Part shown: piece by piece, positions 1 through 64,000 of the stretch
Numbering within the stretch: the first letter of the stretch is position 1
How the letters are laid out: the number at the start of each line of letters is the position of its first letter
Origin: Ruminococcus sp.
GTDB lineage: Bacteria > Bacillota > Clostridia > Oscillospirales > Ruminococcaceae
NCBI GenBank assembly: GCA_015066665.1
Contig: SVNX01000004.1
Coordinates: forward strand, 1 to 64,000
Length of the DNA stretch: 64,000 nucleotides
Direction: 5' to 3'
Program-made: the position numbers and the translations under genes
The notes under the pieces: model-generated
Databases searched by the model: none
What the model was told of the DNA's origin: nothing
The model's input: the letters and a program-made list of their open reading frames with translations, nothing else

Positions 1-104
1 TTGCGATATTTTTTAGGACAGCGCAAAAAGTTGAGTGCCTTTAAATCGCGTAGTTACGCCGTTTCTTCAATATCTTGCAAAGTTATAAAATTTGAAAAAT
101 TCAA

Positions 105-127
105 TTCAATTCCCGTACGGGTCACCA
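105..127 (+). other. 3' end of a tRNA (T-loop to CCA) without the rest of the tRNA; candidate attachment-site remnant
   Basis: ttcaatt-cccgt-acgggtc-a-cca parses as T-loop, T-stem 3' strand, acceptor 3' strand, discriminator and CCA; the preceding bases do not supply the T-stem 5' strand. Confidence 0.55.
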
Positions 128-134
128 TTCAAGC

Positions 135-174
135 AAAACAGGAACAAGGCTTTCGCCTTGTTCCTGTTTTTATT
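135..174. terminator. Strong bidirectional intrinsic terminator
   Basis: aaaacaggaacaaggc-tttc-gccttgttcctgtttt, 16-bp stem followed by T-rich tract. Confidence 0.85.
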
Positions 175-433
175 TTCTCAGCACTGCCGTCCGTACGAAA
201 AAACGAGGCTCTCCTGTCCCCTCGAGCACGGCAGTGATCTCGATCTGGAGCCGATTGATGAAATATGTGATCAGCTCAGCTCTCTCGTCATCCCCGACTG
301 CAATGAGCCTGCGCTCAAGCACCTCACATGACAGGCTGCTGCACTGCAGAAAAGACAGCCCTCGCAGCTTTCCGATCGCTGCAATCGTCTCCATGATAAT
401 CCGATGCATCGTTTCTTTATCGTATTCCTTCAT
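170..433 (-). CDS. hypothetical protein (87 aa)
   Basis: ORF downstream of and same strand as the 443-1093 membrane gene. Confidence 0.6.
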   Translation of the reverse strand: MKEYDKETMHRIIMETIAAIGKLRGLSFLQCSSLSCEVLERRLIAVGDDERAELITYFINRLQIEITAVLEGTGEPRFFVRTAVLRK

Positions 434-442
434 ATATCCACC

Positions 443-1093
443 TCACATCAGATTCACAATGCCCGTCAGTCCCAGCATCGCAAGCCCCATACTCGGCATA
501 ATGATGCCGGGAAGATCCTGGAACAGCACGGGATTCATCTTCCGGAACAGAATGCCCACCGGCAGAAAAACAAGAGGATTAAGCAGCACAAACCACATCG
601 GAACATCCAGACTTCCTGTCACAATCGCAATGATCGTGGTCACTGCCGGTGTCATCAGCAATATATATCCGAAGAAAAATGGGAATGCAATCGCTTTGTA
701 CAGACTCGTGAGGACACTGTCAATCAGCTCCGGATGACCTGCTTCCATCAGTCGTTTATACAAAAGCGGCTGCAGGCACAACGTCGTGTGAATGAGCACG
801 CCGCCCACCGTTCCTGCACAGCCGGCAATTGCTGTCACACATCCAAGCACGGGTTTCTCATCCGCAATCTGCATGCCGAGGGAATAGAGTCCCAGCATTA
901 CAAAAATATCGCCGAAAAAGGCACATATGATCGAGGCGATGAACCGCCAGTCGGCCATGTGAATCCAGTTCGTATCGACATTGCCGCCGGGGCCGGTTTT
1001 CTCGTTGCCCCTGCCTTTGAAGTCGAACAGGATATCTCCCGCTGCGCACAGCAGTCCACCAATCAGCCCCAGCACAGAAAATGTCATCAGCAT
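443..1093 (-). CDS. multi-pass membrane protein, DUF6796-like
   Basis: Hydrophobic helices; aaaggagg RBS upstream of ATG at 1093, better than the TTG at 1117. Confidence 0.65.
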   Translation of the reverse strand: MLMTFSVLGLIGGLLCAAGDILFDFKGRGNEKTGPGGNVDTNWIHMADWRFIASIICAFFGDIFVMLGLYSLGMQIADEKPVLGCVTAIAGCAGTVGGVLIHTTLCLQPLLYKRLMEAGHPELIDSVLTSLYKAIAFPFFFGYILLMTPAVTTIIAIVTGSLDVPMWFVLLNPLVFLPVGILFRKMNPVLFQDLPGIIMPSMGLAMLGLTGIVNLM

Positions 1094-1144
1094 GATGCTG
1101 CCTCCTTTATCCTCCAATAGTTAGCTCTTGCTTACTAACTCCAT

Positions 1145-1175
1145 TCTACATCATCTGTACCATTTTGTCAAGTGT
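1145..1175 (-). promoter_or_regulatory. sigma-A-type promoter for 443-1093
   Basis: Minus strand TTGACA-17 nt-TAGAAT. Confidence 0.7.
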
Positions 1176-1331
1176 TTGTGTCACGGTCATATACCCCATC
1201 TGCATGGGATTCTTAAAGTTATTACAATCTGGTAATTTTGCATAAATCTATTGCAATTCCGTGTAAAATATGGTATACTATGAGCAAGAGCCAATGGTGC
1301 TCTTGATTAACTGCGAAAAGGAACTATACAT

Positions 1332-2237
1332 ATGAATATTGAACTGCATGACATCAACGAAAAACTGCTGGCCGACCCCAATCAGTTTCTGGAAGAGACC
1401 GATCTTGCCTATCAGAAGCGTCTCTCTGAAATTGCCGATGACATCGCTCTGCACCGGGCGGAACGTCCCATCATTCTTCTTTCCGGCCCCTCCGGTTCGG
1501 GCAAGACCACAACGGCCCACATGATTGAACAGATCCTCGATGACAGGGGCATTGAAACGCACACGCTCTCGCTCGACAACTATTTCCAAACACTCACGGA
1601 CGAAGAGAAACTGCTCTTTGCTGAGGGAAAGCTTGATCTCGAATCGCCCAGACGCATCGACAGCGTATTCCTCTCCGAACAGCTCACGGCACTTGAGGAG
1701 GGTCGTCCTGTTGAGCTGCCGGAATATGATTTCAAGGAATCCGCCCGCAAAATGAGCGGCCGCATTCTGCAGCGCAAGCCCGGTGAGCTTGTCATCCTCG
1801 AGGGCATCCACAGTCTCAATCCCGATGTGATCCGCATTCCGGATGCACTGACAGCACGCATCTATGTCAGCGTGCGCACCCGTATCACTGCGGACGGCGA
1901 GGTACTGCATCCCTCCAAAATCCGGCTGATGCGCCGCATGGTGCGTGACCGCCTTTTCCGCAAGCGTTCACTGCAGGAAACGCTGATGATGTTCCGCAGC
2001 GTTGAGGAGGGCGAGAACAAATACATCATGCCCTACAAATACCGGTCCACTTATGATGTCGATACATTCATGGCGTATGAGATCTGCGCCTACAAGCCCT
2101 GTCTCTCTGCGGATTTCCAGTCCATGTTGGATGAGCCGGAAATTCAGGATGCGGATGCGTTCCTTACAAGAGCCGCCGCACTCTCTTCCAAACAGCTCCC
2201 CGAAAATTCCCTGATTCGAGAATTCGTCGGGTTTTAG
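1332..2237 (+). CDS. uridine kinase / phosphoribulokinase-family nucleoside kinase
   Basis: P-loop LLSGPSGSGKTTTAHMI and SLDNYF motif. Confidence 0.8.
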   Translation: MNIELHDINEKLLADPNQFLEETDLAYQKRLSEIADDIALHRAERPIILLSGPSGSGKTTTAHMIEQILDDRGIETHTLSLDNYFQTLTDEEKLLFAEGKLDLESPRRIDSVFLSEQLTALEEGRPVELPEYDFKESARKMSGRILQRKPGELVILEGIHSLNPDVIRIPDALTARIYVSVRTRITADGEVLHPSKIRLMRRMVRDRLFRKRSLQETLMMFRSVEEGENKYIMPYKYRSTYDVDTFMAYEICAYKPCLSADFQSMLDEPEIQDADAFLTRAAALSSKQLPENSLIREFVGF

Positions 2238-2248
2238 GAGGTTGTAAC

Positions 2249-4726
2249 ATGAATGCAAAGATAATCCTGAAGCGTTCCCTTGCCTTGCTCAGCGCCTGTG
2301 TCTGTGCATGCTTCGGCATGCCGGACGTTAAGACTGCACAGGCAGCAGAGCAGAGAACCGTACATAATCTGGTGCTTTTCGCCCAGTTTGAGGATCCGTC
2401 CACCTATAACTTTATGGCCGATCGTTTTGATGAGATCGAGGCTATGTGCAACGCCCCCGACACCACACGCTCGCTTGCGGGCTACATCGATACCATTTCC
2501 TATGGGCAGATGCAGGTGGTCTCTCATTTCCCGCAGCTCAAGGATGGTGTGATCACGCCCTATCAGATGGCGGAATCCGAGGATAGCTATGTCAATGCCC
2601 ATCTTGCCGCACTTGAGGTCGTTGAAAATGCGGACATCCCCGAGGACATTCCGCTTGACGGCAACAATGACGGCTACGTCGACAACATCATCCTCATTGT
2701 GGATGCCAGCGCCGAAACAAAGGATTCTCTGTTCTGGCCATGTGCCCTCGGTGTGCACGGCCTCGACATCAACGGCGTGCAGACCGGCATGCTCAATCTC
2801 CACAACAGCACCTCCATCTTCGAGAATTACATCAGCGGCGGTGTGGGTGTGCTGTGCCATGAATTCCTGCACTCGATGGATTATCCCGATCTCTACCGGA
2901 ACAACCGCTCCGGTCTTCCGGTTGCCCAGTGGGATATCATGGCGTCGAACTCCGTATTTGTGCAGTATCCGCTCGCCTATATGCGTTCGAGCATTTCCGG
3001 ATGGCTGGATTCAGAGACCATTCTCACGGATGGCACCTATACCCTGCAGCCTGCCTCCTCCGACAGCGGCAGCCGGTTGTACCTGCTCAAGACGCCTCTC
3101 TCGGATACAGAATTTTTTGCGGTGGAATACCGTATACAGGGTGCGCAGTATTCCGAAGAAATGGACGTGAAGATCTATGGCACCGGCCTTGTTGTCTATC
3201 GTGTCAACACTGAAGTACACGGCAACTATATCTCCGATCAGGATCAGATCTATGTCTTTCGTCCCGGTGAAACTGAGCTGAATGCCGGCGAAGGGGATAT
3301 CTTCTCCTCAAACTACGGCGGCACGGGCGCCCCCAATGAGATTGGTTCGACCGATTTTGCGGCGACCATTGCCGATGGTGCACTGGTTTATTCCGACGGT
3401 ACTAACAGCGGTATCCGTCTGAGCGACATCACAATCACGGACGAGGGTCTGACATTCCGTGCGGAATTTGCCCCGGTGGAGAGCACGGCACTCTGGCAAT
3501 CAGCTGCTGAAACCTCCGATCTTAGCGGCATCACCAGTGTGGATCTTGCAGAATCTGCCGATGGTACTGTCTATCTCTTTGCATGCAGCAATCAGGGCGG
3601 TTTTGTTTATACTCTCGCTGATCGTGCCCTGCAGCTTCACAGCCGCATCAGCGGCCGCATGCACTATGGACGCATTGTCTTTGCAGGAGATGTCCCCTAT
3701 GCGCTCTGGCATGATGCTGATTTCAACTATGTACTCGCAAAATTCAACGGCACAGAATGGGAACCCGTCCTGCAAAGCAGCGGCATGAGTCAGTACACAG
3801 ACCTTGCTGTCCGGGGCGACCAGCTCTTCCTTGCCTATACAGAGGGTCTGTTCCCCTATGCGCTTTCTGTGCGGCAGTATGATACCACAACCGGTACAAG
3901 CACCGTACTCGGCAATGTGATCTCGGACAACGCCTGTCTCCCCTCGCTTGCTGTCAATGATACCACACTGGCGGTGGCCTACCGTGATCTGACACTGGAC
4001 AGTGCGGCTGCACTTTCCGTATGGGACGGCACAGCATGGCAGGCACAGACACTCACCGATAGCTACACAGAATATGTCGAAGCCGTGGCCGATGGCGATC
4101 GTCTCCGTATCGCTGCAGCAGGTGATACCGCTTCTCTTTTCACCTGCACGGACAGCGGCATCACAAGTCAGTCGCTTGACACGGTCGAGGGCGGCTGTCT
4201 GACTGCAATACCCGTTACTCACGGTGATTCCCTTTACACAGCAATCCTCTCCAAACAGGGTGATGCACTCACGCTCTATGATCAGTCGGATACTGCGATG
4301 GTACAGCTTGGCAATGCTGTCACAGCCGATGTCATCAATTCCCCTGTCTGTCTCCTCACCGGAAACAGAATCTATGCGGCGGCGGTCAATGGCAATGGCA
4401 GTGTCATTCTCAAGTATATTGACATGGCCGAAGATCCCGACACAGAGCCTGACACGGAACCCGACACAGAACCGGATACTGAACCTGACACGGAACCGGA
4501 TACCGAACCTGACACCGAACCCGACACAGAACAGGATTCTGTCAAGGGCGATGTGAATGCGGACGGAGATTTCACGCTGCTTGACATTGTGATGATGCAG
4601 AAATATCTGCTGCATGCAGGGTCGCTGACGGACTGGCAGGCCGGTGATCTCACAGAGGACGGCGTGCTCAATGCCTTTGACCTTGCCGTGATGAAACGTA
4701 TGGCTTTGGAGAAAACAACTGCATGA
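2249..4726 (+). CDS. secreted M6-family metallopeptidase-like protein with C-terminal dockerin
   Basis: Signal peptide; HEFLHSMDYPDLY (HExxH...PD); PDTE repeat linker; C-terminal GDVNADGDFTLLDIVMMQKYLL and GVLNAFDLAVMKRM dockerin halves. Confidence 0.85.
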   Translation: MNAKIILKRSLALLSACVCACFGMPDVKTAQAAEQRTVHNLVLFAQFEDPSTYNFMADRFDEIEAMCNAPDTTRSLAGYIDTISYGQMQVVSHFPQLKDGVITPYQMAESEDSYVNAHLAALEVVENADIPEDIPLDGNNDGYVDNIILIVDASAETKDSLFWPCALGVHGLDINGVQTGMLNLHNSTSIFENYISGGVGVLCHEFLHSMDYPDLYRNNRSGLPVAQWDIMASNSVFVQYPLAYMRSSISGWLDSETILTDGTYTLQPASSDSGSRLYLLKTPLSDTEFFAVEYRIQGAQYSEEMDVKIYGTGLVVYRVNTEVHGNYISDQDQIYVFRPGETELNAGEGDIFSSNYGGTGAPNEIGSTDFAATIADGALVYSDGTNSGIRLSDITITDEGLTFRAEFAPVESTALWQSAAETSDLSGITSVDLAESADGTVYLFACSNQGGFVYTLADRALQLHSRISGRMHYGRIVFAGDVPYALWHDADFNYVLAKFNGTEWEPVLQSSGMSQYTDLAVRGDQLFLAYTEGLFPYALSVRQYDTTTGTSTVLGNVISDNACLPSLAVNDTTLAVAYRDLTLDSAAALSVWDGTAWQAQTLTDSYTEYVEAVADGDRLRIAAAGDTASLFTCTDSGITSQSLDTVEGGCLTAIPVTHGDSLYTAILSKQGDALTLYDQSDTAMVQLGNAVTADVINSPVCLLTGNRIYAAAVNGNGSVILKYIDMAEDPDTEPDTEPDTEPDTEPDTEPDTEPDTEPDTEQDSVKGDVNADGDFTLLDIVMMQKYLLHAGSLTDWQAGDLTEDGVLNAFDLAVMKRMALEKTTA
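4437..4530 (+). repeat. In-frame 12-bp tandem repeat encoding (PDTE)n linker
   Basis: Repeated ccngayacngar units in the ORF. Confidence 0.9.
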
Positions 4727-4740
4727 TCCCACAAAAACAA

Positions 4741-4777
4741 ATCACTCTTGAAGAACGCCTTCAAGAGTGATTTTTTT
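4741..4777. terminator. Intrinsic terminator
   Basis: atcactcttgaag-aacgc-cttcaagagtgat followed by ttttttt. Confidence 0.9.
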
Positions 4778-4787
4778 ATTATTTTAT

Positions 4788-5381
4788 TCAGATATCCGCA
4801 GGGTCAATCACAACGCCCGTACCGGGTGAGGAGATGTTCAGGATCATGATCGGTGTGCCTTCTTCGATCTTATTGTATTCGGATCGGCTGACCGAAATCT
4901 GTCCATGGATGGCCTTCCTCGGTTCGTCAACAGCTACGGCTACATAATAAGAGTAGCTCTTCCTCTTGCCGTGTCTGCGATGCTTCGTTTTGATCACGGC
5001 TCGTCCGATGGCCACCTGTGTTTTTGTACACAGAAGCCGGAGCGTAGCACCGGTGAACAGCAGCGTGATCAGGCACATCAGAACAATCACGAGCAGCTCC
5101 TTCTTTCCTGCAATCACATAGATCGACAGCAGCCAGAGCAGGATCGAGCAGCATACAAGCCAGACTGCACTTTTGATCTTCGTTTTTCTGGCAAGCTTTT
5201 CCTGTGCTTCGTTGGCAGGATCGCGGAACACGATTTCAGCAGGGCCATTTTGCAGGTATTCTGCATATTCCATGGGGAGCTTAAGCTGCATATTGTTTTC
5301 TAATAAATTGCTGACGAAATCCTTCATTTTTAACCTCCGTTGGTGTTTCGTTGATAATTGACCTTCTGATTCTGACAGCAC
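4788..5381 (-). CDS. hypothetical membrane protein (2 TM)
   Basis: AVWLVCCSILLWLLSIYVI and ELLVIVLMCLITLLFTGATL segments. Confidence 0.6.
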   Translation of the reverse strand: MLSESEGQLSTKHQRRLKMKDFVSNLLENNMQLKLPMEYAEYLQNGPAEIVFRDPANEAQEKLARKTKIKSAVWLVCCSILLWLLSIYVIAGKKELLVIVLMCLITLLFTGATLRLLCTKTQVAIGRAVIKTKHRRHGKRKSYSYYVAVAVDEPRKAIHGQISVSRSEYNKIEEGTPIMILNISSPGTGVVIDPADI

Positions 5382-5436
5382 AAAGTCACCTCTGATCGGG
5401 CACAGAAGTGACTTTCCGCTTTATTCAGCCGTTTGT

Positions 5437-8400
5437 TTATTTGAGTACGACAAGATCCACAAGGGACTTGAGAATCAGCAGAGAATCCGCTGCGGAGCAG
5501 TCGCCGTCGTGGTCGCAGTCGGCATTGGCCATCTGCCGGGCATCCAGTGCCTGCACGCCCATCACATTCTTGTTGAGCATGACAACATCGACAATGGTCA
5601 CGCTGCCATCGAGATTCACATCGCCCATCACTGCAGCAGGGGTTTCACCGCCCTCGCCCACGAGCTTGAGCAGGCCAAGACCGGACATGTCCGTGTAGCC
5701 CATACCTGTGAGGTCGTACCAGTTGGAAATGGAGGTGCGCTTGCCTGCGCCATCGCCGTCATCGTTGATCTGCGCATCAAAGCCCACGACCTGACCGGCC
5801 TTAAAACCGCCGAGTGTGGTCGGAATGGCAAATTCCACGAGATAGCCATCCGCTGTCTTGGCAGCGGCCGATGTGAAGGCATCAGTGGACATGCCGTCGG
5901 TGATGCTCTTCTCGCCGTCATAGTTCACTCTTGCCTGAATGTCATCGGACTCATAGGCAGTGGTCTTATGGTTGTTTTCATCGAGGAAGATCTCCACGGT
6001 ATCCTGCTCGTAGACATTGGGGCTGGCCTTGGAGAGGACGGGATCCTTCACCTCGGCGAGCACATAGATATAGTCCTTGTCCCACAGAACCTTTGCGGTA
6101 CCGGTTGCACCTGCGCCCATGGAGTAGGTATTGATGTCGAGGACATTGGCATCCGCCCAGATGGCATCGATAGTGCCGTCAATGGTGGGGGTGCCCTGTG
6201 TCGCTTCTGCGTAGGCGGGAATCTCTGCAAAAATCACCTTGCCGAAACTGGAGCTGTCAGTTGGGTCATAGGAAAGGCTGTTCCATGCGGTGCCGCCCAT
6301 TACCACATCCATACGGATGCTGGAGCCTACTGCGGCGGTTTCATTGAGGCTGAGGATAAAGTCGCTGCCATCGGTTTCCTTGAGTTCTGCATCATTGCTG
6401 CTGACATCAAGGTCGTCCTGATCCGTTGTCAGACGGACAACGAGCTCATTGGTCTTCTGATTCCAGGCGAGCTTGAAGCTGCCAGCTTCACCGACCTGCT
6501 GCGCCGCCTGCACTTCCATCGCAAATTCCAGGCCCTTGGCTGTGCCGTCATAGGCATAGGCTCTTGCAGTGTTGATGGTCTGTACCTCTGCATCCGTATC
6601 GACAACCGCATAGAACGCATCTTTTGCGGCGTAGTTCTTATCGAACAAAAGCGGATAGCCGCCGATCCAGCTTGTAGAGTCGGTGATGCCCCACAGCACG
6701 ACTGCGGAGAGATTCACACCGTCATTCTTGACCTTCTTGTACATCTCAAAGACCTGACGGTAACGCTCTGCAAGGGCGAGCATATCTTCATCGGAATTGG
6801 ATTTCTGGTCAATATCCAGCTCCGTGATCTGGATCTCCAGACCCATATCCGCATAGGTGCGGATGGCATTTTCATACTGTGCAATGGAAGGATTGCTCAT
6901 CTTGATATGGGACTGCATGCCCATGCCGTCAATGAGCTTGGCGTCCACCAGCTCCTGCAGAATGTCCGTGCAGATGTAGTTCATCTTGTTCTCGGCGTAC
7001 TCATTGTAGTCGTTGTAGAACAGCTTGCAGCCTGCGGGGGCATACTGACGGGCAAAGGTGAAAGCCTTCTTGATGTAGCTCTGGTCGCCGTAGACCTGTA
7101 CCCATGCGGAGCTGCCGGAGGACTCATGGTTCGAGCCTGCCGGACGGATGGTACCGGAATCGGATGCGGCTTCATTCACAACATCCCATGCATACACATT
7201 GAGGTCGGGATACTGGGTGGCGATGGCATCCATCACATTCTTGATATAGTTTTCCAGACGCTGATCCATGATTTCGGGCGTGACCCATGCACCGTTTGCA
7301 TCGAAATTCTCCTTAAAGAACCAATCCGGTGTCTGGCTGTGCCAAACAAGGACATGACCTCGCAGGGGCAGATCGTTCTCCTCGCAGAATGCGAGCATGG
7401 CTGCGGCCTGCTTGAGGGAAACCTGGGGATTGGTCTGATCACCGCCGTTTGCATTCATATAGGCAACTGTGGCGGCCTGATCAAGGACGGACTCGGGCTT
7501 CAGCTCATTGCCGATAGTCACACTGTTGTAGTGCTTCAGAATCAGATCCTGCGTTGCACCCTGCTGGAATTCACTGCCGGCCACCGCACAGCCCATCTTG
7601 AAATCATCCGCATACACATCCTTGAGGGAGGCAATGTCTTCCTGAATGGCCGGATCGGGCAGACGCTCGGCGGATACATCATCCACATAGAAGCCCATCA
7701 GATCCTGCGGGGTCACGCTGGCATCGGGCTTGTAGGCTGTCTGGACATAGACATAAATATTCGATGCACCCTCGGGGATGGTGCACTCCGTGCCGACATA
7801 CTGCCACTGGCCTTTGGCGGCGGTTTCGGTGGCGATGGTGTAGTAGTTCTCCTTACCGTCCAGATCATACTGGAGATTGATGGAGAAGCCCTGTGTATCC
7901 GTCCAGTCGGCACCGTCATACATCACATAACAGCCGAAGCTGTAATAGCCGCCTGCCTCGAGACAAAGGGTCTTGTTGCAGGTTGCACCGTTCCAGAGCT
8001 GTTCTCTGCCGTCACAGTAGATGGAATACTCACCGCTGTAGGCCGCATTGTTTGTGACATCGAGTGTGGTGTTCGAGCCTCTCACCTGCCAGCTCATGGC
8101 TGTGCCGTCATCGAAATTGTCAAAGAAGCCATCTTCCTTGTCGGTGACTTCCATCTTCTCGCCCATGATCACAACATCATCGAGATAAAAGTCCGAAAGC
8201 GTGCCGCCCTCAACATAGATGACAATGTTGGTGGCATCGGACGGGACAGTGTAGGTCGCCTTGATCTGCGTCCATGCGCCCGCCTGTGCATTGGCACCGC
8301 CCATGTAGGAATAGCGTTCCTCGCCGTTCGCATCGGTGTACATCAGCTGGAAATTGAACTGCTGATTCTGACCGCCGACCTCGGTGTCCTCGTACATGAC

Positions 8401-8706
8401 GTAACAGCTCAGGTCATAGGTCTGGCCGGCATACATCGTGCCGATCATGGAGGCGCCTGCGCCGTTCCAGTTCTGGGTGCGGCCTGTGATGTACAGGGAT
8501 TTCGCGCCGGAATTGGCAGCGGCATCGGACAGCATGATCTCGGTGCTGCCGGAGGTTCTGGCCTTCCAGGTGCCAAAGCTCTCCTCGAAGGTGTCATTGA
8601 CAAGCTCCACGGCCTCTGCCTGTGCCACGAATGCAGTCATCGGCATGGCGGTCAGGAGCATGGCGGTACACATGGTACCTGCCAGGATTCTGTGCATTTT
8701 CTTCAT
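5437..8706 (-). CDS. secreted multidomain xylanase: CBM22-like x2, GH10, CBM9-like, dockerin
   Basis: GH10 motifs HVLVWHSQTPDWF, AWDVVNEAASD and ITELDID; two N-terminal CBM22-like modules; CBM9-like KVLWDKDYIYVLAEVKDP; C-terminal dockerin GDVNLDGSVTIVDVVMLNKNVM. Confidence 0.92.
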   Translation of the reverse strand: MKKMHRILAGTMCTAMLLTAMPMTAFVAQAEAVELVNDTFEESFGTWKARTSGSTEIMLSDAAANSGAKSLYITGRTQNWNGAGASMIGTMYAGQTYDLSCYVMYEDTEVGGQNQQFNFQLMYTDANGEERYSYMGGANAQAGAWTQIKATYTVPSDATNIVIYVEGGTLSDFYLDDVVIMGEKMEVTDKEDGFFDNFDDGTAMSWQVRGSNTTLDVTNNAAYSGEYSIYCDGREQLWNGATCNKTLCLEAGGYYSFGCYVMYDGADWTDTQGFSINLQYDLDGKENYYTIATETAAKGQWQYVGTECTIPEGASNIYVYVQTAYKPDASVTPQDLMGFYVDDVSAERLPDPAIQEDIASLKDVYADDFKMGCAVAGSEFQQGATQDLILKHYNSVTIGNELKPESVLDQAATVAYMNANGGDQTNPQVSLKQAAAMLAFCEENDLPLRGHVLVWHSQTPDWFFKENFDANGAWVTPEIMDQRLENYIKNVMDAIATQYPDLNVYAWDVVNEAASDSGTIRPAGSNHESSGSSAWVQVYGDQSYIKKAFTFARQYAPAGCKLFYNDYNEYAENKMNYICTDILQELVDAKLIDGMGMQSHIKMSNPSIAQYENAIRTYADMGLEIQITELDIDQKSNSDEDMLALAERYRQVFEMYKKVKNDGVNLSAVVLWGITDSTSWIGGYPLLFDKNYAAKDAFYAVVDTDAEVQTINTARAYAYDGTAKGLEFAMEVQAAQQVGEAGSFKLAWNQKTNELVVRLTTDQDDLDVSSNDAELKETDGSDFILSLNETAAVGSSIRMDVVMGGTAWNSLSYDPTDSSSFGKVIFAEIPAYAEATQGTPTIDGTIDAIWADANVLDINTYSMGAGATGTAKVLWDKDYIYVLAEVKDPVLSKASPNVYEQDTVEIFLDENNHKTTAYESDDIQARVNYDGEKSITDGMSTDAFTSAAAKTADGYLVEFAIPTTLGGFKAGQVVGFDAQINDDGDGAGKRTSISNWYDLTGMGYTDMSGLGLLKLVGEGGETPAAVMGDVNLDGSVTIVDVVMLNKNVMGVQALDARQMANADCDHDGDCSAADSLLILKSLVDLVVLK

Positions 8707-8787
8707 TCTTCTTCACCTCAAACATTTTCATAAAAAACCTTCCGTTTGACGTCCTTTTCTTTCCATTTCCTATCATGTATATTATAC

Positions 8788-8816
8788 AGAATATATTACA
8801 ACTTGTCAACTGTTTT
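8788..8816 (-). promoter_or_regulatory. Consensus promoter of the xylanase gene
   Basis: Minus strand TTGACA-17 nt-TATAAT. Confidence 0.85.
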
Positions 8817-8934
8817 TTCACGCAGGATGCTGAAAAATAGGGTTTTCCGTGGGAAGCATACCGCACCCGCACTTTACTTTTCAGGCGTTTTGTGGTATAA
8901 TAGGATCAGTAAAAAAACGAAACGAGGGACTGCC

Positions 8935-9258
8935 ATGCTGTTTGAGATGACCGAGACGCATTTTGATGAAGTGCTTGCTGAATGCCGTGAAAAGCCTGTA
9001 CTGCTTGATTTTTATGCTCCCTGGTGTGCCCCCTGCCGTGCACTGGCACCGGTGCTGGAAGCGTTGTCCGATCAGTATGAAGCACACATCTCCGCCTATT
9101 CCATCCAGTCGGATGTGCAGGAGACGCTTGCGGCACGCTATGGTGTGACGCAGCTTCCGACCATCGTGCTGCTGCATGGGGATACGGTACGGTGCCTGAC
9201 AGACGATCTCACGCCCGAACACATCGAAGGCGAGATCCGTGCCATCTGTAGTCTGTAA
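8935..9258 (+). CDS. thioredoxin family protein
   Basis: FYAPWCAPCRALAPVLEAL active site; QLPTIVLLHG cis-Pro. Confidence 0.92.
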   Translation: MLFEMTETHFDEVLAECREKPVLLDFYAPWCAPCRALAPVLEALSDQYEAHISAYSIQSDVQETLAARYGVTQLPTIVLLHGDTVRCLTDDLTPEHIEGEIRAICSL

Positions 9259-9262
9259 CAAA

Positions 9263-9290
9263 AAAATCGCAGCCCCTCGGCTGCGATTTT
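9263..9290. terminator. Bidirectional intrinsic terminator
   Basis: aaaatcgcagcc-cctc-ggctgcgatttt. Confidence 0.9.
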
Positions 9291-9309
9291 ATGATATCGG
9301 GAAGTCTGA

Positions 9310-10248
9310 TCAGATCGTCCCGTCAAATACGGTCTCTATGTACTTTCCCGAGCCCTCGGGGGTATATACCCAGCGGTCAATATGCTGCTCCTGATAGAAG
9401 TACTTCAGCGGGTCGGGGCGGGTCTCCTCCTCACAGACATCGACCAAGATCAGCTTCACCTTCAGCTTCTCCGGAATCAGTGCCTTGATATAGACACTCG
9501 TCCGCTGTCCGACACGCACGTTCTGACGCAGCTCTGCAAGGCCTGCAAGATTCGGCATGAGTTCGATGAAGACACCGTATTTCTCAACACTCCGCACGAT
9601 GCCGCAGGTCGTCTCGCCCACATGGAAGAGTGCGGCGTTCTGCTCCCAGGTACCAAGCAGCTCCTTGTGCGAGAGGCAGATACGCTTGCCCTGCACGCCT
9701 TTGATGATGACACGAACCGACTGACCCACAGTAAAGCGGTCGGACGGATGTGCAATGCGGGAAACGGAAATCGCATCGATCGGCACCATTGACACAATGC
9801 CGCAGCCGATGTCGACAAATGCACCGAACGGTTCAAGATGTGTGACTCTGGCATCGACAATGTCGCCCGGCTGGAGTGCGGACAGAAACTGCTCCGTGCA
9901 CATTTCCTGCACGATGCGTCTTGACAGTACCGCATATGGAATGCCGTCCGCATCCTGTTCAATGCGCAGCACACGGAAGCATACGGGCTTTCCGACTCTG
10001 GCGATCAGGGCGATGTCTCTGAGCTCACCCTCAGAGATGCCCATGGCACCCTCCGTACGCGGAATCATGCCGCGCATGCACGGAAAATTCACCCAGAGAT
10101 TGTGGCTGCTGTCGCAGGTGGTGACCCTTGCCTCGAGGATCCTGCCGGATGCCTGCGCCTGCAGCAGACCCTGCACCGTGGCAACAGCCTGCATATTCTC
10201 CGGGGTCTCCATGAGTGAACCCTCGGGATAAAATAATTGTGTATTCAT
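9310..10248 (-). CDS. S1 RNA-binding domain protein
   Basis: PGDIVDARVTHLEPFGAFVDIGCGIVSMVP and VGETTCGIVRSVEKYGVFIELMPNLAGL; RBS ggaggt 7 nt upstream of ATG at 10248. Confidence 0.85.
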   Translation of the reverse strand: MNTQLFYPEGSLMETPENMQAVATVQGLLQAQASGRILEARVTTCDSSHNLWVNFPCMRGMIPRTEGAMGISEGELRDIALIARVGKPVCFRVLRIEQDADGIPYAVLSRRIVQEMCTEQFLSALQPGDIVDARVTHLEPFGAFVDIGCGIVSMVPIDAISVSRIAHPSDRFTVGQSVRVIIKGVQGKRICLSHKELLGTWEQNAALFHVGETTCGIVRSVEKYGVFIELMPNLAGLAELRQNVRVGQRTSVYIKALIPEKLKVKLILVDVCEEETRPDPLKYFYQEQHIDRWVYTPEGSGKYIETVFDGTI

Positions 10249-10379
10249 GATTTTGACCTCCGACATGTTATTTGAGGAACTTTTTGTCCCACTGCATACT
10301 ATGCAGCCTCCCGGCGGAATAGACCGGTCACCGGCGGGAATCCGTGAAAGCACCTCGTGACGTCCTTCAGGCTTTCTAT
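10249..10379 (-). promoter_or_regulatory. Structured 5' leader of the S1-domain gene
   Basis: About 130 nt between predicted TSS and start codon with several hairpins. Confidence 0.5.
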
Positions 10380-10385
10380 AGTTTT

Positions 10386-10414
10386 ATGCTACCACATTTT
10401 CGGCTGAATGTCAA
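10386..10414 (-). promoter_or_regulatory. Promoter of S1-domain gene
   Basis: Minus strand TTGACA-17 nt-TAGCAT. Confidence 0.75.
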
Positions 10415-10465
10415 GCAAATTTCATGTCGAAAACATAGATTTCGTGTCAGAATCGAGGAAAATCG

Positions 10466-10813
10466 CTAAGACCTGCGCACATGGAATGCGCCTGCCGCAT
10501 GCAGCACAGCGGCGGCATGGTCGGCAGCATCGGCGTCACAGATTGCAAGAAGCTGAGCTGTCCGGCGGTAGTACGGCTCGGGATGGATATCGTCGCTGAT
10601 CTCCGAAACCATTACGGCTGTGGCATAATTCATCATCCGCATATTCGCAGGAAGGATGGTGTACTGCTGCCTATCGGTATGCGAGTCAAGTGCCATTCCG
10701 ACACGATGTACGGATGCCTGACGGATCCCCTTCACGGTGCGGCGGAGGCGTCCGGCGGCAAGCTCGGCAAGATCCTCCGACTCAAATTCAGCGTATAAAT
10801 TCTTCAGTTCCAT
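10466..10813 (-). CDS. hypothetical protein (115 aa)
   Basis: ORF; ATG at 10813 (MELKNLYAEF) chosen over upstream starts. Confidence 0.6.
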   Translation of the reverse strand: MELKNLYAEFESEDLAELAAGRLRRTVKGIRQASVHRVGMALDSHTDRQQYTILPANMRMMNYATAVMVSEISDDIHPEPYYRRTAQLLAICDADAADHAAAVLHAAGAFHVRRS

Positions 10814-11009
10814 GGGATATCGTCCTTTCTGCGCTTGTATTTTCATCACCCTGCATAGGATAAGGGCTTCGTTTTTATTATTATTGAACAAATTCCGAAA
10901 AATATCAGAAGTAAATGTTGCCTTTTTGAGAAAAATGCGGTATAATATAATTTGCTATCAATGTGTTCCGGAGGACAGGTCTGTCCGGACACCGGAAAGG
11001 ATGGGGGCT

Positions 11010-11207
11010 ATGGATATCAGAGTCGGAGACCTGCTCCTGATGAAAAAACAGCATCCCTGCGGATCAAAGGAAATGACCGTTCTGCGGAGCGGCATGGACT
11101 TCCGTCTGCGCTGCGTCGGCTGCGGCAGAGAATTCATGATCCCGCGGCATAAAATTGAAAAATACATCAAACAGGCAACCCACAGGGAAGAAACGGCCGG
11201 ATCCTGA
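11010..11207 (+). CDS. DUF951-like small protein
   Basis: MDIRVGDLLLMKKQHPCGSKEMTVLRSGMDFRLRCVGCGREFMIPR. Confidence 0.8.
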   Translation: MDIRVGDLLLMKKQHPCGSKEMTVLRSGMDFRLRCVGCGREFMIPRHKIEKYIKQATHREETAGS

Positions 11208-11232
11208 GGTCTGTACAGAAAGGTGAAGATTT

Positions 11233-12312
11233 ATGTTTGAGAAGCTCCTGCAGCTCGAAGCAAAGTATGAGGATATCAATACACAGCTCTCCGATCCCGA
11301 GGTGATCGGTGACCGTGAAAAATATACTGCCTTCATGAAGGAGTACAAGAATCTGACGCCCATTGTTGAGGCCTTCCGTGCGTTCAAGGCAACAAAGTCA
11401 GACTTTGAGGAGGCACAGGCGCTTCTGAATGAGGGGGCACTTGATCCGGAGCTGAAGGAAATGGCACAGCTCCAGCTCGAAGATGCCAAGGAGCTTATGG
11501 AGGAACAGGAGCAGCAGCTCAAGATCCTGCTTCTGCCGAAGGATCCGAACGATGACAAGAACGTCATCATCGAAATCCGCGGCGGTGCGGGCGGTGAAGA
11601 GGCTTCCCTCTTTGCGGGTTCCCTCTATCGTATGTACAGCATGTATGCCGAGGCCCATCGCTGGAAGCAGGAGGTGCTCAATGCCTCCCCCACCGAGCTT
11701 GGCGGCTACAAGGAAATCAGCTTCTCGATCGAAGCCGAGGGTGCTTACTCCCGCCTGAAATATGAGAGCGGCGTGCACCGTGTGCAGCGTGTTCCCGAAA
11801 CCGAATCACAGGGCCGCATCCACACATCCACTGTGACGGTTGCCGTGCTCCCCGAGGCCGATGAAGTCGAGCTTGAAATCAGCCCGACCGACCTCAAGAT
11901 CGACGTGTTCCGCTCGAGCGGTGCCGGCGGTCAGCATATCAACAAGACCGAATCCGCTGTGCGCATCACACATCTGCCCACGGGCGTTGTGGTGGAATGT
12001 CAGGACGAGCGCAGCCAGCATAAGAATAAAGACAGAGCAATGAAGATCCTGCGCTCCCGTCTCTTTGAGGCAATGCAGCAGGAACAGAACGACAAGATCG
12101 CTTCAGAGCGCAAGATGCAGGTCGGCACGGGTGACCGTTCCGAACGCATCCGCACCTATAACTACCCTCAGGGACGTATGACCGATCACCGCATCGGACT
12201 GACGCTCTACCGTCTGGAGAGCATCCTCAATGGTGATCTGGATGAAATTTTCGACGCGCTTGCGACTGCCGATCAGGCAGCAAAGCTGGCAGGACAGAGT
12301 AATGAAGACTAA
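11233..12312 (+). CDS. prfA: peptide chain release factor 1
   Basis: [28 protein letters not shown] motif; RF1-type full-length translation. Confidence 0.95.
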
Positions 12313-13318
12313 GTTATTATCGGATACACCGGAAGAAATCGGGCTTGCCGCCGCCCTGATCCGGGATGGCAGACTGGCGGCATTCCCCACGGAAACGGTT
12401 TATGGCCTTGGTGCCGATGCCCGCCGTGAGGATGCGGTCAGAGCAATTTTTGCGGCCAAGGGAAGACCGGCTGACAATCCCCTGATCGTACACATCAGCG
12501 ATATGGAGATGCTCCCTGCAATCGCATCCGAGGTGCCTGAAACGGCACTGCGTCTTGCAAAGGCCTTCTGGCCGGGGCCGCTCACAATGGTGCTGCCAAA
12601 GCGTGACTGCATTCCCGCTGTGACATCGGGCGGACTTGATACGGTCGGCATCCGCATGCCTGCCCATCCTGCGGCACTGCAGCTGATTGCAAAGTCCGGC
12701 TGTCCCATTGCGGCACCCTCTGCCAATCGCTCCGGTTCGCCCAGCCCCACAACGGCGGCACATGTCATGGAGGATATGGACGGCCGCATTGACGCTGTAA
12801 TCGATGGCGGTCTCTGCGAGGGCGGTGTCGAATCGACGGTGATCTGCTTTGATGATGCCGATACGATTCACATTCTGCGGCCGGGTCTGATTTCTGAAGA
12901 GGATCTTGCCCCGTATGCATCACGCGTTTATGTCGATGATGCTGTTTTCCGCCAGATTGCGGCGGATGCAAAGGTGGCTTCCCCCGGCATGAAATACAAG
13001 CACTATGCCCCGAAGGCACGGATGATTCCGGTGGATGCACCGGATTTTGACTGCTTTGCGGCCTATGTCCGTGACCATGCAGAACAGAACACATTCTGCC
13101 TGCTCTTTGATTCCGATCCCGAGATCGAGGGCATCCCTTCCATGCGCTATGGTGACAGCGGTCGGGAACAGGCACATTTTCTCTTCCTGCGCTTCCGTGA
13201 ACTGGATGCCGCAGGTGCCGGCAAGGTCTATGTCCGCATGCCGAAAAAAAGCGGCGCAGATCTGTCCGTACACAACCGCCTGATGCGGGCGGCAGGATTC
13301 GAGGTGATTACGCTATGA
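12302..13318 (+). CDS. L-threonylcarbamoyladenylate synthase (Sua5/YwlC type)
   Basis: [12 protein letters not shown] and [13 protein letters not shown] motifs; overlaps prfA stop. Confidence 0.92.
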
Positions 13319-13950
13319 GTCATGATGGTCATTCCATCGTCATTGGTCTGACCGGCCAGACAGGTGCCGGCAAGAGCACAGTTTCGAAAATATTCGTCAG
13401 AGAAGGTTTCCAGATCATTGACGCCGACCGGATCTCCCGGGATGTTGTGGAGCTTGGGACGCCCTGTCTCTCCGAGCTGCTTGACTATTTCGGAGAAGAG
13501 ATCCGCAATGAGGACGGCACGCTCAACCGCAAGGCTCTGGCAAAAATCGTCTTCAATGACAAGGGCAGGCTCGATGCGCTCAACAGCATCTGCCATCCCT
13601 TCATCACCGAAGAGATTCTGGCACGCATCAGCCGCATGAAGGCACAGGGTCATGAGCTGATCCTGCTCGATGCACCCACACTTTTTGAGAGCAAGGCAGC
13701 GGATTTCTGCGATCTGATCATCTCTGTGGTGGCATCGCCCGATCTCCGTCGTGAACGCATCATCGAACGTGATGCACTGACGCCCCTTGAGGCCAAGGAG
13801 CGCATGAGTGCGCAGCTGGATGAGGAATTCTTCATCACACACTCGGATTATGTCATCCGCAATGATGAGGATCTCCAGCAGCTGTATGCGCTTTCTGAAG
13901 AAATTGCGGATAAAATCAAGGCATATTACCATACTACACATATCTCATAA
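13315..13950 (+). CDS. coaE: dephospho-CoA kinase
   Basis: IGLTGQTGAGKSTVSKIF, DADRISRDVV, LLDAPTLFES. Confidence 0.92.
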   Translation: MSHDGHSIVIGLTGQTGAGKSTVSKIFVREGFQIIDADRISRDVVELGTPCLSELLDYFGEEIRNEDGTLNRKALAKIVFNDKGRLDALNSICHPFITEEILARISRMKAQGHELILLDAPTLFESKAADFCDLIISVVASPDLRRERIIERDALTPLEAKERMSAQLDEEFFITHSDYVIRNDEDLQQLYALSEEIADKIKAYYHTTHIS

Positions 13951-13960
13951 ATCAAATGCG

Positions 13961-13983
13961 ACAGCCCGCTGCATGCGGGCTGT
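13961..13983. terminator. GC-rich hairpin between coaE and aminopeptidase gene
   Basis: acagcccgc-tgcat-gcgggctgt; weak T tract. Confidence 0.5.
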
Positions 13984-14023
13984 TATACTCAATGGGGCCA
14001 TGCCCCGGAAAGGCGGTCTTTTC

Positions 14024-15427
14024 ATGGAAAAGGAAAAATCAATTGCAAAGCAGAAGAAGGAAGCACTGTTCTCCAGATCCAAGCATGCCGGCATCCGCAT
14101 GGATGAGACAGCGCTGCAGACCTGCGATGCCTTCTGCGAAGGCTACAAGGCATTTCTCGATGCGGCCAAGACCGAGCGTGAGGCTGTGAATTTTACCGTT
14201 GCAAAGCTCGAAGAAGCAGGCTTCCGTCCGTTCACTCCCGGCATGGAGCTGAAGGCGGGTGACCGTGTTTACGTCAACAACCGCGGCAAGGCTGTCATCA
14301 TGGCAACCATCGGTACAGCCCCCATCACTGAGGGCGTGCGTCTCAATGCGGCACACATCGACTCTCCCCGTCTTGACCTCAAGCAGCATCCGCTCTATGA
14401 GGACAACGAAATTGCCCTGTTCAAGACCCATTACTACGGCGGCATCAAGAAATACCAGTGGACGGCCATGCCCCTCTCCCTGCATGGCATGATCGTGCGT
14501 GCGGATGGCTCTTCGGTTGAGGTCGGCATCGGTGAGGATGCGGGTGATCCCGTGTTCTGCATCTCCGATCTGCTTCCCCACCTTGCCGCCAACCAGATGA
14601 AGCGTACTCTGCATGAGGGCATCAAGGGCGAAGAGCTGAACATCATCATCGGCTCCCGTCCGTTCCGTGACGACAGTGAAAGCGAGCTGGTCAAGCTTGC
14701 CATTCTCGATATTCTGCACGAAAAATACGGCATCACTGAGGATGATTTCATTTCCGCCGAGCTGGAAGCCGTTCCGGCGTATCAGGCCAAGGATGTGGGC
14801 TTTGACCGCAGCATGATCGGTGCCTATGGCCACGATGACAGAGTTTGTGCATACACTGCATTTATGGCTGCACTCGAATGCAAGAACCCTGTTCACACAG
14901 GCGTGACGATTCTCACAGATAAGGAAGAAACCGGCAGCGACGGCAACACAGGTCTGTGCTCGTCCTACCTCAAGTACTTCCTCTATGATCTGGCGGAAAC
15001 TTTCGGTGCCAACGGCAGAGCGGTGATTTCCGCTTCGAAGTGTCTGTCCGCCGATGTGAATGCGGCCTTCGACCCGACCTTCCCCGAGGTACTCGAACGC
15101 AACAACTGCGCTTACTTCAACCATGGCGTCTGCGTGACCAAGTTCACAGGTGCCAGAGGCAAGTCCGGCACATCGGATGCATCCGCTGAATTTGTGGGCG
15201 AAATCCGCAGACTGCTCGATGCCAATGATGTCATCTGGCAGACCGGCGAGCTTGGCAAGGTCGACATGGGCGGCGGCGGTACGGTTGCGGCCTATATCGC
15301 AAATCTGAACATTGACACGATCGATGTCGGCGTGCCGGTGCTTTCCATGCATGCGCCCTATGAGATGGTGGCCAAGACCGATGTGTATGCGGCTTACCGT
15401 GCGTTCCTCGTTTTCCTCGAAAGCTGA
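14024..15427 (+). CDS. M18 family aminopeptidase
   Basis: LNAAHIDSPRLDLKQHPLYE, DKEETGSDGNTG, VPVLSMHAPYEMVAKTD. Confidence 0.9.
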   Translation: MEKEKSIAKQKKEALFSRSKHAGIRMDETALQTCDAFCEGYKAFLDAAKTEREAVNFTVAKLEEAGFRPFTPGMELKAGDRVYVNNRGKAVIMATIGTAPITEGVRLNAAHIDSPRLDLKQHPLYEDNEIALFKTHYYGGIKKYQWTAMPLSLHGMIVRADGSSVEVGIGEDAGDPVFCISDLLPHLAANQMKRTLHEGIKGEELNIIIGSRPFRDDSESELVKLAILDILHEKYGITEDDFISAELEAVPAYQAKDVGFDRSMIGAYGHDDRVCAYTAFMAALECKNPVHTGVTILTDKEETGSDGNTGLCSSYLKYFLYDLAETFGANGRAVISASKCLSADVNAAFDPTFPEVLERNNCAYFNHGVCVTKFTGARGKSGTSDASAEFVGEIRRLLDANDVIWQTGELGKVDMGGGGTVAAYIANLNIDTIDVGVPVLSMHAPYEMVAKTDVYAAYRAFLVFLES

Positions 15428-15434
15428 GTGTAGC

Positions 15435-15635
15435 ATGCGGTATCTGGAACGATTTGATACAAAGATCCTCCTTGGCAATGCGGAGGATCTTTACTGGATG
15501 ATCAAGAATTTCGCACAGGATCACGAGATTCCGTTTGCGGATGCAAAGGACATCATCCTGACCGCAGCCATCTGCAGTCAGGGTTCGGAACAGCATCTTT
15601 CTGACATTGCGAAAAAAATGGACAGGCTGGCATAA
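15435..15635 (+). CDS. hypothetical protein (66 aa)
   Basis: ORF in operon-like spacing. Confidence 0.55.
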   Translation: MRYLERFDTKILLGNAEDLYWMIKNFAQDHEIPFADAKDIILTAAICSQGSEQHLSDIAKKMDRLA

Positions 15636-15649
15636 AAGGAGGCCAAGAC

Positions 15650-15853
15650 ATGGGAAATTACAAGCTGATTGTCATCGACAACGACGGTGTATGGATCACG
15701 GAACTGCATTTTGAAAACGTGCGTATCAACTGGAACGCCAACACCGTTTCCGTCACGAATGCAGAGGGCAAGCTCCTGTATATGGTGACAACCAATCATG
15801 TTACAGTGGAAGTGGTCGAAGAAACCGTGCTGCCGCAGTGGGAGGAAGAATGA
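15650..15853 (+). CDS. hypothetical protein (67 aa)
   Basis: ORF with aaaaggagg RBS, overlaps start of xth. Confidence 0.6.
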   Translation: MGNYKLIVIDNDGVWITELHFENVRINWNANTVSVTNAEGKLLYMVTTNHVTVEVVEETVLPQWEEE

Positions 15854-16602
15854 AACTGATTTCATGGAATGTCAACGGCTTTCGTGCGTGTCTGACAAAA
15901 GGCTTTGAGGAGAGCTTTTCTGCGTTTGATGCAGATATCTTCTGCATTCAGGAAACGAAAATGCAGCCGGAACAGGTGACGACCTCCTTTGCCGGCTACA
16001 CACAGTATTTCAACAGTGCGGTGAAAAAGGGCTATTCCGGCACGGCAGTATTCACAAAGCAGGAGCCTCTTTCCGTGACGTTCAATTTTGAGGGGCACAC
16101 GGATGAGGGACGTGCGATCATCTGCGAATACGAAAAATTTTATCTGGTGAATCTCTATGTGCCGAATGCACAGCGGGAGCTTGCACGAATTGACTACCGC
16201 ATGAAATGGGAGGATGACCTCCGTGCATTTCTGACGGAACTCGACAAGAAAAAGCCCATCATCCTCTGTGGTGACCTGAATGTGGCACACAAGGAAATTG
16301 ACCTGAAGAATCCGAAGACCAATGTCGGCAATGCGGGATTTTCGGATGAAGAACGAGGCAAGTTCGGCGAACTGCTTGAAGCGGGATTCACGGATACGTT
16401 CCGCCATCTGTACCCCGACAAGGAAGGTGCCTACAGCTGGTGGTCATACATGTTCAAGGCAAGGGAACGCAACACGGGATGGAGAATTGACTATTTTCTG
16501 GTATCAAACCGTATTGCGGATAAAATCGTGGATGCAAAGATCTTCCCCGAGATCATGGGCAGCGACCATTGTCCGGTGGGGCTGGAGATTGATTTGGATT
16601 AA
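15850..16602 (+). CDS. xth: exodeoxyribonuclease III
   Basis: MKLISWNVNGFRA, DIFCIQETKMQ, CGDLNVAHKEIDLKNPK, GSDHCPVGLEI. Confidence 0.95.
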   Translation: MKLISWNVNGFRACLTKGFEESFSAFDADIFCIQETKMQPEQVTTSFAGYTQYFNSAVKKGYSGTAVFTKQEPLSVTFNFEGHTDEGRAIICEYEKFYLVNLYVPNAQRELARIDYRMKWEDDLRAFLTELDKKKPIILCGDLNVAHKEIDLKNPKTNVGNAGFSDEERGKFGELLEAGFTDTFRHLYPDKEGAYSWWSYMFKARERNTGWRIDYFLVSNRIADKIVDAKIFPEIMGSDHCPVGLEIDLD

Positions 16603-16635
16603 AAAATGCTGGTGCGCTTTGCGCACCAGCATTTT
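16603..16635. terminator. Bidirectional intrinsic terminator between xth and the ACP gene
   Basis: aaaatgctggtgcgc-ttt-gcgcaccagcatttt. Confidence 0.95.
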
Positions 16636-16638
16636 CGT

Positions 16639-16881
16639 TTATTTTGCACGTTCTTCCAGAATATCCATCATCTCGCCGACATTCTTCATGCCGCTCACCT
16701 CACGGACGGTGAAACGCATCCTGAAGGCACGCTCTACGGCGCCGATCAGGTTGATATGCTCGAGGCTGTCCCAGTCCTCGATGTCATCGGCACAGGTCTC
16801 GTCGGTCAGTTCGATCTCATCATCATCGAATACGTCCTGGAACACTTCGGTCAGCTTATTTTTGATTTCTGCTCTGTTCAT
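16639..16881 (-). CDS. acyl carrier protein
   Basis: 80 aa with phosphopantetheine site DWDSLEHINLI. Confidence 0.9.
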   Translation of the reverse strand: MNRAEIKNKLTEVFQDVFDDDEIELTDETCADDIEDWDSLEHINLIGAVERAFRMRFTVREVSGMKNVGEMMDILEERAK

Positions 16882-16924
16882 GGTTGTTTTCTCCTTATAT
16901 AGTGATTTATCTTTTAAGGTTCTT

Positions 16925-17050
16925 TCTAAACTCCCCCACCCCAACCCCTCCCCAAGGGGGAGGGGCTTATAGTGGAGGCGGCTGCGCCGCCTCATACCCG
17001 CTGTTCGCCTTACGGCGGCTTTTGGACTGTGCCCCTTGTCCCTTTAAGCG
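16925..17050. repeat. GC-rich intergenic palindromic repeat element
   Basis: Nested palindromes cccctcccc-aaggggg-aggggc, gaggcggc-tgc-gccgcctc and cgcc-tta-cggcgg in a 172-bp intra-operon gap. Confidence 0.6.
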
Positions 17051-17053
17051 GCG

Positions 17054-18841
17054 TTATACATGCACTGCCACGGCAATGACTTCATTTTTTGGCTGATAAT
17101 CGGCAATACTCAGCTTCCATGCGGTATTCCCGTCCGCATCCTCGGAGATCTTCGTGAATCCGAATGTGCCGAACAGTTCTGCAACCATGCCGTTTTTCTT
17201 GGTCGGGTAATAATGCCCGATGATTTCTGTGATCCCCTGTCTGCGGCTCTCTGCGACAAGGGCATCGAGCATCGCAAATTCCATATCCCGCTTGAGCACA
17301 CGACAGCTCATCAGCCACAGCTCAACTTGCAGAGTACTTCCCTCTTTTTTGCCGATCACGACCGATACAATACCGTTGTCACCGAACTTGTCCTCGAGTC
17401 GACCATAGAGTCTGATGTGCGCGGGACTTGCGGCAACCGCTTCCATTTCGGCCTGTGTATAGCGCTTTGTGGTCACATTGAACTGGTTGCTCTTATTCGT
17501 CAGCTGCGTGATGCGAGGGAGTGTGACGGGGTCAAAATCCGCAATCACGGCCTTCATCTCCAGACTTTTCAGGAAATCCTTATAGTCGGTGAAGGCGGCC
17601 TGTGCGGCCTGACGCTTCGCATTTTCCTTATACATCTCGCTGCGCTTGGCATCATCTGCGGAAAGATTCGTCACCTCGAAATAGCCTGCACGGTCAAGCC
17701 GCAGGATGCATTCCTCGACCGAGTCAAACGGAATCACCGCCGTCTCCGGGAGCTGCGCCTGCACAATGGCACGCTCAGCGGGATTGTCATCGACAAAGAC
17801 AAAGCTCTCGGTCAGAAGCGTCAGCTCCTGTGCCATATCAGCGATATTCTGGGATTTCATATCCCAATTCGCCTTGATGCAGACAAAATCATCCGGTTTC
17901 AGAATACCCTCCGGATGCTCCAGACCAAGAATTGCATTCTCATGGTCATTCTTCGAGCACACGGTCAGCAGCACGCCAAGATCCTTGTGGTCTTTCAGGA
18001 AGCCTTGGAGCGAAGCATAGGCCTGACCGACAGAGGTCTCCTGTCCGATCTCAATACCAGCCTGTCCGTCATCGCCGATCACGCCGCCCCAGAGAGTATT
18101 ATCGAGGTCGAGTGCAAGGACTTTCTTATTTTTTCCCATCAGCGAGCAGATAATATTGCTCAGATTATAGGCAAAATCCGGAATGGCCGGTACGCAGAGT
18201 GCGTACTTGTAGAGATGCCAGTAGGACGGCTCGAGCCATTTGTCGAGACCGTAACAGGCAGAAAGATAGTTGATGTCGTGAATATAGAAATGCTTGTGCG
18301 CCCTTGCATAGTCATAGAACATGACATTGAGTCGTGTCAGATAGTCAATGCTGCCATGCAGGCTGCCGGCTTCCCGGTTGCCCATGAGGCGGGTGAGGGG
18401 CATTTCGAAATTATTCTGGATGATGGGGCAGCCATAACGCTCGGCAAGATGCTGCCACATGGCTTCAAAATGGTGGTATGTCTCGCAGAGCTTGTGCTCG
18501 ACAAGCTCGGCACTGTCGCCGATGTGCGGCATGGACTGCACATTGCGGGCGGATGTATGAATGAAGATCAGCTCGGGCTGGAATTCAGTGAGCGACGGCG
18601 GATCAAACATGGCATCGTTCCAGTACTGAGCATACTCGGATTGCCAGAAGGTCGGCACAATGCCGCGGTTTCTGAGAAACAGCTCGAGGATGCTGACAAT
18701 ATCATTTGTGGTAGAACCGCCCAGCACAGCAATGCGCAGCGGCACGCCGCCCGTCTCCTGCTCCTTCAGGGCACGCAGCAGTCTGCGGCGCTTCTGGAGA
18801 ATGGCGGCACCGTCAAAGGGATAGCAGAGCGCCTGTAACAT
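17054..18841 (-). CDS. FkbH-like HAD-IIIC family protein
   Basis: LGGSTTNDI N-terminal domain; HAD motif KVLALDLDNTLWGGVIGDDG; FVFVDDNPAERAIV; GNAT-like C-terminus. Confidence 0.92.
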   Translation of the reverse strand: MLQALCYPFDGAAILQKRRRLLRALKEQETGGVPLRIAVLGGSTTNDIVSILELFLRNRGIVPTFWQSEYAQYWNDAMFDPPSLTEFQPELIFIHTSARNVQSMPHIGDSAELVEHKLCETYHHFEAMWQHLAERYGCPIIQNNFEMPLTRLMGNREAGSLHGSIDYLTRLNVMFYDYARAHKHFYIHDINYLSACYGLDKWLEPSYWHLYKYALCVPAIPDFAYNLSNIICSLMGKNKKVLALDLDNTLWGGVIGDDGQAGIEIGQETSVGQAYASLQGFLKDHKDLGVLLTVCSKNDHENAILGLEHPEGILKPDDFVCIKANWDMKSQNIADMAQELTLLTESFVFVDDNPAERAIVQAQLPETAVIPFDSVEECILRLDRAGYFEVTNLSADDAKRSEMYKENAKRQAAQAAFTDYKDFLKSLEMKAVIADFDPVTLPRITQLTNKSNQFNVTTKRYTQAEMEAVAASPAHIRLYGRLEDKFGDNGIVSVVIGKKEGSTLQVELWLMSCRVLKRDMEFAMLDALVAESRRQGITEIIGHYYPTKKNGMVAELFGTFGFTKISEDADGNTAWKLSIADYQPKNEVIAVAVHV

Positions 18842-18854
18842 GGGGCACCTCCCG

Positions 18855-20246
18855 TTAATACATAATGGATTCAAGCTTGGACGCATTGCCGCCCATGGCA
18901 CTGTAGGTATTCATCGCAAAGAGCACATCGGTAACGCCCTTTTCCTGAATAAAGCCGATCATGCCCGGTTCGAAGTAACGCATATCGGCCACCCAGATCT
19001 CCTCAAAGGACGAAGTCAGGCAGGGCACGAGTGCATTGCCGTAGCTGTCCTTGATGATCATGAGCTTACGGCCGTTCTTGCAGTCAGTTGTAATGTGCGT
19101 GATGCGCTCATCACCGCCCATGAAAACAAGATACCAGCTTGAGGGGGCGAGATTGTCGAGATTCAGCATCAGGCTGGCCTGACGCTCTCTTGTCATATCG
19201 ATATCGTAATAGGTCGTTGTGTACTGATTCTGCGGGACATAGTAGATGAAGTCCTCGGGGTTATTCTTCAGCACGGCCTTCTGTGTGTAGCCATAGAGCG
19301 TGCCGACATAGCCTTCCTTCACGACGGTCTCATAGTCCGAGAGCGGTGCGAAAGGAACACCGGCTGTTTCCGCAAAGGCCTCGGCGGCATAATAGGCGCC
19401 GAGCGGTGCCCAGTGATGATCAGTGCGGGAATAGATCGCCTCGTCCTTATGTTCAAGGAGCTTGCTGTAGGCATCGACAGGGGTTACACCCTCAAAGAAG
19501 GTGTTGATATGATCGATGTGCTCCGGCTCACTGGCAGAGAGATCGGCGTATTTTTTTGGCAGATAGTACGAGCATGCAGTGGGGGCAACGAGGGAGTAGA
19601 TGTTCACATCATCGCCAAGAACTGCATGGTACTGGTTCAGAATGCCGGCATAGGCTTCGCCTTTTGCCTTGCCGCCGCCAAAGAGCATGATACCGCGATC
19701 CTTCACGATGAGGATGTTATTGGCAATCTCGCCGTTGATGTCCTCCTCGGGCGGCTCGGTCGTGGGCGGCTCGGTAGTCGGCGGTTCGGTCGTGGTCTCC
19801 CCTGTTGCGTCCTGTGTGGGCGGCTGGGTCGGGGGGACGGTGGTGGGCGGTTCGGTGGGTTCCGGTTCCTCAAGTGTGGGAATGTCACCGACAAGCTCGA
19901 CACCGTCATCATAGGCAATGCCAAGATTGCCCCGGAAATCGGAGATCACACCTTTGAACGTGCTGCGCATGGGCACGGTGTCATTGAAGAAGGCGGAGAA
20001 CTCGGATGTGAAGGTGCCTTCGAGATAGGATGCAATGCTGAACTTCGGCATCTTTGCAAGGTCACGATTCTCCTCGGATGAATGCGTCGGCCGCTTGCCG
20101 AACCACATAAAGCAGGTGGCGGCGGCAAAGACGAGGGACAGACCGATGACATTCACCTTCATCAGATTCTTTTCCTGCAGCGCACGCAGCTGCTGTTCTT
20201 TTTCATTCAAAGCAGGCTTTTCCTGCTTGGCTTTTTTCTGACTCAT
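18855..20246 (-). CDS. DHHW/AlgJ-like SGNH-type extracytoplasmic protein with T/P/E linker
   Basis: N-terminal TM; RTDHHWAPLGAYYAAEAF; IIKDSYGNALVPCL; low-complexity PTEPPTTVPPTQPPT...TTEPPTTEPPTTEPP. Confidence 0.88.
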   Translation of the reverse strand: MSQKKAKQEKPALNEKEQQLRALQEKNLMKVNVIGLSLVFAAATCFMWFGKRPTHSSEENRDLAKMPKFSIASYLEGTFTSEFSAFFNDTVPMRSTFKGVISDFRGNLGIAYDDGVELVGDIPTLEEPEPTEPPTTVPPTQPPTQDATGETTTEPPTTEPPTTEPPEEDINGEIANNILIVKDRGIMLFGGGKAKGEAYAGILNQYHAVLGDDVNIYSLVAPTACSYYLPKKYADLSASEPEHIDHINTFFEGVTPVDAYSKLLEHKDEAIYSRTDHHWAPLGAYYAAEAFAETAGVPFAPLSDYETVVKEGYVGTLYGYTQKAVLKNNPEDFIYYVPQNQYTTTYYDIDMTRERQASLMLNLDNLAPSSWYLVFMGGDERITHITTDCKNGRKLMIIKDSYGNALVPCLTSSFEEIWVADMRYFEPGMIGFIQEKGVTDVLFAMNTYSAMGGNASKLESIMY

Positions 20247-20258
20247 GGTTCACCTCCG

Positions 20259-21665
20259 TCAGAAACGATAATAGAGGAATGCATTGGTTGTGGCATCGAC
20301 CAGAAGAATGCTGCTGAGGATCAGAAGTCCTGCACAGGCCACGGTTCCGCAGAGGGACAGTGCCACCCTTGCACCGCTGGAACGATCTGCCAGCTTCCGG
20401 CACTGATCAAGCAGCGGGAAGGTGAAGAGCACTGCGGCAGCAATCAGGAAGATATTGTTGCACGCAGACATGCCTTCCACAAAGCTGTAGAAGCCGTTCT
20501 TGTTGAAGGGTGTGAGATTCACAAGGAAGGTCAGCAGCTCGCCGCCGTCCTCGAAATAGAAGATGCCAAAGCCAATGATGATGACGATCTTGTTGTAGAT
20601 ATGACGGATCCAGAGCGGGATCTTTCGCATTTTCTTCTTGCCGATGCAGGTTTCAAGGACAATGAAGGCACCATAATACACGCCCCAGAGCACATAATTC
20701 CAGCTGGCACCGTGCCAGATGCCGGTGCAGAGCCACACAACCGCAAGGCTCAGATACTTGTTGCGGATGCCGAAAACCGGCAGGGGCAGCAGATAGTCAC
20801 GGAAGAAGCTGCCGAGGGAAATGTGCCATCTCTGCCAGAATTCGGTGATGTCCTTGCAGAGGAAGGGATGGCGGAAGTTTTCATCGAAGTGGAAGCCGAA
20901 CATCCGTCCAAGGCCGATGGCCATATCGGAATAACCCGAGAAATCGAAATAAATGTAGAGCGAATACATGATGACCGCATACCATGTGCCGGCTACGGTC
21001 TGATGGGACACGCCGCCCTCACCAAAGAAATCTTCGACAATGAGGAACAGGTTGTCAGCCAGAATGACCTTTTTCGACAAACCAATGATAAAACGGGAGA
21101 AGCCCTCACTCACATCACGAAGGGTCACGGTGCGGTTCTCAATTTCCTCGGCAATGGTGCTGTAGCGGACGATGGGGCCGGCAATCAGCTGCGGAAAGAG
21201 GGAGACATAGAGTGCAAAATGCAGAAGATTCTTCTGCGGCTCGACCTTTTCCCAGTAACAGTCGACTATGTATGACAGCACCTGGAAGGTATAGAAGCTG
21301 ATGCCCACAAGCTGGGCGATCTGCGGGACGGGCAGACTCGCCGAAAACAGGGCATTGATATTTTCCATAATAAAACCGCTGTATTTGAACACACCAAGCA
21401 TACCGAGATTGAACACAAGACCGGTGCCGAGAATGATCTTCGAGCCGATTCTATCCCTGTACTTCCCTATGCCAAGTCCGCATAAATAATTCACAACGGT
21501 ACTGAGCAGGAGAAAGACGATGCGCGTGGGTTCACCCCATGCATAAAACACCAGGGAAAAAATGACCAGAATGACATTCCGGATTTTGGTCTGCTTCACG
21601 GCTGCGTAGCTGGTCAAGCACAACGGCAGAAACAGATATAAAAATATAAGACTGGAGAAAATCAT
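20259..21665 (-). CDS. MBOAT family O-acyltransferase (AlgI/DltB-like)
   Basis: Polytopic; FWQRWHISLGSFFRDYLLPL and TGIWHGASWNYVLWGVYYG. Confidence 0.93.
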   Translation of the reverse strand: MIFSSLIFLYLFLPLCLTSYAAVKQTKIRNVILVIFSLVFYAWGEPTRIVFLLLSTVVNYLCGLGIGKYRDRIGSKIILGTGLVFNLGMLGVFKYSGFIMENINALFSASLPVPQIAQLVGISFYTFQVLSYIVDCYWEKVEPQKNLLHFALYVSLFPQLIAGPIVRYSTIAEEIENRTVTLRDVSEGFSRFIIGLSKKVILADNLFLIVEDFFGEGGVSHQTVAGTWYAVIMYSLYIYFDFSGYSDMAIGLGRMFGFHFDENFRHPFLCKDITEFWQRWHISLGSFFRDYLLPLPVFGIRNKYLSLAVVWLCTGIWHGASWNYVLWGVYYGAFIVLETCIGKKKMRKIPLWIRHIYNKIVIIIGFGIFYFEDGGELLTFLVNLTPFNKNGFYSFVEGMSACNNIFLIAAAVLFTFPLLDQCRKLADRSSGARVALSLCGTVACAGLLILSSILLVDATTNAFLYYRF

Positions 21666-21825
21666 GATTTGTGGCCTCTTGTTCTACGTTTTTTGTTTTT
21701 TTGTTTTTTCTCTCTATCTGTATGTATCTATAGGCACTGAAATCGCCTTGTGACGGCGATTTTGTTCAGTCATATCATCACGATGCGGAGCCACACGCCC
21801 CTAAAAAAAATCTGATACTATATTT

Positions 21826-21854
21826 ATTATACGGCAAATGAAACGGTTTTGCAA
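21826..21854 (-). promoter_or_regulatory. Promoter of MBOAT cassette
   Basis: Minus strand TTGCAA-17 nt-TATAAT. Confidence 0.7.
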
Positions 21855-21929
21855 GGGGAAAAACCGAAGTTTTTCATTTTCCACAAAATTCGTAATTCCG
21901 CACAAATCCTTCATAATTTTTTATGTAGT

Positions 21930-22784
21930 TTATACAAGAGGTAGACTCTTGTCTTGCAGGCGTTCCATGAGGAACGGGAAGGCGGATTCGTAGTGGATGC
22001 CATACCAGCGGCGGTCGGGTGCAAGGGCGGTCAAACGGATGCTCTCGAGGGTGAAATCCGCTGCAAGCGCTGTGGCTTCCTCAAGCGCGGCACCTCGCAG
22101 CAGTGCACCGACACAGGTGCTGGCGAAGACATCGCCGGTGCCATGGAAGGGGCCTTCAAATCGCTTATGGAAATGTGAAAAAACGTGATCGGTATCGGCA
22201 TCATAGCCCATGAAGCCGACCTCATCGGGGCTGAGACTCACGCCTGTGAGCACGACACTGCGGGCGCCGAGCTTCGAAAGACGGCGGAGCATGTCCTCAA
22301 TCACGGCAGCATCATAGCCCTCCTCAAGGTACGGAATCCCCAGAAGGCACGCAGCCTCGGTCATATTGGGCACGATGACATCCGCACCCTGACAAAGACG
22401 CTGCATATGCTTTGGAAAATCACGGGAGAAGCCGTGGTAGAGATGACCGAAATCGCCGAGAACGGGATCAACAAAGACGCAGGTTTCAGGGGTGCGGAAC
22501 TGCGCAATGATCTCTTCCACAATGGAAACCTGCTTGACAGAGCCGAGATAGCCGGTGTAGATGGCGTCGAACGTGATGCCTTCGGCCTTCCACTGCTCGG
22601 TAATCGGGCGCAGCTGGGCGGTCAGGTCGCAGAACGTATAATCGCTGAATGCGGAATGGGATGACAGCACGGCAGTCGGAAGGATGACGGTTTCCGTCCC
22701 CATAGCGGACAGAATCGGCAGTGCTGCTGTCAGGGAGCATTTTCCTACGCAGGAAATATCCTGGATTGTCAGAATTCGTTTCAT
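21930..22784 (-). CDS. pyridoxamine/pyridoxal kinase family protein
   Basis: MKRILTIQDISCVGKCSLTAALPILSAMG; FVDPVLGDFGHLYHGF; FHGTGDVFAS. Confidence 0.88.
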   Translation of the reverse strand: MKRILTIQDISCVGKCSLTAALPILSAMGTETVILPTAVLSSHSAFSDYTFCDLTAQLRPITEQWKAEGITFDAIYTGYLGSVKQVSIVEEIIAQFRTPETCVFVDPVLGDFGHLYHGFSRDFPKHMQRLCQGADVIVPNMTEAACLLGIPYLEEGYDAAVIEDMLRRLSKLGARSVVLTGVSLSPDEVGFMGYDADTDHVFSHFHKRFEGPFHGTGDVFASTCVGALLRGAALEEATALAADFTLESIRLTALAPDRRWYGIHYESAFPFLMERLQDKSLPLV

Positions 22785-22932
22785 ATTGCGCCTCCTTGCT
22801 CTTTACATTATAATGGATTATCGGAGGAATGTCAAGGGCTGGGGAGCCTTGCGGCTGGATTCTGAGTTGATATTCTATTTGACATTCCGCCTGTTTCCTG
22901 TTATAATAAGAATGATATGCTATTTTTGACTT

Positions 22933-22961
22933 TCGAGGTGATATCATGCTGTTAAAGGCTG
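22933..22961 (+). other. ABC-F gene translation initiation region
   Basis: cgaggtgatatc ATG at 22946; promoter TTGACA-17 nt-TATAAT lies upstream around 22880-22907. Confidence 0.6.
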
Positions 22962-24859
22962 TGAATGTACATAAAATCTACAACGGCATCCCGCTTTTGC
23001 AGAATATCAATCTGCAGATTGAGGATCAGGATCGCATCGGTCTGATCGGTGCGAACGGATGCGGTAAATCCACGCTTCTCAAAATCCTGCTCGGACAGGT
23101 TCTCCCCGATCACGAGCTGGAAGAGGACGGCCAGATCATACGGGGTGCAAAGACCTCCGTGGGCTATCTTGCCCAGTCCGCTGCACTCGATTCGGAAAAA
23201 ACCGTCTGGGAGGAAATGCGCAGCGTCTTTGCAGAGCTGCTCTCTGTGCAGGAGAAAATGCGTGAAGCTGAGCTTGCCATGCAGACCGGAGGTATGGCAC
23301 ATTCCGAGGAATACGACCGCCTGACGGCCATTTTTGAGGCCGGAGACGGCTATCAGATTGATGTGAAAATCCGCACCGTTCTGCTCGGTATGGGCTTCCC
23401 CGAGGAGACCTTCCATCGTGAAGTCGCCGGCTTCAGCGGCGGCGAGAAAACACGTCTTGCCATCTCCAAGCTCCTGCTTGAAGCACCCAATCTCCTCATC
23501 CTCGACGAGCCGACAAACCATCTGGATTTCGACACGATCCAGTGGCTTGAGGAATATCTCCAGAGCTACAAGGGTGCGCTGCTCATTGTGTCCCATGACC
23601 GCTATTTCCTTGATAAACTCGCCACCTCCATCTGTGAGATCGAACGGGGACGCCTGACACGCTTCAAGGGCAACTACTCCGCCTACACCGTCCAGAAGGA
23701 AGCGGCAGTGGAGCGGCAGGAAAAGGAATATGCCATGCAGCAGAAGGAAATTGCGAAGCTCGAGGACTATGTCGCACGCAATCTTGTGCGGGCTTCGACC
23801 TCGAAAAGTGCAAAAAGCCGCCAGAAACAGCTTGACAAAATGGAACGCATCGAAAAGCCTGTGACCCATCAGAAGCGTGCAAGCCTGCGTTTTTCCTATG
23901 AGATCGAACCGCCCCTCGATGTACTCGAGGTGCGGGAAGCTGACATCTCCGTGGGCGAGGGTGCAGAGCGCAAAACTCTTCTCGAACAGCTCTCTTTTGC
24001 GGTGCGCCGCGGCGAAAAACTCGCTGTGATCGGCCCGAACGGCATCGGCAAATCCACTCTGCTCAAAGAAATTCTCGGCATTCTCCCCCATGCGGGACTC
24101 ATTCGTTTCAATAAAAACGTCAAGATCGCCTACTTCGATCAGGAGAGCACAAACCTCAACCCCCTCAACACCGTGCTCGATGAACTGCACGACCGCTTCC
24201 CTGCCATGCTTGACGGCGAAATCCGCAGCATTCTCGGACAGGTCCGCATCACCGGTGAGGACGTATTCAAGCCGATTTCCGCTCTTTCCGGCGGTGAACG
24301 TGCTCGTGTCTGCTTTGCGCTGCTCATGCTTGAGCATGCCAATGTCATGCTCCTCGACGAGCCGACCAACCACCTTGACCTCCCGATGAAGGAAGTCCTT
24401 GAGGAGGCACTTTCCGCCTACACCGGCACGCTCATTTTCGTATCGCATGACCGCTATTTCCTCAAACGCCTGTCCAGCCAGATTCTGGAGCTTTCTCCCG
24501 ATGGCGCAGAGCTGCATCCCTATGGATTCGAGAGCTATCTCGATGTGAAGTCCAAACGCAAGGCTGCTGCGCTCATTGCACAGGCTCAGGCCACGGCGGA
24601 AAAGCCCCGTGCAGCGGCTCCCTCCCACCGTACCAAGGCTCAGCGCAGTGCCGATGCCGCACGCCGCAACCGCATGCGTGAGCTGGAACAGGAGATCGAG
24701 CGGCTCGATCAGACCATCGCAGAACTCGAAGAAAAACTCACCCTCCCCGAAATCTGCACCGACTATCAGAAAATGAATGCCGTCTGTGCGGAACTGGAGG
24801 ATGCCAAGCTCCAATCCGAGGCCTGCTTCATGGAACTGTGCGATCTCGAAGAGGCTTAA
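22946..24859 (+). CDS. ABC-F family ATP-binding protein
   Basis: Two ABC cassettes (GANGCGKSTLLKILLG, GPNGIGKSTLLKEILG), SGGEKTRLAISKLLL, SGGERARVCFALLML, no TM. Confidence 0.93.
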   Translation: MLLKAVNVHKIYNGIPLLQNINLQIEDQDRIGLIGANGCGKSTLLKILLGQVLPDHELEEDGQIIRGAKTSVGYLAQSAALDSEKTVWEEMRSVFAELLSVQEKMREAELAMQTGGMAHSEEYDRLTAIFEAGDGYQIDVKIRTVLLGMGFPEETFHREVAGFSGGEKTRLAISKLLLEAPNLLILDEPTNHLDFDTIQWLEEYLQSYKGALLIVSHDRYFLDKLATSICEIERGRLTRFKGNYSAYTVQKEAAVERQEKEYAMQQKEIAKLEDYVARNLVRASTSKSAKSRQKQLDKMERIEKPVTHQKRASLRFSYEIEPPLDVLEVREADISVGEGAERKTLLEQLSFAVRRGEKLAVIGPNGIGKSTLLKEILGILPHAGLIRFNKNVKIAYFDQESTNLNPLNTVLDELHDRFPAMLDGEIRSILGQVRITGEDVFKPISALSGGERARVCFALLMLEHANVMLLDEPTNHLDLPMKEVLEEALSAYTGTLIFVSHDRYFLKRLSSQILELSPDGAELHPYGFESYLDVKSKRKAAALIAQAQATAEKPRAAAPSHRTKAQRSADAARRNRMRELEQEIERLDQTIAELEEKLTLPEICTDYQKMNAVCAELEDAKLQSEACFMELCDLEEA

Positions 24860-24927
24860 ATCGCCTTTTCAGATGGATTTTGGCCATCACGCTTCATAAA
24901 GTTGCATGGTTTTATGTCTTAAAATTC

Positions 24928-24953
24928 GTGCAATTTGCATATTGCACTTTTTT
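24928..24953 (+). terminator. Intrinsic terminator downstream of ABC-F gene
   Basis: gtgcaat-ttgcat-attgcac followed by tttttt. Confidence 0.75.
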
Positions 24954-25065
24954 GAAAAATCGTGTATCATTATAGCATAGAGGATTGTGTGAAGATGGTT
25001 TGCCATCTTGCATATTCAAAAAATGTTCACAAACATTATTAACTCACATGAAAAGAGGAATACTT

Positions 25066-25941
25066 ATGAAAATGAAGAAGTATCTGGCTGCTCTGATGGC
25101 AGTCACCATGATTTGCGGTGCATTCACAGCATGCGGCGGCGGCGAGACCGCTTCCGAGACTGAGAGCAAGGCTGACAGCTCCTCCGCAGTAGAGTCCGTT
25201 GAGGATTCCGCAGCTGAGTCCGAGACTGAAGAATCCAAGGCTCCCGTTGCTGTGACACAGCCTGCTGCTCCTGCTGAGATGGAAACCCCTGTTGCTGCGC
25301 AGTCCGGTCAGGCCTTCCTGGCAATGGCTGACTCCCAGTGGTGGATCCAGTACAACGGCAATACAGATGACGCTGGTTATATGCTGTCATATGATGCAGG
25401 CGTTGTAGATATCACAGGCGACGGTCAGTACACTGTTAGTGTAACCGCTGATACCAATGGCTTCCGCTATGATACCACAGGTGATGTAAACGGTGTTTAT
25501 ACTCCCAGCGGCTGCGCATTCTCTGCTGTTATCATCAAGGACGGCGAAACACTGTTCCCCAATGCCATCATCACTATCGACAGTATTGTGATTGACGGCA
25601 CTGAGGTAGAGATGGTTGCCAAGAACTACACCAATTCTGAGGACGGTCACATCCGCTCCAACATCTACAACTCCTATGTTTCCTCTCCCTCCGGCGATGC
25701 AAGATCTGTTGACGGCTTCCTGTACAACGATTATGACACCTCCTCTCCTGCTCTGGCAGATGCTGCTGATTACTCTGCACAGATCGTAGATTCCTCTGTT
25801 TACAACAGCTGGACTACTATCGAGGTTAACTTCACAGTTTCCGGTCTGGGCGGCGATGCCGGCGAAGGTCAGCCTGCTGCTGAGGGCGAAGGCCCTGCTG
25901 CTGAAGGCGAAGAAGCTGCTGCTGAGTCCGTTGCTGAATAA
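25066..25941 (+). CDS. putative lipoprotein of unknown function with low-complexity A/E/G tail
   Basis: KKYLAALMAVTMICGAFTAC lipobox; Ser/Glu-rich linker; acidic C-terminus. Confidence 0.75.
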   Translation: MKMKKYLAALMAVTMICGAFTACGGGETASETESKADSSSAVESVEDSAAESETEESKAPVAVTQPAAPAEMETPVAAQSGQAFLAMADSQWWIQYNGNTDDAGYMLSYDAGVVDITGDGQYTVSVTADTNGFRYDTTGDVNGVYTPSGCAFSAVIIKDGETLFPNAIITIDSIVIDGTEVEMVAKNYTNSEDGHIRSNIYNSYVSSPSGDARSVDGFLYNDYDTSSPALADAADYSAQIVDSSVYNSWTTIEVNFTVSGLGGDAGEGQPAAEGEGPAAEGEEAAAESVAE

Positions 25942-25962
25942 TTTCAGTGAAATATCAATAAC

Positions 25963-25992
25963 GAACGGCAACCCCAAAGGGTTGCCGTTTTT
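25963..25992. terminator. Intrinsic terminator
   Basis: aacggcaaccc-caaa-gggttgccgtttttg. Confidence 0.85.
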
Positions 25993-25995
25993 GTG

Positions 25996-26940
25996 TTATT
26001 CTACTTTCTCCTTCTTTGGGCTGTCGTCAGTTTTCTCGAATGCATCACCGATGACATGGACAACGCCGCACAGCAATACAGCGACAACATAGGCCACCCA
26101 GCTGATGTGCCATGCCGACATAAGGGTGCCAAGCAGCACGAATACCAGTGTTGCAAAGATCATGAGGCATGCACAGATCGCGCCGGTGATACGGTCGATC
26201 TTTGTTTCCTTTTCTTCGACCTCAGGACTGTTTTCACGATTGTATTCGTCGATATTGAACTTGCTTTTCTGGATACCGGCGTACACCAGAAAACCGACAC
26301 CTTCGGTAACGAACAGCATCAGCACGGATGTCGTCAGACACGCAGCGAATTCATTCTGATCCAAATAGGACTCGCCGATGATCAGCGTTGTACCGATCAG
26401 GCAGACCACGCCCAGAAGAATCAGGGAAATGCCGGTGACGATCTTGGTAATGAATTTATTCTGGAAGGCATCCTGCTCCTCCTCCGTATAGAACGGAACG
26501 ATCTGCGGATGCTTTCTTTTAAAGTGCTCATGCTGCATTCCAGCGGTCACAAAGTATGCGACGCCTGCAATCACGAACGGGAAAAGTGCAAGTGCCGCTG
26601 CCGTGTCCACATGTGTCAGACCATAGGTCACGAGCAATGCCGTCACGCCTGCCAGAATCAGAACCACACCGATTGTGATGTTCTTGGCATGCTGATTCAT
26701 ATGGGCATCATAGCCGGCTGTGTCGCTGACATCGTCGGCCTTGACATCGCCGCGGATGAGATCATCCATCTTGCATCCGAACAGCTCGCACATGGATACA
26801 AGCTTCTCCATCTCAGGATAGCATGCGTCCGATTCCCATTTCGATATTGTCTGACGGGATACACCCATCTTCTCTGCGAAGCCCTCCTGTGTATAGCCTT
26901 CACGCTTTCTTAAATACTGAATATTTTCTCCTGTACTCAT
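25996..26940 (-). CDS. XRE-family HTH regulator with C-terminal membrane domain
   Basis: IQYLRKREGYTQEGFAEKMGVSRQTISKWESDACYPEMEKL HTH followed by several TM helices. Confidence 0.9.
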   Translation of the reverse strand: MSTGENIQYLRKREGYTQEGFAEKMGVSRQTISKWESDACYPEMEKLVSMCELFGCKMDDLIRGDVKADDVSDTAGYDAHMNQHAKNITIGVVLILAGVTALLVTYGLTHVDTAAALALFPFVIAGVAYFVTAGMQHEHFKRKHPQIVPFYTEEEQDAFQNKFITKIVTGISLILLGVVCLIGTTLIIGESYLDQNEFAACLTTSVLMLFVTEGVGFLVYAGIQKSKFNIDEYNRENSPEVEEKETKIDRITGAICACLMIFATLVFVLLGTLMSAWHISWVAYVVAVLLCGVVHVIGDAFEKTDDSPKKEKVE

Positions 26941-27087
26941 AGTGATGTTCCTCCGTTTTGGTGATGATTTTTCTGTGCTGCCAGCATCATCATTCTACCA
27001 TGGCATCGATGTAAAGTGTACCAATTTCGTGTTGCTTTTGTGTTTTTTTATGTAAATCGCAGGTTGCATTGGCTATTTTGCGTGGTT

Positions 27088-27258
27088 TTACTGTTTCCGG
27101 GCAATTTTGTATTCATCGCCGTCACGATAGTACGGACAGCTCTTTGCATGGCCCTGCAGCATGCGGGCGTACTCGTCCTCATCGAGATCCATATCACAGA
27201 CATAGCACTCCCAGTCCTCATCGTAGGTGTAAAAGGCACAGGTATCGCACTGGTTCAT
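27088..27258 (-). CDS. small Cys-rich protein (56 aa), DUF6472-like; not in supplied ORF track
   Basis: MNQCDTCAFYTYDEDWECYVCDMDLDEDEYARMLQGHAKSCPYYRDGDEYKIARKQ; ggaggaag RBS. Confidence 0.85.
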   Translation of the reverse strand: MNQCDTCAFYTYDEDWECYVCDMDLDEDEYARMLQGHAKSCPYYRDGDEYKIARKQ

Positions 27259-27310
27259 CTTGCTTCCTCCTTCATGAGAAAGGGAGCGCCGCCCGGCACT
27301 CCCCTGCTGG

Positions 27311-27817
27311 TTATTCGTTCACATATACAGCCTTGATGCGGCCGATGTACATCTTGTGCATCTCGTCCTTGCTGTACCACTTTTCGTACTCGGCGTGATC
27401 GGCAAACCCAGCTTCGTCCATCATCTGATCATAAGCCTTCTCGCAGATGAACACGAGCTTTGCCTGCTCGAATACGGTCGTGCCGTCAAGCTCGACGGGG
27501 ATCAGACCGGTCTCCTTGGCCTTGTCATAATCACGGCCGGAGTGTGTACCGCAGAACTGCAGTGCCTTGCGCCAGCTCTCATCGAACACGCAGATGCTGA
27601 ACAGGGCGTTCTGCTCCATGTAGGGCATGGTGTGGCGGGAGGTTCTCACATAGGCGGTGACGGAAGGATTGCCCCAGATCACACCCATGGCGCCCCAGGA
27701 GGCAGTCATGGTGTTGTAGGAATCCGGTGTGCCTGCGGTCAGCAGGAACCACTCATCGCCGATGGTCGTGAAGGGATTCACGCCCAGTGTCTTACAATCT
27801 TGTTTTACAAATGCCAT
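27311..27817 (-). CDS. flavin reductase-like (FMN-binding split barrel) protein
   Basis: MTASWGAMGVIWGNPSVTAYVRTSRHTMPYMEQNALFSICVF. Confidence 0.85.
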   Translation of the reverse strand: MAFVKQDCKTLGVNPFTTIGDEWFLLTAGTPDSYNTMTASWGAMGVIWGNPSVTAYVRTSRHTMPYMEQNALFSICVFDESWRKALQFCGTHSGRDYDKAKETGLIPVELDGTTVFEQAKLVFICEKAYDQMMDEAGFADHAEYEKWYSKDEMHKMYIGRIKAVYVNE

Positions 27818-27886
27818 AGCTTCCATCCTTTCCTGTCGCTGATACAAACTATGCAGCGCAGACCCGATCTATGACCGGATTGTGTA

Positions 27887-27922
27887 AAAGCAGCAGCGAA
27901 CAACGCCGCTGCTGCTTTTCAT
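27887..27922 (-). terminator. Intrinsic terminator downstream of 27930-28379 gene
   Basis: aaaagcagcagc...gctgctgctttt. Confidence 0.8.
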
Positions 27923-27929
27923 TCAGAAA

Positions 27930-28379
27930 TTATTCAGCAGAATCTGCTTCGAGTGTCTCAATTTCCAACTCATCAAAGTTGAAATCCAGCTCCTCGCCGC
28001 AGCCAGGACATACGGTCTCGCCCTCTTCAAGGGTCTCCTCGTCCAGAATGATGCACTTGCCGCAGGTCGGGCAGATGGCAGTATACTGCTCCTCATCGTC
28101 GTCATCCATGCAGCCGGAAGTACAGCAGCAGCTGCTGCAGTCGTCCTCGTCGTCATCCTCGTCCATTTCATCGCACAGGAAATCTTCCAGATCGCCCAGA
28201 TCTTCATCCAGAATGTCGCACAGCTCTTCAAGCTCAGCCACACGATCCTCCAGCTCCTGTGTATAGGTCAGCAGTTCCTCGAGTGCCTCGCAGATGGCAT
28301 AGTAAACCTTGCCCTCCTTGGAAGCGGAATCTGTGTCCTGACCTGCAAGCAGGCCCTTCAGAAATGCAATCTTATCCAT
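27930..28379 (-). CDS. CD1247-type N-terminal domain / zinc-ribbon acidic protein
   Basis: MDKIAFLKGLLAGQD...; CPTCGKCI...CPGCGEEL. Confidence 0.8.
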   Translation of the reverse strand: MDKIAFLKGLLAGQDTDSASKEGKVYYAICEALEELLTYTQELEDRVAELEELCDILDEDLGDLEDFLCDEMDEDDDEDDCSSCCCTSGCMDDDDEEQYTAICPTCGKCIILDEETLEEGETVCPGCGEELDFNFDELEIETLEADSAE

Positions 28380-28414
28380 AATAGCCCCTCCTTTCGGGTG
28401 TGTCAGACTATTTC

Positions 28415-28972
28415 TTATGCACGCTCCATGTACTCGCCGGTTCTGGTATCGATGCGGATCATATCGCCTTCATCGATGAACAGAGGTACTCTGATCTCTG
28501 CGCCGGTCTCGAGTGTAGCGGGCTTGGTTGCGTTTGTAGCAGTATCACCCTTGAAGCCGGGATCGGTCTGGGTAACCTGCAGCTCTACAAAGAAGGGCGG
28601 CTCAACGCCGAATACATTGCCCTTGTAGGACAGAACCTTAACTTCCATGTTCTCCTTAACGAACTTGAAGTTGTCGCCGAGCTTGGAAGCATCGATGGGC
28701 AGCTGCTCGTAGGACTCCATATCCATGAAGTAATACAGACCGCCGTCCTCATACAGATACTGCATATCCTTTCTCTCGATGAATGCAGTCGGGAACTTTT
28801 CAGTGGGGTTGAAGGAACGCTCAACCACTGCACCAGTGATCACGTTCTTGAACTTAGTTCTTACAAAAGCGGCGCCCTTGCCGGGTTTTACATGCTGGAA
28901 CTCAACAACCTGTACTACGTTGCCGTCCATCTCAAACGTTACGCCGTTTCTGAAATCACCTGCTGTAATCAT
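28415..28972 (-). CDS. efp: elongation factor P
   Basis: [44 protein letters not shown]. Confidence 0.97.
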
Positions 28973-29055
28973 AAAAAATAAACCTCCGTAAATTCAAACT
29001 TATATATTCTATTTTACACTAAAACCGATTTTTTTTCAATAGTTATTCCGAAATA

Positions 29056-30126
29056 TTACAGACAAATCAGCTTCTTTGTGAATTTCGTCAAATTCTCGCA
29101 TCCGTTTTCAGTAATATTCACGAAATCTTCAATGCGCACACCGAACTTTCCGGGGAGATAGATGCCGGGTTCCACTGTCACAACATGGCCAGCCCCCAGC
29201 AGACGCTTCGCATTCGGGGAAGCAACGGGGTATTCATGGATCTCAAGACCCACGCCATGGCCGAGGGAATGGCCGAAGGCATCGCCATAGCCAGCCTCTG
29301 CGATCACGCTGCGTGCAATGCCGTCGAGTGCCTGTCCGGACATGCCTGCCTTCACTGCGGCAAGCGCCGCCTCCTGTGCGTGCAGGACGGTCTCATAGAC
29401 ATGCCGCATCTCATCCGTCGGCTCACCCACGCAGACTGTACGGGTCATATCGCTGTGATAGCCGTCGACCACGGCACCGAAGTCCATCAGAACGAAATCG
29501 CCCTTCTGCACGGTTCTGTCCTCGGGGACGCCGTGGGGCATGGATGTGTGGGCACCGGTCAGGGCAATGGTCTCGAAGGAAAGATCCTCCGCCCCCTGTC
29601 TTCTCATGTGAAAATCAAGGAACAGGGCAATCTCACGCTCGGACATGCCGGCATGCAGTGTCTCCAGAAGCGCCGTGAGTGCGTCCTCAGCGAGTTTCTG
29701 TGCAGCCTTGATCTTTCCGATCTCCTCGGGCGTCTTGACCGTACGGAGCGCATAGAGGGCATCTGTGAGAGTGTTGTCGGTGATAAATTCTGTCTCAGGA
29801 AATTTCTCCTGCAAAGCCGCAAGACGCTGCAGGGTCAGGCTGCCGGATTCCACGGCAATGCGCTTGGCATTGTGTTTGTCAAACAATGCAGCCATCTGCT
29901 CATAGAGGTTCTCCTGCTCGATGACGACGGCATCGCGGACGACTTCCTTTGCCTTCTCCACATAGCGGAAATCGATGAGCAGGTAGCTCTGCTCCGGAAA
30001 GCACAATACCGTGCCTGCCGAGGACTTCATGCCGGTGAGATAGCGGCGGTTGATGTCATCGGTGATGAGGGAACAGTCGCAGTGCGCCGTCATGGATGCC
30101 GCAAGGCGCTGCAGGCGGCTGCTCAT
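29056..30126 (-). CDS. M24 Xaa-Pro peptidase
   Basis: VLMDFGAVVDGYHSDMTRT; FGHSLGHGVGLEIHEYP; VTVEPGIYLPGKFGVRIED. Confidence 0.94.
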   Translation of the reverse strand: MSSRLQRLAASMTAHCDCSLITDDINRRYLTGMKSSAGTVLCFPEQSYLLIDFRYVEKAKEVVRDAVVIEQENLYEQMAALFDKHNAKRIAVESGSLTLQRLAALQEKFPETEFITDNTLTDALYALRTVKTPEEIGKIKAAQKLAEDALTALLETLHAGMSEREIALFLDFHMRRQGAEDLSFETIALTGAHTSMPHGVPEDRTVQKGDFVLMDFGAVVDGYHSDMTRTVCVGEPTDEMRHVYETVLHAQEAALAAVKAGMSGQALDGIARSVIAEAGYGDAFGHSLGHGVGLEIHEYPVASPNAKRLLGAGHVVTVEPGIYLPGKFGVRIEDFVNITENGCENLTKFTKKLICL

Positions 30127-30560
30127 GCGTCACGCTCCGCAAGGGCGGTGAGGCCAAGATCATAGCTCAGCAGACCAAAGCCGGAAATGCTGCCGCAGCA
30201 GACGGGGGCAATGACGGAATGTGAGCGGAAGGCATCACGGGCGAAAATATTGCTGATGTGCACCTCGATGCAAGGAATCCGGATGGCCTTGATGGCATCG
30301 GCGATGGCATAGCTATAGTGGGTATACGCACCGGCATTGATGACCACACCGTAGAATTCGGTACGGGCGGCATGGAGCTTGTCGATGATGGCGCCCTCGT
30401 GATTGGACTGGAAGATCTCGCACTCGAGGCCGAGCTGTGCAGCACGCTCGAGCAAGTGCGCATTGAGCTTGTCAAAGCTCACATCGCCGTAGATGCCCGG
30501 CTCACGCTCACCGAGCAGATTGAGATTCGGGCCATGGATGACCAGGACTTTTCTTGCCAT
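30123..30560 (-). CDS. aroQ: type II 3-dehydroquinate dehydratase
   Basis: VIHGPNLNLLGEREPGIYG; QSNHEGAIIDKLH; NAGAYTHYSYAI. Confidence 0.96.
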   Translation of the reverse strand: MARKVLVIHGPNLNLLGEREPGIYGDVSFDKLNAHLLERAAQLGLECEIFQSNHEGAIIDKLHAARTEFYGVVINAGAYTHYSYAIADAIKAIRIPCIEVHISNIFARDAFRSHSVIAPVCCGSISGFGLLSYDLGLTALAERDA

Positions 30561-30562
30561 GG

Positions 30563-31057
30563 TTATGCCTCCTTGTAGAATTTTTTAGGCAGAAACGGCT
30601 TTTCCATAAACCGCTTGAATTTGAAGAATGCTGTTTTCTCGTGCTCCATGGGCGGGACATAGATGCTCTTGACGCCGAACCAGCTGGCACCGAGGATATC
30701 GGTGTAGATCTGGTCGCCCACCACAGCCAGTGCCTCCTTCGGGAGGTGCATATCCTCCGCAGCACGCCGGAAGCCATCCGAGAGGGGCTTTCTGCTGTCG
30801 CAGATGCACGGAATCCCCAAGAGCTTAGCAAAGGGCTTCACACGGGGCGGATGGTTATTGGAGACGAGACGCAGAGCAATGCCGGCACGTTTCATGGAAG
30901 CGATCCATTCCATGACACCCTCGGCGGGGACGGGATTGTCGTGTGTGGTCAGGGTGTTGTCGATGTCGAGCAGCAGTCCCCTCACACCCATTTTTTTGAG
31001 AAGCTGCGGGGAAATGCAGCACACAGACCGCACTGCAACCGTTGAATCAAACCACAT
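30563..31057 (-). CDS. YqeG family HAD-IIIA phosphatase
   Basis: GLLLDIDNTLTTHDNP; VGDQIYTDILGASWFG. Confidence 0.9.
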   Translation of the reverse strand: MWFDSTVAVRSVCCISPQLLKKMGVRGLLLDIDNTLTTHDNPVPAEGVMEWIASMKRAGIALRLVSNNHPPRVKPFAKLLGIPCICDSRKPLSDGFRRAAEDMHLPKEALAVVGDQIYTDILGASWFGVKSIYVPPMEHEKTAFFKFKRFMEKPFLPKKFYKEA

Positions 31058-31077
31058 AGTGCTCTCCTTTTCAATGA

Positions 31078-31107
31078 AAAAAACAAGGGCGCACCGTATG
31101 ATGCGCC
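31078..31107 (-). terminator. Intrinsic terminator downstream of rpsU
   Basis: Minus strand gggcgca-tcatacgg-tgcgcccttgttttttt. Confidence 0.85.
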
Positions 31108-31130
31108 CACAGGGTTGCCCCTTATTGTCT

Positions 31131-31304
31131 TTAATACTTGCGCTTGCGAGCTGCCTCGGACTTCTTCTTGCGCTTTACTGAAGGCTTTTCGTAATGTTCT
31201 CTCTTACGAACCTCAGCAATTACGCCGTCCTTCGCGCAGGATCTCTTGAAACGCTTCAGAGCGGTATCCAGAGACTCATTCTTGCCTACACGTACTTCTG
31301 CCAC
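31131..31304 (-). CDS. rpsU: 30S ribosomal protein S21 (57 aa, GTG start; not in supplied ORF track)
   Basis: (M)[56 protein letters not shown]; gggaggg RBS. Confidence 0.97.
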
Positions 31305-31600
31305 TTACTATTCCCTCCCTTTGCCACCAAGACAGAGGTTCTATCCGACAGTTCCCTGCATTGGATAGTATACTAAACTTCCCTTTTGAGAAGGTAGTTT
31401 GTCAACCACATAATCTTGCACTTACAAGCATAAAAATATTATACCATACTGTGCATATTTTGTCAACCGGTTTTTCTTCGGAATTGGATTTTTGTCACTT
31501 GCTACAAAATCCACACCGTTGTTTTGTACATAAATCCGGTATTGCCTGACGCACAGAAGTCGCAAACAACTGCCTGCGGCTTCTGCATATCATTTTATTT

Positions 31601-34009
31601 TTACTTGACTACGATATTCACGAGCTTGTTCGGAACATAGATCTGCTTCACGATCTGCTTGCCCTCGATGACCTCAGCCACCTTGGGTTCAGCCGCAGCC
31701 TGTGCAAGTACATCCTCCTGTGCAGCGCCCATGGGGATGTTGATCTTGCAGCGGATCTTGCCGTTGACCTGTGCTACGATCTCCACAGTCTCGTCCACGC
31801 ACTGTGCCTCGTCATACTTCGGCCATACCTGCTCGTTCAGTACGCCTTCAAAGCCAAGCAGCTCATACATCTCCTCGGTCAGGTGGGGTGCGAAGGGATT
31901 GAGCAGCATCAGCAGTGTGCGCATTTCAGCACGGTTCACGCTGCCCTCTGCATAGATATCGTTCACCAGAGCCATCATTGCGGCAATGGCGGTGTTGAAC
32001 TTCAGAGCCTCGATGTCCTCGGAGACCTTCTTGATGGTCTTGTGGATCTTGGAGGAGAGGCTGTCACGATAGCTGTCGCCGTCGATGACGCTGTCCTGCA
32101 GTGCCCAGACTCTGTCGAGGAAACGCTTGCAGCCCTTGATGCTGGAGGGGCTCCAGGGAGCGGACTTCTCGAAGTCGCCGATGAACATCTCATAGAGACG
32201 CAGGGTATCTGCACCGTACTGACGGATGATGTCGTCGGGATTGATGACATTGCCTCTGGACTTGGACATCTTCTGGCCGTCCTCACCGAGCACCATGCCG
32301 TGGGAGGTACGCTTCATGTACGGCTCCTTGTGGGCTACGCTGCCGATGTCATACAGGAACTTGTTCCAGAAACGGGAGTAGAGCAGGTGGAGTGTGGTGT
32401 GCTCCATACCGCCGTTGTACCAGTCTACGGGCATCCAGTATGCGATGGCTTCCTTGGAGGCCAGCTCATTGGGATTCTGCGGGTCGCAGTAACGCAGGAA
32501 GTACCAGGAAGAACCTGCCCACTGGGGCATGGTATCGGTCTCACGCTTTGCGGGGCCGCCGCAGCAGGGACAGGTGGTATTGATGAAGCTGTCGAGGGTG
32601 GCCAGCGGGGATTCGCCGTTGTCGGTGGGCATGTAGCTCTCAACATCGGGGAGACGCAGCGGCAGCTCTTCCTCAGGAATGGCTACCCAGCCGCACTTCT
32701 CGCAGTTCACGAGCGGGATCGGCTCGCCCCAGTATCTCTGACGGCTGAATACCCAGTCACGCAGCTTGAAGTTCACCTTGCGGTGACCCTTGCCGGTTTC
32801 CTCGAGCCAGTCCTTGATCTTGACCTTGGCATCCTCAACGCTCAGACCTGTGAGGAAGCCGGAGTTCACCATTACGCCTGTTGCGCAGTCTGTGAAGGCA
32901 GCTTCTTCGATATTACCGCCTGCAACGACCTCGACCATATCAATGCCGAAGACCTTTGCGAATTCCCAGTCACGATCGTCATGTGCAGGTACGGCCATGA
33001 TGGCACCGGTACCGTAGCTCATGAGAACATAGTCGGAGATGAAGATCGGGATTTCCTTGCCGTTGACGGGATTGACCGCACGCACGCCCTTGAGCTGCAC
33101 GCCGGTCTTGTCCTTGTTCATTTCTGTTCTGTCGAAATCGGACTTCTTGGCAGCCAGCTCCTGATATGCCTTGATTTCGTCCATATTCTCGAGCTTGTCA
33201 GCCCACTTTTCGAGCATGGGATGCTCGGGTGCGATAACCATATAAGTCGCACCGAAGAGGGTATCGGGACGGGTGGTGTACACAGTCAGGGTGTCCCCTG
33301 TTGTGGTATCAAAGTCCACCTCGGCGCCCTCGGAACGGCCGATCCAGTTAATCTGTGTGGTACGGATTCTGTCAAGGTAGTTGACTTCATCCAGATCGTC
33401 GATCAGCTTCTGTGCATATTCTGTGATCTTGAGCATCCACTGGCTCTTGACCTTGCGGACAACTTCACCGCCGCAGCGCTCGCAGCAGCCGCCGACAACT
33501 TCCTCATTCGCCAGAACGACCTTACAGGAAGTACACCAGTTAACAGCCATTTCCTTCTTATAAGCCAGACCCTTCTTGAAGAGCTGGAGGAAGATCCACT
33601 GTGTCCACTTGAAGTACTCGGGATCGGTGGTGTTGACCTCACGCTCCCAGTCAAAGGACAGACCGAGTGCCTTGAGCTGCTCCTTGAAGCGTGCCACGTT
33701 CTTCTCGGTTACGATGGCCGGATGGATCTTGTTCTTGATGGCGAAGTTCTCGGTGGGCAGACCGAATGCATCCCAGCCCATGGGGAAGAGTACATTGTAG
33801 CCCTCGAGACGGCGCTTTCTGGATACGATATCCATTGCCGTGTACGGACGGGGATGGCCGATGTGCAGACCCTGACCGGACGGATAGGGGAATTCTACCA
33901 GTGCATAGAATTTCGGCTTGGAATAGTCGGTTCCTGCACGGAAGGTGTGGTGCTCATCCCAGTAAGCCTGCCACTTCTTTTCAATTTTGCTGTAATCATA
34001 TTTACTCAT
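31601..34009 (-). CDS. leuS: leucyl-tRNA synthetase
   Basis: [22 protein letters not shown]-type and [14 protein letters not shown]. Confidence 0.98.
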
Positions 34010-34035
34010 TGGAAGTTCCTTCTTTCCTATGTAAT

Positions 34036-34368
34036 TTATGCCGTTTTGTTAAAGTAGGCACGGACATCCTTCTGGAAGATGAGGATGGCTGCCGCACCGA
34101 TATCGAGTATGCCCTCGAGCAGGTAGAGCCAGCTGCCGGGCAGACCGCCGAGATTGCCGGGGAGATAATACAGTGCTGTCAGTGCAGCAAGGGCTGCGAC
34201 GATGTAGTTGCAGTACTTCAGGCCCAGAACCAGCACGGCCGCATAAGCCACCGCAATCACGAGCATGAAGAAATTCTGGAAGCCAAAGCCCCCGAGCAGG
34301 AGATTGAGCACCTGCTTGACGATGAAATAAATGCCGATGCCAAGGGCAAAGGTTCTGCCTTTTGCCAT
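34036..34368 (-). CDS. small membrane protein
   Basis: 4 hydrophobic segments. Confidence 0.65.
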
Positions 34369-34730
34369 TATTCAGCCACCTCCAGGAACTGTGCGGGGTC
34401 AATTTCCTCCGCATCCGCCCAGAGCTGCTCCAGACGATAGAAGCTGCGCATCTCCTGATAGAACACATGGACAATCACATCGGAATAGTCCAAGATGTAC
34501 CAGTTGGAGCCGCCCATGCCTTCCTTGTGTGCCGGTTCCACACCGAGCTGGGACAGACGGAATTCCGCTTCCTCGGCAAGGGTCTTGGTATGGGTGGTGC
34601 TGGTGCCGTTGGCGATGATGAAATAGTCGCCAAGCACAGTAAGGTCTGTGATCTTCAGGATACGGATATCCTCTGCACGCTTTGCATCGAGACCACGGAC
34701 GATTTCTCTGATCTTTTCTTCTGTTGTCAT
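34368..34730 (-). CDS. rsfS: ribosome silencing factor
   Basis: DIRILKITDLTVLGDYFIIANGTSTTHTKTLAEE; EGMGGSNWYILDYSDVIVHVF. Confidence 0.95.
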   Translation of the reverse strand: MTTEEKIREIVRGLDAKRAEDIRILKITDLTVLGDYFIIANGTSTTHTKTLAEEAEFRLSQLGVEPAHKEGMGGSNWYILDYSDVIVHVFYQEMRSFYRLEQLWADAEEIDPAQFLEVAE

Positions 34731-34771
34731 ACAATCACTCCTTCTATTCTGCGGCGGTGCCGCATCACTTT

Positions 34772-35950
34772 TCAATTCACAAGATCCTCGAAGTTCTGTG
34801 CCGTATCGTCATTGACGGTATTGCGGTAGCTGCCCTCGGGGACAAGCTCGATGATCGAGCTGTTTTCATAGGCAAGCGGCACCTGTCTGGGACGGAACCA
34901 CTTGTTGATGATTTCAAGTGCGGCGGTCTTATGAATCGACCACATGGACTGGCCACCGGGGCCGGTGGCCTCTTCGCCGGGCACCATGAAGACATTGACA
35001 CGATCCATGCTGACGGTACCGGCAAGATCGGCGATCATGCTGATCTGTTCCATGCTCAGATCCGTTGCCATCAGCTGTCTGTCATAGATCTTCCGCATGG
35101 CACTCATGAGTTCAAGATTCCCCATATCGAGTGCTTTTTTCATCGCTGCGGCAAGAAAGAGACGCTGTGCCTTGACACGGCCGATGTCGCCTTCGTTATA
35201 GCCGCTGCGGAAACGCAGGAACCACTCGGACTGGGTGCCGTTCAGCACCTGCCTGCCCTCATAGAGGATCTTATCCGGCTCATAGACAATGGTACGGGGC
35301 AGATTGATCGGGATACCGCCGATGATGTCGACGATCTCCACAATGCTGTCGCAGTTGGTGATGACATAGGAATCGACAGGAATGCCGAAGCTCTCCTGTA
35401 CGGCATCGACCACACGCTGCACCTTGCTGACGCTCTTGTCGCCGCAGGCATAGATGCTGTTGAATTTATTCGTGCCTGAATTCGTGTAGTCGGGCATATA
35501 GCTGTCACGGGGGATCTGGAGGATATTCATGCTGGCGGTACGGATGTTGAACTGGATGAGATAGTTCACATCGTGCAGCGTGCCGCCGCCGTTTGTGAAT
35601 GTATCAAATCCGAGGAACAAAATGGTATACTGCCCTTCGATGGTCTGGTTGAGATCCAGTCCGTCATCGAATGTGACATCCTCCTCACTGCGCAGCTCCT
35701 CCTTGACCGCCTGGGACTCGACCTTGGAGATGGTGCCCTCCTGAATGATCATGGGCTGCCAGCGTTTGAAATAGGACGGGATGGAGACATGTTCGATGGT
35801 TTCCTCGGCACCGTTTGCCTCATGCAGCACCATGATGGGTGCATTGAGTACAAGCACGGCAGCGATCACCAGTGTGAGAACGATCGAACAGGCCTTCATA
35901 CTAATGTTTACGATTCTTTTTTTGGCTTTATCAGTTAATTTTTTGCTCAT
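34772..35950 (-). CDS. LytR-CpsA-Psr (LCP) family protein
   Basis: N-terminal TM; LNILQIPRDSYMPDY-like and WFLRFRSGYNEGDIGRVKAQRLFLAA. Confidence 0.92.
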   Translation of the reverse strand: MSKKLTDKAKKRIVNISMKACSIVLTLVIAAVLVLNAPIMVLHEANGAEETIEHVSIPSYFKRWQPMIIQEGTISKVESQAVKEELRSEEDVTFDDGLDLNQTIEGQYTILFLGFDTFTNGGGTLHDVNYLIQFNIRTASMNILQIPRDSYMPDYTNSGTNKFNSIYACGDKSVSKVQRVVDAVQESFGIPVDSYVITNCDSIVEIVDIIGGIPINLPRTIVYEPDKILYEGRQVLNGTQSEWFLRFRSGYNEGDIGRVKAQRLFLAAAMKKALDMGNLELMSAMRKIYDRQLMATDLSMEQISMIADLAGTVSMDRVNVFMVPGEEATGPGGQSMWSIHKTAALEIINKWFRPRQVPLAYENSSIIELVPEGSYRNTVNDDTAQNFEDLVN

Positions 35951-36567
35951 TTTGCGGGCATCCTTTCCCTCTGTCTGGATTCCCCGTTCTCCTGTTCCGT
36001 CATGGAGCGGAGCAGGTAGGCATTGTAGGCGGAGACGGTGTACTGCGGGAGAAGTCCGCCCTTTTTGAGGACACTCTGCGACGCCTGCCGCAGGGACTCA
36101 AGCATGGCGTTCTGCAAATTCTCATGCGCCAGCTTCCGCATTTTTCCGACTCCCTTGAAATCACGCTCATCGGAGATGAGATCGGCCATATAGACGATCT
36201 CCTCAAGGAGCGACATCCCTTCCCTGCCGACGGTATGGAACCGCACGGCATTGAGAATATCCTCATCCTTCACGCCGAATTCCGTCTGAAGGAATCTTGC
36301 ACCGGCAATCCCATGCCAGAGCTTCTTCGAATACAGCTCCGCCGCATCCGGTTTAAAATCACCGGACAGCATCAGCTCACGCTGCTCCTCATACGGGAAT
36401 TCCTTGCAGATATCGTGTAAAAGTCCGGCAAAATAGGCTTTTTCCATATCCCCGCCATATCGCTGGGCGAGCTGTCGGGCGGCTCTTGCCACATTGCAGG
36501 AATGCCGGAACCGCTTGGGAGAAAGCTGCTGTTCAAGAAAAGCGATCTTATCCTTGATCTGATACAT
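35947..36567 (-). CDS. yqeK: YqeK-type HD hydrolase (bis(5'-nucleosyl)-tetraphosphatase, symmetrical)
   Basis: RFRHSCNVARAARQLAQRYG; GLLHDICKEFP; ILNAVRFHTVGREGMSLLEEIVYMADLIS. Confidence 0.92.
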   Translation of the reverse strand: MYQIKDKIAFLEQQLSPKRFRHSCNVARAARQLAQRYGGDMEKAYFAGLLHDICKEFPYEEQRELMLSGDFKPDAAELYSKKLWHGIAGARFLQTEFGVKDEDILNAVRFHTVGREGMSLLEEIVYMADLISDERDFKGVGKMRKLAHENLQNAMLESLRQASQSVLKKGGLLPQYTVSAYNAYLLRSMTEQENGESRQRERMPAK

Positions 36568-37171
36568 GCTCATCACTTCCTGCATATAGATTCGTCATTG
36601 TAATATATTGTACTATTTTTTCCGGCAAATAGCAAGAACAATCCTGTTTTTTCCCGATCATGTCCCGCAATTTTGTGGAAGATAGCGGATAACTTTCCAC
36701 ATTCACAAGGTGAATCTCACCATATTGCCGCAGGTGATCTGCGGCCTCAACCAGAAGACCGTACTCATCTTCCTCTCTTGCCGCACCCGCAAGGGCTGTG
36801 AGCTGCAGGATTTCCTGCCAGCGGTGCCACTGGGTGAACGTCCGGAGCATATCCCCGCCCACGAGGAAGAAAAACTGATCTTCGGGACGTTCCTCGATGA
36901 ACTGCTTCACTGTGTAGTAGGAGTAGCTGACGGTATCACGCCGCAGCTCGTCATCCCGCACACGCATCCACGAATAGTCCTCGGCGATGAGACGGCACAT
37001 GGCGAGCCTGTCGGCATCGGGGGCATAGTGGGTGCTGGATTTATGGGGCGGAATGCGGGCGGGCACCAGCCAGACTTCATCGAGCTGCAGCGCAGCATGA
37101 AGCTGCTCTGCCAGATGCAGATGGCCGTTATGGGGCGGATTGAAGCTCCCGCCGAAAATGCCGATCCGCAT
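36548..37171 (-). CDS. nadD: nicotinate-nucleotide adenylyltransferase
   Basis: MRIGIFGGSFNPPHNGHLHLAE; FFLVGGDMLRTFTQWHRW; PLSSTKLRDMI. Confidence 0.96.
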   Translation of the reverse strand: MRIGIFGGSFNPPHNGHLHLAEQLHAALQLDEVWLVPARIPPHKSSTHYAPDADRLAMCRLIAEDYSWMRVRDDELRRDTVSYSYYTVKQFIEERPEDQFFFLVGGDMLRTFTQWHRWQEILQLTALAGAAREEDEYGLLVEAADHLRQYGEIHLVNVESYPLSSTKLRDMIGKKQDCSCYLPEKIVQYITMTNLYAGSDEHVSDQG

Positions 37172-37479
37172 TACTTTGCCTTGGCGGCCTTGGGCAGTTC
37201 GATGACCGGATCCTGCGGGTTGCGCTTGAAGAGGACGAACTTGCTGCCGATGACCTGAACGACCTCGGACTTTGTCTTGGCAGCGATCTCCTCGGCGGCT
37301 TCACGGGAGGAGTACATGGAATTATCAAGTACACGCAGCTTGATCAGCTCTCTCTTGCGCAGGGCATCGTTCACCTGCTGAATGAGATTGTCATTGATGC
37401 CGCCCTTGCCGATCTGGAAGATGGTCTCATAAGCGGCAGCAAGGCTGCGAAGATGTGCTCTCTGTTTACTTGTCAGCAT
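37171..37479 (-). CDS. yhbY: YhbY-family RNA-binding protein (CRM domain)
   Basis: LTSKQRAHLRSLAAAYETIFQIGKGGINDN; GSKFVLFKR. Confidence 0.94.
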   Translation of the reverse strand: MLTSKQRAHLRSLAAAYETIFQIGKGGINDNLIQQVNDALRKRELIKLRVLDNSMYSSREAAEEIAAKTKSEVVQVIGSKFVLFKRNPQDPVIELPKAAKAK

Positions 37480-37528
37480 ATTGGGATTCCTTTCTTTGAT
37501 GATGTTCATGAAGAATTGTCCTGCGATT

Positions 37529-38104
37529 TTACATTTCGCTTTGCAGCAGTGCATAAAGTGCCTTCAGGGCATTGGCACGATGGCTCACGGCATTCTTTTC
37601 CTCGGCGGACAGCTCCGCAAAGGACTTGTCGCCGTACATGAAAACAGGATCATAGCCGAAGCCGTTTGTACCCCGCTTTTCGTAGCCGATGCTGCCGCAG
37701 CATTCACCGCTGCAATGGGTCAGCGTTCCGTTCTCATCGATATAGGCGATGGCGGTGACGAATTTTGCGCCCCGCTTCTCCGCCGGCACATCGGCCATGA
37801 CGGAAAGCAGCTTGTCGCAGTGTTCACCCTCGGGGGCAAACCGTGCGGAATACACGCCGGGGCCGCCGTCCAGTGCATCCACACAGAGGCCGCTGTCATC
37901 GGCGATGACGGGCAGACTGACGGCTTCAAACACGGCTCTCGCCTTGATGGCGGCATTTTCAGCGAAGGTGGCACCGTTTTCCTCGGGATTCACATTGCAG
38001 CCGGCCTCCTTCTGGGAGAGCACCTCGATGCCGAGGGGGGACAGGATCTCACGCACCTCACGCAGCTTATTGGCATTATTGGTTGCCAGTACAATTTTAT
38101 TCAT
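37529..38104 (-). CDS. rdgB: XTP/dITP diphosphatase, RdgB/HAM1
   Basis: VLATNNANKLREVREIL; SLPVIADDSGLCVDALDGGPGVYSARFA; GYDPVF. Confidence 0.96.
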   Translation of the reverse strand: MNKIVLATNNANKLREVREILSPLGIEVLSQKEAGCNVNPEENGATFAENAAIKARAVFEAVSLPVIADDSGLCVDALDGGPGVYSARFAPEGEHCDKLLSVMADVPAEKRGAKFVTAIAYIDENGTLTHCSGECCGSIGYEKRGTNGFGYDPVFMYGDKSFAELSAEEKNAVSHRANALKALYALLQSEM

Positions 38105-39068
38105 CCGCTTCGTCCTCCGTTTCCGCAGGCTGGGGCAGGCTTTCGATCTTCACGTCCTTGGAATGATCGAAGAGTGCCTTGACGAAGCTTGCATTGTCGA
38201 AGGGCTGCAGATCATCGATCTTCTCGCCCACGCCCACGAGCTTGACGGGAATGCCCAGTTCGTTGCGGATCGATACAACGATGCCGCCCTTGGCGGTGCC
38301 GTCGAGCTTTGTGAGGACGATGCCGGTGATGTCGGCCACCTCACTGAAGAGGCGTGCCTGACTGACGGCATTCTGGCCGGTTGTGGCATCGAGCACGAGA
38401 AGAACTTCTCTTGCACAGCCTTCTGCACGGGATTCGAGGATGCGGTTAATCTTGGCCAGCTCATCCATCAGATTCTTCTTGTTATGCAGTCTGCCGGCGG
38501 TATCAACGATGACCACATCGCAGTGTCTTGCCTTGGCGGCAGTGATGGCATCGAACACAACAGCCGCAGGATCGGAGCCCTCGGCATGCTTGACGATCTC
38601 CACGCCCGCACGCTGTGTCCAGACTTCCAGCTGGTCGATGGCAGCGGCACGGAAGGTATCGGCAGCAGCGACGATCACCCGCTTGCCCTCATTCCTGAAC
38701 TGGTGGCACATCTTGCCGATGGTCGTGGTCTTGCCCGCACCATTGACGCCGATGACCATGATGACCGAGGGCGTGGTGGACAGATCGAGCGAAACATCAT
38801 CCCCCATCATATCGCCGATGATCTCCTCGATCAGCTCCATGATCAGGGCGGGATCGGTCACGCCGCGTTCCTTGATGAGCTTGCGGAGACGCTCGCAGAT
38901 TTCCACGGAGGTTTCCACGCCCATGTCGCTCATGATCATGGTTTCCTCCAGCTCTTCGAACAGCTCCTCATCGATCTTGGTAAAGCGGTTGACGACACGC
39001 TGCATCTTCTGCACCATGGCGTCCCTGGTCTTCTGCAGACCTGCTTTGATTTTTGCAAAAAAGCCCAT
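38097..39068 (-). CDS. ftsY: signal recognition particle receptor FtsY
   Basis: [59 protein letters not shown]. Confidence 0.97.
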
Positions 39069-39078
39069 ATGCTTCCTC

Positions 39079-42000
39079 CTATTCTTCCGTTGGGATATCC
39101 TCCGGCTGCTCGAGCTTGAGCAGGCGGGAAATGCCATCCTCCTGCATGGTCACGCCGTAGAGGACATTCGCTTCCTCCATGGCACTGCGGCGATGGGTCA
39201 CAAGGACAAACTGGGTATGATCGGTGAACTGCTTGAGATACCGTGCATACTTGCGGACATTGGCTTCATCGAGTGCGGCATCGATCTCATCGAGGATGCA
39301 GAACGGTGCCGGCCGCAGCCGCAGAATGGCAAAGTAAATGGCAATCGCCACAAAGGACTGCTCGCCGCCGGAGAGAGAAATCAGATTCTTGATGACCTTT
39401 CCGGGCGGTGCCACGTTGATCTCGATGCCCGATGTGAGCACCTGCTCGGGGTCGGTGAGCCGCAGCTCGGCTTTGCCGCCGCCGAAGAGATCGACGAAGA
39501 TTTCCTTGAAATTCTGGTTGATGATGGCGAAGCTCTCGCTGAAGAGCCGGCACATCTCCTCGGTCAGCTCCGCAATGAGCTTTTCCAGCTCCGTCTTCGA
39601 CTTGCGGACATCGCTCATCTGGGCGGAGAGGAATTTGTATCGTTCGGAGACCTCTCGGTATTCCTCGATCGCATCGACATTGACGCTGCCGAGGGCACGA
39701 ATCTTCTGTTTCAGCTCTGCAAGGCGTCTCTTGGCAGCAACGGCATCCTCAATGGGCTGTGCCTGCTGCTGTGCCTCGGAGCGGGTCAGCTCATACACCT
39801 CAAGCAGCTGTGTAATGATGTGATCGCTGTCCGTCCGCACGGCGGTTTCCCGCTCGGTCAGGCGTGTGACCTCCGCCGAAAGCTTTTCCTTGGCAGCGTG
39901 GAAATCGTTCACGCTCTTCTGCATCTGGCGGATCTTCATATTCTGCTCGTCATGTGCAATGGTGCTGTCCTTTGCCTGCTGTTCGGCAGCAGCGGCATCG
40001 GCTTCGGTCTGTGCAAGGCGTTCGGTCTTTGCATCAGCCTCCTGCTGCTTCTGCTCCGCTGTACGGCGGTACTGCTCGATCTCATCGAGCAGTGTACGCT
40101 CACGCTCGGCGGCATGGGCGGCTATTTCCTGCATCTGCGCAAGGGCAAGATCGGCCGCTTCCCTGTCCTTTTCGTGCTGGGCAAGGCTGATCTTCAGGCT
40201 GCCGTAGGCCTCGGAACGCTTTTCACGCTCGCTCTGCAGGGCACTGCGGCGATCCTTGGCACCGGACAGACCTGCTTCGGCGGCGGCAATTTCTTCAAGA
40301 TGCTGTGCAAGGGCATGCTTTGCGGCACTTACGGCCTCTGCGGCATATTCCCGCTGCACGGCAAGATTACGCTGCTGCTGTGCTTCCTCCTCCTGCTGCC
40401 TGCGATACTGGGCAAGCGGGAAGGCACGGCGTTCGGCTTCGGTCTGCGCATCAAGGAATGCCTGCCGGAGCCTGCCGAAGGCTTCGGTTTCGGCAGCAAG
40501 ACGCTGCTCGGCCTGTACGGCTTGTTCGGTCATCTCACGGGCCTGCGCCTCGGATGTGCGGCACTGCTCTTCCAGATCGGCAATCGTCTGCCGCAGGGCA
40601 TCCAGCTCGGATTTGCGGGTGAGCATGCCGCCCGTTTTCTGAACGGAACCGCCCGTGAACGAACCGCCTGCATTGATCACCTGACCGTCCATGGTCACGA
40701 TACGGAAGCGATAGCCATAGCTTTTGGCAATGACGGTGCCGCAGTCGATGTCCTCGGCGATGACAATGCGGCCGAGAAGATTTTCAGCGATCTCCCGATA
40801 GGCCTGATCGCAGCTGACAAGGTCGCTTGCCACAGCCACAAAGCCCTGCTGCTTCTGCAATCCCTGTTCCTGAAGCTTCTTGCCGCGGATCGAGGTCAGC
40901 GGCAGGAAGGTCGCACGGCCTGCACGATTGTCACGCAGATAGCGGATACCGGCCTTGGCGGCGTCCTCATTCTCGACGATGAGATGCTGCACGGATGCAC
41001 CGAGTGCCGTCTCGATGGCAATACCATAGCGGCTGTCCACACGGATGAGCTGGGCAACGGTGCCGTACACACCGCGGAGCTGCCCCTGCTTCACACTGCG
41101 CATAATGCTCTTGACGCTGCCGGAGAAGCCCTCCATATTATTTTCCAGATCGGTGAGGATCCGGTGTCTCTGTTTCTTGTCACGCAGCTGGAAGGCACTC
41201 TGACGGAAAAGATCCTCCGTCTCCTGCTTTTTCTTCTGAATGCTGCGGTTTTCTTCACGCAGGGCATCCATTTTCTGCTCCTGCTCTGTGACCTGCTGCT
41301 GCACCTTCTGCATGGAGGCAAGCGCTTCCTGATAGAACTGCTCGGCTTCTGCGAGCTGCTGTCTGCCCTGCTCGGTGCTCTTTTTGAGTGCTGCTTCCTC
41401 GGCGGCAATGCGTGCTTCCTGCTCCTCAGCACTGCGGATGCCGAACTGCAGCTCACTGCGCTGCAGGTAGAGCTGATGGAGTGCCTCGTCCGCCTGACGG
41501 GATTTTTCATCCTCGGCAAGGTAAGCATGCTCCATCTCCTCAAAGGCAAGGCGTGCTTCTTCGAGTGCCCTGCGTGTGGCTTCACACTGGTGTTCCGCTT
41601 CCGCCGCTGCCTGTACGGCCGCTTCCAGGCGGGTGACCTGCGACTGCTGTGCCGCATGCTCCTCCTCCTGACGGGCCTCAGCGATCCGCTGGGCTTCCTC
41701 GCTGTGGATGACATCGTTCTTCAGCACGGCGATCTCCGAACGGATGCGGGCTGCCAGCTCACGCAGATTTGAAACGCGTGCATGGGCTTCCTCGGCATCG
41801 ACGGAGCATCGCTGCATGATGCGGTAGCACTCCTGAATCTTTGCATCCTCATCGGCAATATCACGCTCGGCATTCTCATATTCCGTGCGGCGGATGAGGA
41901 GGGTTTCCTCAAGTGTGCGGAGTTTTTCCTGCAGCACCCTGAGCTGATCAACCCAGACAGAAATCTCGAGCGTACGTTCTTCCTGTGCAAGAACGAGGAA

Positions 42001-42642
42001 TTTCTGTGCCTTTTCGGCCTGTCTGCGCAGCGGCTCAACACGCCCCTCAAGTTCCGAGACGATGTCGCCCAGACGCTGCATATTTTCCTCGGCCGCATCG
42101 AGCTTGCGCTCGGCCTCCGCCTTGCGGTAGCGGAATTTCGAAATGCCGGCGGCTTCCTCGAAGATCTCACGGCGGTCATTGCTCTTGGCGCCCACGATCT
42201 CGGCGATGCGTCCCTGTCCGATGATGGAATAGCCATCACGTCCCAGACCCGTATCCATGAACAGCTCGTTGATGTCCTTGAGGCGGACGGATTTGCCGTT
42301 GATGCGGTATTCGCTGTCACCGCTGCGATAGAGCTTGCGGGTGACGCTCACTTCGTCTCCATAGCCTGCAAGACGTCCCTCGCTGTTGTCGATGACGAGG
42401 GTAACGGCCGCAAAGCCCATGGGTCTTTTTGCAACAGTACCGGAAAAAATAACGTCTTCCATCTTGTTGCCGCGCAGTGTCTTTGTGGACTGTTCGCCCA
42501 GCACCCACCGCACGGAATCGCCGATATTACTTTTTCCGCTGCCGTTCGGTCCGACCACGGCGGTCAGACCTTTGTCAAAATTCAGCCTGATCTTATCCGG
42601 AAAGGACTTGAAGCCCTGAATTTCCAAGGATTTTAAGTACAT
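39079..42642 (-). CDS. smc: chromosome segregation protein SMC
   Basis: MYLKSLEIQGFKSFPDK; GPNGSGKSNIGDSVRWVLGE; LSGGEQSFVAIAIYFAIL; hinge. Confidence 0.97.
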   Translation of the reverse strand: MYLKSLEIQGFKSFPDKIRLNFDKGLTAVVGPNGSGKSNIGDSVRWVLGEQSTKTLRGNKMEDVIFSGTVAKRPMGFAAVTLVIDNSEGRLAGYGDEVSVTRKLYRSGDSEYRINGKSVRLKDINELFMDTGLGRDGYSIIGQGRIAEIVGAKSNDRREIFEEAAGISKFRYRKAEAERKLDAAEENMQRLGDIVSELEGRVEPLRRQAEKAQKFLVLAQEERTLEISVWVDQLRVLQEKLRTLEETLLIRRTEYENAERDIADEDAKIQECYRIMQRCSVDAEEAHARVSNLRELAARIRSEIAVLKNDVIHSEEAQRIAEARQEEEHAAQQSQVTRLEAAVQAAAEAEHQCEATRRALEEARLAFEEMEHAYLAEDEKSRQADEALHQLYLQRSELQFGIRSAEEQEARIAAEEAALKKSTEQGRQQLAEAEQFYQEALASMQKVQQQVTEQEQKMDALREENRSIQKKKQETEDLFRQSAFQLRDKKQRHRILTDLENNMEGFSGSVKSIMRSVKQGQLRGVYGTVAQLIRVDSRYGIAIETALGASVQHLIVENEDAAKAGIRYLRDNRAGRATFLPLTSIRGKKLQEQGLQKQQGFVAVASDLVSCDQAYREIAENLLGRIVIAEDIDCGTVIAKSYGYRFRIVTMDGQVINAGGSFTGGSVQKTGGMLTRKSELDALRQTIADLEEQCRTSEAQAREMTEQAVQAEQRLAAETEAFGRLRQAFLDAQTEAERRAFPLAQYRRQQEEEAQQQRNLAVQREYAAEAVSAAKHALAQHLEEIAAAEAGLSGAKDRRSALQSEREKRSEAYGSLKISLAQHEKDREAADLALAQMQEIAAHAAERERTLLDEIEQYRRTAEQKQQEADAKTERLAQTEADAAAAEQQAKDSTIAHDEQNMKIRQMQKSVNDFHAAKEKLSAEVTRLTERETAVRTDSDHIITQLLEVYELTRSEAQQQAQPIEDAVAAKRRLAELKQKIRALGSVNVDAIEEYREVSERYKFLSAQMSDVRKSKTELEKLIAELTEEMCRLFSESFAIINQNFKEIFVDLFGGGKAELRLTDPEQVLTSGIEINVAPPGKVIKNLISLSGGEQSFVAIAIYFAILRLRPAPFCILDEIDAALDEANVRKYARYLKQFTDHTQFVLVTHRRSAMEEANVLYGVTMQEDGISRLLKLEQPEDIPTEE

Positions 42643-42645
42643 TGC

Positions 42646-43635
42646 TTACTCCCTTAATTCAATCTCATATTCCTCTGATGTCCCATCGCCGATGATTTTC
42701 ACATCGATCCCCTGCTGTGCAAAATACAGGATGTTCTCTCGCTTCTGACCGACCACCCTGCTGATGCAGGCAGGATGGACGGCAATGCGGTTTGTCTGTG
42801 TGCGTGAAAGCGGCAGTGCTGCCATCTTCCGGCGAAAGATCCGACCCTCACACAGCTCCCGGAATGCGGGGTGATAGTAGCCGGCGAGCCGGTCACGCTC
42901 GACGAATTCCGATGCATGCAGGCCGCATTTGATTACGGCAATGCCCGCTTCCCTGAACCGGAGCATCGCATCGGCACAGACATCGATCATCTCGTCCATG
43001 GACGGCAGGATGTAACTGCCCGCCTCATAGAGCTGCCCGAGCCTTGTGCCCCTGAGCACCACAACGGGATACATCCGTACGGTGTCGGGGTGGATTTCCA
43101 CGATCCTCTCCACTGTGGAAAGATCATCGGCAGGTGTGCTTCCATAGAGGCCCGTCATCATCTGCAGTCCCAGCCCAAAGCCGAAGCTCCGGATGCATGC
43201 ACAGGCATCCCTCACATCCTGTGCGGTATGCCCTCGCAGATTGGCTGTGAGCACAGCATCGCACATGGACTGCGCACCCAGCTCAATGGCCGTGACGCCG
43301 TACTGCAAAAGCAGTCGGAGGATTGCCTCGCTGATGCAATCGGGGCGTGTGGAAATGCGGATGCCGGCAAAGCGTCCTGCCCCAAGAAAGGGCTGTGCGG
43401 CCTTCAGCAGCGATGTCATATAATCCTGCGGGATGGCCGTAAAGCTCCCGCCGAAGAAGGCAATTTCCGCATTGGACGGATCCTGTATTTCAGCAAGTGC
43501 CTGTGTGCAGATGCGCACCACATCATCCGGCTGCGGCAGTGTCTGCTGTGCGGTGATGGTCTTCTGATTACAGAAGCTGCAGGCATGGGGACAGCCTGCA
43601 TGCGGCACAAAAATGGCGATGTTCTTATGTTTCAT
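42646..43635 (-). CDS. radical SAM protein, Elp3-like
   Basis: FVPHAGCPHACSFCNQKTI (CxxxCxxC); FFGGSFTAIP. Confidence 0.9.
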   Translation of the reverse strand: MKHKNIAIFVPHAGCPHACSFCNQKTITAQQTLPQPDDVVRICTQALAEIQDPSNAEIAFFGGSFTAIPQDYMTSLLKAAQPFLGAGRFAGIRISTRPDCISEAILRLLLQYGVTAIELGAQSMCDAVLTANLRGHTAQDVRDACACIRSFGFGLGLQMMTGLYGSTPADDLSTVERIVEIHPDTVRMYPVVVLRGTRLGQLYEAGSYILPSMDEMIDVCADAMLRFREAGIAVIKCGLHASEFVERDRLAGYYHPAFRELCEGRIFRRKMAALPLSRTQTNRIAVHPACISRVVGQKRENILYFAQQGIDVKIIGDGTSEEYEIELRE

Positions 43636-44317
43636 AGCCCATCAGTGCAAGTGCCTCACGGGCGGCCATCTGTTCGGCCTCCTTCTTGCTCTTGCCGGTG
43701 CCCTTGCCGATGACATTGGAATTGAGGCACACATCCACCACAAAGGTCTTGCTGTGGTCGGGGCCGGATTCCTCGATGAGCTTGTATTCCACCTTTTCCT
43801 CGGGATTCTTCTGAATGACTTCCTGCAGGGCGGTCTTGTAATCGCCGAAGAGCAGGGAGCGTTTTTCCGTGAGATTGGTCGGAATGAAGCGGAGAATATG
43901 GGTTCTGGCCGCCTCGAGACCTGCATCGAGATAAATGGCTGCGATCACCGCCTCAAAGGCATCCGCAAGAATGGATGGACGCTCACGGCCGCCGGTATGG
44001 GCCTCGCCCTTGCCGAGGAGCAGATAATCACCAAGTGAAATCTGCATGGCAAAGCGGTGCAGCGATTTCTCACAGACAAGCGCCGCACGGATCTTGGTCA
44101 GCTCGCCCTCGGGCAGATTGGGATAATGCTCGAACAGATATTGAGACACCACAATCGACAGCACGCTGTCGCCCAGAAACTCCAGACGCTCGTTGCTGCG
44201 GCGCTGCTTCTTCTTCTCGTTGGCGTAGGAAGAATGGGACAGTGCCTCGTGGATCAGATCTTTATTGTGAAAGGTATAGCCGATAATGCGTTCAAATTCG
44301 GAAAGCCCGTTTACCAT
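43625..44317 (-). CDS. rnc: ribonuclease III
   Basis: NERLEFLGDSVLSIVVSQYLF; DAFEAVIAAIYLDAG; dsRBD. Confidence 0.97.
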   Translation of the reverse strand: MVNGLSEFERIIGYTFHNKDLIHEALSHSSYANEKKKQRRSNERLEFLGDSVLSIVVSQYLFEHYPNLPEGELTKIRAALVCEKSLHRFAMQISLGDYLLLGKGEAHTGGRERPSILADAFEAVIAAIYLDAGLEAARTHILRFIPTNLTEKRSLLFGDYKTALQEVIQKNPEEKVEYKLIEESGPDHSKTFVVDVCLNSNVIGKGTGKSKKEAEQMAAREALALMGYET

Positions 44318-44319
44318 GC

Positions 44320-45312
44320 TTACACTCCCTTCATGGTTTCTAAATGTGCAGAGATGGTTGAGATGATGCCGCCCTCCACGCAGTCCCTTGCCTGACGGAT
44401 GGCGTTGAAGAATGCTTTGCCGTCGGAGCTGCCGTGTGCCTTGATGACGGGGGCGGAAATGCCCATGAGCACGGCACCGCCGTGTTCTTTATAGTCCATG
44501 CGCTTACGGAGCGCTTTGATTCTCGGATAGATGAGCAGTGCGGAAATCTTGCCGGCACCGCTGAACATGTCGCCGATGTTGTCACGCATGAATGCACCCA
44601 TGCCCTCATAGAGCTTGAGTGCGATATTGCCCGAAAATCCGTCGGAAACAACGACATCGAAATTGCCCTCGGGCATTTCTCTTGCTTCGATGTTGCCGCA
44701 GAAATTGATGGGGGCCTTCTGCAGAAGCTCGTAAGCCTGCAGCTCCAGCTCACGGCCCTTGGTCTCCTCGGCACCGACATTGAGCAGACCCACACGGGGA
44801 TTTTTGATGCCCTTGACCTTCTCCATATAGACGCTGCCCATGATGGCAAACTGCACGATCATATCCGCACGGCAGTCGATGTTCGCACCGGCGTCCATGA
44901 GCATGAGCGGGCCTTTTTTTGTCGGGAGAATGGGGGCAAGTGCGGGACGCTTGATGCCCTTGATGCGCTTGTTGATGAAGGTGGCACCGGCCACGAGTCC
45001 GCCCGTGCTGCCCGCACAGACGATGGCATCGCCCTTGCCGTCACGCAGTGCCTGCAGTCCCACGGCCATGGAGGTGTTCTTGCCCTCCTTGAGGATGGTG
45101 GTGGGCTGGGCATGAATGTCAAACACCTCGGGCGCATGGAGGATCTCCATATCGCTGATCTGGATGCCGGCCTGCTGTGCGGCTTCGCGGATCCTGGTCT
45201 CATCGCCGGAAAGAACGATGTCCACGCCCAGCTCATCCTTAGCACGGCGGCTGCCCTGAAGCACAGCCAGAGGGGCGTTGTCACCGCCGAAGGCATCTAT
45301 GATAATTCGCAT
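44320..45312 (-). CDS. plsX: phosphate acyltransferase PlsX
   Basis: MRIIIDAFGGDNAPLAVLQG; CAGSTGGLVAG; VSDGFSGNIALKLYEG. Confidence 0.96.
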   Translation of the reverse strand: MRIIIDAFGGDNAPLAVLQGSRRAKDELGVDIVLSGDETRIREAAQQAGIQISDMEILHAPEVFDIHAQPTTILKEGKNTSMAVGLQALRDGKGDAIVCAGSTGGLVAGATFINKRIKGIKRPALAPILPTKKGPLMLMDAGANIDCRADMIVQFAIMGSVYMEKVKGIKNPRVGLLNVGAEETKGRELELQAYELLQKAPINFCGNIEAREMPEGNFDVVVSDGFSGNIALKLYEGMGAFMRDNIGDMFSGAGKISALLIYPRIKALRKRMDYKEHGGAVLMGISAPVIKAHGSSDGKAFFNAIRQARDCVEGGIISTISAHLETMKGV

Positions 45313-45316
45313 ACGA

Positions 45317-46633
45317 TCACTCCTTTTCGAGTTCTGCAAGTGCTTTCTCAAGCACGGAAACGGCCTGCTCTGCGACTCTGAGATAACGCAGCTGCTTGTC
45401 CCGTACACGTTCCGTGAGCGGCGGGAGCAGACCCATATTGGCACCCATCGGCTGGAATTCGGCTGTACAGCCGCCGCTGACATAATCCGCAAGTGCACCC
45501 ATCATGGTGCCCTTCGGGAGGATGTACGGCATCTTCCCCTGCAAACGTCTTGCAAGGCTCTTGCCGGCGATGATGCCGCTGGCGGCGGATTCCATATAGC
45601 CTTCCACGCCCGTCATCTGACCGGCAAAGAAAAGATTTTCACTGCCGCGGAGGGAATAATCCGCATCCAGAAGACGGGGGCTGTCGAGGAAGAAATTGCG
45701 GTGCATCACGCCATAGCGCAGGAATTCGGCGTTCTGGAGTCCCGGAATCATGCCGAACACACGCTTCTGCTCACCGAATTTCAGATTCGTCTGGAAGCCC
45801 ACGAGATTGAACATGGTGCCTTCCTTATTCTCACGCCGCAGCTGCACGGCAGCATAGGGGCGTCTGTCCGTACGGGGATCCCGCAGTCCAACGGGCTTGA
45901 GGGGGCCGTAACGCAGGGTATCGATGCCGCGGGAAGCAAGCACCTCCACGGGCATGCAGCCCTCATACACACGGAATGCATCCTTGTCGTGCTCATGGAG
46001 CGGGGCCTTTTCGGCGTGGACAAGTGCCTCCCAGAATGCCTCATACTCCTCCTTGTTCATGGGGCAGTTGAGGTAATCGGCATCGCCTCTGTCATAGCGG
46101 GACTGGGCAAAGACGAGTGACTGGTCGAGGCTGTCCGCTGCCACAACGGGGGCGGCGGCATCGAAAAAGCTCAGACGGCTGCCGCAGAGCTGTTCGATCT
46201 GTGCAGCCAGTGCATCGGACGTCAGGGGGCCTGTGGCGATGACGGCATTGCGCTCGGGGAGAGCCGTCAGCTCCTCACGGATGACGGTGATAAGGGGATG
46301 CGATGTGATTTCCTGTGTGACCATGGCGGAGAACTGTTCTCTGTCCACAGCCAGTGCCCCGCCCGCTGCAACAGCGCAGGCCTTGGCACAGCGCACGAGC
46401 AGCGAACCCTGCATTTCCATCTCGGTCTTCAGAAGGCCGCCGGCGGAACCAAGGCGGGATGCCTTGAGCGAGTTCGAGCAGACCAGCTCCGCAAGTCCCT
46501 CGTGATGGTGTGCGGGGCTGTAGCGATGGGGCTTCATTTCATATAAAGTCACGGCGATGCCTGCACCTGCAAGCTGCCATGCGGCCTCACATCCGGCAAG
46601 GCCGCCGCCGATGACGATTGCATGTTCTGTCAT
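45317..46633 (-). CDS. trmFO: methylenetetrahydrofolate--tRNA-(uracil-5-)-methyltransferase
   Basis: VIGGGLAGCEAAWQLAGAGIAVTLYEMKP; LAELVCSNSLK; FAGQMTGVEGYMESAASGIIAG. Confidence 0.97.
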   Translation of the reverse strand: MTEHAIVIGGGLAGCEAAWQLAGAGIAVTLYEMKPHRYSPAHHHEGLAELVCSNSLKASRLGSAGGLLKTEMEMQGSLLVRCAKACAVAAGGALAVDREQFSAMVTQEITSHPLITVIREELTALPERNAVIATGPLTSDALAAQIEQLCGSRLSFFDAAAPVVAADSLDQSLVFAQSRYDRGDADYLNCPMNKEEYEAFWEALVHAEKAPLHEHDKDAFRVYEGCMPVEVLASRGIDTLRYGPLKPVGLRDPRTDRRPYAAVQLRRENKEGTMFNLVGFQTNLKFGEQKRVFGMIPGLQNAEFLRYGVMHRNFFLDSPRLLDADYSLRGSENLFFAGQMTGVEGYMESAASGIIAGKSLARRLQGKMPYILPKGTMMGALADYVSGGCTAEFQPMGANMGLLPPLTERVRDKQLRYLRVAEQAVSVLEKALAELEKE

Positions 46634-48711
46634 TACTTCAGACTCCGTTCATAACCGCAATCCGGTTTTTCACATACCAGCTTGCCGGATTTGCCGCCCT
46701 TCTGGAACAGGGTGGACTTACACTGCGGGCAGGTCTCCTCGGTGGGGAGATTCCAGGTCATGAAGCTGCAGGCCGGATAGCCATTGCAGCCGTAGAAGCT
46801 TCTGCCGCGCTTGGATTTCTTGAGGACGATCTTCTCGCCGCACAGCGGACAGCTGCCGCCGGTTTCCTGCACGATCTTCTTGGTGTTGGTGCATTCGGGG
46901 AAGCCGGGACAGGCGATGAATTTACCGAAACGGCCGATCTTGATGACCATGGTGCGGCCGCATTTTTCACATACGACATCGGTCTCCTCGTCCGGGATCT
47001 TGACATGCTTGCCCTCCATGGCCTCCTCGGCCTGCGTGAGGGTCTTGGAGAAATCCTGATAGAAGGCATCGAGCGTGCTCACCCAGTCGGCAGTACCCTG
47101 CTCGACATTATCAAGGTCAGTTTCCATCTTCGCTGTGAAGGCCGCATCCACGATATGCTCAAAATGCTCCTTCATGAGCGTGGTGGTTACAACGCCCAGT
47201 GCAGTGGGCTTGAGCTGCTTGCCCTCTCTTTCCACATACATACGGGAAAGGATGGTGGTGATGGTGGGGGCATAGGTACTCGGACGGCCGATGCCGTTTT
47301 CTTCCAGTGCCTTGATGAGGGTCGCTTCGGAGTAGCGTGCGGGGGGCTGGGTGAAGTGCTGGTTGCCGTCGAGGCTGAGCACCTTGAGCACCTCCTGCAT
47401 GGAGAGGAGCGGGAGCATCTTCTGATTCTCCTCCTCGTTCTCGTTCTTCTCCTCATACAGCACCGTGAAGCCGTCGAACTGTACGGAATAGCCGGATGCC
47501 TTGAACAGACAGCCTGCCGCATCGATATCCACAGAAACGGTATCGAGCAGGGCGTTGGCCATCTGGCTGGCAATGAACCGCTCCCAGATGAGCTTGTAGA
47601 GCTTATACTGGTCACTTGTGAGGCTGCCCTTCACACGGTCGGGCGTGAGGTCGGGCATGGTCGGACGGATGGCTTCGTGCGCATCCTGTGCATTTTTCTT
47701 GGATTTGAACACACGGGGCTTGTCGGGGAGATAATTCTCACCGTAGGCACCACGGATATATTCAGCTGCGGCGGCCTGGGCATCGGCGGAGATACGCAGG
47801 CTGTCGGTTCTCATATAGGTGATCAGACCGACTGCGCCCATACCGTCGACATCGACACCTTCGTACAGCTCCTGTGCGGCCTTCATGGTACGCTTCGACT
47901 GGAAGCCCATACGCTTGGAGGCCTCCTGCTGGAGAGTGGATGTAATGAAGGGCGGAGCGGGCTGTTTCTTGGTCACACGCTTCTTGATGCCGGTCACGAC
48001 AAAGGAAGCATCCTCAAGACGATGCAGGAGCATCTGCGCCTGTGCTTCGTCGCCGATCTCGATCTTCTTGCCGTCGACAGCGGCGAGCTTTGCGGCAAAC
48101 TGTCTTGTGCTGTGTGCGGAACGGAGCTTTGCATCGATGCTCCAGTATTCCTTCGGCACAAAGGCATTGATCTCGTCCTCCCTGTCTACGATGAGGCGGA
48201 CAGCAACGGACTGTACACGGCCGGCGGACAGGCCCCGCTTGACCTTCTTCCAGAGGAAGGGGCTGAGCTTATAGCCTACGAGACGGTCGAGGATACGGCG
48301 TGCCTGCTGGGCATTGACGAGGTCAAGGTCAATCTTGTGGGGATTGGCCATGCCGTTCTGCACGCCGGTCTTTGTGATTTCGTTGAATGCCACACGGTTG
48401 TCGGCATTCATATCGAGTCCGAGCATCTGTGCCAGATGCCAGGAAATGGCTTCGCCCTCACGGTCCGGGTCAGTTGCGAGGTAAACGCAGTCGCTCTTCT
48501 TGGCTCGGCGCTTGAGGTCCTTGATGACCTCTTCCTTGCCCTTCATGTCGAGGTACTGCGGTACAAAGCCGTTTTCCACATCGACACCGAGCTTGGACTT
48601 GGGCAGGTCACGGATGTGACCCATGGAGGCAATGACTTCATAGCCACTGCCGAGATATTTCTGAATGGTCTTCGCCTTGGCAGGAGACTCCACGATGACT
48701 AAATTCGACAT
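46633..48711 (-). CDS. topA: DNA topoisomerase I
   Basis: LVIVESPAKAKTIQKYLG; YLATDPDREGEAISWHL; C-terminal zinc ribbons. Confidence 0.98.
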   Translation of the reverse strand: MSNLVIVESPAKAKTIQKYLGSGYEVIASMGHIRDLPKSKLGVDVENGFVPQYLDMKGKEEVIKDLKRRAKKSDCVYLATDPDREGEAISWHLAQMLGLDMNADNRVAFNEITKTGVQNGMANPHKIDLDLVNAQQARRILDRLVGYKLSPFLWKKVKRGLSAGRVQSVAVRLIVDREDEINAFVPKEYWSIDAKLRSAHSTRQFAAKLAAVDGKKIEIGDEAQAQMLLHRLEDASFVVTGIKKRVTKKQPAPPFITSTLQQEASKRMGFQSKRTMKAAQELYEGVDVDGMGAVGLITYMRTDSLRISADAQAAAAEYIRGAYGENYLPDKPRVFKSKKNAQDAHEAIRPTMPDLTPDRVKGSLTSDQYKLYKLIWERFIASQMANALLDTVSVDIDAAGCLFKASGYSVQFDGFTVLYEEKNENEEENQKMLPLLSMQEVLKVLSLDGNQHFTQPPARYSEATLIKALEENGIGRPSTYAPTITTILSRMYVEREGKQLKPTALGVVTTTLMKEHFEHIVDAAFTAKMETDLDNVEQGTADWVSTLDAFYQDFSKTLTQAEEAMEGKHVKIPDEETDVVCEKCGRTMVIKIGRFGKFIACPGFPECTNTKKIVQETGGSCPLCGEKIVLKKSKRGRSFYGCNGYPACSFMTWNLPTEETCPQCKSTLFQKGGKSGKLVCEKPDCGYERSLK

Positions 48712-48745
48712 AAATCCATCGCCTTTCGGCGCACACTCCTTTCTC

Positions 48746-49978
48746 TTACTCCGCGTCTGCAAGAACGAAAATATCCCGTTCCGCATTTCGGATATGACCC
48801 GCCATTTCCAGCTCGATCATGAGCATGGAGGCTTCATCGAATGAAACATCCAGCGCATTGCACAGCGCATTCATGCTCATCGGGCCTTGCTGCAGCACTT
48901 CAAGCACCCGGCGGTGCAGTGCCGGCAGCTCCGGCGGGATCTCTTTCTTTCCCTGTGCCGCCGGCGGCTCCTCTGCCTCGGCATAGGGTGCGGGCGGTGT
49001 TTTCTTCCGGCTGTTTTTTCTGACGGGCTTTTCCTCAGCAAACAGCAGCGAATCCTGCGTACGGGAGGCATATTCCTCATCAAACAGCGTTAGTTTATGC
49101 GGGTACTGCAAATAATATGTGTACAGAATATCCAGATAATTGAAGGCCGGATATGCACCGTCACGCAGAAAATTGACCACTCCCGCATAACGGGCATCAA
49201 AAATATCGGCGGGCGGTACACAGAACACCTGCTTGCCCTGCTCACAGGCAAGATTGGCCGTAATGAGCGAGCCGCTCTTCACGGCGGCCTCGATCACAAG
49301 CACCGCCTCACTGATGCCGGAGAGGATCCGGTTGCGGGCGGGAAAGTGATGCGGGCGGGGCGGCGTACCGGGGAAATACTCGGACAGGAGCAGTCCGTTT
49401 TTGAGCATTTCGGCACGCAGGGCGGCATTTTCCTTCGGGTAATCATAATCCACACCGCAGCCCATCACACCAATGGTGGGCTTGCCTTCTGCAATCGCAG
49501 CACGGTGTGCAGCCGCATCGATGCCGACTGCCAGACCGCTGACGAGCACAAGGCTGCATTTGGCAAGGTCACGGCAGATCCAGTCCGCCACCTTTTTGCT
49601 GTAATCCGACGGCCGGCGTGTACCGACGACGGTCAGGAGCATATGATCCCGCAGCAGCGCAGGATTGCCCTTGTAGAACAGCACGATGGGCGGATTATAG
49701 ATATGCCGGAGTCTGTCCGGATACAAGGGGCTGTCCCAGGTCATGATTCCGATTCCGTTTTCTTCGCAGTAGGCCTCAATCTTCTCGCACAGGGACAGTT
49801 TTGTCCTGCTGAGATTCCGGCGTTCCTGCTCGGTAAGCAAACCGCAATCCGGATCATGCAGTGCATAGTACAATGCCTTGGGTGTATCAAATTGTTCGGC
49901 AAGTCCTCTTGTTCTCGGGTTGGCTGTACCCATCACAGCCGACAGCCACAGCCAGTATTTGGTCATATTCTGTTCCAT
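48746..49978 (-). CDS. dprA: DNA processing protein DprA
   Basis: LLTVVGTRRPSDYSKKVADWICRDLAKCSLVLVSGLAVGIDAAAHRAAI; aaaggggga RBS before MEQNM. Confidence 0.95.
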   Translation of the reverse strand: MEQNMTKYWLWLSAVMGTANPRTRGLAEQFDTPKALYYALHDPDCGLLTEQERRNLSRTKLSLCEKIEAYCEENGIGIMTWDSPLYPDRLRHIYNPPIVLFYKGNPALLRDHMLLTVVGTRRPSDYSKKVADWICRDLAKCSLVLVSGLAVGIDAAAHRAAIAEGKPTIGVMGCGVDYDYPKENAALRAEMLKNGLLLSEYFPGTPPRPHHFPARNRILSGISEAVLVIEAAVKSGSLITANLACEQGKQVFCVPPADIFDARYAGVVNFLRDGAYPAFNYLDILYTYYLQYPHKLTLFDEEYASRTQDSLLFAEEKPVRKNSRKKTPPAPYAEAEEPPAAQGKKEIPPELPALHRRVLEVLQQGPMSMNALCNALDVSFDEASMLMIELEMAGHIRNAERDIFVLADAE

Positions 49979-50001
49979 CTCAAATCCCCCTTTGTTCCGT
50001 A

Positions 50002-50796
50002 CTATTTCATCATTTCCCACATACAGATGCCGGCGGCCATGGCAGCATTGAGAGATTCCGGTCCGCCCTGCATGGGGATGGTCATGGCGACCTCACAGCT
50101 GCGGATGATGTCCTCCGGCAAACCATTGCCCTCATTGCCGATCCAGACAGCACTGCCCGCACCGAGTGTGCATTCCGGCAGGGGCACGGCATCATGCGCC
50201 GGCACAGCGGCATAGGAGCGGATGGAGGCAGCCTTGAGCAGATTGAGCAGCGTCATCGCATCGGGCATCTCATAGACGGGCACACGCAGAACCGAGCCCA
50301 TGGTCGCACGGACGACCTTGGGACTGAACACCTCGCAGCTGCCGGCCGAGAGGACGGCATCGACGCCGAGGGCATCGGCCGTCCGCAGGATCATACCCAT
50401 ATTGCCGGGATCCTGGAGCTGGCAGAGAACGAGATAGCGGCCGTTCTGTGAGAGTATTTTTTCGAGTGCGGGACGCGCCGGACACGCACAGACGGCAAAG
50501 ATGCCCTGTGTGTGCTCAGTATCGGCAAGCTGCGCACCGATGGCATCGGAGAGGAGCAGGATCCTGCCCGTCTCCTGCATGGCATTTTGCAGGACATCGC
50601 CGTGCTTTTCCCACGCACTTTCCGTCACAAGGAGCTGATGGACACAGCCCGTTCGTGACAGGGCGTCGAGCGCAATGCGCAGTCCCTCCGCCACGAACAG
50701 CCCCTCTGTGCGGCGGGCTTTTTTCTGATCCCGCAGCCGCTTATAGTGCTTGACAGCGGGGTTATCCTTTGCCGTTATGACGATGTTCTCACGCAT
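50002..50796 (-). CDS. SpoU/TrmH-family RNA methyltransferase
   Basis: LCQLQDPGNMGMILRTADALG; AVWIGNEGNGLPEDII; IPMQGGPESLNAAMAAGICMWEM. Confidence 0.94.
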   Translation of the reverse strand: MRENIVITAKDNPAVKHYKRLRDQKKARRTEGLFVAEGLRIALDALSRTGCVHQLLVTESAWEKHGDVLQNAMQETGRILLLSDAIGAQLADTEHTQGIFAVCACPARPALEKILSQNGRYLVLCQLQDPGNMGMILRTADALGVDAVLSAGSCEVFSPKVVRATMGSVLRVPVYEMPDAMTLLNLLKAASIRSYAAVPAHDAVPLPECTLGAGSAVWIGNEGNGLPEDIIRSCEVAMTIPMQGGPESLNAAMAAGICMWEMMK

Positions 50797-50841
50797 GGCA
50801 GCCTCCGATTTTCCGGTTTTCCGATGTAGTTCATGTATAAC

Positions 50842-50875
50842 AAAACACGCTCTCACTGAAGAAAGAGCGTGTTTT
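50842..50875 (-). terminator. Intrinsic terminator downstream of infC-rpmI-rplT
   Basis: aaaacacgctct-N10-agagcgtgtttt. Confidence 0.9.
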
Positions 50876-50883
50876 TTCTGAAA

Positions 50884-51237
50884 TTAAAGAGCAGCCTTTG
50901 CCTTCTCTGCGATTGCTGCAAAACCCTCTGCATCGTGGATTGCAATTTCAGAGAGCATCTTTCTGTTGAGAGTGATGCCAGCCTTCTTGCAGCCGTTCAT
51001 GAATGTGGAGTAGTTCATGCCATTCATCTTAGCAGCTGCGGAGATTCTGGTGATCCAGAGCTGTCTGAAGTTTCTCTTCTTCTGCTTTCTGCCGATGTAA
51101 GCATACTGACCGGACTTCATTACGGCCTGCTTAGCCATCTTAAAATGCTTGCTCTTGGCGCCAAAGTAGCCCTTAGCCAGCTTCAGAGTTTTATTTCTTC
51201 TCTTACGAGTCATCATTGCACCCTTAATACGTGCCAT
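50884..51237 (-). CDS. rplT: 50S ribosomal protein L20
   Basis: [65 protein letters not shown]. Confidence 0.98.
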
Positions 51238-51337
51238 TGTCATCTACCTCCGTATAATTTTTCGTTTTATGCACAGCTGTGCATGCGTTCAGATTCTTGT
51301 AATCCGGCAAGCCGGATCCTGTCTGCACAGGCAGGAC

Positions 51338-51541
51338 TTACATGTAGGGAACGAGCTTCTTGATTGTCGGTGCGTTTGTCACATCGGCAACGCCTGCGCC
51401 TCTTGCAATTCTCTTGCGCTTTGTGTCCTTCTGTGTCAGTCTGTGACGCTTGTTGGTGTGCTGATACTTCACCTTACCGCTTGCTGTGAGCTTGAAACGC
51501 TTCTTTGCACCGGAATGAGTTTTTACTTTCACCTTTGCCAT
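51338..51541 (-). CDS. rpmI: 50S ribosomal protein L35
   Basis: [44 protein letters not shown]. Confidence 0.98.
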
Positions 51542-51558
51542 GAGTAGTTCCTCCTTTT

Positions 51559-52077
51559 TTACTTGGATGCCTTAGGGGATACGAACATTACAATGCTGCG
51601 CCCTTCCATCTTCGGCGGCTTTTCCACCGTACCGACTTCGGCACATGCCTCCTTGAAACGAACCAGCAGTTCCTCACCCAGCTGCGGATGAGCGATGGCA
51701 CGCTTACGGAAACGAACAGAAACCTTCAGCTTATCGCCGGCGCTCAGGAACTTGATGGCCTGATTCACCTTGGTCTCAAAGTCGTGTGTATCGATCGCAG
51801 AGAACATTCTGATCTCCTTGATGGCCACAACCTTCTGATTCTTTCTGGCTTCCTTCTCACGCTTCTGCTGTTCAAAGCAGTACTTGCCGTAATCAAGAAT
51901 ACGGCACACCGGCGGCTTCGCCTGCGGTGCGATCTTTACCAGATCAAGATTCTTTTCAAACGCGATCTTCTGTGCATCTCTTGCTGACATTACGCCCAGC
52001 TTTGTGCCGTCGGCGTCGATGACAAGAATTTCCTTGTCCCTGATCATTTCATTGATCTGCATGTCCTTATTACTTAT
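51559..52077 (-). CDS. infC: translation initiation factor IF-3 (probable ATA start codon)
   Basis: IF-3 family translation; gggggtg SD 6 nt upstream of ATA at 52077; the TTG start in the ORF track lies at the edge of the SD. Confidence 0.9.
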
Positions 52078-52079
52078 TG

Positions 52080-52260
52080 CGGGCACCCCCAAGCATTAAA
52101 ATTTAAAACAAAAATGAGTGCTGACACATGCCTGCACTCACCATACATCGGACACGCACACGAACATCCTCTGTCCATCTGCACTCCTGACATATTGACC
52201 GTTTCGGCAATCGGTATAACCGGGTCAAACGGTGAGCCACAACTGTGTCTGCTTTGTTTT
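52080..52260 (-). promoter_or_regulatory. infC-rpmI-rplT 5' leader with terminator-like hairpin
   Basis: About 180-nt structured leader; tgagtgc-N12-gcactca followed by tttttgtttt near 52108-52140. Confidence 0.7.
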
Positions 52261-52269
52261 CGTATGTTA

Positions 52270-52298
52270 TTATACACCATGTTCCCTGTTTTGTCAAG
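52270..52298 (-). promoter_or_regulatory. Consensus promoter of the infC operon
   Basis: Minus strand TTGACA-17 nt-TATAAT. Confidence 0.85.
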
Positions 52299-52561
52299 TG
52301 TTTTTTCAAAAATTCTGAAAAAACTTTTTTCGGCGGGAAACCATGTTGTTTTACAATGCGGAATATCACGCCTGCATTTTCCAGAATATTTGAAAAAACT
52401 GTTTCGCTTCCTGAAACTTTTTAAGATTGGGTATAGTATTTGTGCGAAATGTTGGTTTTGCCTCTTGCAATTTGCCTGTATGATATGCTATAATATATGG
52501 TAAGCAGCTGTGCCCTCTCCACTACGCAGCTGCGGATTCAACAATCATTGAAGGAGCGCGC

Positions 52562-53527
52562 ATGACTGAAAAGACGATCCGACTGGATAACCCTGCAAAA
52601 ATGCAGGAGCTGCTTGGCAGCTGTGATGAAAATCTTAATGCACTGCAGCGGGAATACAATGTCATTCTCTTCTGCAGAGGCGGCGACATCCGCATCAGCG
52701 GTGAGCCGGAACAGGTTGAACTATGTGAAAAGGCCATTGCCCTTCTCTCGGAGCTTGCCGGGAAGGGTCAGCATCTCAACGAACAGACCGTCCGCTATGT
52801 AACCTCGATGGTCAGCGACGGACAGGCCGAAGCACTCCACAGCTTCAGCGGCGACGGCATCTGCATCACCACAAGCGGAAAAGTGGTGCGTCCCAAAACC
52901 GTGGGACAGAAGAAATATGTCGATGCCATTATGAAGAATACAATTGTCCTCGGCGTCGGGCCTGCGGGCACGGGCAAGACCTATCTTGCCGTGGCACTTG
53001 CAGTCAAGGCCTTCCGGGCACATGAGATCCAGAAGATCATCCTCACCCGCCCAGCTGTGGAAGCAGGCGAAAAGCTCGGCTTTCTGCCGGGTGATCTGCA
53101 GGAGAAGGTCGACCCCTATCTGCGTCCGCTCTATGATGCCCTCTTTGATATGTTCGGGGCGGAGACCTTTGCAAGGCATATGGAAAAGAACATCATCGAG
53201 GTGGCGCCCCTTGCCTATATGCGGGGCCGTACACTCGATGACGCCTTCATCATCCTCGATGAAGCGCAGAATACCACATCCGAACAGATCAAAATGTGCC
53301 TCACGCGTCTTGGCGCCAACAGCCGCATGGTCATCACCGGTGACATCACCCAGATCGACCTGCCGGAAAAGCGCAAGTCCGGTCTCATCGAGGCCATGAA
53401 GGTGCTGCGCCATGTAGAGGGCGTGTCCACTGTCCGTTTCTCGGACAAGGACGTTGTACGCCATAAGATCGTACAGGATATCATCAAGGCCTATGAGGCC
53501 TATTATAAGGAAGGGAGAAAGCTCTAA
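52562..53527 (+). CDS. PhoH family protein
   Basis: VGPAGTGKTYLAVALAVKAF; RPAVEAGEKLGFLPGDLQEKVDPYLRPLYDAL; ARFIILDEAQN-type. Confidence 0.96.
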   Translation: MTEKTIRLDNPAKMQELLGSCDENLNALQREYNVILFCRGGDIRISGEPEQVELCEKAIALLSELAGKGQHLNEQTVRYVTSMVSDGQAEALHSFSGDGICITTSGKVVRPKTVGQKKYVDAIMKNTIVLGVGPAGTGKTYLAVALAVKAFRAHEIQKIILTRPAVEAGEKLGFLPGDLQEKVDPYLRPLYDALFDMFGAETFARHMEKNIIEVAPLAYMRGRTLDDAFIILDEAQNTTSEQIKMCLTRLGANSRMVITGDITQIDLPEKRKSGLIEAMKVLRHVEGVSTVRFSDKDVVRHKIVQDIIKAYEAYYKEGRKL

Positions 53528-54036
53528 TGCAATCCACAGGTAAATTGAAAGTCTATGTTAAGAATAATCAGAACGATGTCAAGATTCCTTCCGGCATCCG
53601 GCTTCTGATCCGCCGCTGCTGCCATGCAGTACTCAGCTCCGAGGGATTCAAGGAAAATGCCGAAGTCAGCGTTTCCTTTGTTTCCAACAACGAGATCCGC
53701 AATCTGAACAAGGTCTACCGGAACAAGGACAGCGTCACAGACGTTCTCTCCTTCCCGCTGACGGATCCCGACGGCACCATGGAGACCAATGCCGAAACCG
53801 GCTTTGTAATGCTGGGCGATGTTGTCATCTCCATTGAAACAGCTGTGAAGCAGGCGAACATCTATGGTCATTCCCTCGATCGTGAGATCGGTTTCCTGAC
53901 CGTACACTCCATGCTCCATCTGCTGGGCTATGACCACGAGACAAGTCCCCTTGACGAACGCATCATGCGTGAAAAGGAAGAGGCTGTGCTTGAAAAGCTC
54001 GGCATCTCCCGTGATATGACCTTTGTGACCGAATAG
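53527..54036 (+). CDS. ybeY: rRNA maturation RNase YbeY
   Basis: VTDVLSFPL; HSMLHLLGYDHE (HxxxHxxGxDH). Confidence 0.96.
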   Translation: MQSTGKLKVYVKNNQNDVKIPSGIRLLIRRCCHAVLSSEGFKENAEVSVSFVSNNEIRNLNKVYRNKDSVTDVLSFPLTDPDGTMETNAETGFVMLGDVVISIETAVKQANIYGHSLDREIGFLTVHSMLHLLGYDHETSPLDERIMREKEEAVLEKLGISRDMTFVTE

Positions 54037-54047
54037 AAAGGAATCCC

Positions 54048-54941
54048 ATGACCAAAACGATTTTTCTGACGCTGACCGGACGTACCAATGCCGGCAAATC
54101 CACACTGCTCAACGCCCTTATCGGTGAAAAGATCGCTTCTGTCAGCAGCAAGCCCCAGACCACACGCACACGCATCACGGGCATCCTGACAAAGGACGAG
54201 ACACAGTATGTCTTCATCGACACGCCGGGTCTGCACAAGCCAAAGAACAAGCTGAGCACGCATATGCTCAAGACCGCAGAGTCCTCTGCGGCCGATGCCG
54301 ACACCGTGCTCTATGTCATCGACTGCACAAAGAAGCTCCATGAGCAGGACGAGACGATGCTCCAGAGCATCGCACAGCGGAAGATCCCCTGCATTATCGT
54401 CGTGAACAAGGTCGATCTGCTCACCGATAAATCCGCCATGATGCCCCTTCTGCTCAAGCTCGAGAACACCTATCATCCGCACGCCATCATTCCGGTGAGC
54501 GCATCGGAAAAGGACGGCATTGATACGATTCTCGAAACAGCGGGTGAGCTTGCGGCACCCTCCGTACATTTCTTCCCCGATGATTCCTTCACCGACCAGC
54601 CCGAGCGGGTGCTGGCGGCTGAGATGATCCGTGAAAAGCTCCTGCGTCTGCTCAATGACGAGGTGCCCCACGGCATTGCCGTTTCGGTGGAATCCATGAA
54701 GGAACGTGACGATAAGGACCTTCTCGATATTTCCGCTGTCATCTACTGCGAGCGTGACACCCACAAGGGCATCATCATCGGCAAGGGCGGCAGCATGCTC
54801 AAGAAGATCGCATCCTCCGCAAGACGGGAGCTGGAGCAGTTCTTTGAAATTCAGGTCAACCTCCAGTGCTTTGTCAAGGTCAAGGAGGACTGGCGCAACA
54901 AAGAAGGACTCATCCGGAGCTTTGGTCTCTCCGAGGAATAA
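54048..54941 (+). CDS. era: GTPase Era
   Basis: LTGRTNAGKSTLLNALIGEKIASVSSKPQTTR; DTPGLHKPKNKL; KH domain GKGGSMLKKI. Confidence 0.97.
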   Translation: MTKTIFLTLTGRTNAGKSTLLNALIGEKIASVSSKPQTTRTRITGILTKDETQYVFIDTPGLHKPKNKLSTHMLKTAESSAADADTVLYVIDCTKKLHEQDETMLQSIAQRKIPCIIVVNKVDLLTDKSAMMPLLLKLENTYHPHAIIPVSASEKDGIDTILETAGELAAPSVHFFPDDSFTDQPERVLAAEMIREKLLRLLNDEVPHGIAVSVESMKERDDKDLLDISAVIYCERDTHKGIIIGKGGSMLKKIASSARRELEQFFEIQVNLQCFVKVKEDWRNKEGLIRSFGLSEE

Positions 54942-54996
54942 TTCCCATTGATAAAATCCCCCATCCCCCGCCATACTATGGGCGGAGGGATGCGGT

Positions 54997-55131
54997 ATGG
55001 AAGAACAGCTCTGGGCACAATTTCAGGAAAGCGGCAGCGTGGCCGATTATCTGCGCTATGCCGAAGAGAAAGGAAGAAACCGTTTTGCTGACAGTGAAGG
55101 GCGTCGTGCTGACGCAGAGACAGGTCGGTGA
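54997..55131 (+). CDS. small YqzL-like protein (44 aa), overlapping recO; not in supplied ORF track
   Basis: MEEQLWAQFQESGSVADYLRYAEEKGRNRFADSEGRRADAETGR; ggcggaggg RBS; era-yqzL-recO synteny. Confidence 0.65.
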   Translation: MEEQLWAQFQESGSVADYLRYAEEKGRNRFADSEGRRADAETGR

Positions 55132-55849
55132 ACAAGACCAGTATATCGACATTCTGACCGATGAATACGGCGTGCTCGAGGTGCTTGTCAAGGGTGCAAA
55201 AAAACTGACGAGCAAGGGCGGCCCTGCGGCACAGCTCTTTGCCTATTCGACCTTCTGCCTGCGGCCGGCCAAACGCGGCTATGCCCTCAACAGTGCCGAG
55301 CCGATCCGGATTTTCTACGGTCTGCGCAATTCCGTCAGTGCCGTTGCACTGGCATCCTATTTTTCACAGGTGATACAGTTCGCTGTACTTCCTCAGGCTT
55401 GTACGCAGGAAATACAGCGGCTTTTTTTGAACAGTCTCCACTTTCTTTCGGAACAGACCCATCCGCAGGCACGCATCAAGGCGGTGTTTGAACTGCGTAT
55501 GGCATCACTTCTCGGCTTCATGCCCGATGTGGTGATGTGCCGGTACTGCGGCAATTACCTTCCGGCGGAGCTTTGTTTTTCAGTGGAGCAGGGCGGTTTC
55601 TGCTGCAGGGACTGCCTGCCCGAAAGTGAGACATACACCCAGATCATCCCCATGCCCGCTGCGGCGCTTCAGGCCATCCGGCATGTGGTGCTGCGTGATT
55701 TCGAGCGGATCTTCTCGTTTCGGCTCTCCGATGCCGCCGAGACCGCCTTCCGGCATTTTGCCGAGGCCTTCCTGCTCTATCACATGGATCACCGCTTCCC
55801 CGCCCTCGACTATTATAAGGCCATGGCACAGGAACTGCCGGGCAGCTGA
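55058..55849 (+). CDS. recO: DNA repair protein RecO (start uncertain; TTG at 55085 has a better RBS)
   Basis: LTVKGVVLTQRQVGEQDQYIDILTDEYGVLEVLVKGAKK; C-terminal CxxC...CxxC. Confidence 0.93.
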   Translation: MPKRKEETVLLTVKGVVLTQRQVGEQDQYIDILTDEYGVLEVLVKGAKKLTSKGGPAAQLFAYSTFCLRPAKRGYALNSAEPIRIFYGLRNSVSAVALASYFSQVIQFAVLPQACTQEIQRLFLNSLHFLSEQTHPQARIKAVFELRMASLLGFMPDVVMCRYCGNYLPAELCFSVEQGGFCCRDCLPESETYTQIIPMPAAALQAIRHVVLRDFERIFSFRLSDAAETAFRHFAEAFLLYHMDHRFPALDYYKAMAQELPGS

Positions 55850-55884
55850 CATATTTTCCCCATGCACATATGAAGGAGGCTATT

Positions 55885-58269
55885 ATGCAGTCTTTTGAAC
55901 AGGTGCTGGAGCTTGACAAGGTGCTTGCTCTGGCCGCCGCCTATACATCCAACGAAACCAGCCGGCAGATGATGCTCTCCTGCCGCCCCAGCCACGATCT
56001 GGCCGAGGTCAGACAGGAGGTGCAGAAGACCGATGATGCCCTGCAGCTTGCACTGCAGTTCGGCACACCGCCCTTCTCCGGCTTCAAGAATATCTGCAGC
56101 CGTGTAACGCGTGCTTCATCCGGTGCAAGGCTTTCGCTGCGGGATCTGCTTGATGTGGCCGATCTGCTCCGTCAGGCACAGGCACTCCACCAGTGGTACG
56201 GGCACTGCAGTGAGGTGGGCACATCGCTGGACTATCTCTTCTCGCTCATCGTGCCCGACGATGCACTGCTTGCCACGCTCGAACGCTCCATCGTTTCCGA
56301 GGAGGAGATCGCCGATGCGGCCAGCAGCACACTCGCTGAGATCCGCCGCAAGCTCACACGCTCCCGTGCCCATCTGCGAGAGACCCTTGACCAGATGGTA
56401 CGCTCGAAATCCATGCAGAAATATTTGCAGGAATCCACTGTGACCCTGCGTGACGGACGCTTTGTACTGCCCGTCAAAACGGAATTCCGCGGGCAGGTCA
56501 ACGGCCTGATCCACGATACCTCCTCCAGCGGCCAGACCATTTTCATCGAGCCGATGCAGATCGTCGAAGCCAATAACGACATCCGCCTGCTTGAAAGCCG
56601 TGAGGTCGAGGAGATCGACCGCATCATGCAGAAGCTCTGCGCCGAGGTCGGTGCACAGGCGCCTCTGCTGTGCCGACTGCACGATGTGAGTGCAGAGCTG
56701 AACTACTACTTTGCCAAGGCCAATTACGGTGCGGCACTGCGTGCTTCGAAGCCCGAAATCAGCGATGACGGCGTACTCGATCTGCGCAAAGCCCGTCACC
56801 CCCTGCTCGATCAGAAGAAGGCCGTGCCGATCGATCTGGCACTGGGCGAAGCACACAATGCCCTCATCGTCACCGGCCCCAATACCGGCGGTAAGACCGT
56901 TGCCCTCAAGACAGCGGGACTGCTCACGGCCATGACCATGTGCGGCTTCCTGATCCCCGTTGCGGACGGCAGCCGGATCTCCGTGTTCCGCCATATTCTT
57001 GCGGACATCGGCGACAGCCAGAGCATCGAACAGAACCTTTCCACCTTCTCCTCCCACACGCTGAATGTTGTGGAAATCCTGGAGACGGCGGATGACAGCA
57101 CACTCATTCTCCTCGATGAGCTTGGCTCCGGTACCGACCCTGTGGAGGGTGCGGCACTGGCTATCGCAATCATCGATCATCTCAAGGCGCTGGGCGCCAA
57201 GCTCATGGTTACCACCCATTATCAGGAGCTGAAGCTCTACGCTGCCGATACGCCCGATGTCATCAACGCCTCCTGCGAATTCGACACCGACGCCATGAAG
57301 CCGACCTACCGGCTCATCATCGGCTCGCCGGGTAAGTCCAATGCCTTTGCCATCTCCGGTCAGCTGGGTGTACCCGCTTCGATCCTCAAGGCGGCAGAAG
57401 CCCTCATCAGTGAGGAAAACAGACATTTCGAGAATGTCATCTCCCGCTATGATGAAGCCCGCCGTGCCCTTGAGCAGGAGCGTGAAACCGCACAGAAGCT
57501 CCGTGAGGAAGCCGAAAAGCTGCATGCCGAATGGAAGGAAAAGCAATCGGCCATGGCGGCAGAGGAAAAGGACGTCATGGAGCGTGCCGCCGCGCAGGCC
57601 AGCCGCATTGTTGAGGCCGCCAAGGCGCAGACCAATGCACTGCTCGATGAGCTGGAACAGCTCCGCCGTGACAAGGAAAAGGCCGATTTTGCTGAGCGTG
57701 TCTCCGCCATGAAGGGCGACAGCACCCAGCGTCTGCGTGACATGTACAAGAACGCCAACCCCGTCATCGGCTCACTCGATGACAATGGGGATTATGTACT
57801 CCCCCGTCCGCTCAGAAAGGGTGACCGTGTGCTCATTGCCGATCTCAATCAGGAGGCGGTGATCTCTGAAGAGCCGGGACAGTCCGATTTTGCCTTCGTA
57901 CAGATGGGCATCATGAAGATGAAAATCCAGATCTCCCGCCTGCGTCTGCTCGAAAAGAAGAAGGCGCAGCCCGATCCCAAAAAGCAGCGCCGCAAAGGTG
58001 CAGTTTCCTCCAAGGTCGAGCGCAAAGGCTCCATGGAACTGGATATCCGCGGCCATGCCTGCGATGAGGGCGTGTACGAGATGGAACGCTTCATCGATGG
58101 TGCGGTGATGTCCGGCATCGGCACTGTGACCATCATCCATGGAAAGGGTACGGGACTCCTGCGCAAGGCCATCCAGCAGCGTCTCAAATCGATGAAACAG
58201 GTTAAATCCTACCGCAGCGGCGTCTATGGTGAGGGAGAAGATGGTGTAACCATTGTCACCTTGCGGTGA
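55885..58269 (+). CDS. mutS2: endonuclease MutS2
   Basis: VTGPNTGGKTVALKTAGLLTAM; LLDELGSGTDPVEGAALAIAI; C-terminal Smr domain LDIRGHACDEG...IIHGKGTGLLR. Confidence 0.97.
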   Translation: MQSFEQVLELDKVLALAAAYTSNETSRQMMLSCRPSHDLAEVRQEVQKTDDALQLALQFGTPPFSGFKNICSRVTRASSGARLSLRDLLDVADLLRQAQALHQWYGHCSEVGTSLDYLFSLIVPDDALLATLERSIVSEEEIADAASSTLAEIRRKLTRSRAHLRETLDQMVRSKSMQKYLQESTVTLRDGRFVLPVKTEFRGQVNGLIHDTSSSGQTIFIEPMQIVEANNDIRLLESREVEEIDRIMQKLCAEVGAQAPLLCRLHDVSAELNYYFAKANYGAALRASKPEISDDGVLDLRKARHPLLDQKKAVPIDLALGEAHNALIVTGPNTGGKTVALKTAGLLTAMTMCGFLIPVADGSRISVFRHILADIGDSQSIEQNLSTFSSHTLNVVEILETADDSTLILLDELGSGTDPVEGAALAIAIIDHLKALGAKLMVTTHYQELKLYAADTPDVINASCEFDTDAMKPTYRLIIGSPGKSNAFAISGQLGVPASILKAAEALISEENRHFENVISRYDEARRALEQERETAQKLREEAEKLHAEWKEKQSAMAAEEKDVMERAAAQASRIVEAAKAQTNALLDELEQLRRDKEKADFAERVSAMKGDSTQRLRDMYKNANPVIGSLDDNGDYVLPRPLRKGDRVLIADLNQEAVISEEPGQSDFAFVQMGIMKMKIQISRLRLLEKKKAQPDPKKQRRKGAVSSKVERKGSMELDIRGHACDEGVYEMERFIDGAVMSGIGTVTIIHGKGTGLLRKAIQQRLKSMKQVKSYRSGVYGEGEDGVTIVTLR

Positions 58270-58302
58270 GAAATTTATAAAAAGTTTATAAATTGGGGCT
58301 TG

Positions 58303-58331
58303 CAGAGCAGACCCGAATTTGGTATAATAAA
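58303..58331 (+). promoter_or_regulatory. Promoter of GGDEF gene
   Basis: TTGCAG-17 nt-TATAAT. Confidence 0.7.
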
Positions 58332-58401
58332 AATAGTATGGGTACTACTATAACGTGACAACGTAAAAAGGGGGGACGGTACGCTTCGTACCTGACTGAC
58401 T

Positions 58402-60303
58402 ATGAACGGACGAAAGAAAATTTGCGTGATCATGTGCGATCTGCACCATCCCTATCAGCAGGAAGTGATGAAGGGCATCATCATGCAGGCACATCATATG
58501 GATTATGATGTTGCTGTATTCACGAAATTCATGAATATTGACGAGGAAAATGAATACCAGTACGGCGAGAATCGTATTTTTTCGCTGCTGGACTATTCCT
58601 TGTTTGACGGCGTGATCCATGCCCCCTGTTCCATCGGGAAGCGGGCACTGCGGGAGCATTTTGTCAAAGATCTTGCGGAAAACTGCAGGGTTCCGGTCGT
58701 TGCACTCGAAATTGAGCATGACGAGTACAAAACGGTTTCCGTGGATGATGCTTCTGCCTTTGAACAGCTCGTATCCCACCTGATCGAACACCACAATGCT
58801 TCCGACATTCTGTGCCTCACCGGCTTTGCGGGCAATCTGCAGGCCGAGGAACGTCTTCAGGGCTACCGGAATGCAATGATAAAACATGGTCTCCCCCTGC
58901 GGGAAGACCGCATGATCTATGGTGATTTCTGGAAGGAAGGGGCACTGAACCTCGCTCAGAGCATTGCCGACGGCACCATTGAAAAGCCGCAGGCCATTGT
59001 GTGTGCCAGCGATTTTGTGGCCATCACGCTCACCAACCGGCTTGTGGAGCTGGGCTTCCGTGTACCCGATGACATTCTGGTCACGGGCTTCGACAACAGT
59101 CAGGACGCCGAGGAAAACATCCCCTCCATCACAAGCTATGCCCGTCCCCTGCTCGACCTCGGCATGCGTGCTGTGGCGGCACTGCATGAGGAAATCACCG
59201 GCGAGTGTGCCCTTCTTGTCGAGAACAACAAGGGCTATCTGGTTCCGGCGGAGAGCTGCGGCTGCGGCATCAGCTTCATCCAGAAGTTCCAGAAGCGCAA
59301 GAACGTCGACAAATACAACAGCCACCGCAATCTCTTCTACACCAGCCACATGGCGGAATCGCTCAATTCTGCGCCGACCATCAACCGTCTGCTTGAGAAG
59401 ATCTGCACCTTCCTGTATCTGAACAACAACATGAAGGACTTCTATCTCTGTCTGAACGATCAGTGGGATGATATCAGCCGGAATGATACCGAGGGCAGCG
59501 AGTATATGGAATACACCGACACCATGCGTCTGCGTATTCAGTGCCGGGATGAGCAGATCATGATTGTGGATGAGCCGTTTGAGAAGAAGATCATCCTCCC
59601 CGCCCTCTATGAGGAATGCGATCATCCGCGTACGCTCTACTTCACACCGCTCCACTTCAACGAGCGATGCTTCGGTTATTGTGCGATGGGCTACGGCACT
59701 GCCCCCCAGGCTTTTGATGAGGTCTATCATTCCTGGATCCGCAACATCAACAATGCGCTGGAATTCGTACGGGTGCGCAACATCTTCAACGTCATGAGCC
59801 AGCGTCTCTATATGGCCTCCATCCGTGACGCACTGACGGGTCTTTACAATCGCAAGGGCTTTGATCAATTCTCCGAGGAATGCTACGAAAAAGCCCGGCA
59901 GACCGGCAAAAAGCTGCTGGTCATCGCAGCCGATCTCGACTGTCTCAAGCCCATCAACGACAACTACGGTCATCTTGAAGGCGACAAGGCCATTGTGGCT
60001 GCGGCCAATGCCCTGAACAGCTGCTTTGAGACGGATGCCATCTGTGCCCGTGTGGGCGGCGATGAGTTTTTCCTCATTGGCTGTGCGGACTATGAGGATG
60101 ATGTGGCGGCTCATTATGAGCAGCATGTTGCAAAGTCCCTTGACCACTACAACAAACGCTCCGGCAAGCCCTATCCTGTGGAAGTCAGCATCGGCTGTCT
60201 CTGCCGTCCGGTGACGGAAGAGGATACCCTGCAGAACATGCTCGATGAAGCCGATATCATGATGTATGCAAGCAAGGTGCGCCGCCGCAAAAACAGGCGA
60301 TAA
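58402..60303 (+). CDS. cytosolic periplasmic-binding-protein-like (LacI-type sensor) / GGDEF diguanylate cyclase fusion
   Basis: N-terminal LacI-effector-like fold without HTH (RLVELGFRVPDDILVTGFDNSQDAEENIPSITSYARPLLDLG); C-terminal RDALTGLYNRKGF and CARVGGDEFFLIG. Confidence 0.92.
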   Translation: MNGRKKICVIMCDLHHPYQQEVMKGIIMQAHHMDYDVAVFTKFMNIDEENEYQYGENRIFSLLDYSLFDGVIHAPCSIGKRALREHFVKDLAENCRVPVVALEIEHDEYKTVSVDDASAFEQLVSHLIEHHNASDILCLTGFAGNLQAEERLQGYRNAMIKHGLPLREDRMIYGDFWKEGALNLAQSIADGTIEKPQAIVCASDFVAITLTNRLVELGFRVPDDILVTGFDNSQDAEENIPSITSYARPLLDLGMRAVAALHEEITGECALLVENNKGYLVPAESCGCGISFIQKFQKRKNVDKYNSHRNLFYTSHMAESLNSAPTINRLLEKICTFLYLNNNMKDFYLCLNDQWDDISRNDTEGSEYMEYTDTMRLRIQCRDEQIMIVDEPFEKKIILPALYEECDHPRTLYFTPLHFNERCFGYCAMGYGTAPQAFDEVYHSWIRNINNALEFVRVRNIFNVMSQRLYMASIRDALTGLYNRKGFDQFSEECYEKARQTGKKLLVIAADLDCLKPINDNYGHLEGDKAIVAAANALNSCFETDAICARVGGDEFFLIGCADYEDDVAAHYEQHVAKSLDHYNKRSGKPYPVEVSIGCLCRPVTEEDTLQNMLDEADIMMYASKVRRRKNRR

Positions 60304-60323
60304 ACCAATACAATCCGAAAAAG

Positions 60324-60356
60324 AAACCTCCCCGTTCTGAACGGGGAGGTTTTTAT
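60324..60356. terminator. Bidirectional intrinsic terminator
   Basis: aaacctccccgtt-ctg-aacggggaggttttta. Confidence 0.93.
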
Positions 60357-60371
60357 TGTCTGTGCAGTTTC

Positions 60372-61112
60372 TTATTCGTAATCCACAACGCTGACCCAGC
60401 TCATCAGCAGCTCACGCTCTTCGGGCTTGCCCTTGACAGTCTGGGAAGCAGCCACGATGGGCATCCACTTCTGAACATACTGCTTGGCAGTATCGCTCTT
60501 CTTGCAGTAGATCTTCAGGTACTTGCTGGCCATCTCGCCCTTGCCCTCGAGGCAGAGCTTCAGATAGCTTCTTGCTGCGTCCGCAGCGGCATTGCCCTGT
60601 GTGGCATGTGCCCAGTCGATGATATAGGCATCGCCGGCTTCATTGATGATGACGTCGGACAGACCCAGGTCACCGTGGCAGACCTTTGTATGCTTGGGCA
60701 TACCCTCAAGACGGGTGTGCAGATCATAACGGGTGGTGGCATCCAGCTCCGTTGCGGAAATCTTGCGGTTCATCTTATCCTTGAGCTTGTTCAGCAGGGG
60801 TGCACGCTTTTCGTGGATGGAAAGCTGAACCTCTACAAACTTCTCGAGATACTCATTTTCCTTCTCGGGATGCTCCTCGATCAGCTGAGCAATGGTCTTG
60901 CCCTCGACATATTCGAGCACAATGGCCCACTTGTTGTCGATCTTCTTGACCTCGATAAGCTTCGGGATCGGCAGGCCGGTCTCCTCGACTCTCGCCTGAT
61001 TCAGAGCTTCGTTCAGGACATCCGCCTTGGAATAATCCTCGCTGAATTCCTTGATGGCATAATCGCCCTCACGATAGACTACCTTGTTTACACGCTGTGC
61101 CAGTACTTCCAT
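60372..61112 (-). CDS. aminoglycoside phosphotransferase-like kinase-fold protein (TIGR02172-like)
   Basis: AIVLEYVEGKTIAQLIEE; KVCHGDLGLSDVIINEAGDAYIIDWAHATQGNAAADAARSYL. Confidence 0.85.
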   Translation of the reverse strand: MEVLAQRVNKVVYREGDYAIKEFSEDYSKADVLNEALNQARVEETGLPIPKLIEVKKIDNKWAIVLEYVEGKTIAQLIEEHPEKENEYLEKFVEVQLSIHEKRAPLLNKLKDKMNRKISATELDATTRYDLHTRLEGMPKHTKVCHGDLGLSDVIINEAGDAYIIDWAHATQGNAAADAARSYLKLCLEGKGEMASKYLKIYCKKSDTAKQYVQKWMPIVAASQTVKGKPEERELLMSWVSVVDYE

Positions 61113-61131
61113 GGTTCTTCCTCCTTCCATC

Positions 61132-63744
61132 TCAGTTGCCGTTGTATGCCTTCAGATACATTTCCTTGATCTCCTTCATCAGCGGATATCTCGGATTTGC
61201 ACCTGTGCACTGATCGTCAAATGCCTGTTCAACCATCTCGTCGAGTGTTTCCATGAAGACGGATTCCTCGATGCCGTATTCCTTGATGGACTTCTTGATG
61301 CCGATGACTTCCTTCAGCTCCTCGATCTTGACGATGAAGTTCTCGAAGACCTCCATGTCATCCTTGCCGGTCACGCCGACAAATCTTGCACACTCAGCAT
61401 AACGCTCCAGTGCGTGCGGGTACTGATACTGGGAGAAGGTGCCCATCTTTCTGGGAGCGGCTGCAATGTTGAAGCGCATGACTTCGCAGATCAGCAGTGC
61501 ATTTGCCACACCGTGGGGCAGATGATGGAAGGCGCCGAGCTTGTGTGCCATGGAGTGGCATACGCCCAGGAATGCATTCGCAAATGCCATGCCGGCCATG
61601 GTGGAGGCATCGGCCATCTTCTCACGGGCGATGGGATCGGTGCCGTCGTTGTAGGCAGCGGGCAGATAATTGAAGATATTCTTCATGGCCTTGAGTGCCA
61701 GACCGTCGGTATAATCGGTTGCCATGACGGAAGCATAGGCCTCGAGTGCATGGGTCAGCGCGTCGATACCGGATGCAGATGTCAGACCCTTGGGGGCGCT
61801 CATCATGAGATCGGTGTCGATGATGGCCATGTTCGGGAGCAGCTCATAGTCCGCAAGCGGATACTTGATGCCGGTCTCCTGATCGGTGATAACAGCGAAG
61901 GGGGTTACCTCGGAACCGGTACCGGAGGAGGTGGGCACTGCAATGAAGCATGCCTTTTCACCCATCTTCGGGAAGGTGTAAACTCTCTTGCGGATGTCGA
62001 TGAAGCGCATTGCCATATCGAGGAAGTCAGCCTCGGGATGCTCATAGAGAACCCACATGATCTTGCCGGCGTCCATTGCGGAGCCGCCGCCGAGTGCGAT
62101 GATGGCATCCGGCTCGAACTTCGCCATTGCCTCGGCACCCTTCTGTGCGGAGAGCAGTGTCGGATCGGGCTCAACATCGGAGAATGTGGTGTGTGCAATG
62201 CCCATTTCATCGAGCTTGTCAGTGATGCACTTGGTAAAGCCATTCTTGTACAGGAAGCTGTCTGTTACGATGAACACACGCTTCTTGTTCATCACATTCT
62301 TCAGCTCATCGAGTGCGATGGGCAGGCAGCCCTTCTTGAAGTACACCTTCTGGGGTGTTCTGAACCACAGCATATTCTCTCTCCTCTCGGCAACGGTCTT
62401 GATGTTCAGCAGGTGCTTGACGCCCACGTTCTCGGAAACGGAGTTGCCGCCCCAGGAGCCGCAGCCCAGTGTGAGAGAGGGTGCCAGATTGAAGTTGTAC
62501 AGATCGCCGATACCGCCGTGGGAGGAGGGGGTATTCACCAGAATACGGCAGGTCTTCATTCTTGCGGCAAAGGCCTCGATCTTATCGCGGCCGGTTACGG
62601 CATTGACATACAGGGAGGAGGTGTGGCCGTAGCCGCCGTCCTGCACGAGTCTGTCCGCCTTTTCGATGGACTCGGCAAAGCTCTCGGACTTGTACATCGC
62701 AAGCACGGGAGAGAGCTTCTCATGTGCAAATTCCTCATCGATGGACACGCTGGTCACTTCACCGATGATGATCTTTGTATCGGGATCCACGGTCACGCCT
62801 GCCAGCTCTGCGATCTTGGCAGCGGGCTGACCTACGATCTTGGCATTGAGGGCACCGTTGATGATGATGGTCTTGCGGACCTTTTCCGTTTCCTCAGCAG
62901 TGAGGAAGTAGCAGCCGCGCTTTACGAATTCAGCCTTGACGGCATCGTAGATCTTGGCGTCCACGATGACGGACTGCTCGGAAGCACAGATCATGCCGTT
63001 ATCAAAAGTCTTGGAATGAATGATGGAATTGACAGCCAGCTGGATATCCGCACTCTCATCGATGATGGCGGGCGTGTTGCCGGCGCCTACACCCAGTGCG
63101 GGCTTACCGCTGGAATACGCAGCCTTTACCATGCCGGGGCCGCCGGTGGCAAGGATGATGTCGGATTCCTTCATAACGGTGTTGGTCAGTTCCAGAGAGG
63201 GCACATCGATCCAGCCGATGATGCCTTCGGGGGCACCGGCCTTGACAGCAGCCTCAAGCACGATGCGTGCGGCTTCAATGGTGGACTTCTTTGCTCTCGG
63301 ATGGGGGGAGATGATGATGCCGTTTCTGGTCTTGAGGGAGATCAGGCACTTGAAAATGGCAGTGGAAGTGGGGTTGGTGGTGGGGATGACAGCCGCTACC
63401 ACGCCGATGGGCTCCGCAATCTGCATTGTGCCGAAGGCCTTGTCCTCGGAGACAATGCCGCAGGTCTTGGTATCCTTGAAGGCATTGTAGATATGCTCAG
63501 CAGCATAGTTGTTCTTGATGACCTTGTCTTCGACCACGCCCATGCCGGTCTCCTCCACAGCCATCTTGGCCAGCGGAATTCTTGCATGGTTGGCAGCGAG
63601 GGCAGCAGCCTTGAAAATGGCGTCTACCTGCTCCTGGGAATATGAAGCAAACTTTGCCTGTGCGGTACGGATTTCCTGCATTCTGGCAAGCAGTGCATCC
63701 ACATTATCAACGAGATTCACTGCAGCTGCATTGGCTTCTTTCAT
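61132..63744 (-). CDS. adhE: bifunctional acetaldehyde-CoA/alcohol dehydrogenase
   Basis: Aldehyde dehydrogenase domain (FDNGMICASEQSVIVD) fused to Fe-ADH domain (ALGGGSAMDAGKIMW; GVCHSMAHKLGAFHHLPHGVANA). Confidence 0.97.
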   Translation of the reverse strand: MKEANAAAVNLVDNVDALLARMQEIRTAQAKFASYSQEQVDAIFKAAALAANHARIPLAKMAVEETGMGVVEDKVIKNNYAAEHIYNAFKDTKTCGIVSEDKAFGTMQIAEPIGVVAAVIPTTNPTSTAIFKCLISLKTRNGIIISPHPRAKKSTIEAARIVLEAAVKAGAPEGIIGWIDVPSLELTNTVMKESDIILATGGPGMVKAAYSSGKPALGVGAGNTPAIIDESADIQLAVNSIIHSKTFDNGMICASEQSVIVDAKIYDAVKAEFVKRGCYFLTAEETEKVRKTIIINGALNAKIVGQPAAKIAELAGVTVDPDTKIIIGEVTSVSIDEEFAHEKLSPVLAMYKSESFAESIEKADRLVQDGGYGHTSSLYVNAVTGRDKIEAFAARMKTCRILVNTPSSHGGIGDLYNFNLAPSLTLGCGSWGGNSVSENVGVKHLLNIKTVAERRENMLWFRTPQKVYFKKGCLPIALDELKNVMNKKRVFIVTDSFLYKNGFTKCITDKLDEMGIAHTTFSDVEPDPTLLSAQKGAEAMAKFEPDAIIALGGGSAMDAGKIMWVLYEHPEADFLDMAMRFIDIRKRVYTFPKMGEKACFIAVPTSSGTGSEVTPFAVITDQETGIKYPLADYELLPNMAIIDTDLMMSAPKGLTSASGIDALTHALEAYASVMATDYTDGLALKAMKNIFNYLPAAYNDGTDPIAREKMADASTMAGMAFANAFLGVCHSMAHKLGAFHHLPHGVANALLICEVMRFNIAAAPRKMGTFSQYQYPHALERYAECARFVGVTGKDDMEVFENFIVKIEELKEVIGIKKSIKEYGIEESVFMETLDEMVEQAFDDQCTGANPRYPLMKEIKEMYLKAYNGN

Positions 63745-63821
63745 AGTTTTCCTCTCCAATCTAACGCATTCATTCAGACGTTACGTTCATGTAAAGGACA
63801 TCTGCTCGTCCTTACACTCTT

Positions 63822-63850
63822 ATTGTACCACATTGTTATATTTTTGTCAA
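63822..63850 (-). promoter_or_regulatory. adhE promoter with overlapping Rex-like operator
   Basis: Minus strand TTGACA-17 nt-TACAAT; ttgttatatttttgtcaa over the -35. Confidence 0.65.
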
Positions 63851-64000
63851 TGGTTAAATCCGATCCGGCCTTACCCATTTTACGACAAAAAAGCGCTGGA
63901 AATTTATGCAACCTGAACAATGCGGGTCTACCGGTATTGTGCGCATTTCACGAAGGGATATGCATGGAAATGCAGTGCACGGATACCTATTTATATCGTA

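Follow-up and report, generated by a model that had tools for sequence, protein, structure and literature searches.

A conserved MBOAT–DHHW–FkbH–ACP gene cassette of Ruminococcus sp. as a probable carrier-protein-fed pathway of envelope-polymer acylation

The Dlt D-alanylation system (DltA-DltB-DltC-DltD-DltX) combines a dedicated carrier protein with an MBOAT acyltransferase containing two histidines and an extracytoplasmic SGNH-type partner. O-acetylation systems of the PatA/PatB, PatA1/PatB1 and AlgI/AlgX type consist of an MBOAT with a C-terminal FXYXXF motif, whose auto-acetylation has been demonstrated experimentally in PatA, and a separate SGNH transferase; such systems are described as acyl-CoA users that lack a carrier protein (PMC12148441). 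Glyceryl loading by FkbH-ACP pairs is known from polyketide/NRPS and tetronate pathways, and in the reviewed cases the FkbH domain draws the glycerate that it loads from 1,3-bisphosphoglycerate (PMC8949500, PMC7489565). Within the Clostridia, an MBOAT gene followed by a DHHW gene has been reported in the Ccs cellulose locus of Clostridioides (CcsH/CcsI), as in the locus described below; however, this pair is encoded together with a glycan synthase, its proposed role is the acetylation of cellulose, and neither FkbH nor ACP is described there (PMC7710045).

The window analyzed here, a 64,000-nt stretch of Ruminococcus sp. DNA, contains four minus-strand genes in the order MBOAT–DHHW–FkbH–ACP (positions 16639–21665; Table 1), all with intact catalytic residues. 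The four genes and the motifs quoted for them in an earlier note on this DNA were all recovered. The cassette shares with the Dlt system the carrier protein, the two-histidine MBOAT and the SGNH-type partner, but FkbH takes the place of the adenylation enzyme DltA, the acyl-Tyr motif is fused to the MBOAT instead of being supplied by the separate DltX microprotein, and the transferase is DHHW/AlgX-like, not DltD. The designation “Dlt-like”, given in the earlier note, thus holds for the use of a carrier protein, but not for the membrane part, which is of the PatA/AlgI type. From the latter systems the cassette differs by its conserved ACP and ACP-loading enzyme and by the replacement of the IPxGG loop of the MBOAT. 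As in polyketide/NRPS and tetronate loci, a HAD-IIIC/FkbH protein scoring above the curated cut-off adjoins a standalone ACP; in the cassette, however, polyketide and peptide synthases are absent, and FkbH and ACP are instead partnered by a membrane acyltransferase pair. It is rather probable that the cassette constitutes a self-contained pathway for O-acylation of an envelope polymer, the donor being a dedicated, FkbH-charged carrier protein that probably bears a D-glyceryl group.

Table 1. Positions of the cassette genes and associated elements within the window.
Feature	Position	Strand	Basis or remark
MBOAT acyltransferase, 468 aa	20259..21665	-	PF03062 91 bits, 1e-25
MBOAT C-terminal hexapeptide FLYYRF, residues 463-468	20262..20279	-	FXYXXF acyl-Tyr shuttle motif, Tyr465
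MBOAT residues 291-305 (YLLPLPVFGIRNKYL), loop in place of IP[LM]GGN	20751..20795	-	proposed ACP-docking/donor-selecting element
DHHW/AlgX-like SGNH transferase, 463 aa	18855..20246	-	PF14286 151 bits, 9e-44
FkbH-like ACP-loading enzyme, 595 aa from conserved ATG	17054..18841	-	TIGR01686 278 bits (cut-off 147), PF21211
Specialised ACP, 80 aa from conserved ATG	16639..16881	-	PDB 2lml (GmACP3) 3e-18
Dispersed repeat between FkbH and ACP	about 16923..17001	-	most of the 172-nt gap; 44 further partial matches elsewhere in the genome
Bidirectional intrinsic terminator	16603..16635	.	15-pair stem, 3-nt loop, T run each side
Candidate sigma-70 promoter TTGCAA-17-TATAAT	21826..21854	-	consensus 10/12

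The first three genes are closely spaced, with gaps of 12 nt (MBOAT/DHHW) and 13 nt (DHHW/FkbH), which agrees with the spacing of about 12 nt claimed previously. FkbH and ACP are separated by 172 nt, whereas in relatives the ACP gene directly follows FkbH (spacing of -41 to +88 nt); the dispersed repeat is an insertion between these two genes in this lineage. The bidirectional terminator claimed downstream of the ACP gene was confirmed on both strands and is common to the cassette and a converging gene of the Exo_endo_phos family. A promoter had also been proposed upstream of the MBOAT gene. The candidate site is plausible in sequence, but a scan of the region identified 8 sites compared to the 7.0±2.6 expected from shuffles, and therefore the match carries no statistical weight by itself.

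The FkbH protein contains an SGNH-like N-terminal domain, as found in BF1531 of B. fragilis (PDB 3slr), followed by a HAD-IIIC domain and a GNAT-fold C-terminal domain with Cys513. The GTG start given in the list of open reading frames is not the conserved start, which is an ATG. The similarity to 3slr is evident from the sequence (1e-46), and the predicted model matches both 3slr and GNAT folds. Residues Asp245, Asp247, Lys329, Asp351, Asp352 and Cys513 are invariant in 20 aligned cassette homologs, so that the HAD-IIIC motifs and the invariant cysteine, retention of which had been set as a check on the proposal, are kept in 20/20 of these proteins. Cys295 of the HAD domain was considered as the catalytic cysteine and rejected: some of the cassette FkbHs have Asp, Asn or Ala at this position, and Cys513 of the GNAT domain is therefore preferred as the residue that may act in loading.

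The predicted phosphopantetheine site of the ACP is Ser39, which, together with Trp37, Asp38 and His42, is invariant in 22 homologs; these residues form a WDSLxH motif (DWDSLEH in this protein). The motif WDSLxH/N around the phosphopantetheine serine is what we take to be the mark of a GmACP3-like group of specialised ACPs. The cassette ACP is present in a single copy in this genome, falls short of the curated cut-offs set for general ACP models, and its NCBIfam matches do not include a DltC model. The closest solved structure is GmACP3 of Geobacter metallireducens (PDB 2lml), which shares the WDSLxH context; a putative role of this protein in LPS synthesis is proposed in the title of a 2011 paper by Ramelot et al., to which PMC4847154 refers.

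The FkbH was assigned by family, and some members could load other acids; the glyceryl identity of the acyl group is inferred from that family. The same carrier-fed route might deliver another short hydroxy acid (e.g. lactyl), or a glyceryl group altered before transfer by enzymes encoded elsewhere. FkbH relatives feed several end products, and FkbH-ACP pairs located elsewhere in the bacterial family sit with MaoC and SDR genes, whose products are possible modifiers of an ACP-bound acyl group. However, genes for modifying enzymes are absent from the MBOAT-DHHW cassettes, the flanks of these cassettes are variable, and what the reviewed FkbH domains cited above load is glycerate; a group other than plain glyceryl thus appears unlikely, although it is the strongest of the alternatives.

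Comparative analysis revealed that, among 20 related loci, 19 have the complete order MBOAT-DHHW-FkbH-ACP and the last is truncated by the end of its contig; of 80 named loci from Clostridia that were selected by FkbH, 35 are likewise complete. Lachnospiraceae and Alphaproteobacteria also have MBOAT, ACP and FkbH together, with the gene order changed; reshuffled sets of MBOAT, partner, ACP and FkbH were identified in Sinorhizobium beside rkp capsule genes, on a Rhodobacteraceae plasmid and in Tistrella. Co-occurrence of the four genes in other genomes, which had been named beforehand as a check, was therefore observed both in the same order and, as reshuffled equivalents, in another phylum. 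Because the arrangement is conserved in many genomes, the set is not a chance neighborhood. In one genome containing FkbH (G104, 88% complete) no ACP was found.

The MBOAT matches DltB (PDB 8jem/6bug) by sequence and, in a predicted model, by fold (TM 0.6-0.7). Its residues His281 and His318, the counterparts of His289 and His336 of DltB, are invariant in 22 aligned homologs. The protein scores 158 bits with the DltB equivalog model TIGR04091, which is below the cut-off of 375, and its terminal hexapeptide FLYYRF places it in the PatA/AlgI type rather than the DltB/DltX type. F.Y..F was found at the C-terminal end of 60/62 FkbH-linked MBOATs; the predicted model has low confidence at tail residues 464-468. 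The DHHW protein matches PDB 4nzk of E. siraeum (5e-78), with a weaker match to PatB1 of B. cereus (PDB 5v8d; 3e-13). Asp276, His278, Ser401, Asp421 and Arg423 are invariant in 18 aligned proteins and Tyr424 is conserved in at least 90%; residues 421-424 form a DXRY motif, and the spacing agrees with that of Ser337/Asp357/Arg359 in PatB1.

In a phylogenetic tree, the cassette MBOAT falls within a 68-row clade (support 100), 57 members of which lie beside FkbH and/or ACP; among the other 11, eight come from genomes with FkbH elsewhere. Co-occurrence of clade MBOATs with FkbH (32/35 genomes, compared to 43/164) gave p = 4e-13, a value not corrected for relatedness, and since the sequences are related to each other, such counts overstate independence.

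The linked MBOATs of this clade also differ from unlinked ones in the loop at residues 291-305. The IPxGG loop is absent from 57/57 linked MBOATs, whereas IP[LM]GG was found in 40/41 sampled unlinked relatives and in 8/8 sister sequences. Two clade members from genus g114, whose genomes contain neither FkbH nor a close ACP, have the IP[LM]GGN loop. In a second FkbH-associated MBOAT group, mostly of Lachnospiraceae, a GG loop is present in 3/26 proteins with an ACP nearby and in 10/14 without; in locus L194 the MBOAT neighboring an ACP keeps a GG-type loop, and there is no non-GG MBOAT in that locus. The loop change thus tracks the presence of an ACP. DltB likewise lacks the IPxGG loop, and the position aligns with a DltB helix that includes DltC-contacting residues; the ACP may therefore dock on the MBOAT at this loop.

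These observations bear on the possibility that MBOAT and DHHW form an ordinary acetyl-CoA-dependent O-acetyltransferase pair, with FkbH-ACP merely co-transcribed and serving another pathway. Most MBOAT-SGNH pairs, as well as the characterised DHHW protein PatB1 of B. cereus, are indeed O-acetyltransferases (PMC9487903, PMC12148441), and MBOAT-DHHW pairs without FkbH or ACP occur in many genomes of the bacterial family. However, the loop typical of unlinked MBOATs is never found in linked ones, the linked MBOATs form a clade of their own, and no gene common to the cassette flanks was found that FkbH-ACP could serve, which makes this explanation improbable.

In the genome from which the window derives (77% complete), no DltA scoring above the cut-off was identified (best TIGR01734 match 116 bits, cut-off 560), in agreement with the absence of a DltA-like adenylation enzyme noted earlier. 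The product of a gene lying upstream of the MBOAT in another locus (L101), at first taken for DltA because of its size (508 aa), is a PPIC-type isomerase. In a survey of 199 genomes, most DltA matches were other adenylate-forming enzymes under the cut-off, and the overlap between DltA and the cassette was too small for mutual exclusion to be claimed. That a different ligase (Dlt-like, for an amino acid or another acid) charges the ACP, FkbH being a phosphatase or editing factor, is very improbable given the lack of a DltA match above the cut-off in this genome and the FkbH-ACP adjacency, which varies least among the features of the loci whether or not an MBOAT is present; genus g109 has an MBOAT-DHHW-ACP set with no adjoining FkbH, but its genomes still contain one FkbH, of a distant type, located elsewhere.

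With FkbH as the charging enzyme, the following route may be proposed. In the cytoplasm, FkbH would remove the three-carbon acyl group from 1,3-bisphosphoglycerate, its HAD domain would dephosphorylate this group to D-glyceryl, and the GNAT-fold domain (Cys513) would place it on the phosphopantetheine of ACP Ser39. Glyceryl-ACP would then dock from the cytosolic side, where it would meet the altered loop of the MBOAT, and His318 would move the glyceryl group through the MBOAT tunnel to Tyr465 of the protein's own tail. Outside the cell, Ser401 of the DHHW protein would accept the group and transfer it to a hydroxyl of an envelope polymer, possibly lipoteichoic acid. For LTA synthesis the genome offers one candidate, a PF00884 protein with a frame of 634 aa, and a wall-teichoic enzyme of family PF04464 was not found in it; the cassette flanks, which differ between genera, contain no conserved polymer-synthesis neighbor that would name the acceptor.

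In the open-licence literature, no earlier description of the cassette was found among work on FkbH in combination with an MBOAT, with AlgI or with surface polymers bearing glyceryl; one paper naming both FkbH and MBOAT deals with a cyanobacterial peptide and proposes that they act in separate steps. The cassette thus seems to be a previously undescribed relative of the D-alanine decoration pathway. MBOAT-SGNH pathways other than Dlt are described as CoA-fed, without a carrier protein. On balance, we lean towards the view that bacterial MBOAT-SGNH envelope acylation has a third class of donor, with glycolysis-fed glycerylation of polymers via an FkbH-charged ACP. Such a class would be common among gut Clostridia, would extend to Alphaproteobacteria, and would follow a simple sequence code: MBOATs with the cytosolic IP[LM]GG loop would be CoA-fed, and those that have lost it would be fed by a carrier protein. 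With this loop difference as a testable rule, the donor of a bacterial MBOAT, CoA or carrier protein, could be predicted from sequence. If the proposed pathway is correct, common gut bacteria would make a surface ester of a new kind, probably a glyceryl ester, and the decoration of their envelope would be coupled directly to a glycolytic intermediate.

The earlier note had placed four minus-strand genes here (Table), proposing that they form a Dlt-like surface-acylation pathway fed by an FkbH-loaded carrier protein, and our analysis confirmed this placement for all four. The intergenic gaps are 12, 13 and 172 nt long (MBOAT/DHHW, DHHW/FkbH and FkbH/ACP, respectively). The last consists mostly of a GC-rich dispersed repeat (16923-17001), which separates FkbH from ACP in the window's lineage. 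This repeat has 44 further partial matches in the same genome (e.g. G000:C7:10178-10674), and contig C7 carries four evenly spaced copies. In related loci the FkbH and ACP genes abut or overlap. The cassette is preceded by two genes, one encoding a Phos_pyr_kin-family kinase and the other, divergently oriented, an ABC-F protein, and followed by a convergent Exo_endo_phos-family gene, with which it has a common terminator; none of these immediate neighbors functions in polymer synthesis. A gene of the LytR-CpsA-Psr family (wall-polymer ligases) is present elsewhere in the window (34775-35950).

Genes of the MBOAT-DHHW-FkbH-ACP cassette
Gene	Position	Strand	Features
MBOAT	20259–21665	-	PF03062 match
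DHHW	18855–20246	-	triad and DXRY motif
FkbH	17054–18841	-	SGNH-like N domain, HAD-IIIC, GNAT-fold C domain
ACP	16639–16881	-	W-D-S-x-x-H around Ser39

The solved structure nearest to the MBOAT, both by sequence and by predicted fold (TM 0.6–0.7, pLDDT 85), is DltB. Residues His281 and His318 are retained and align with DltB His289 and His336, and the curated DltB model does not identify the protein as DltB (158 bits; cut-off 375). Its C-terminus (FLYYRF) conforms to the FXYXXF motif, which in PatA was shown to bear the acetyl-Tyr intermediate (PMC12148441). Endings of the F.Y..F type were found in 60/62 FkbH-linked MBOATs, the remaining two ending with FLYLQW. In the DHHW protein (triad Asp276/His278/Ser401) the Ser/DXRY spacing equals that of B. 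cereus PatB1 (Ser337/Asp357/Arg359). The first two FkbH domains are as in 3slr. All 20 aligned cassette FkbHs share HAD residues Asp245, Asp247, Lys329, Asp351 and Asp352 and, in the C domain, Cys513; the ACP motif is likewise invariant in its aligned homologs.

FkbH was identified in 78 of the 199 genomes surveyed from the same family as the window. The gene order is conserved in 19 of the 20 loci with a high-scoring MBOAT beside FkbH, the twentieth being interrupted by a contig end; one more such locus (L090) was detected after this set. Among 80 named FkbH loci, picked with the FkbH alignment from Oscillospiraceae, Ruminococcus, Lachnospiraceae and other Clostridia, 35 have the complete ordered set, in some cases with additional DHHW matches. 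In a class-level sample (245 genomes) the linked pair also occurs in a second family, and linked MBOATs scored ~685 bits or more, the others 590 or less. The genes surrounding the cassette vary from genus to genus; it is therefore a self-contained unit. Two loci of genus g109 (L100:7272-10940 and L101:6104-9721) comprise MBOAT-DHHW-ACP without FkbH. The sole FkbH in each of these genomes is of a distant, BF1531-like type encoded at a different locus, possibly a replacement of the loader.

Other genera of the family (L060-L073, L077-L079, L093 and others) carry a second arrangement, in which the genes after FkbH-ACP encode a MaoC dehydratase, an SDR and a GNAT-like protein; a gene for a penicillin-binding protein often lies nearby. 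This may represent a further FkbH-ACP pathway, one whose acyl group is modified.

In a tree of 114 MBOATs, a single clade (support 100) groups 68 sequences: 55 FkbH-linked, two linked to ACP only and 11 unlinked. Eight of the 11 originate from genomes with FkbH elsewhere, one from a genome only 55% complete and two from g114, a genus without FkbH or a close ACP. Lower-scoring MBOATs near FkbH (Lachnospiraceae and others) were placed outside this clade.

Between their catalytic His residues, unlinked MBOATs of the family contain RDY-(V/L)YIP(L/M)GGN (8/8 sister sequences), and the IP(L/M)GG core is present in 40/41 unlinked MBOATs taken at successively lower scores from outside FkbH loci. The sole exception (G065; L232:264-1790) reads FWERTACS in place of FWQRWHIS, so that the first catalytic His has been lost as well, and keeps an IFGK-like loop; its genome lacks FkbH, a congener (G160) carries the cassette, and the gene looks like a decaying remnant. 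None of the 57 high-scoring MBOATs that have a linked FkbH or ACP contains the core, and forms such as RDYLLYVPIFGKRRKY stand in its place; these loop counts come from related sequences, not independent trials, and their weight rests on separate lineages and on the two g114 MBOATs, which are nested within the linked clade, in genomes without FkbH and ACP, and have IP(L/M)GGN. In a second, distant FkbH-associated group (mostly Lachnospiraceae) the GG loop occurs in 3/26 MBOATs with ACP nearby versus 10/14 without (L170, with ACP nearby, was misparsed and entered as non-GG), and it is likewise missing from three alphaproteobacterial FkbH-linked MBOATs. The segment aligns with DltB 299–314 (FVFMRLVIVLMRNKVF), a span including the DltC contacts Met302, Val305, Ile306, Met309 and Lys312. 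The simplest interpretation is that the loop constitutes the donor-docking site, differing between CoA-fed and carrier-fed MBOATs.

Reshuffled sets were also found, including in another phylum. Adjacent to the rkp capsule-export genes, plasmid pSymB of Sinorhizobium meliloti (L200:3408-8443) encodes an MBOAT with the C-terminus FLYQGF, a protein of ~410 aa, ACP and FkbH; the ~410-aa protein carries the annotation TonB-dependent receptor but is probably a misannotated extracytoplasmic partner. FkbH matches were present in 40 Sinorhizobium records. A Rhodobacteraceae plasmid carries ACP-FkbH-MBOAT (FIYFNF)-hypothetical protein, and Tistrella mobilis has ACP and FkbH in addition to an MBOAT (FIYAGF)-hypothetical protein pair. 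None of the alphaproteobacterial partner proteins matched in a Pfam search, and their SGNH-likeness is putative. In G159 (L076:3042-18000), FkbH-ACP-MBOAT lies within a locus for pseudaminic acid and ABC export, where PseB, PseC and PseG score over their cut-offs, which suggests acylation of a nonulosonic-acid glycan.

The best reading of the analysis is that FkbH would convert 1,3-bisphosphoglycerate into glyceryl-ACP, from which the glyceryl unit would pass via MBOAT His318 to Tyr465, then to DHHW Ser401 and finally to an envelope polymer. The loading chemistry is that of characterized and reviewed FkbH domains (PMC7489565, PMC8949500), and the Tyr-to-Ser relay is as in the PatA/PatB and Dlt work (PMC12148441). 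The window's own genome (77% complete, which makes absences weak) encodes a single PF00884 protein, a possible LTA synthase with a 634-aa frame, and yielded no PF04464 enzyme; lipoteichoic acid is therefore a candidate acceptor only.

MBOAT-SGNH pathways other than Dlt were stated in 2025 to operate without a carrier protein (PMC12148441). A search of open-licence full texts turned up no account of an FkbH-ACP-fed MBOAT; an earlier description elsewhere is possible. The most useful outcome of the analysis would be a donor code for MBOAT-SGNH acylation that is open to testing.
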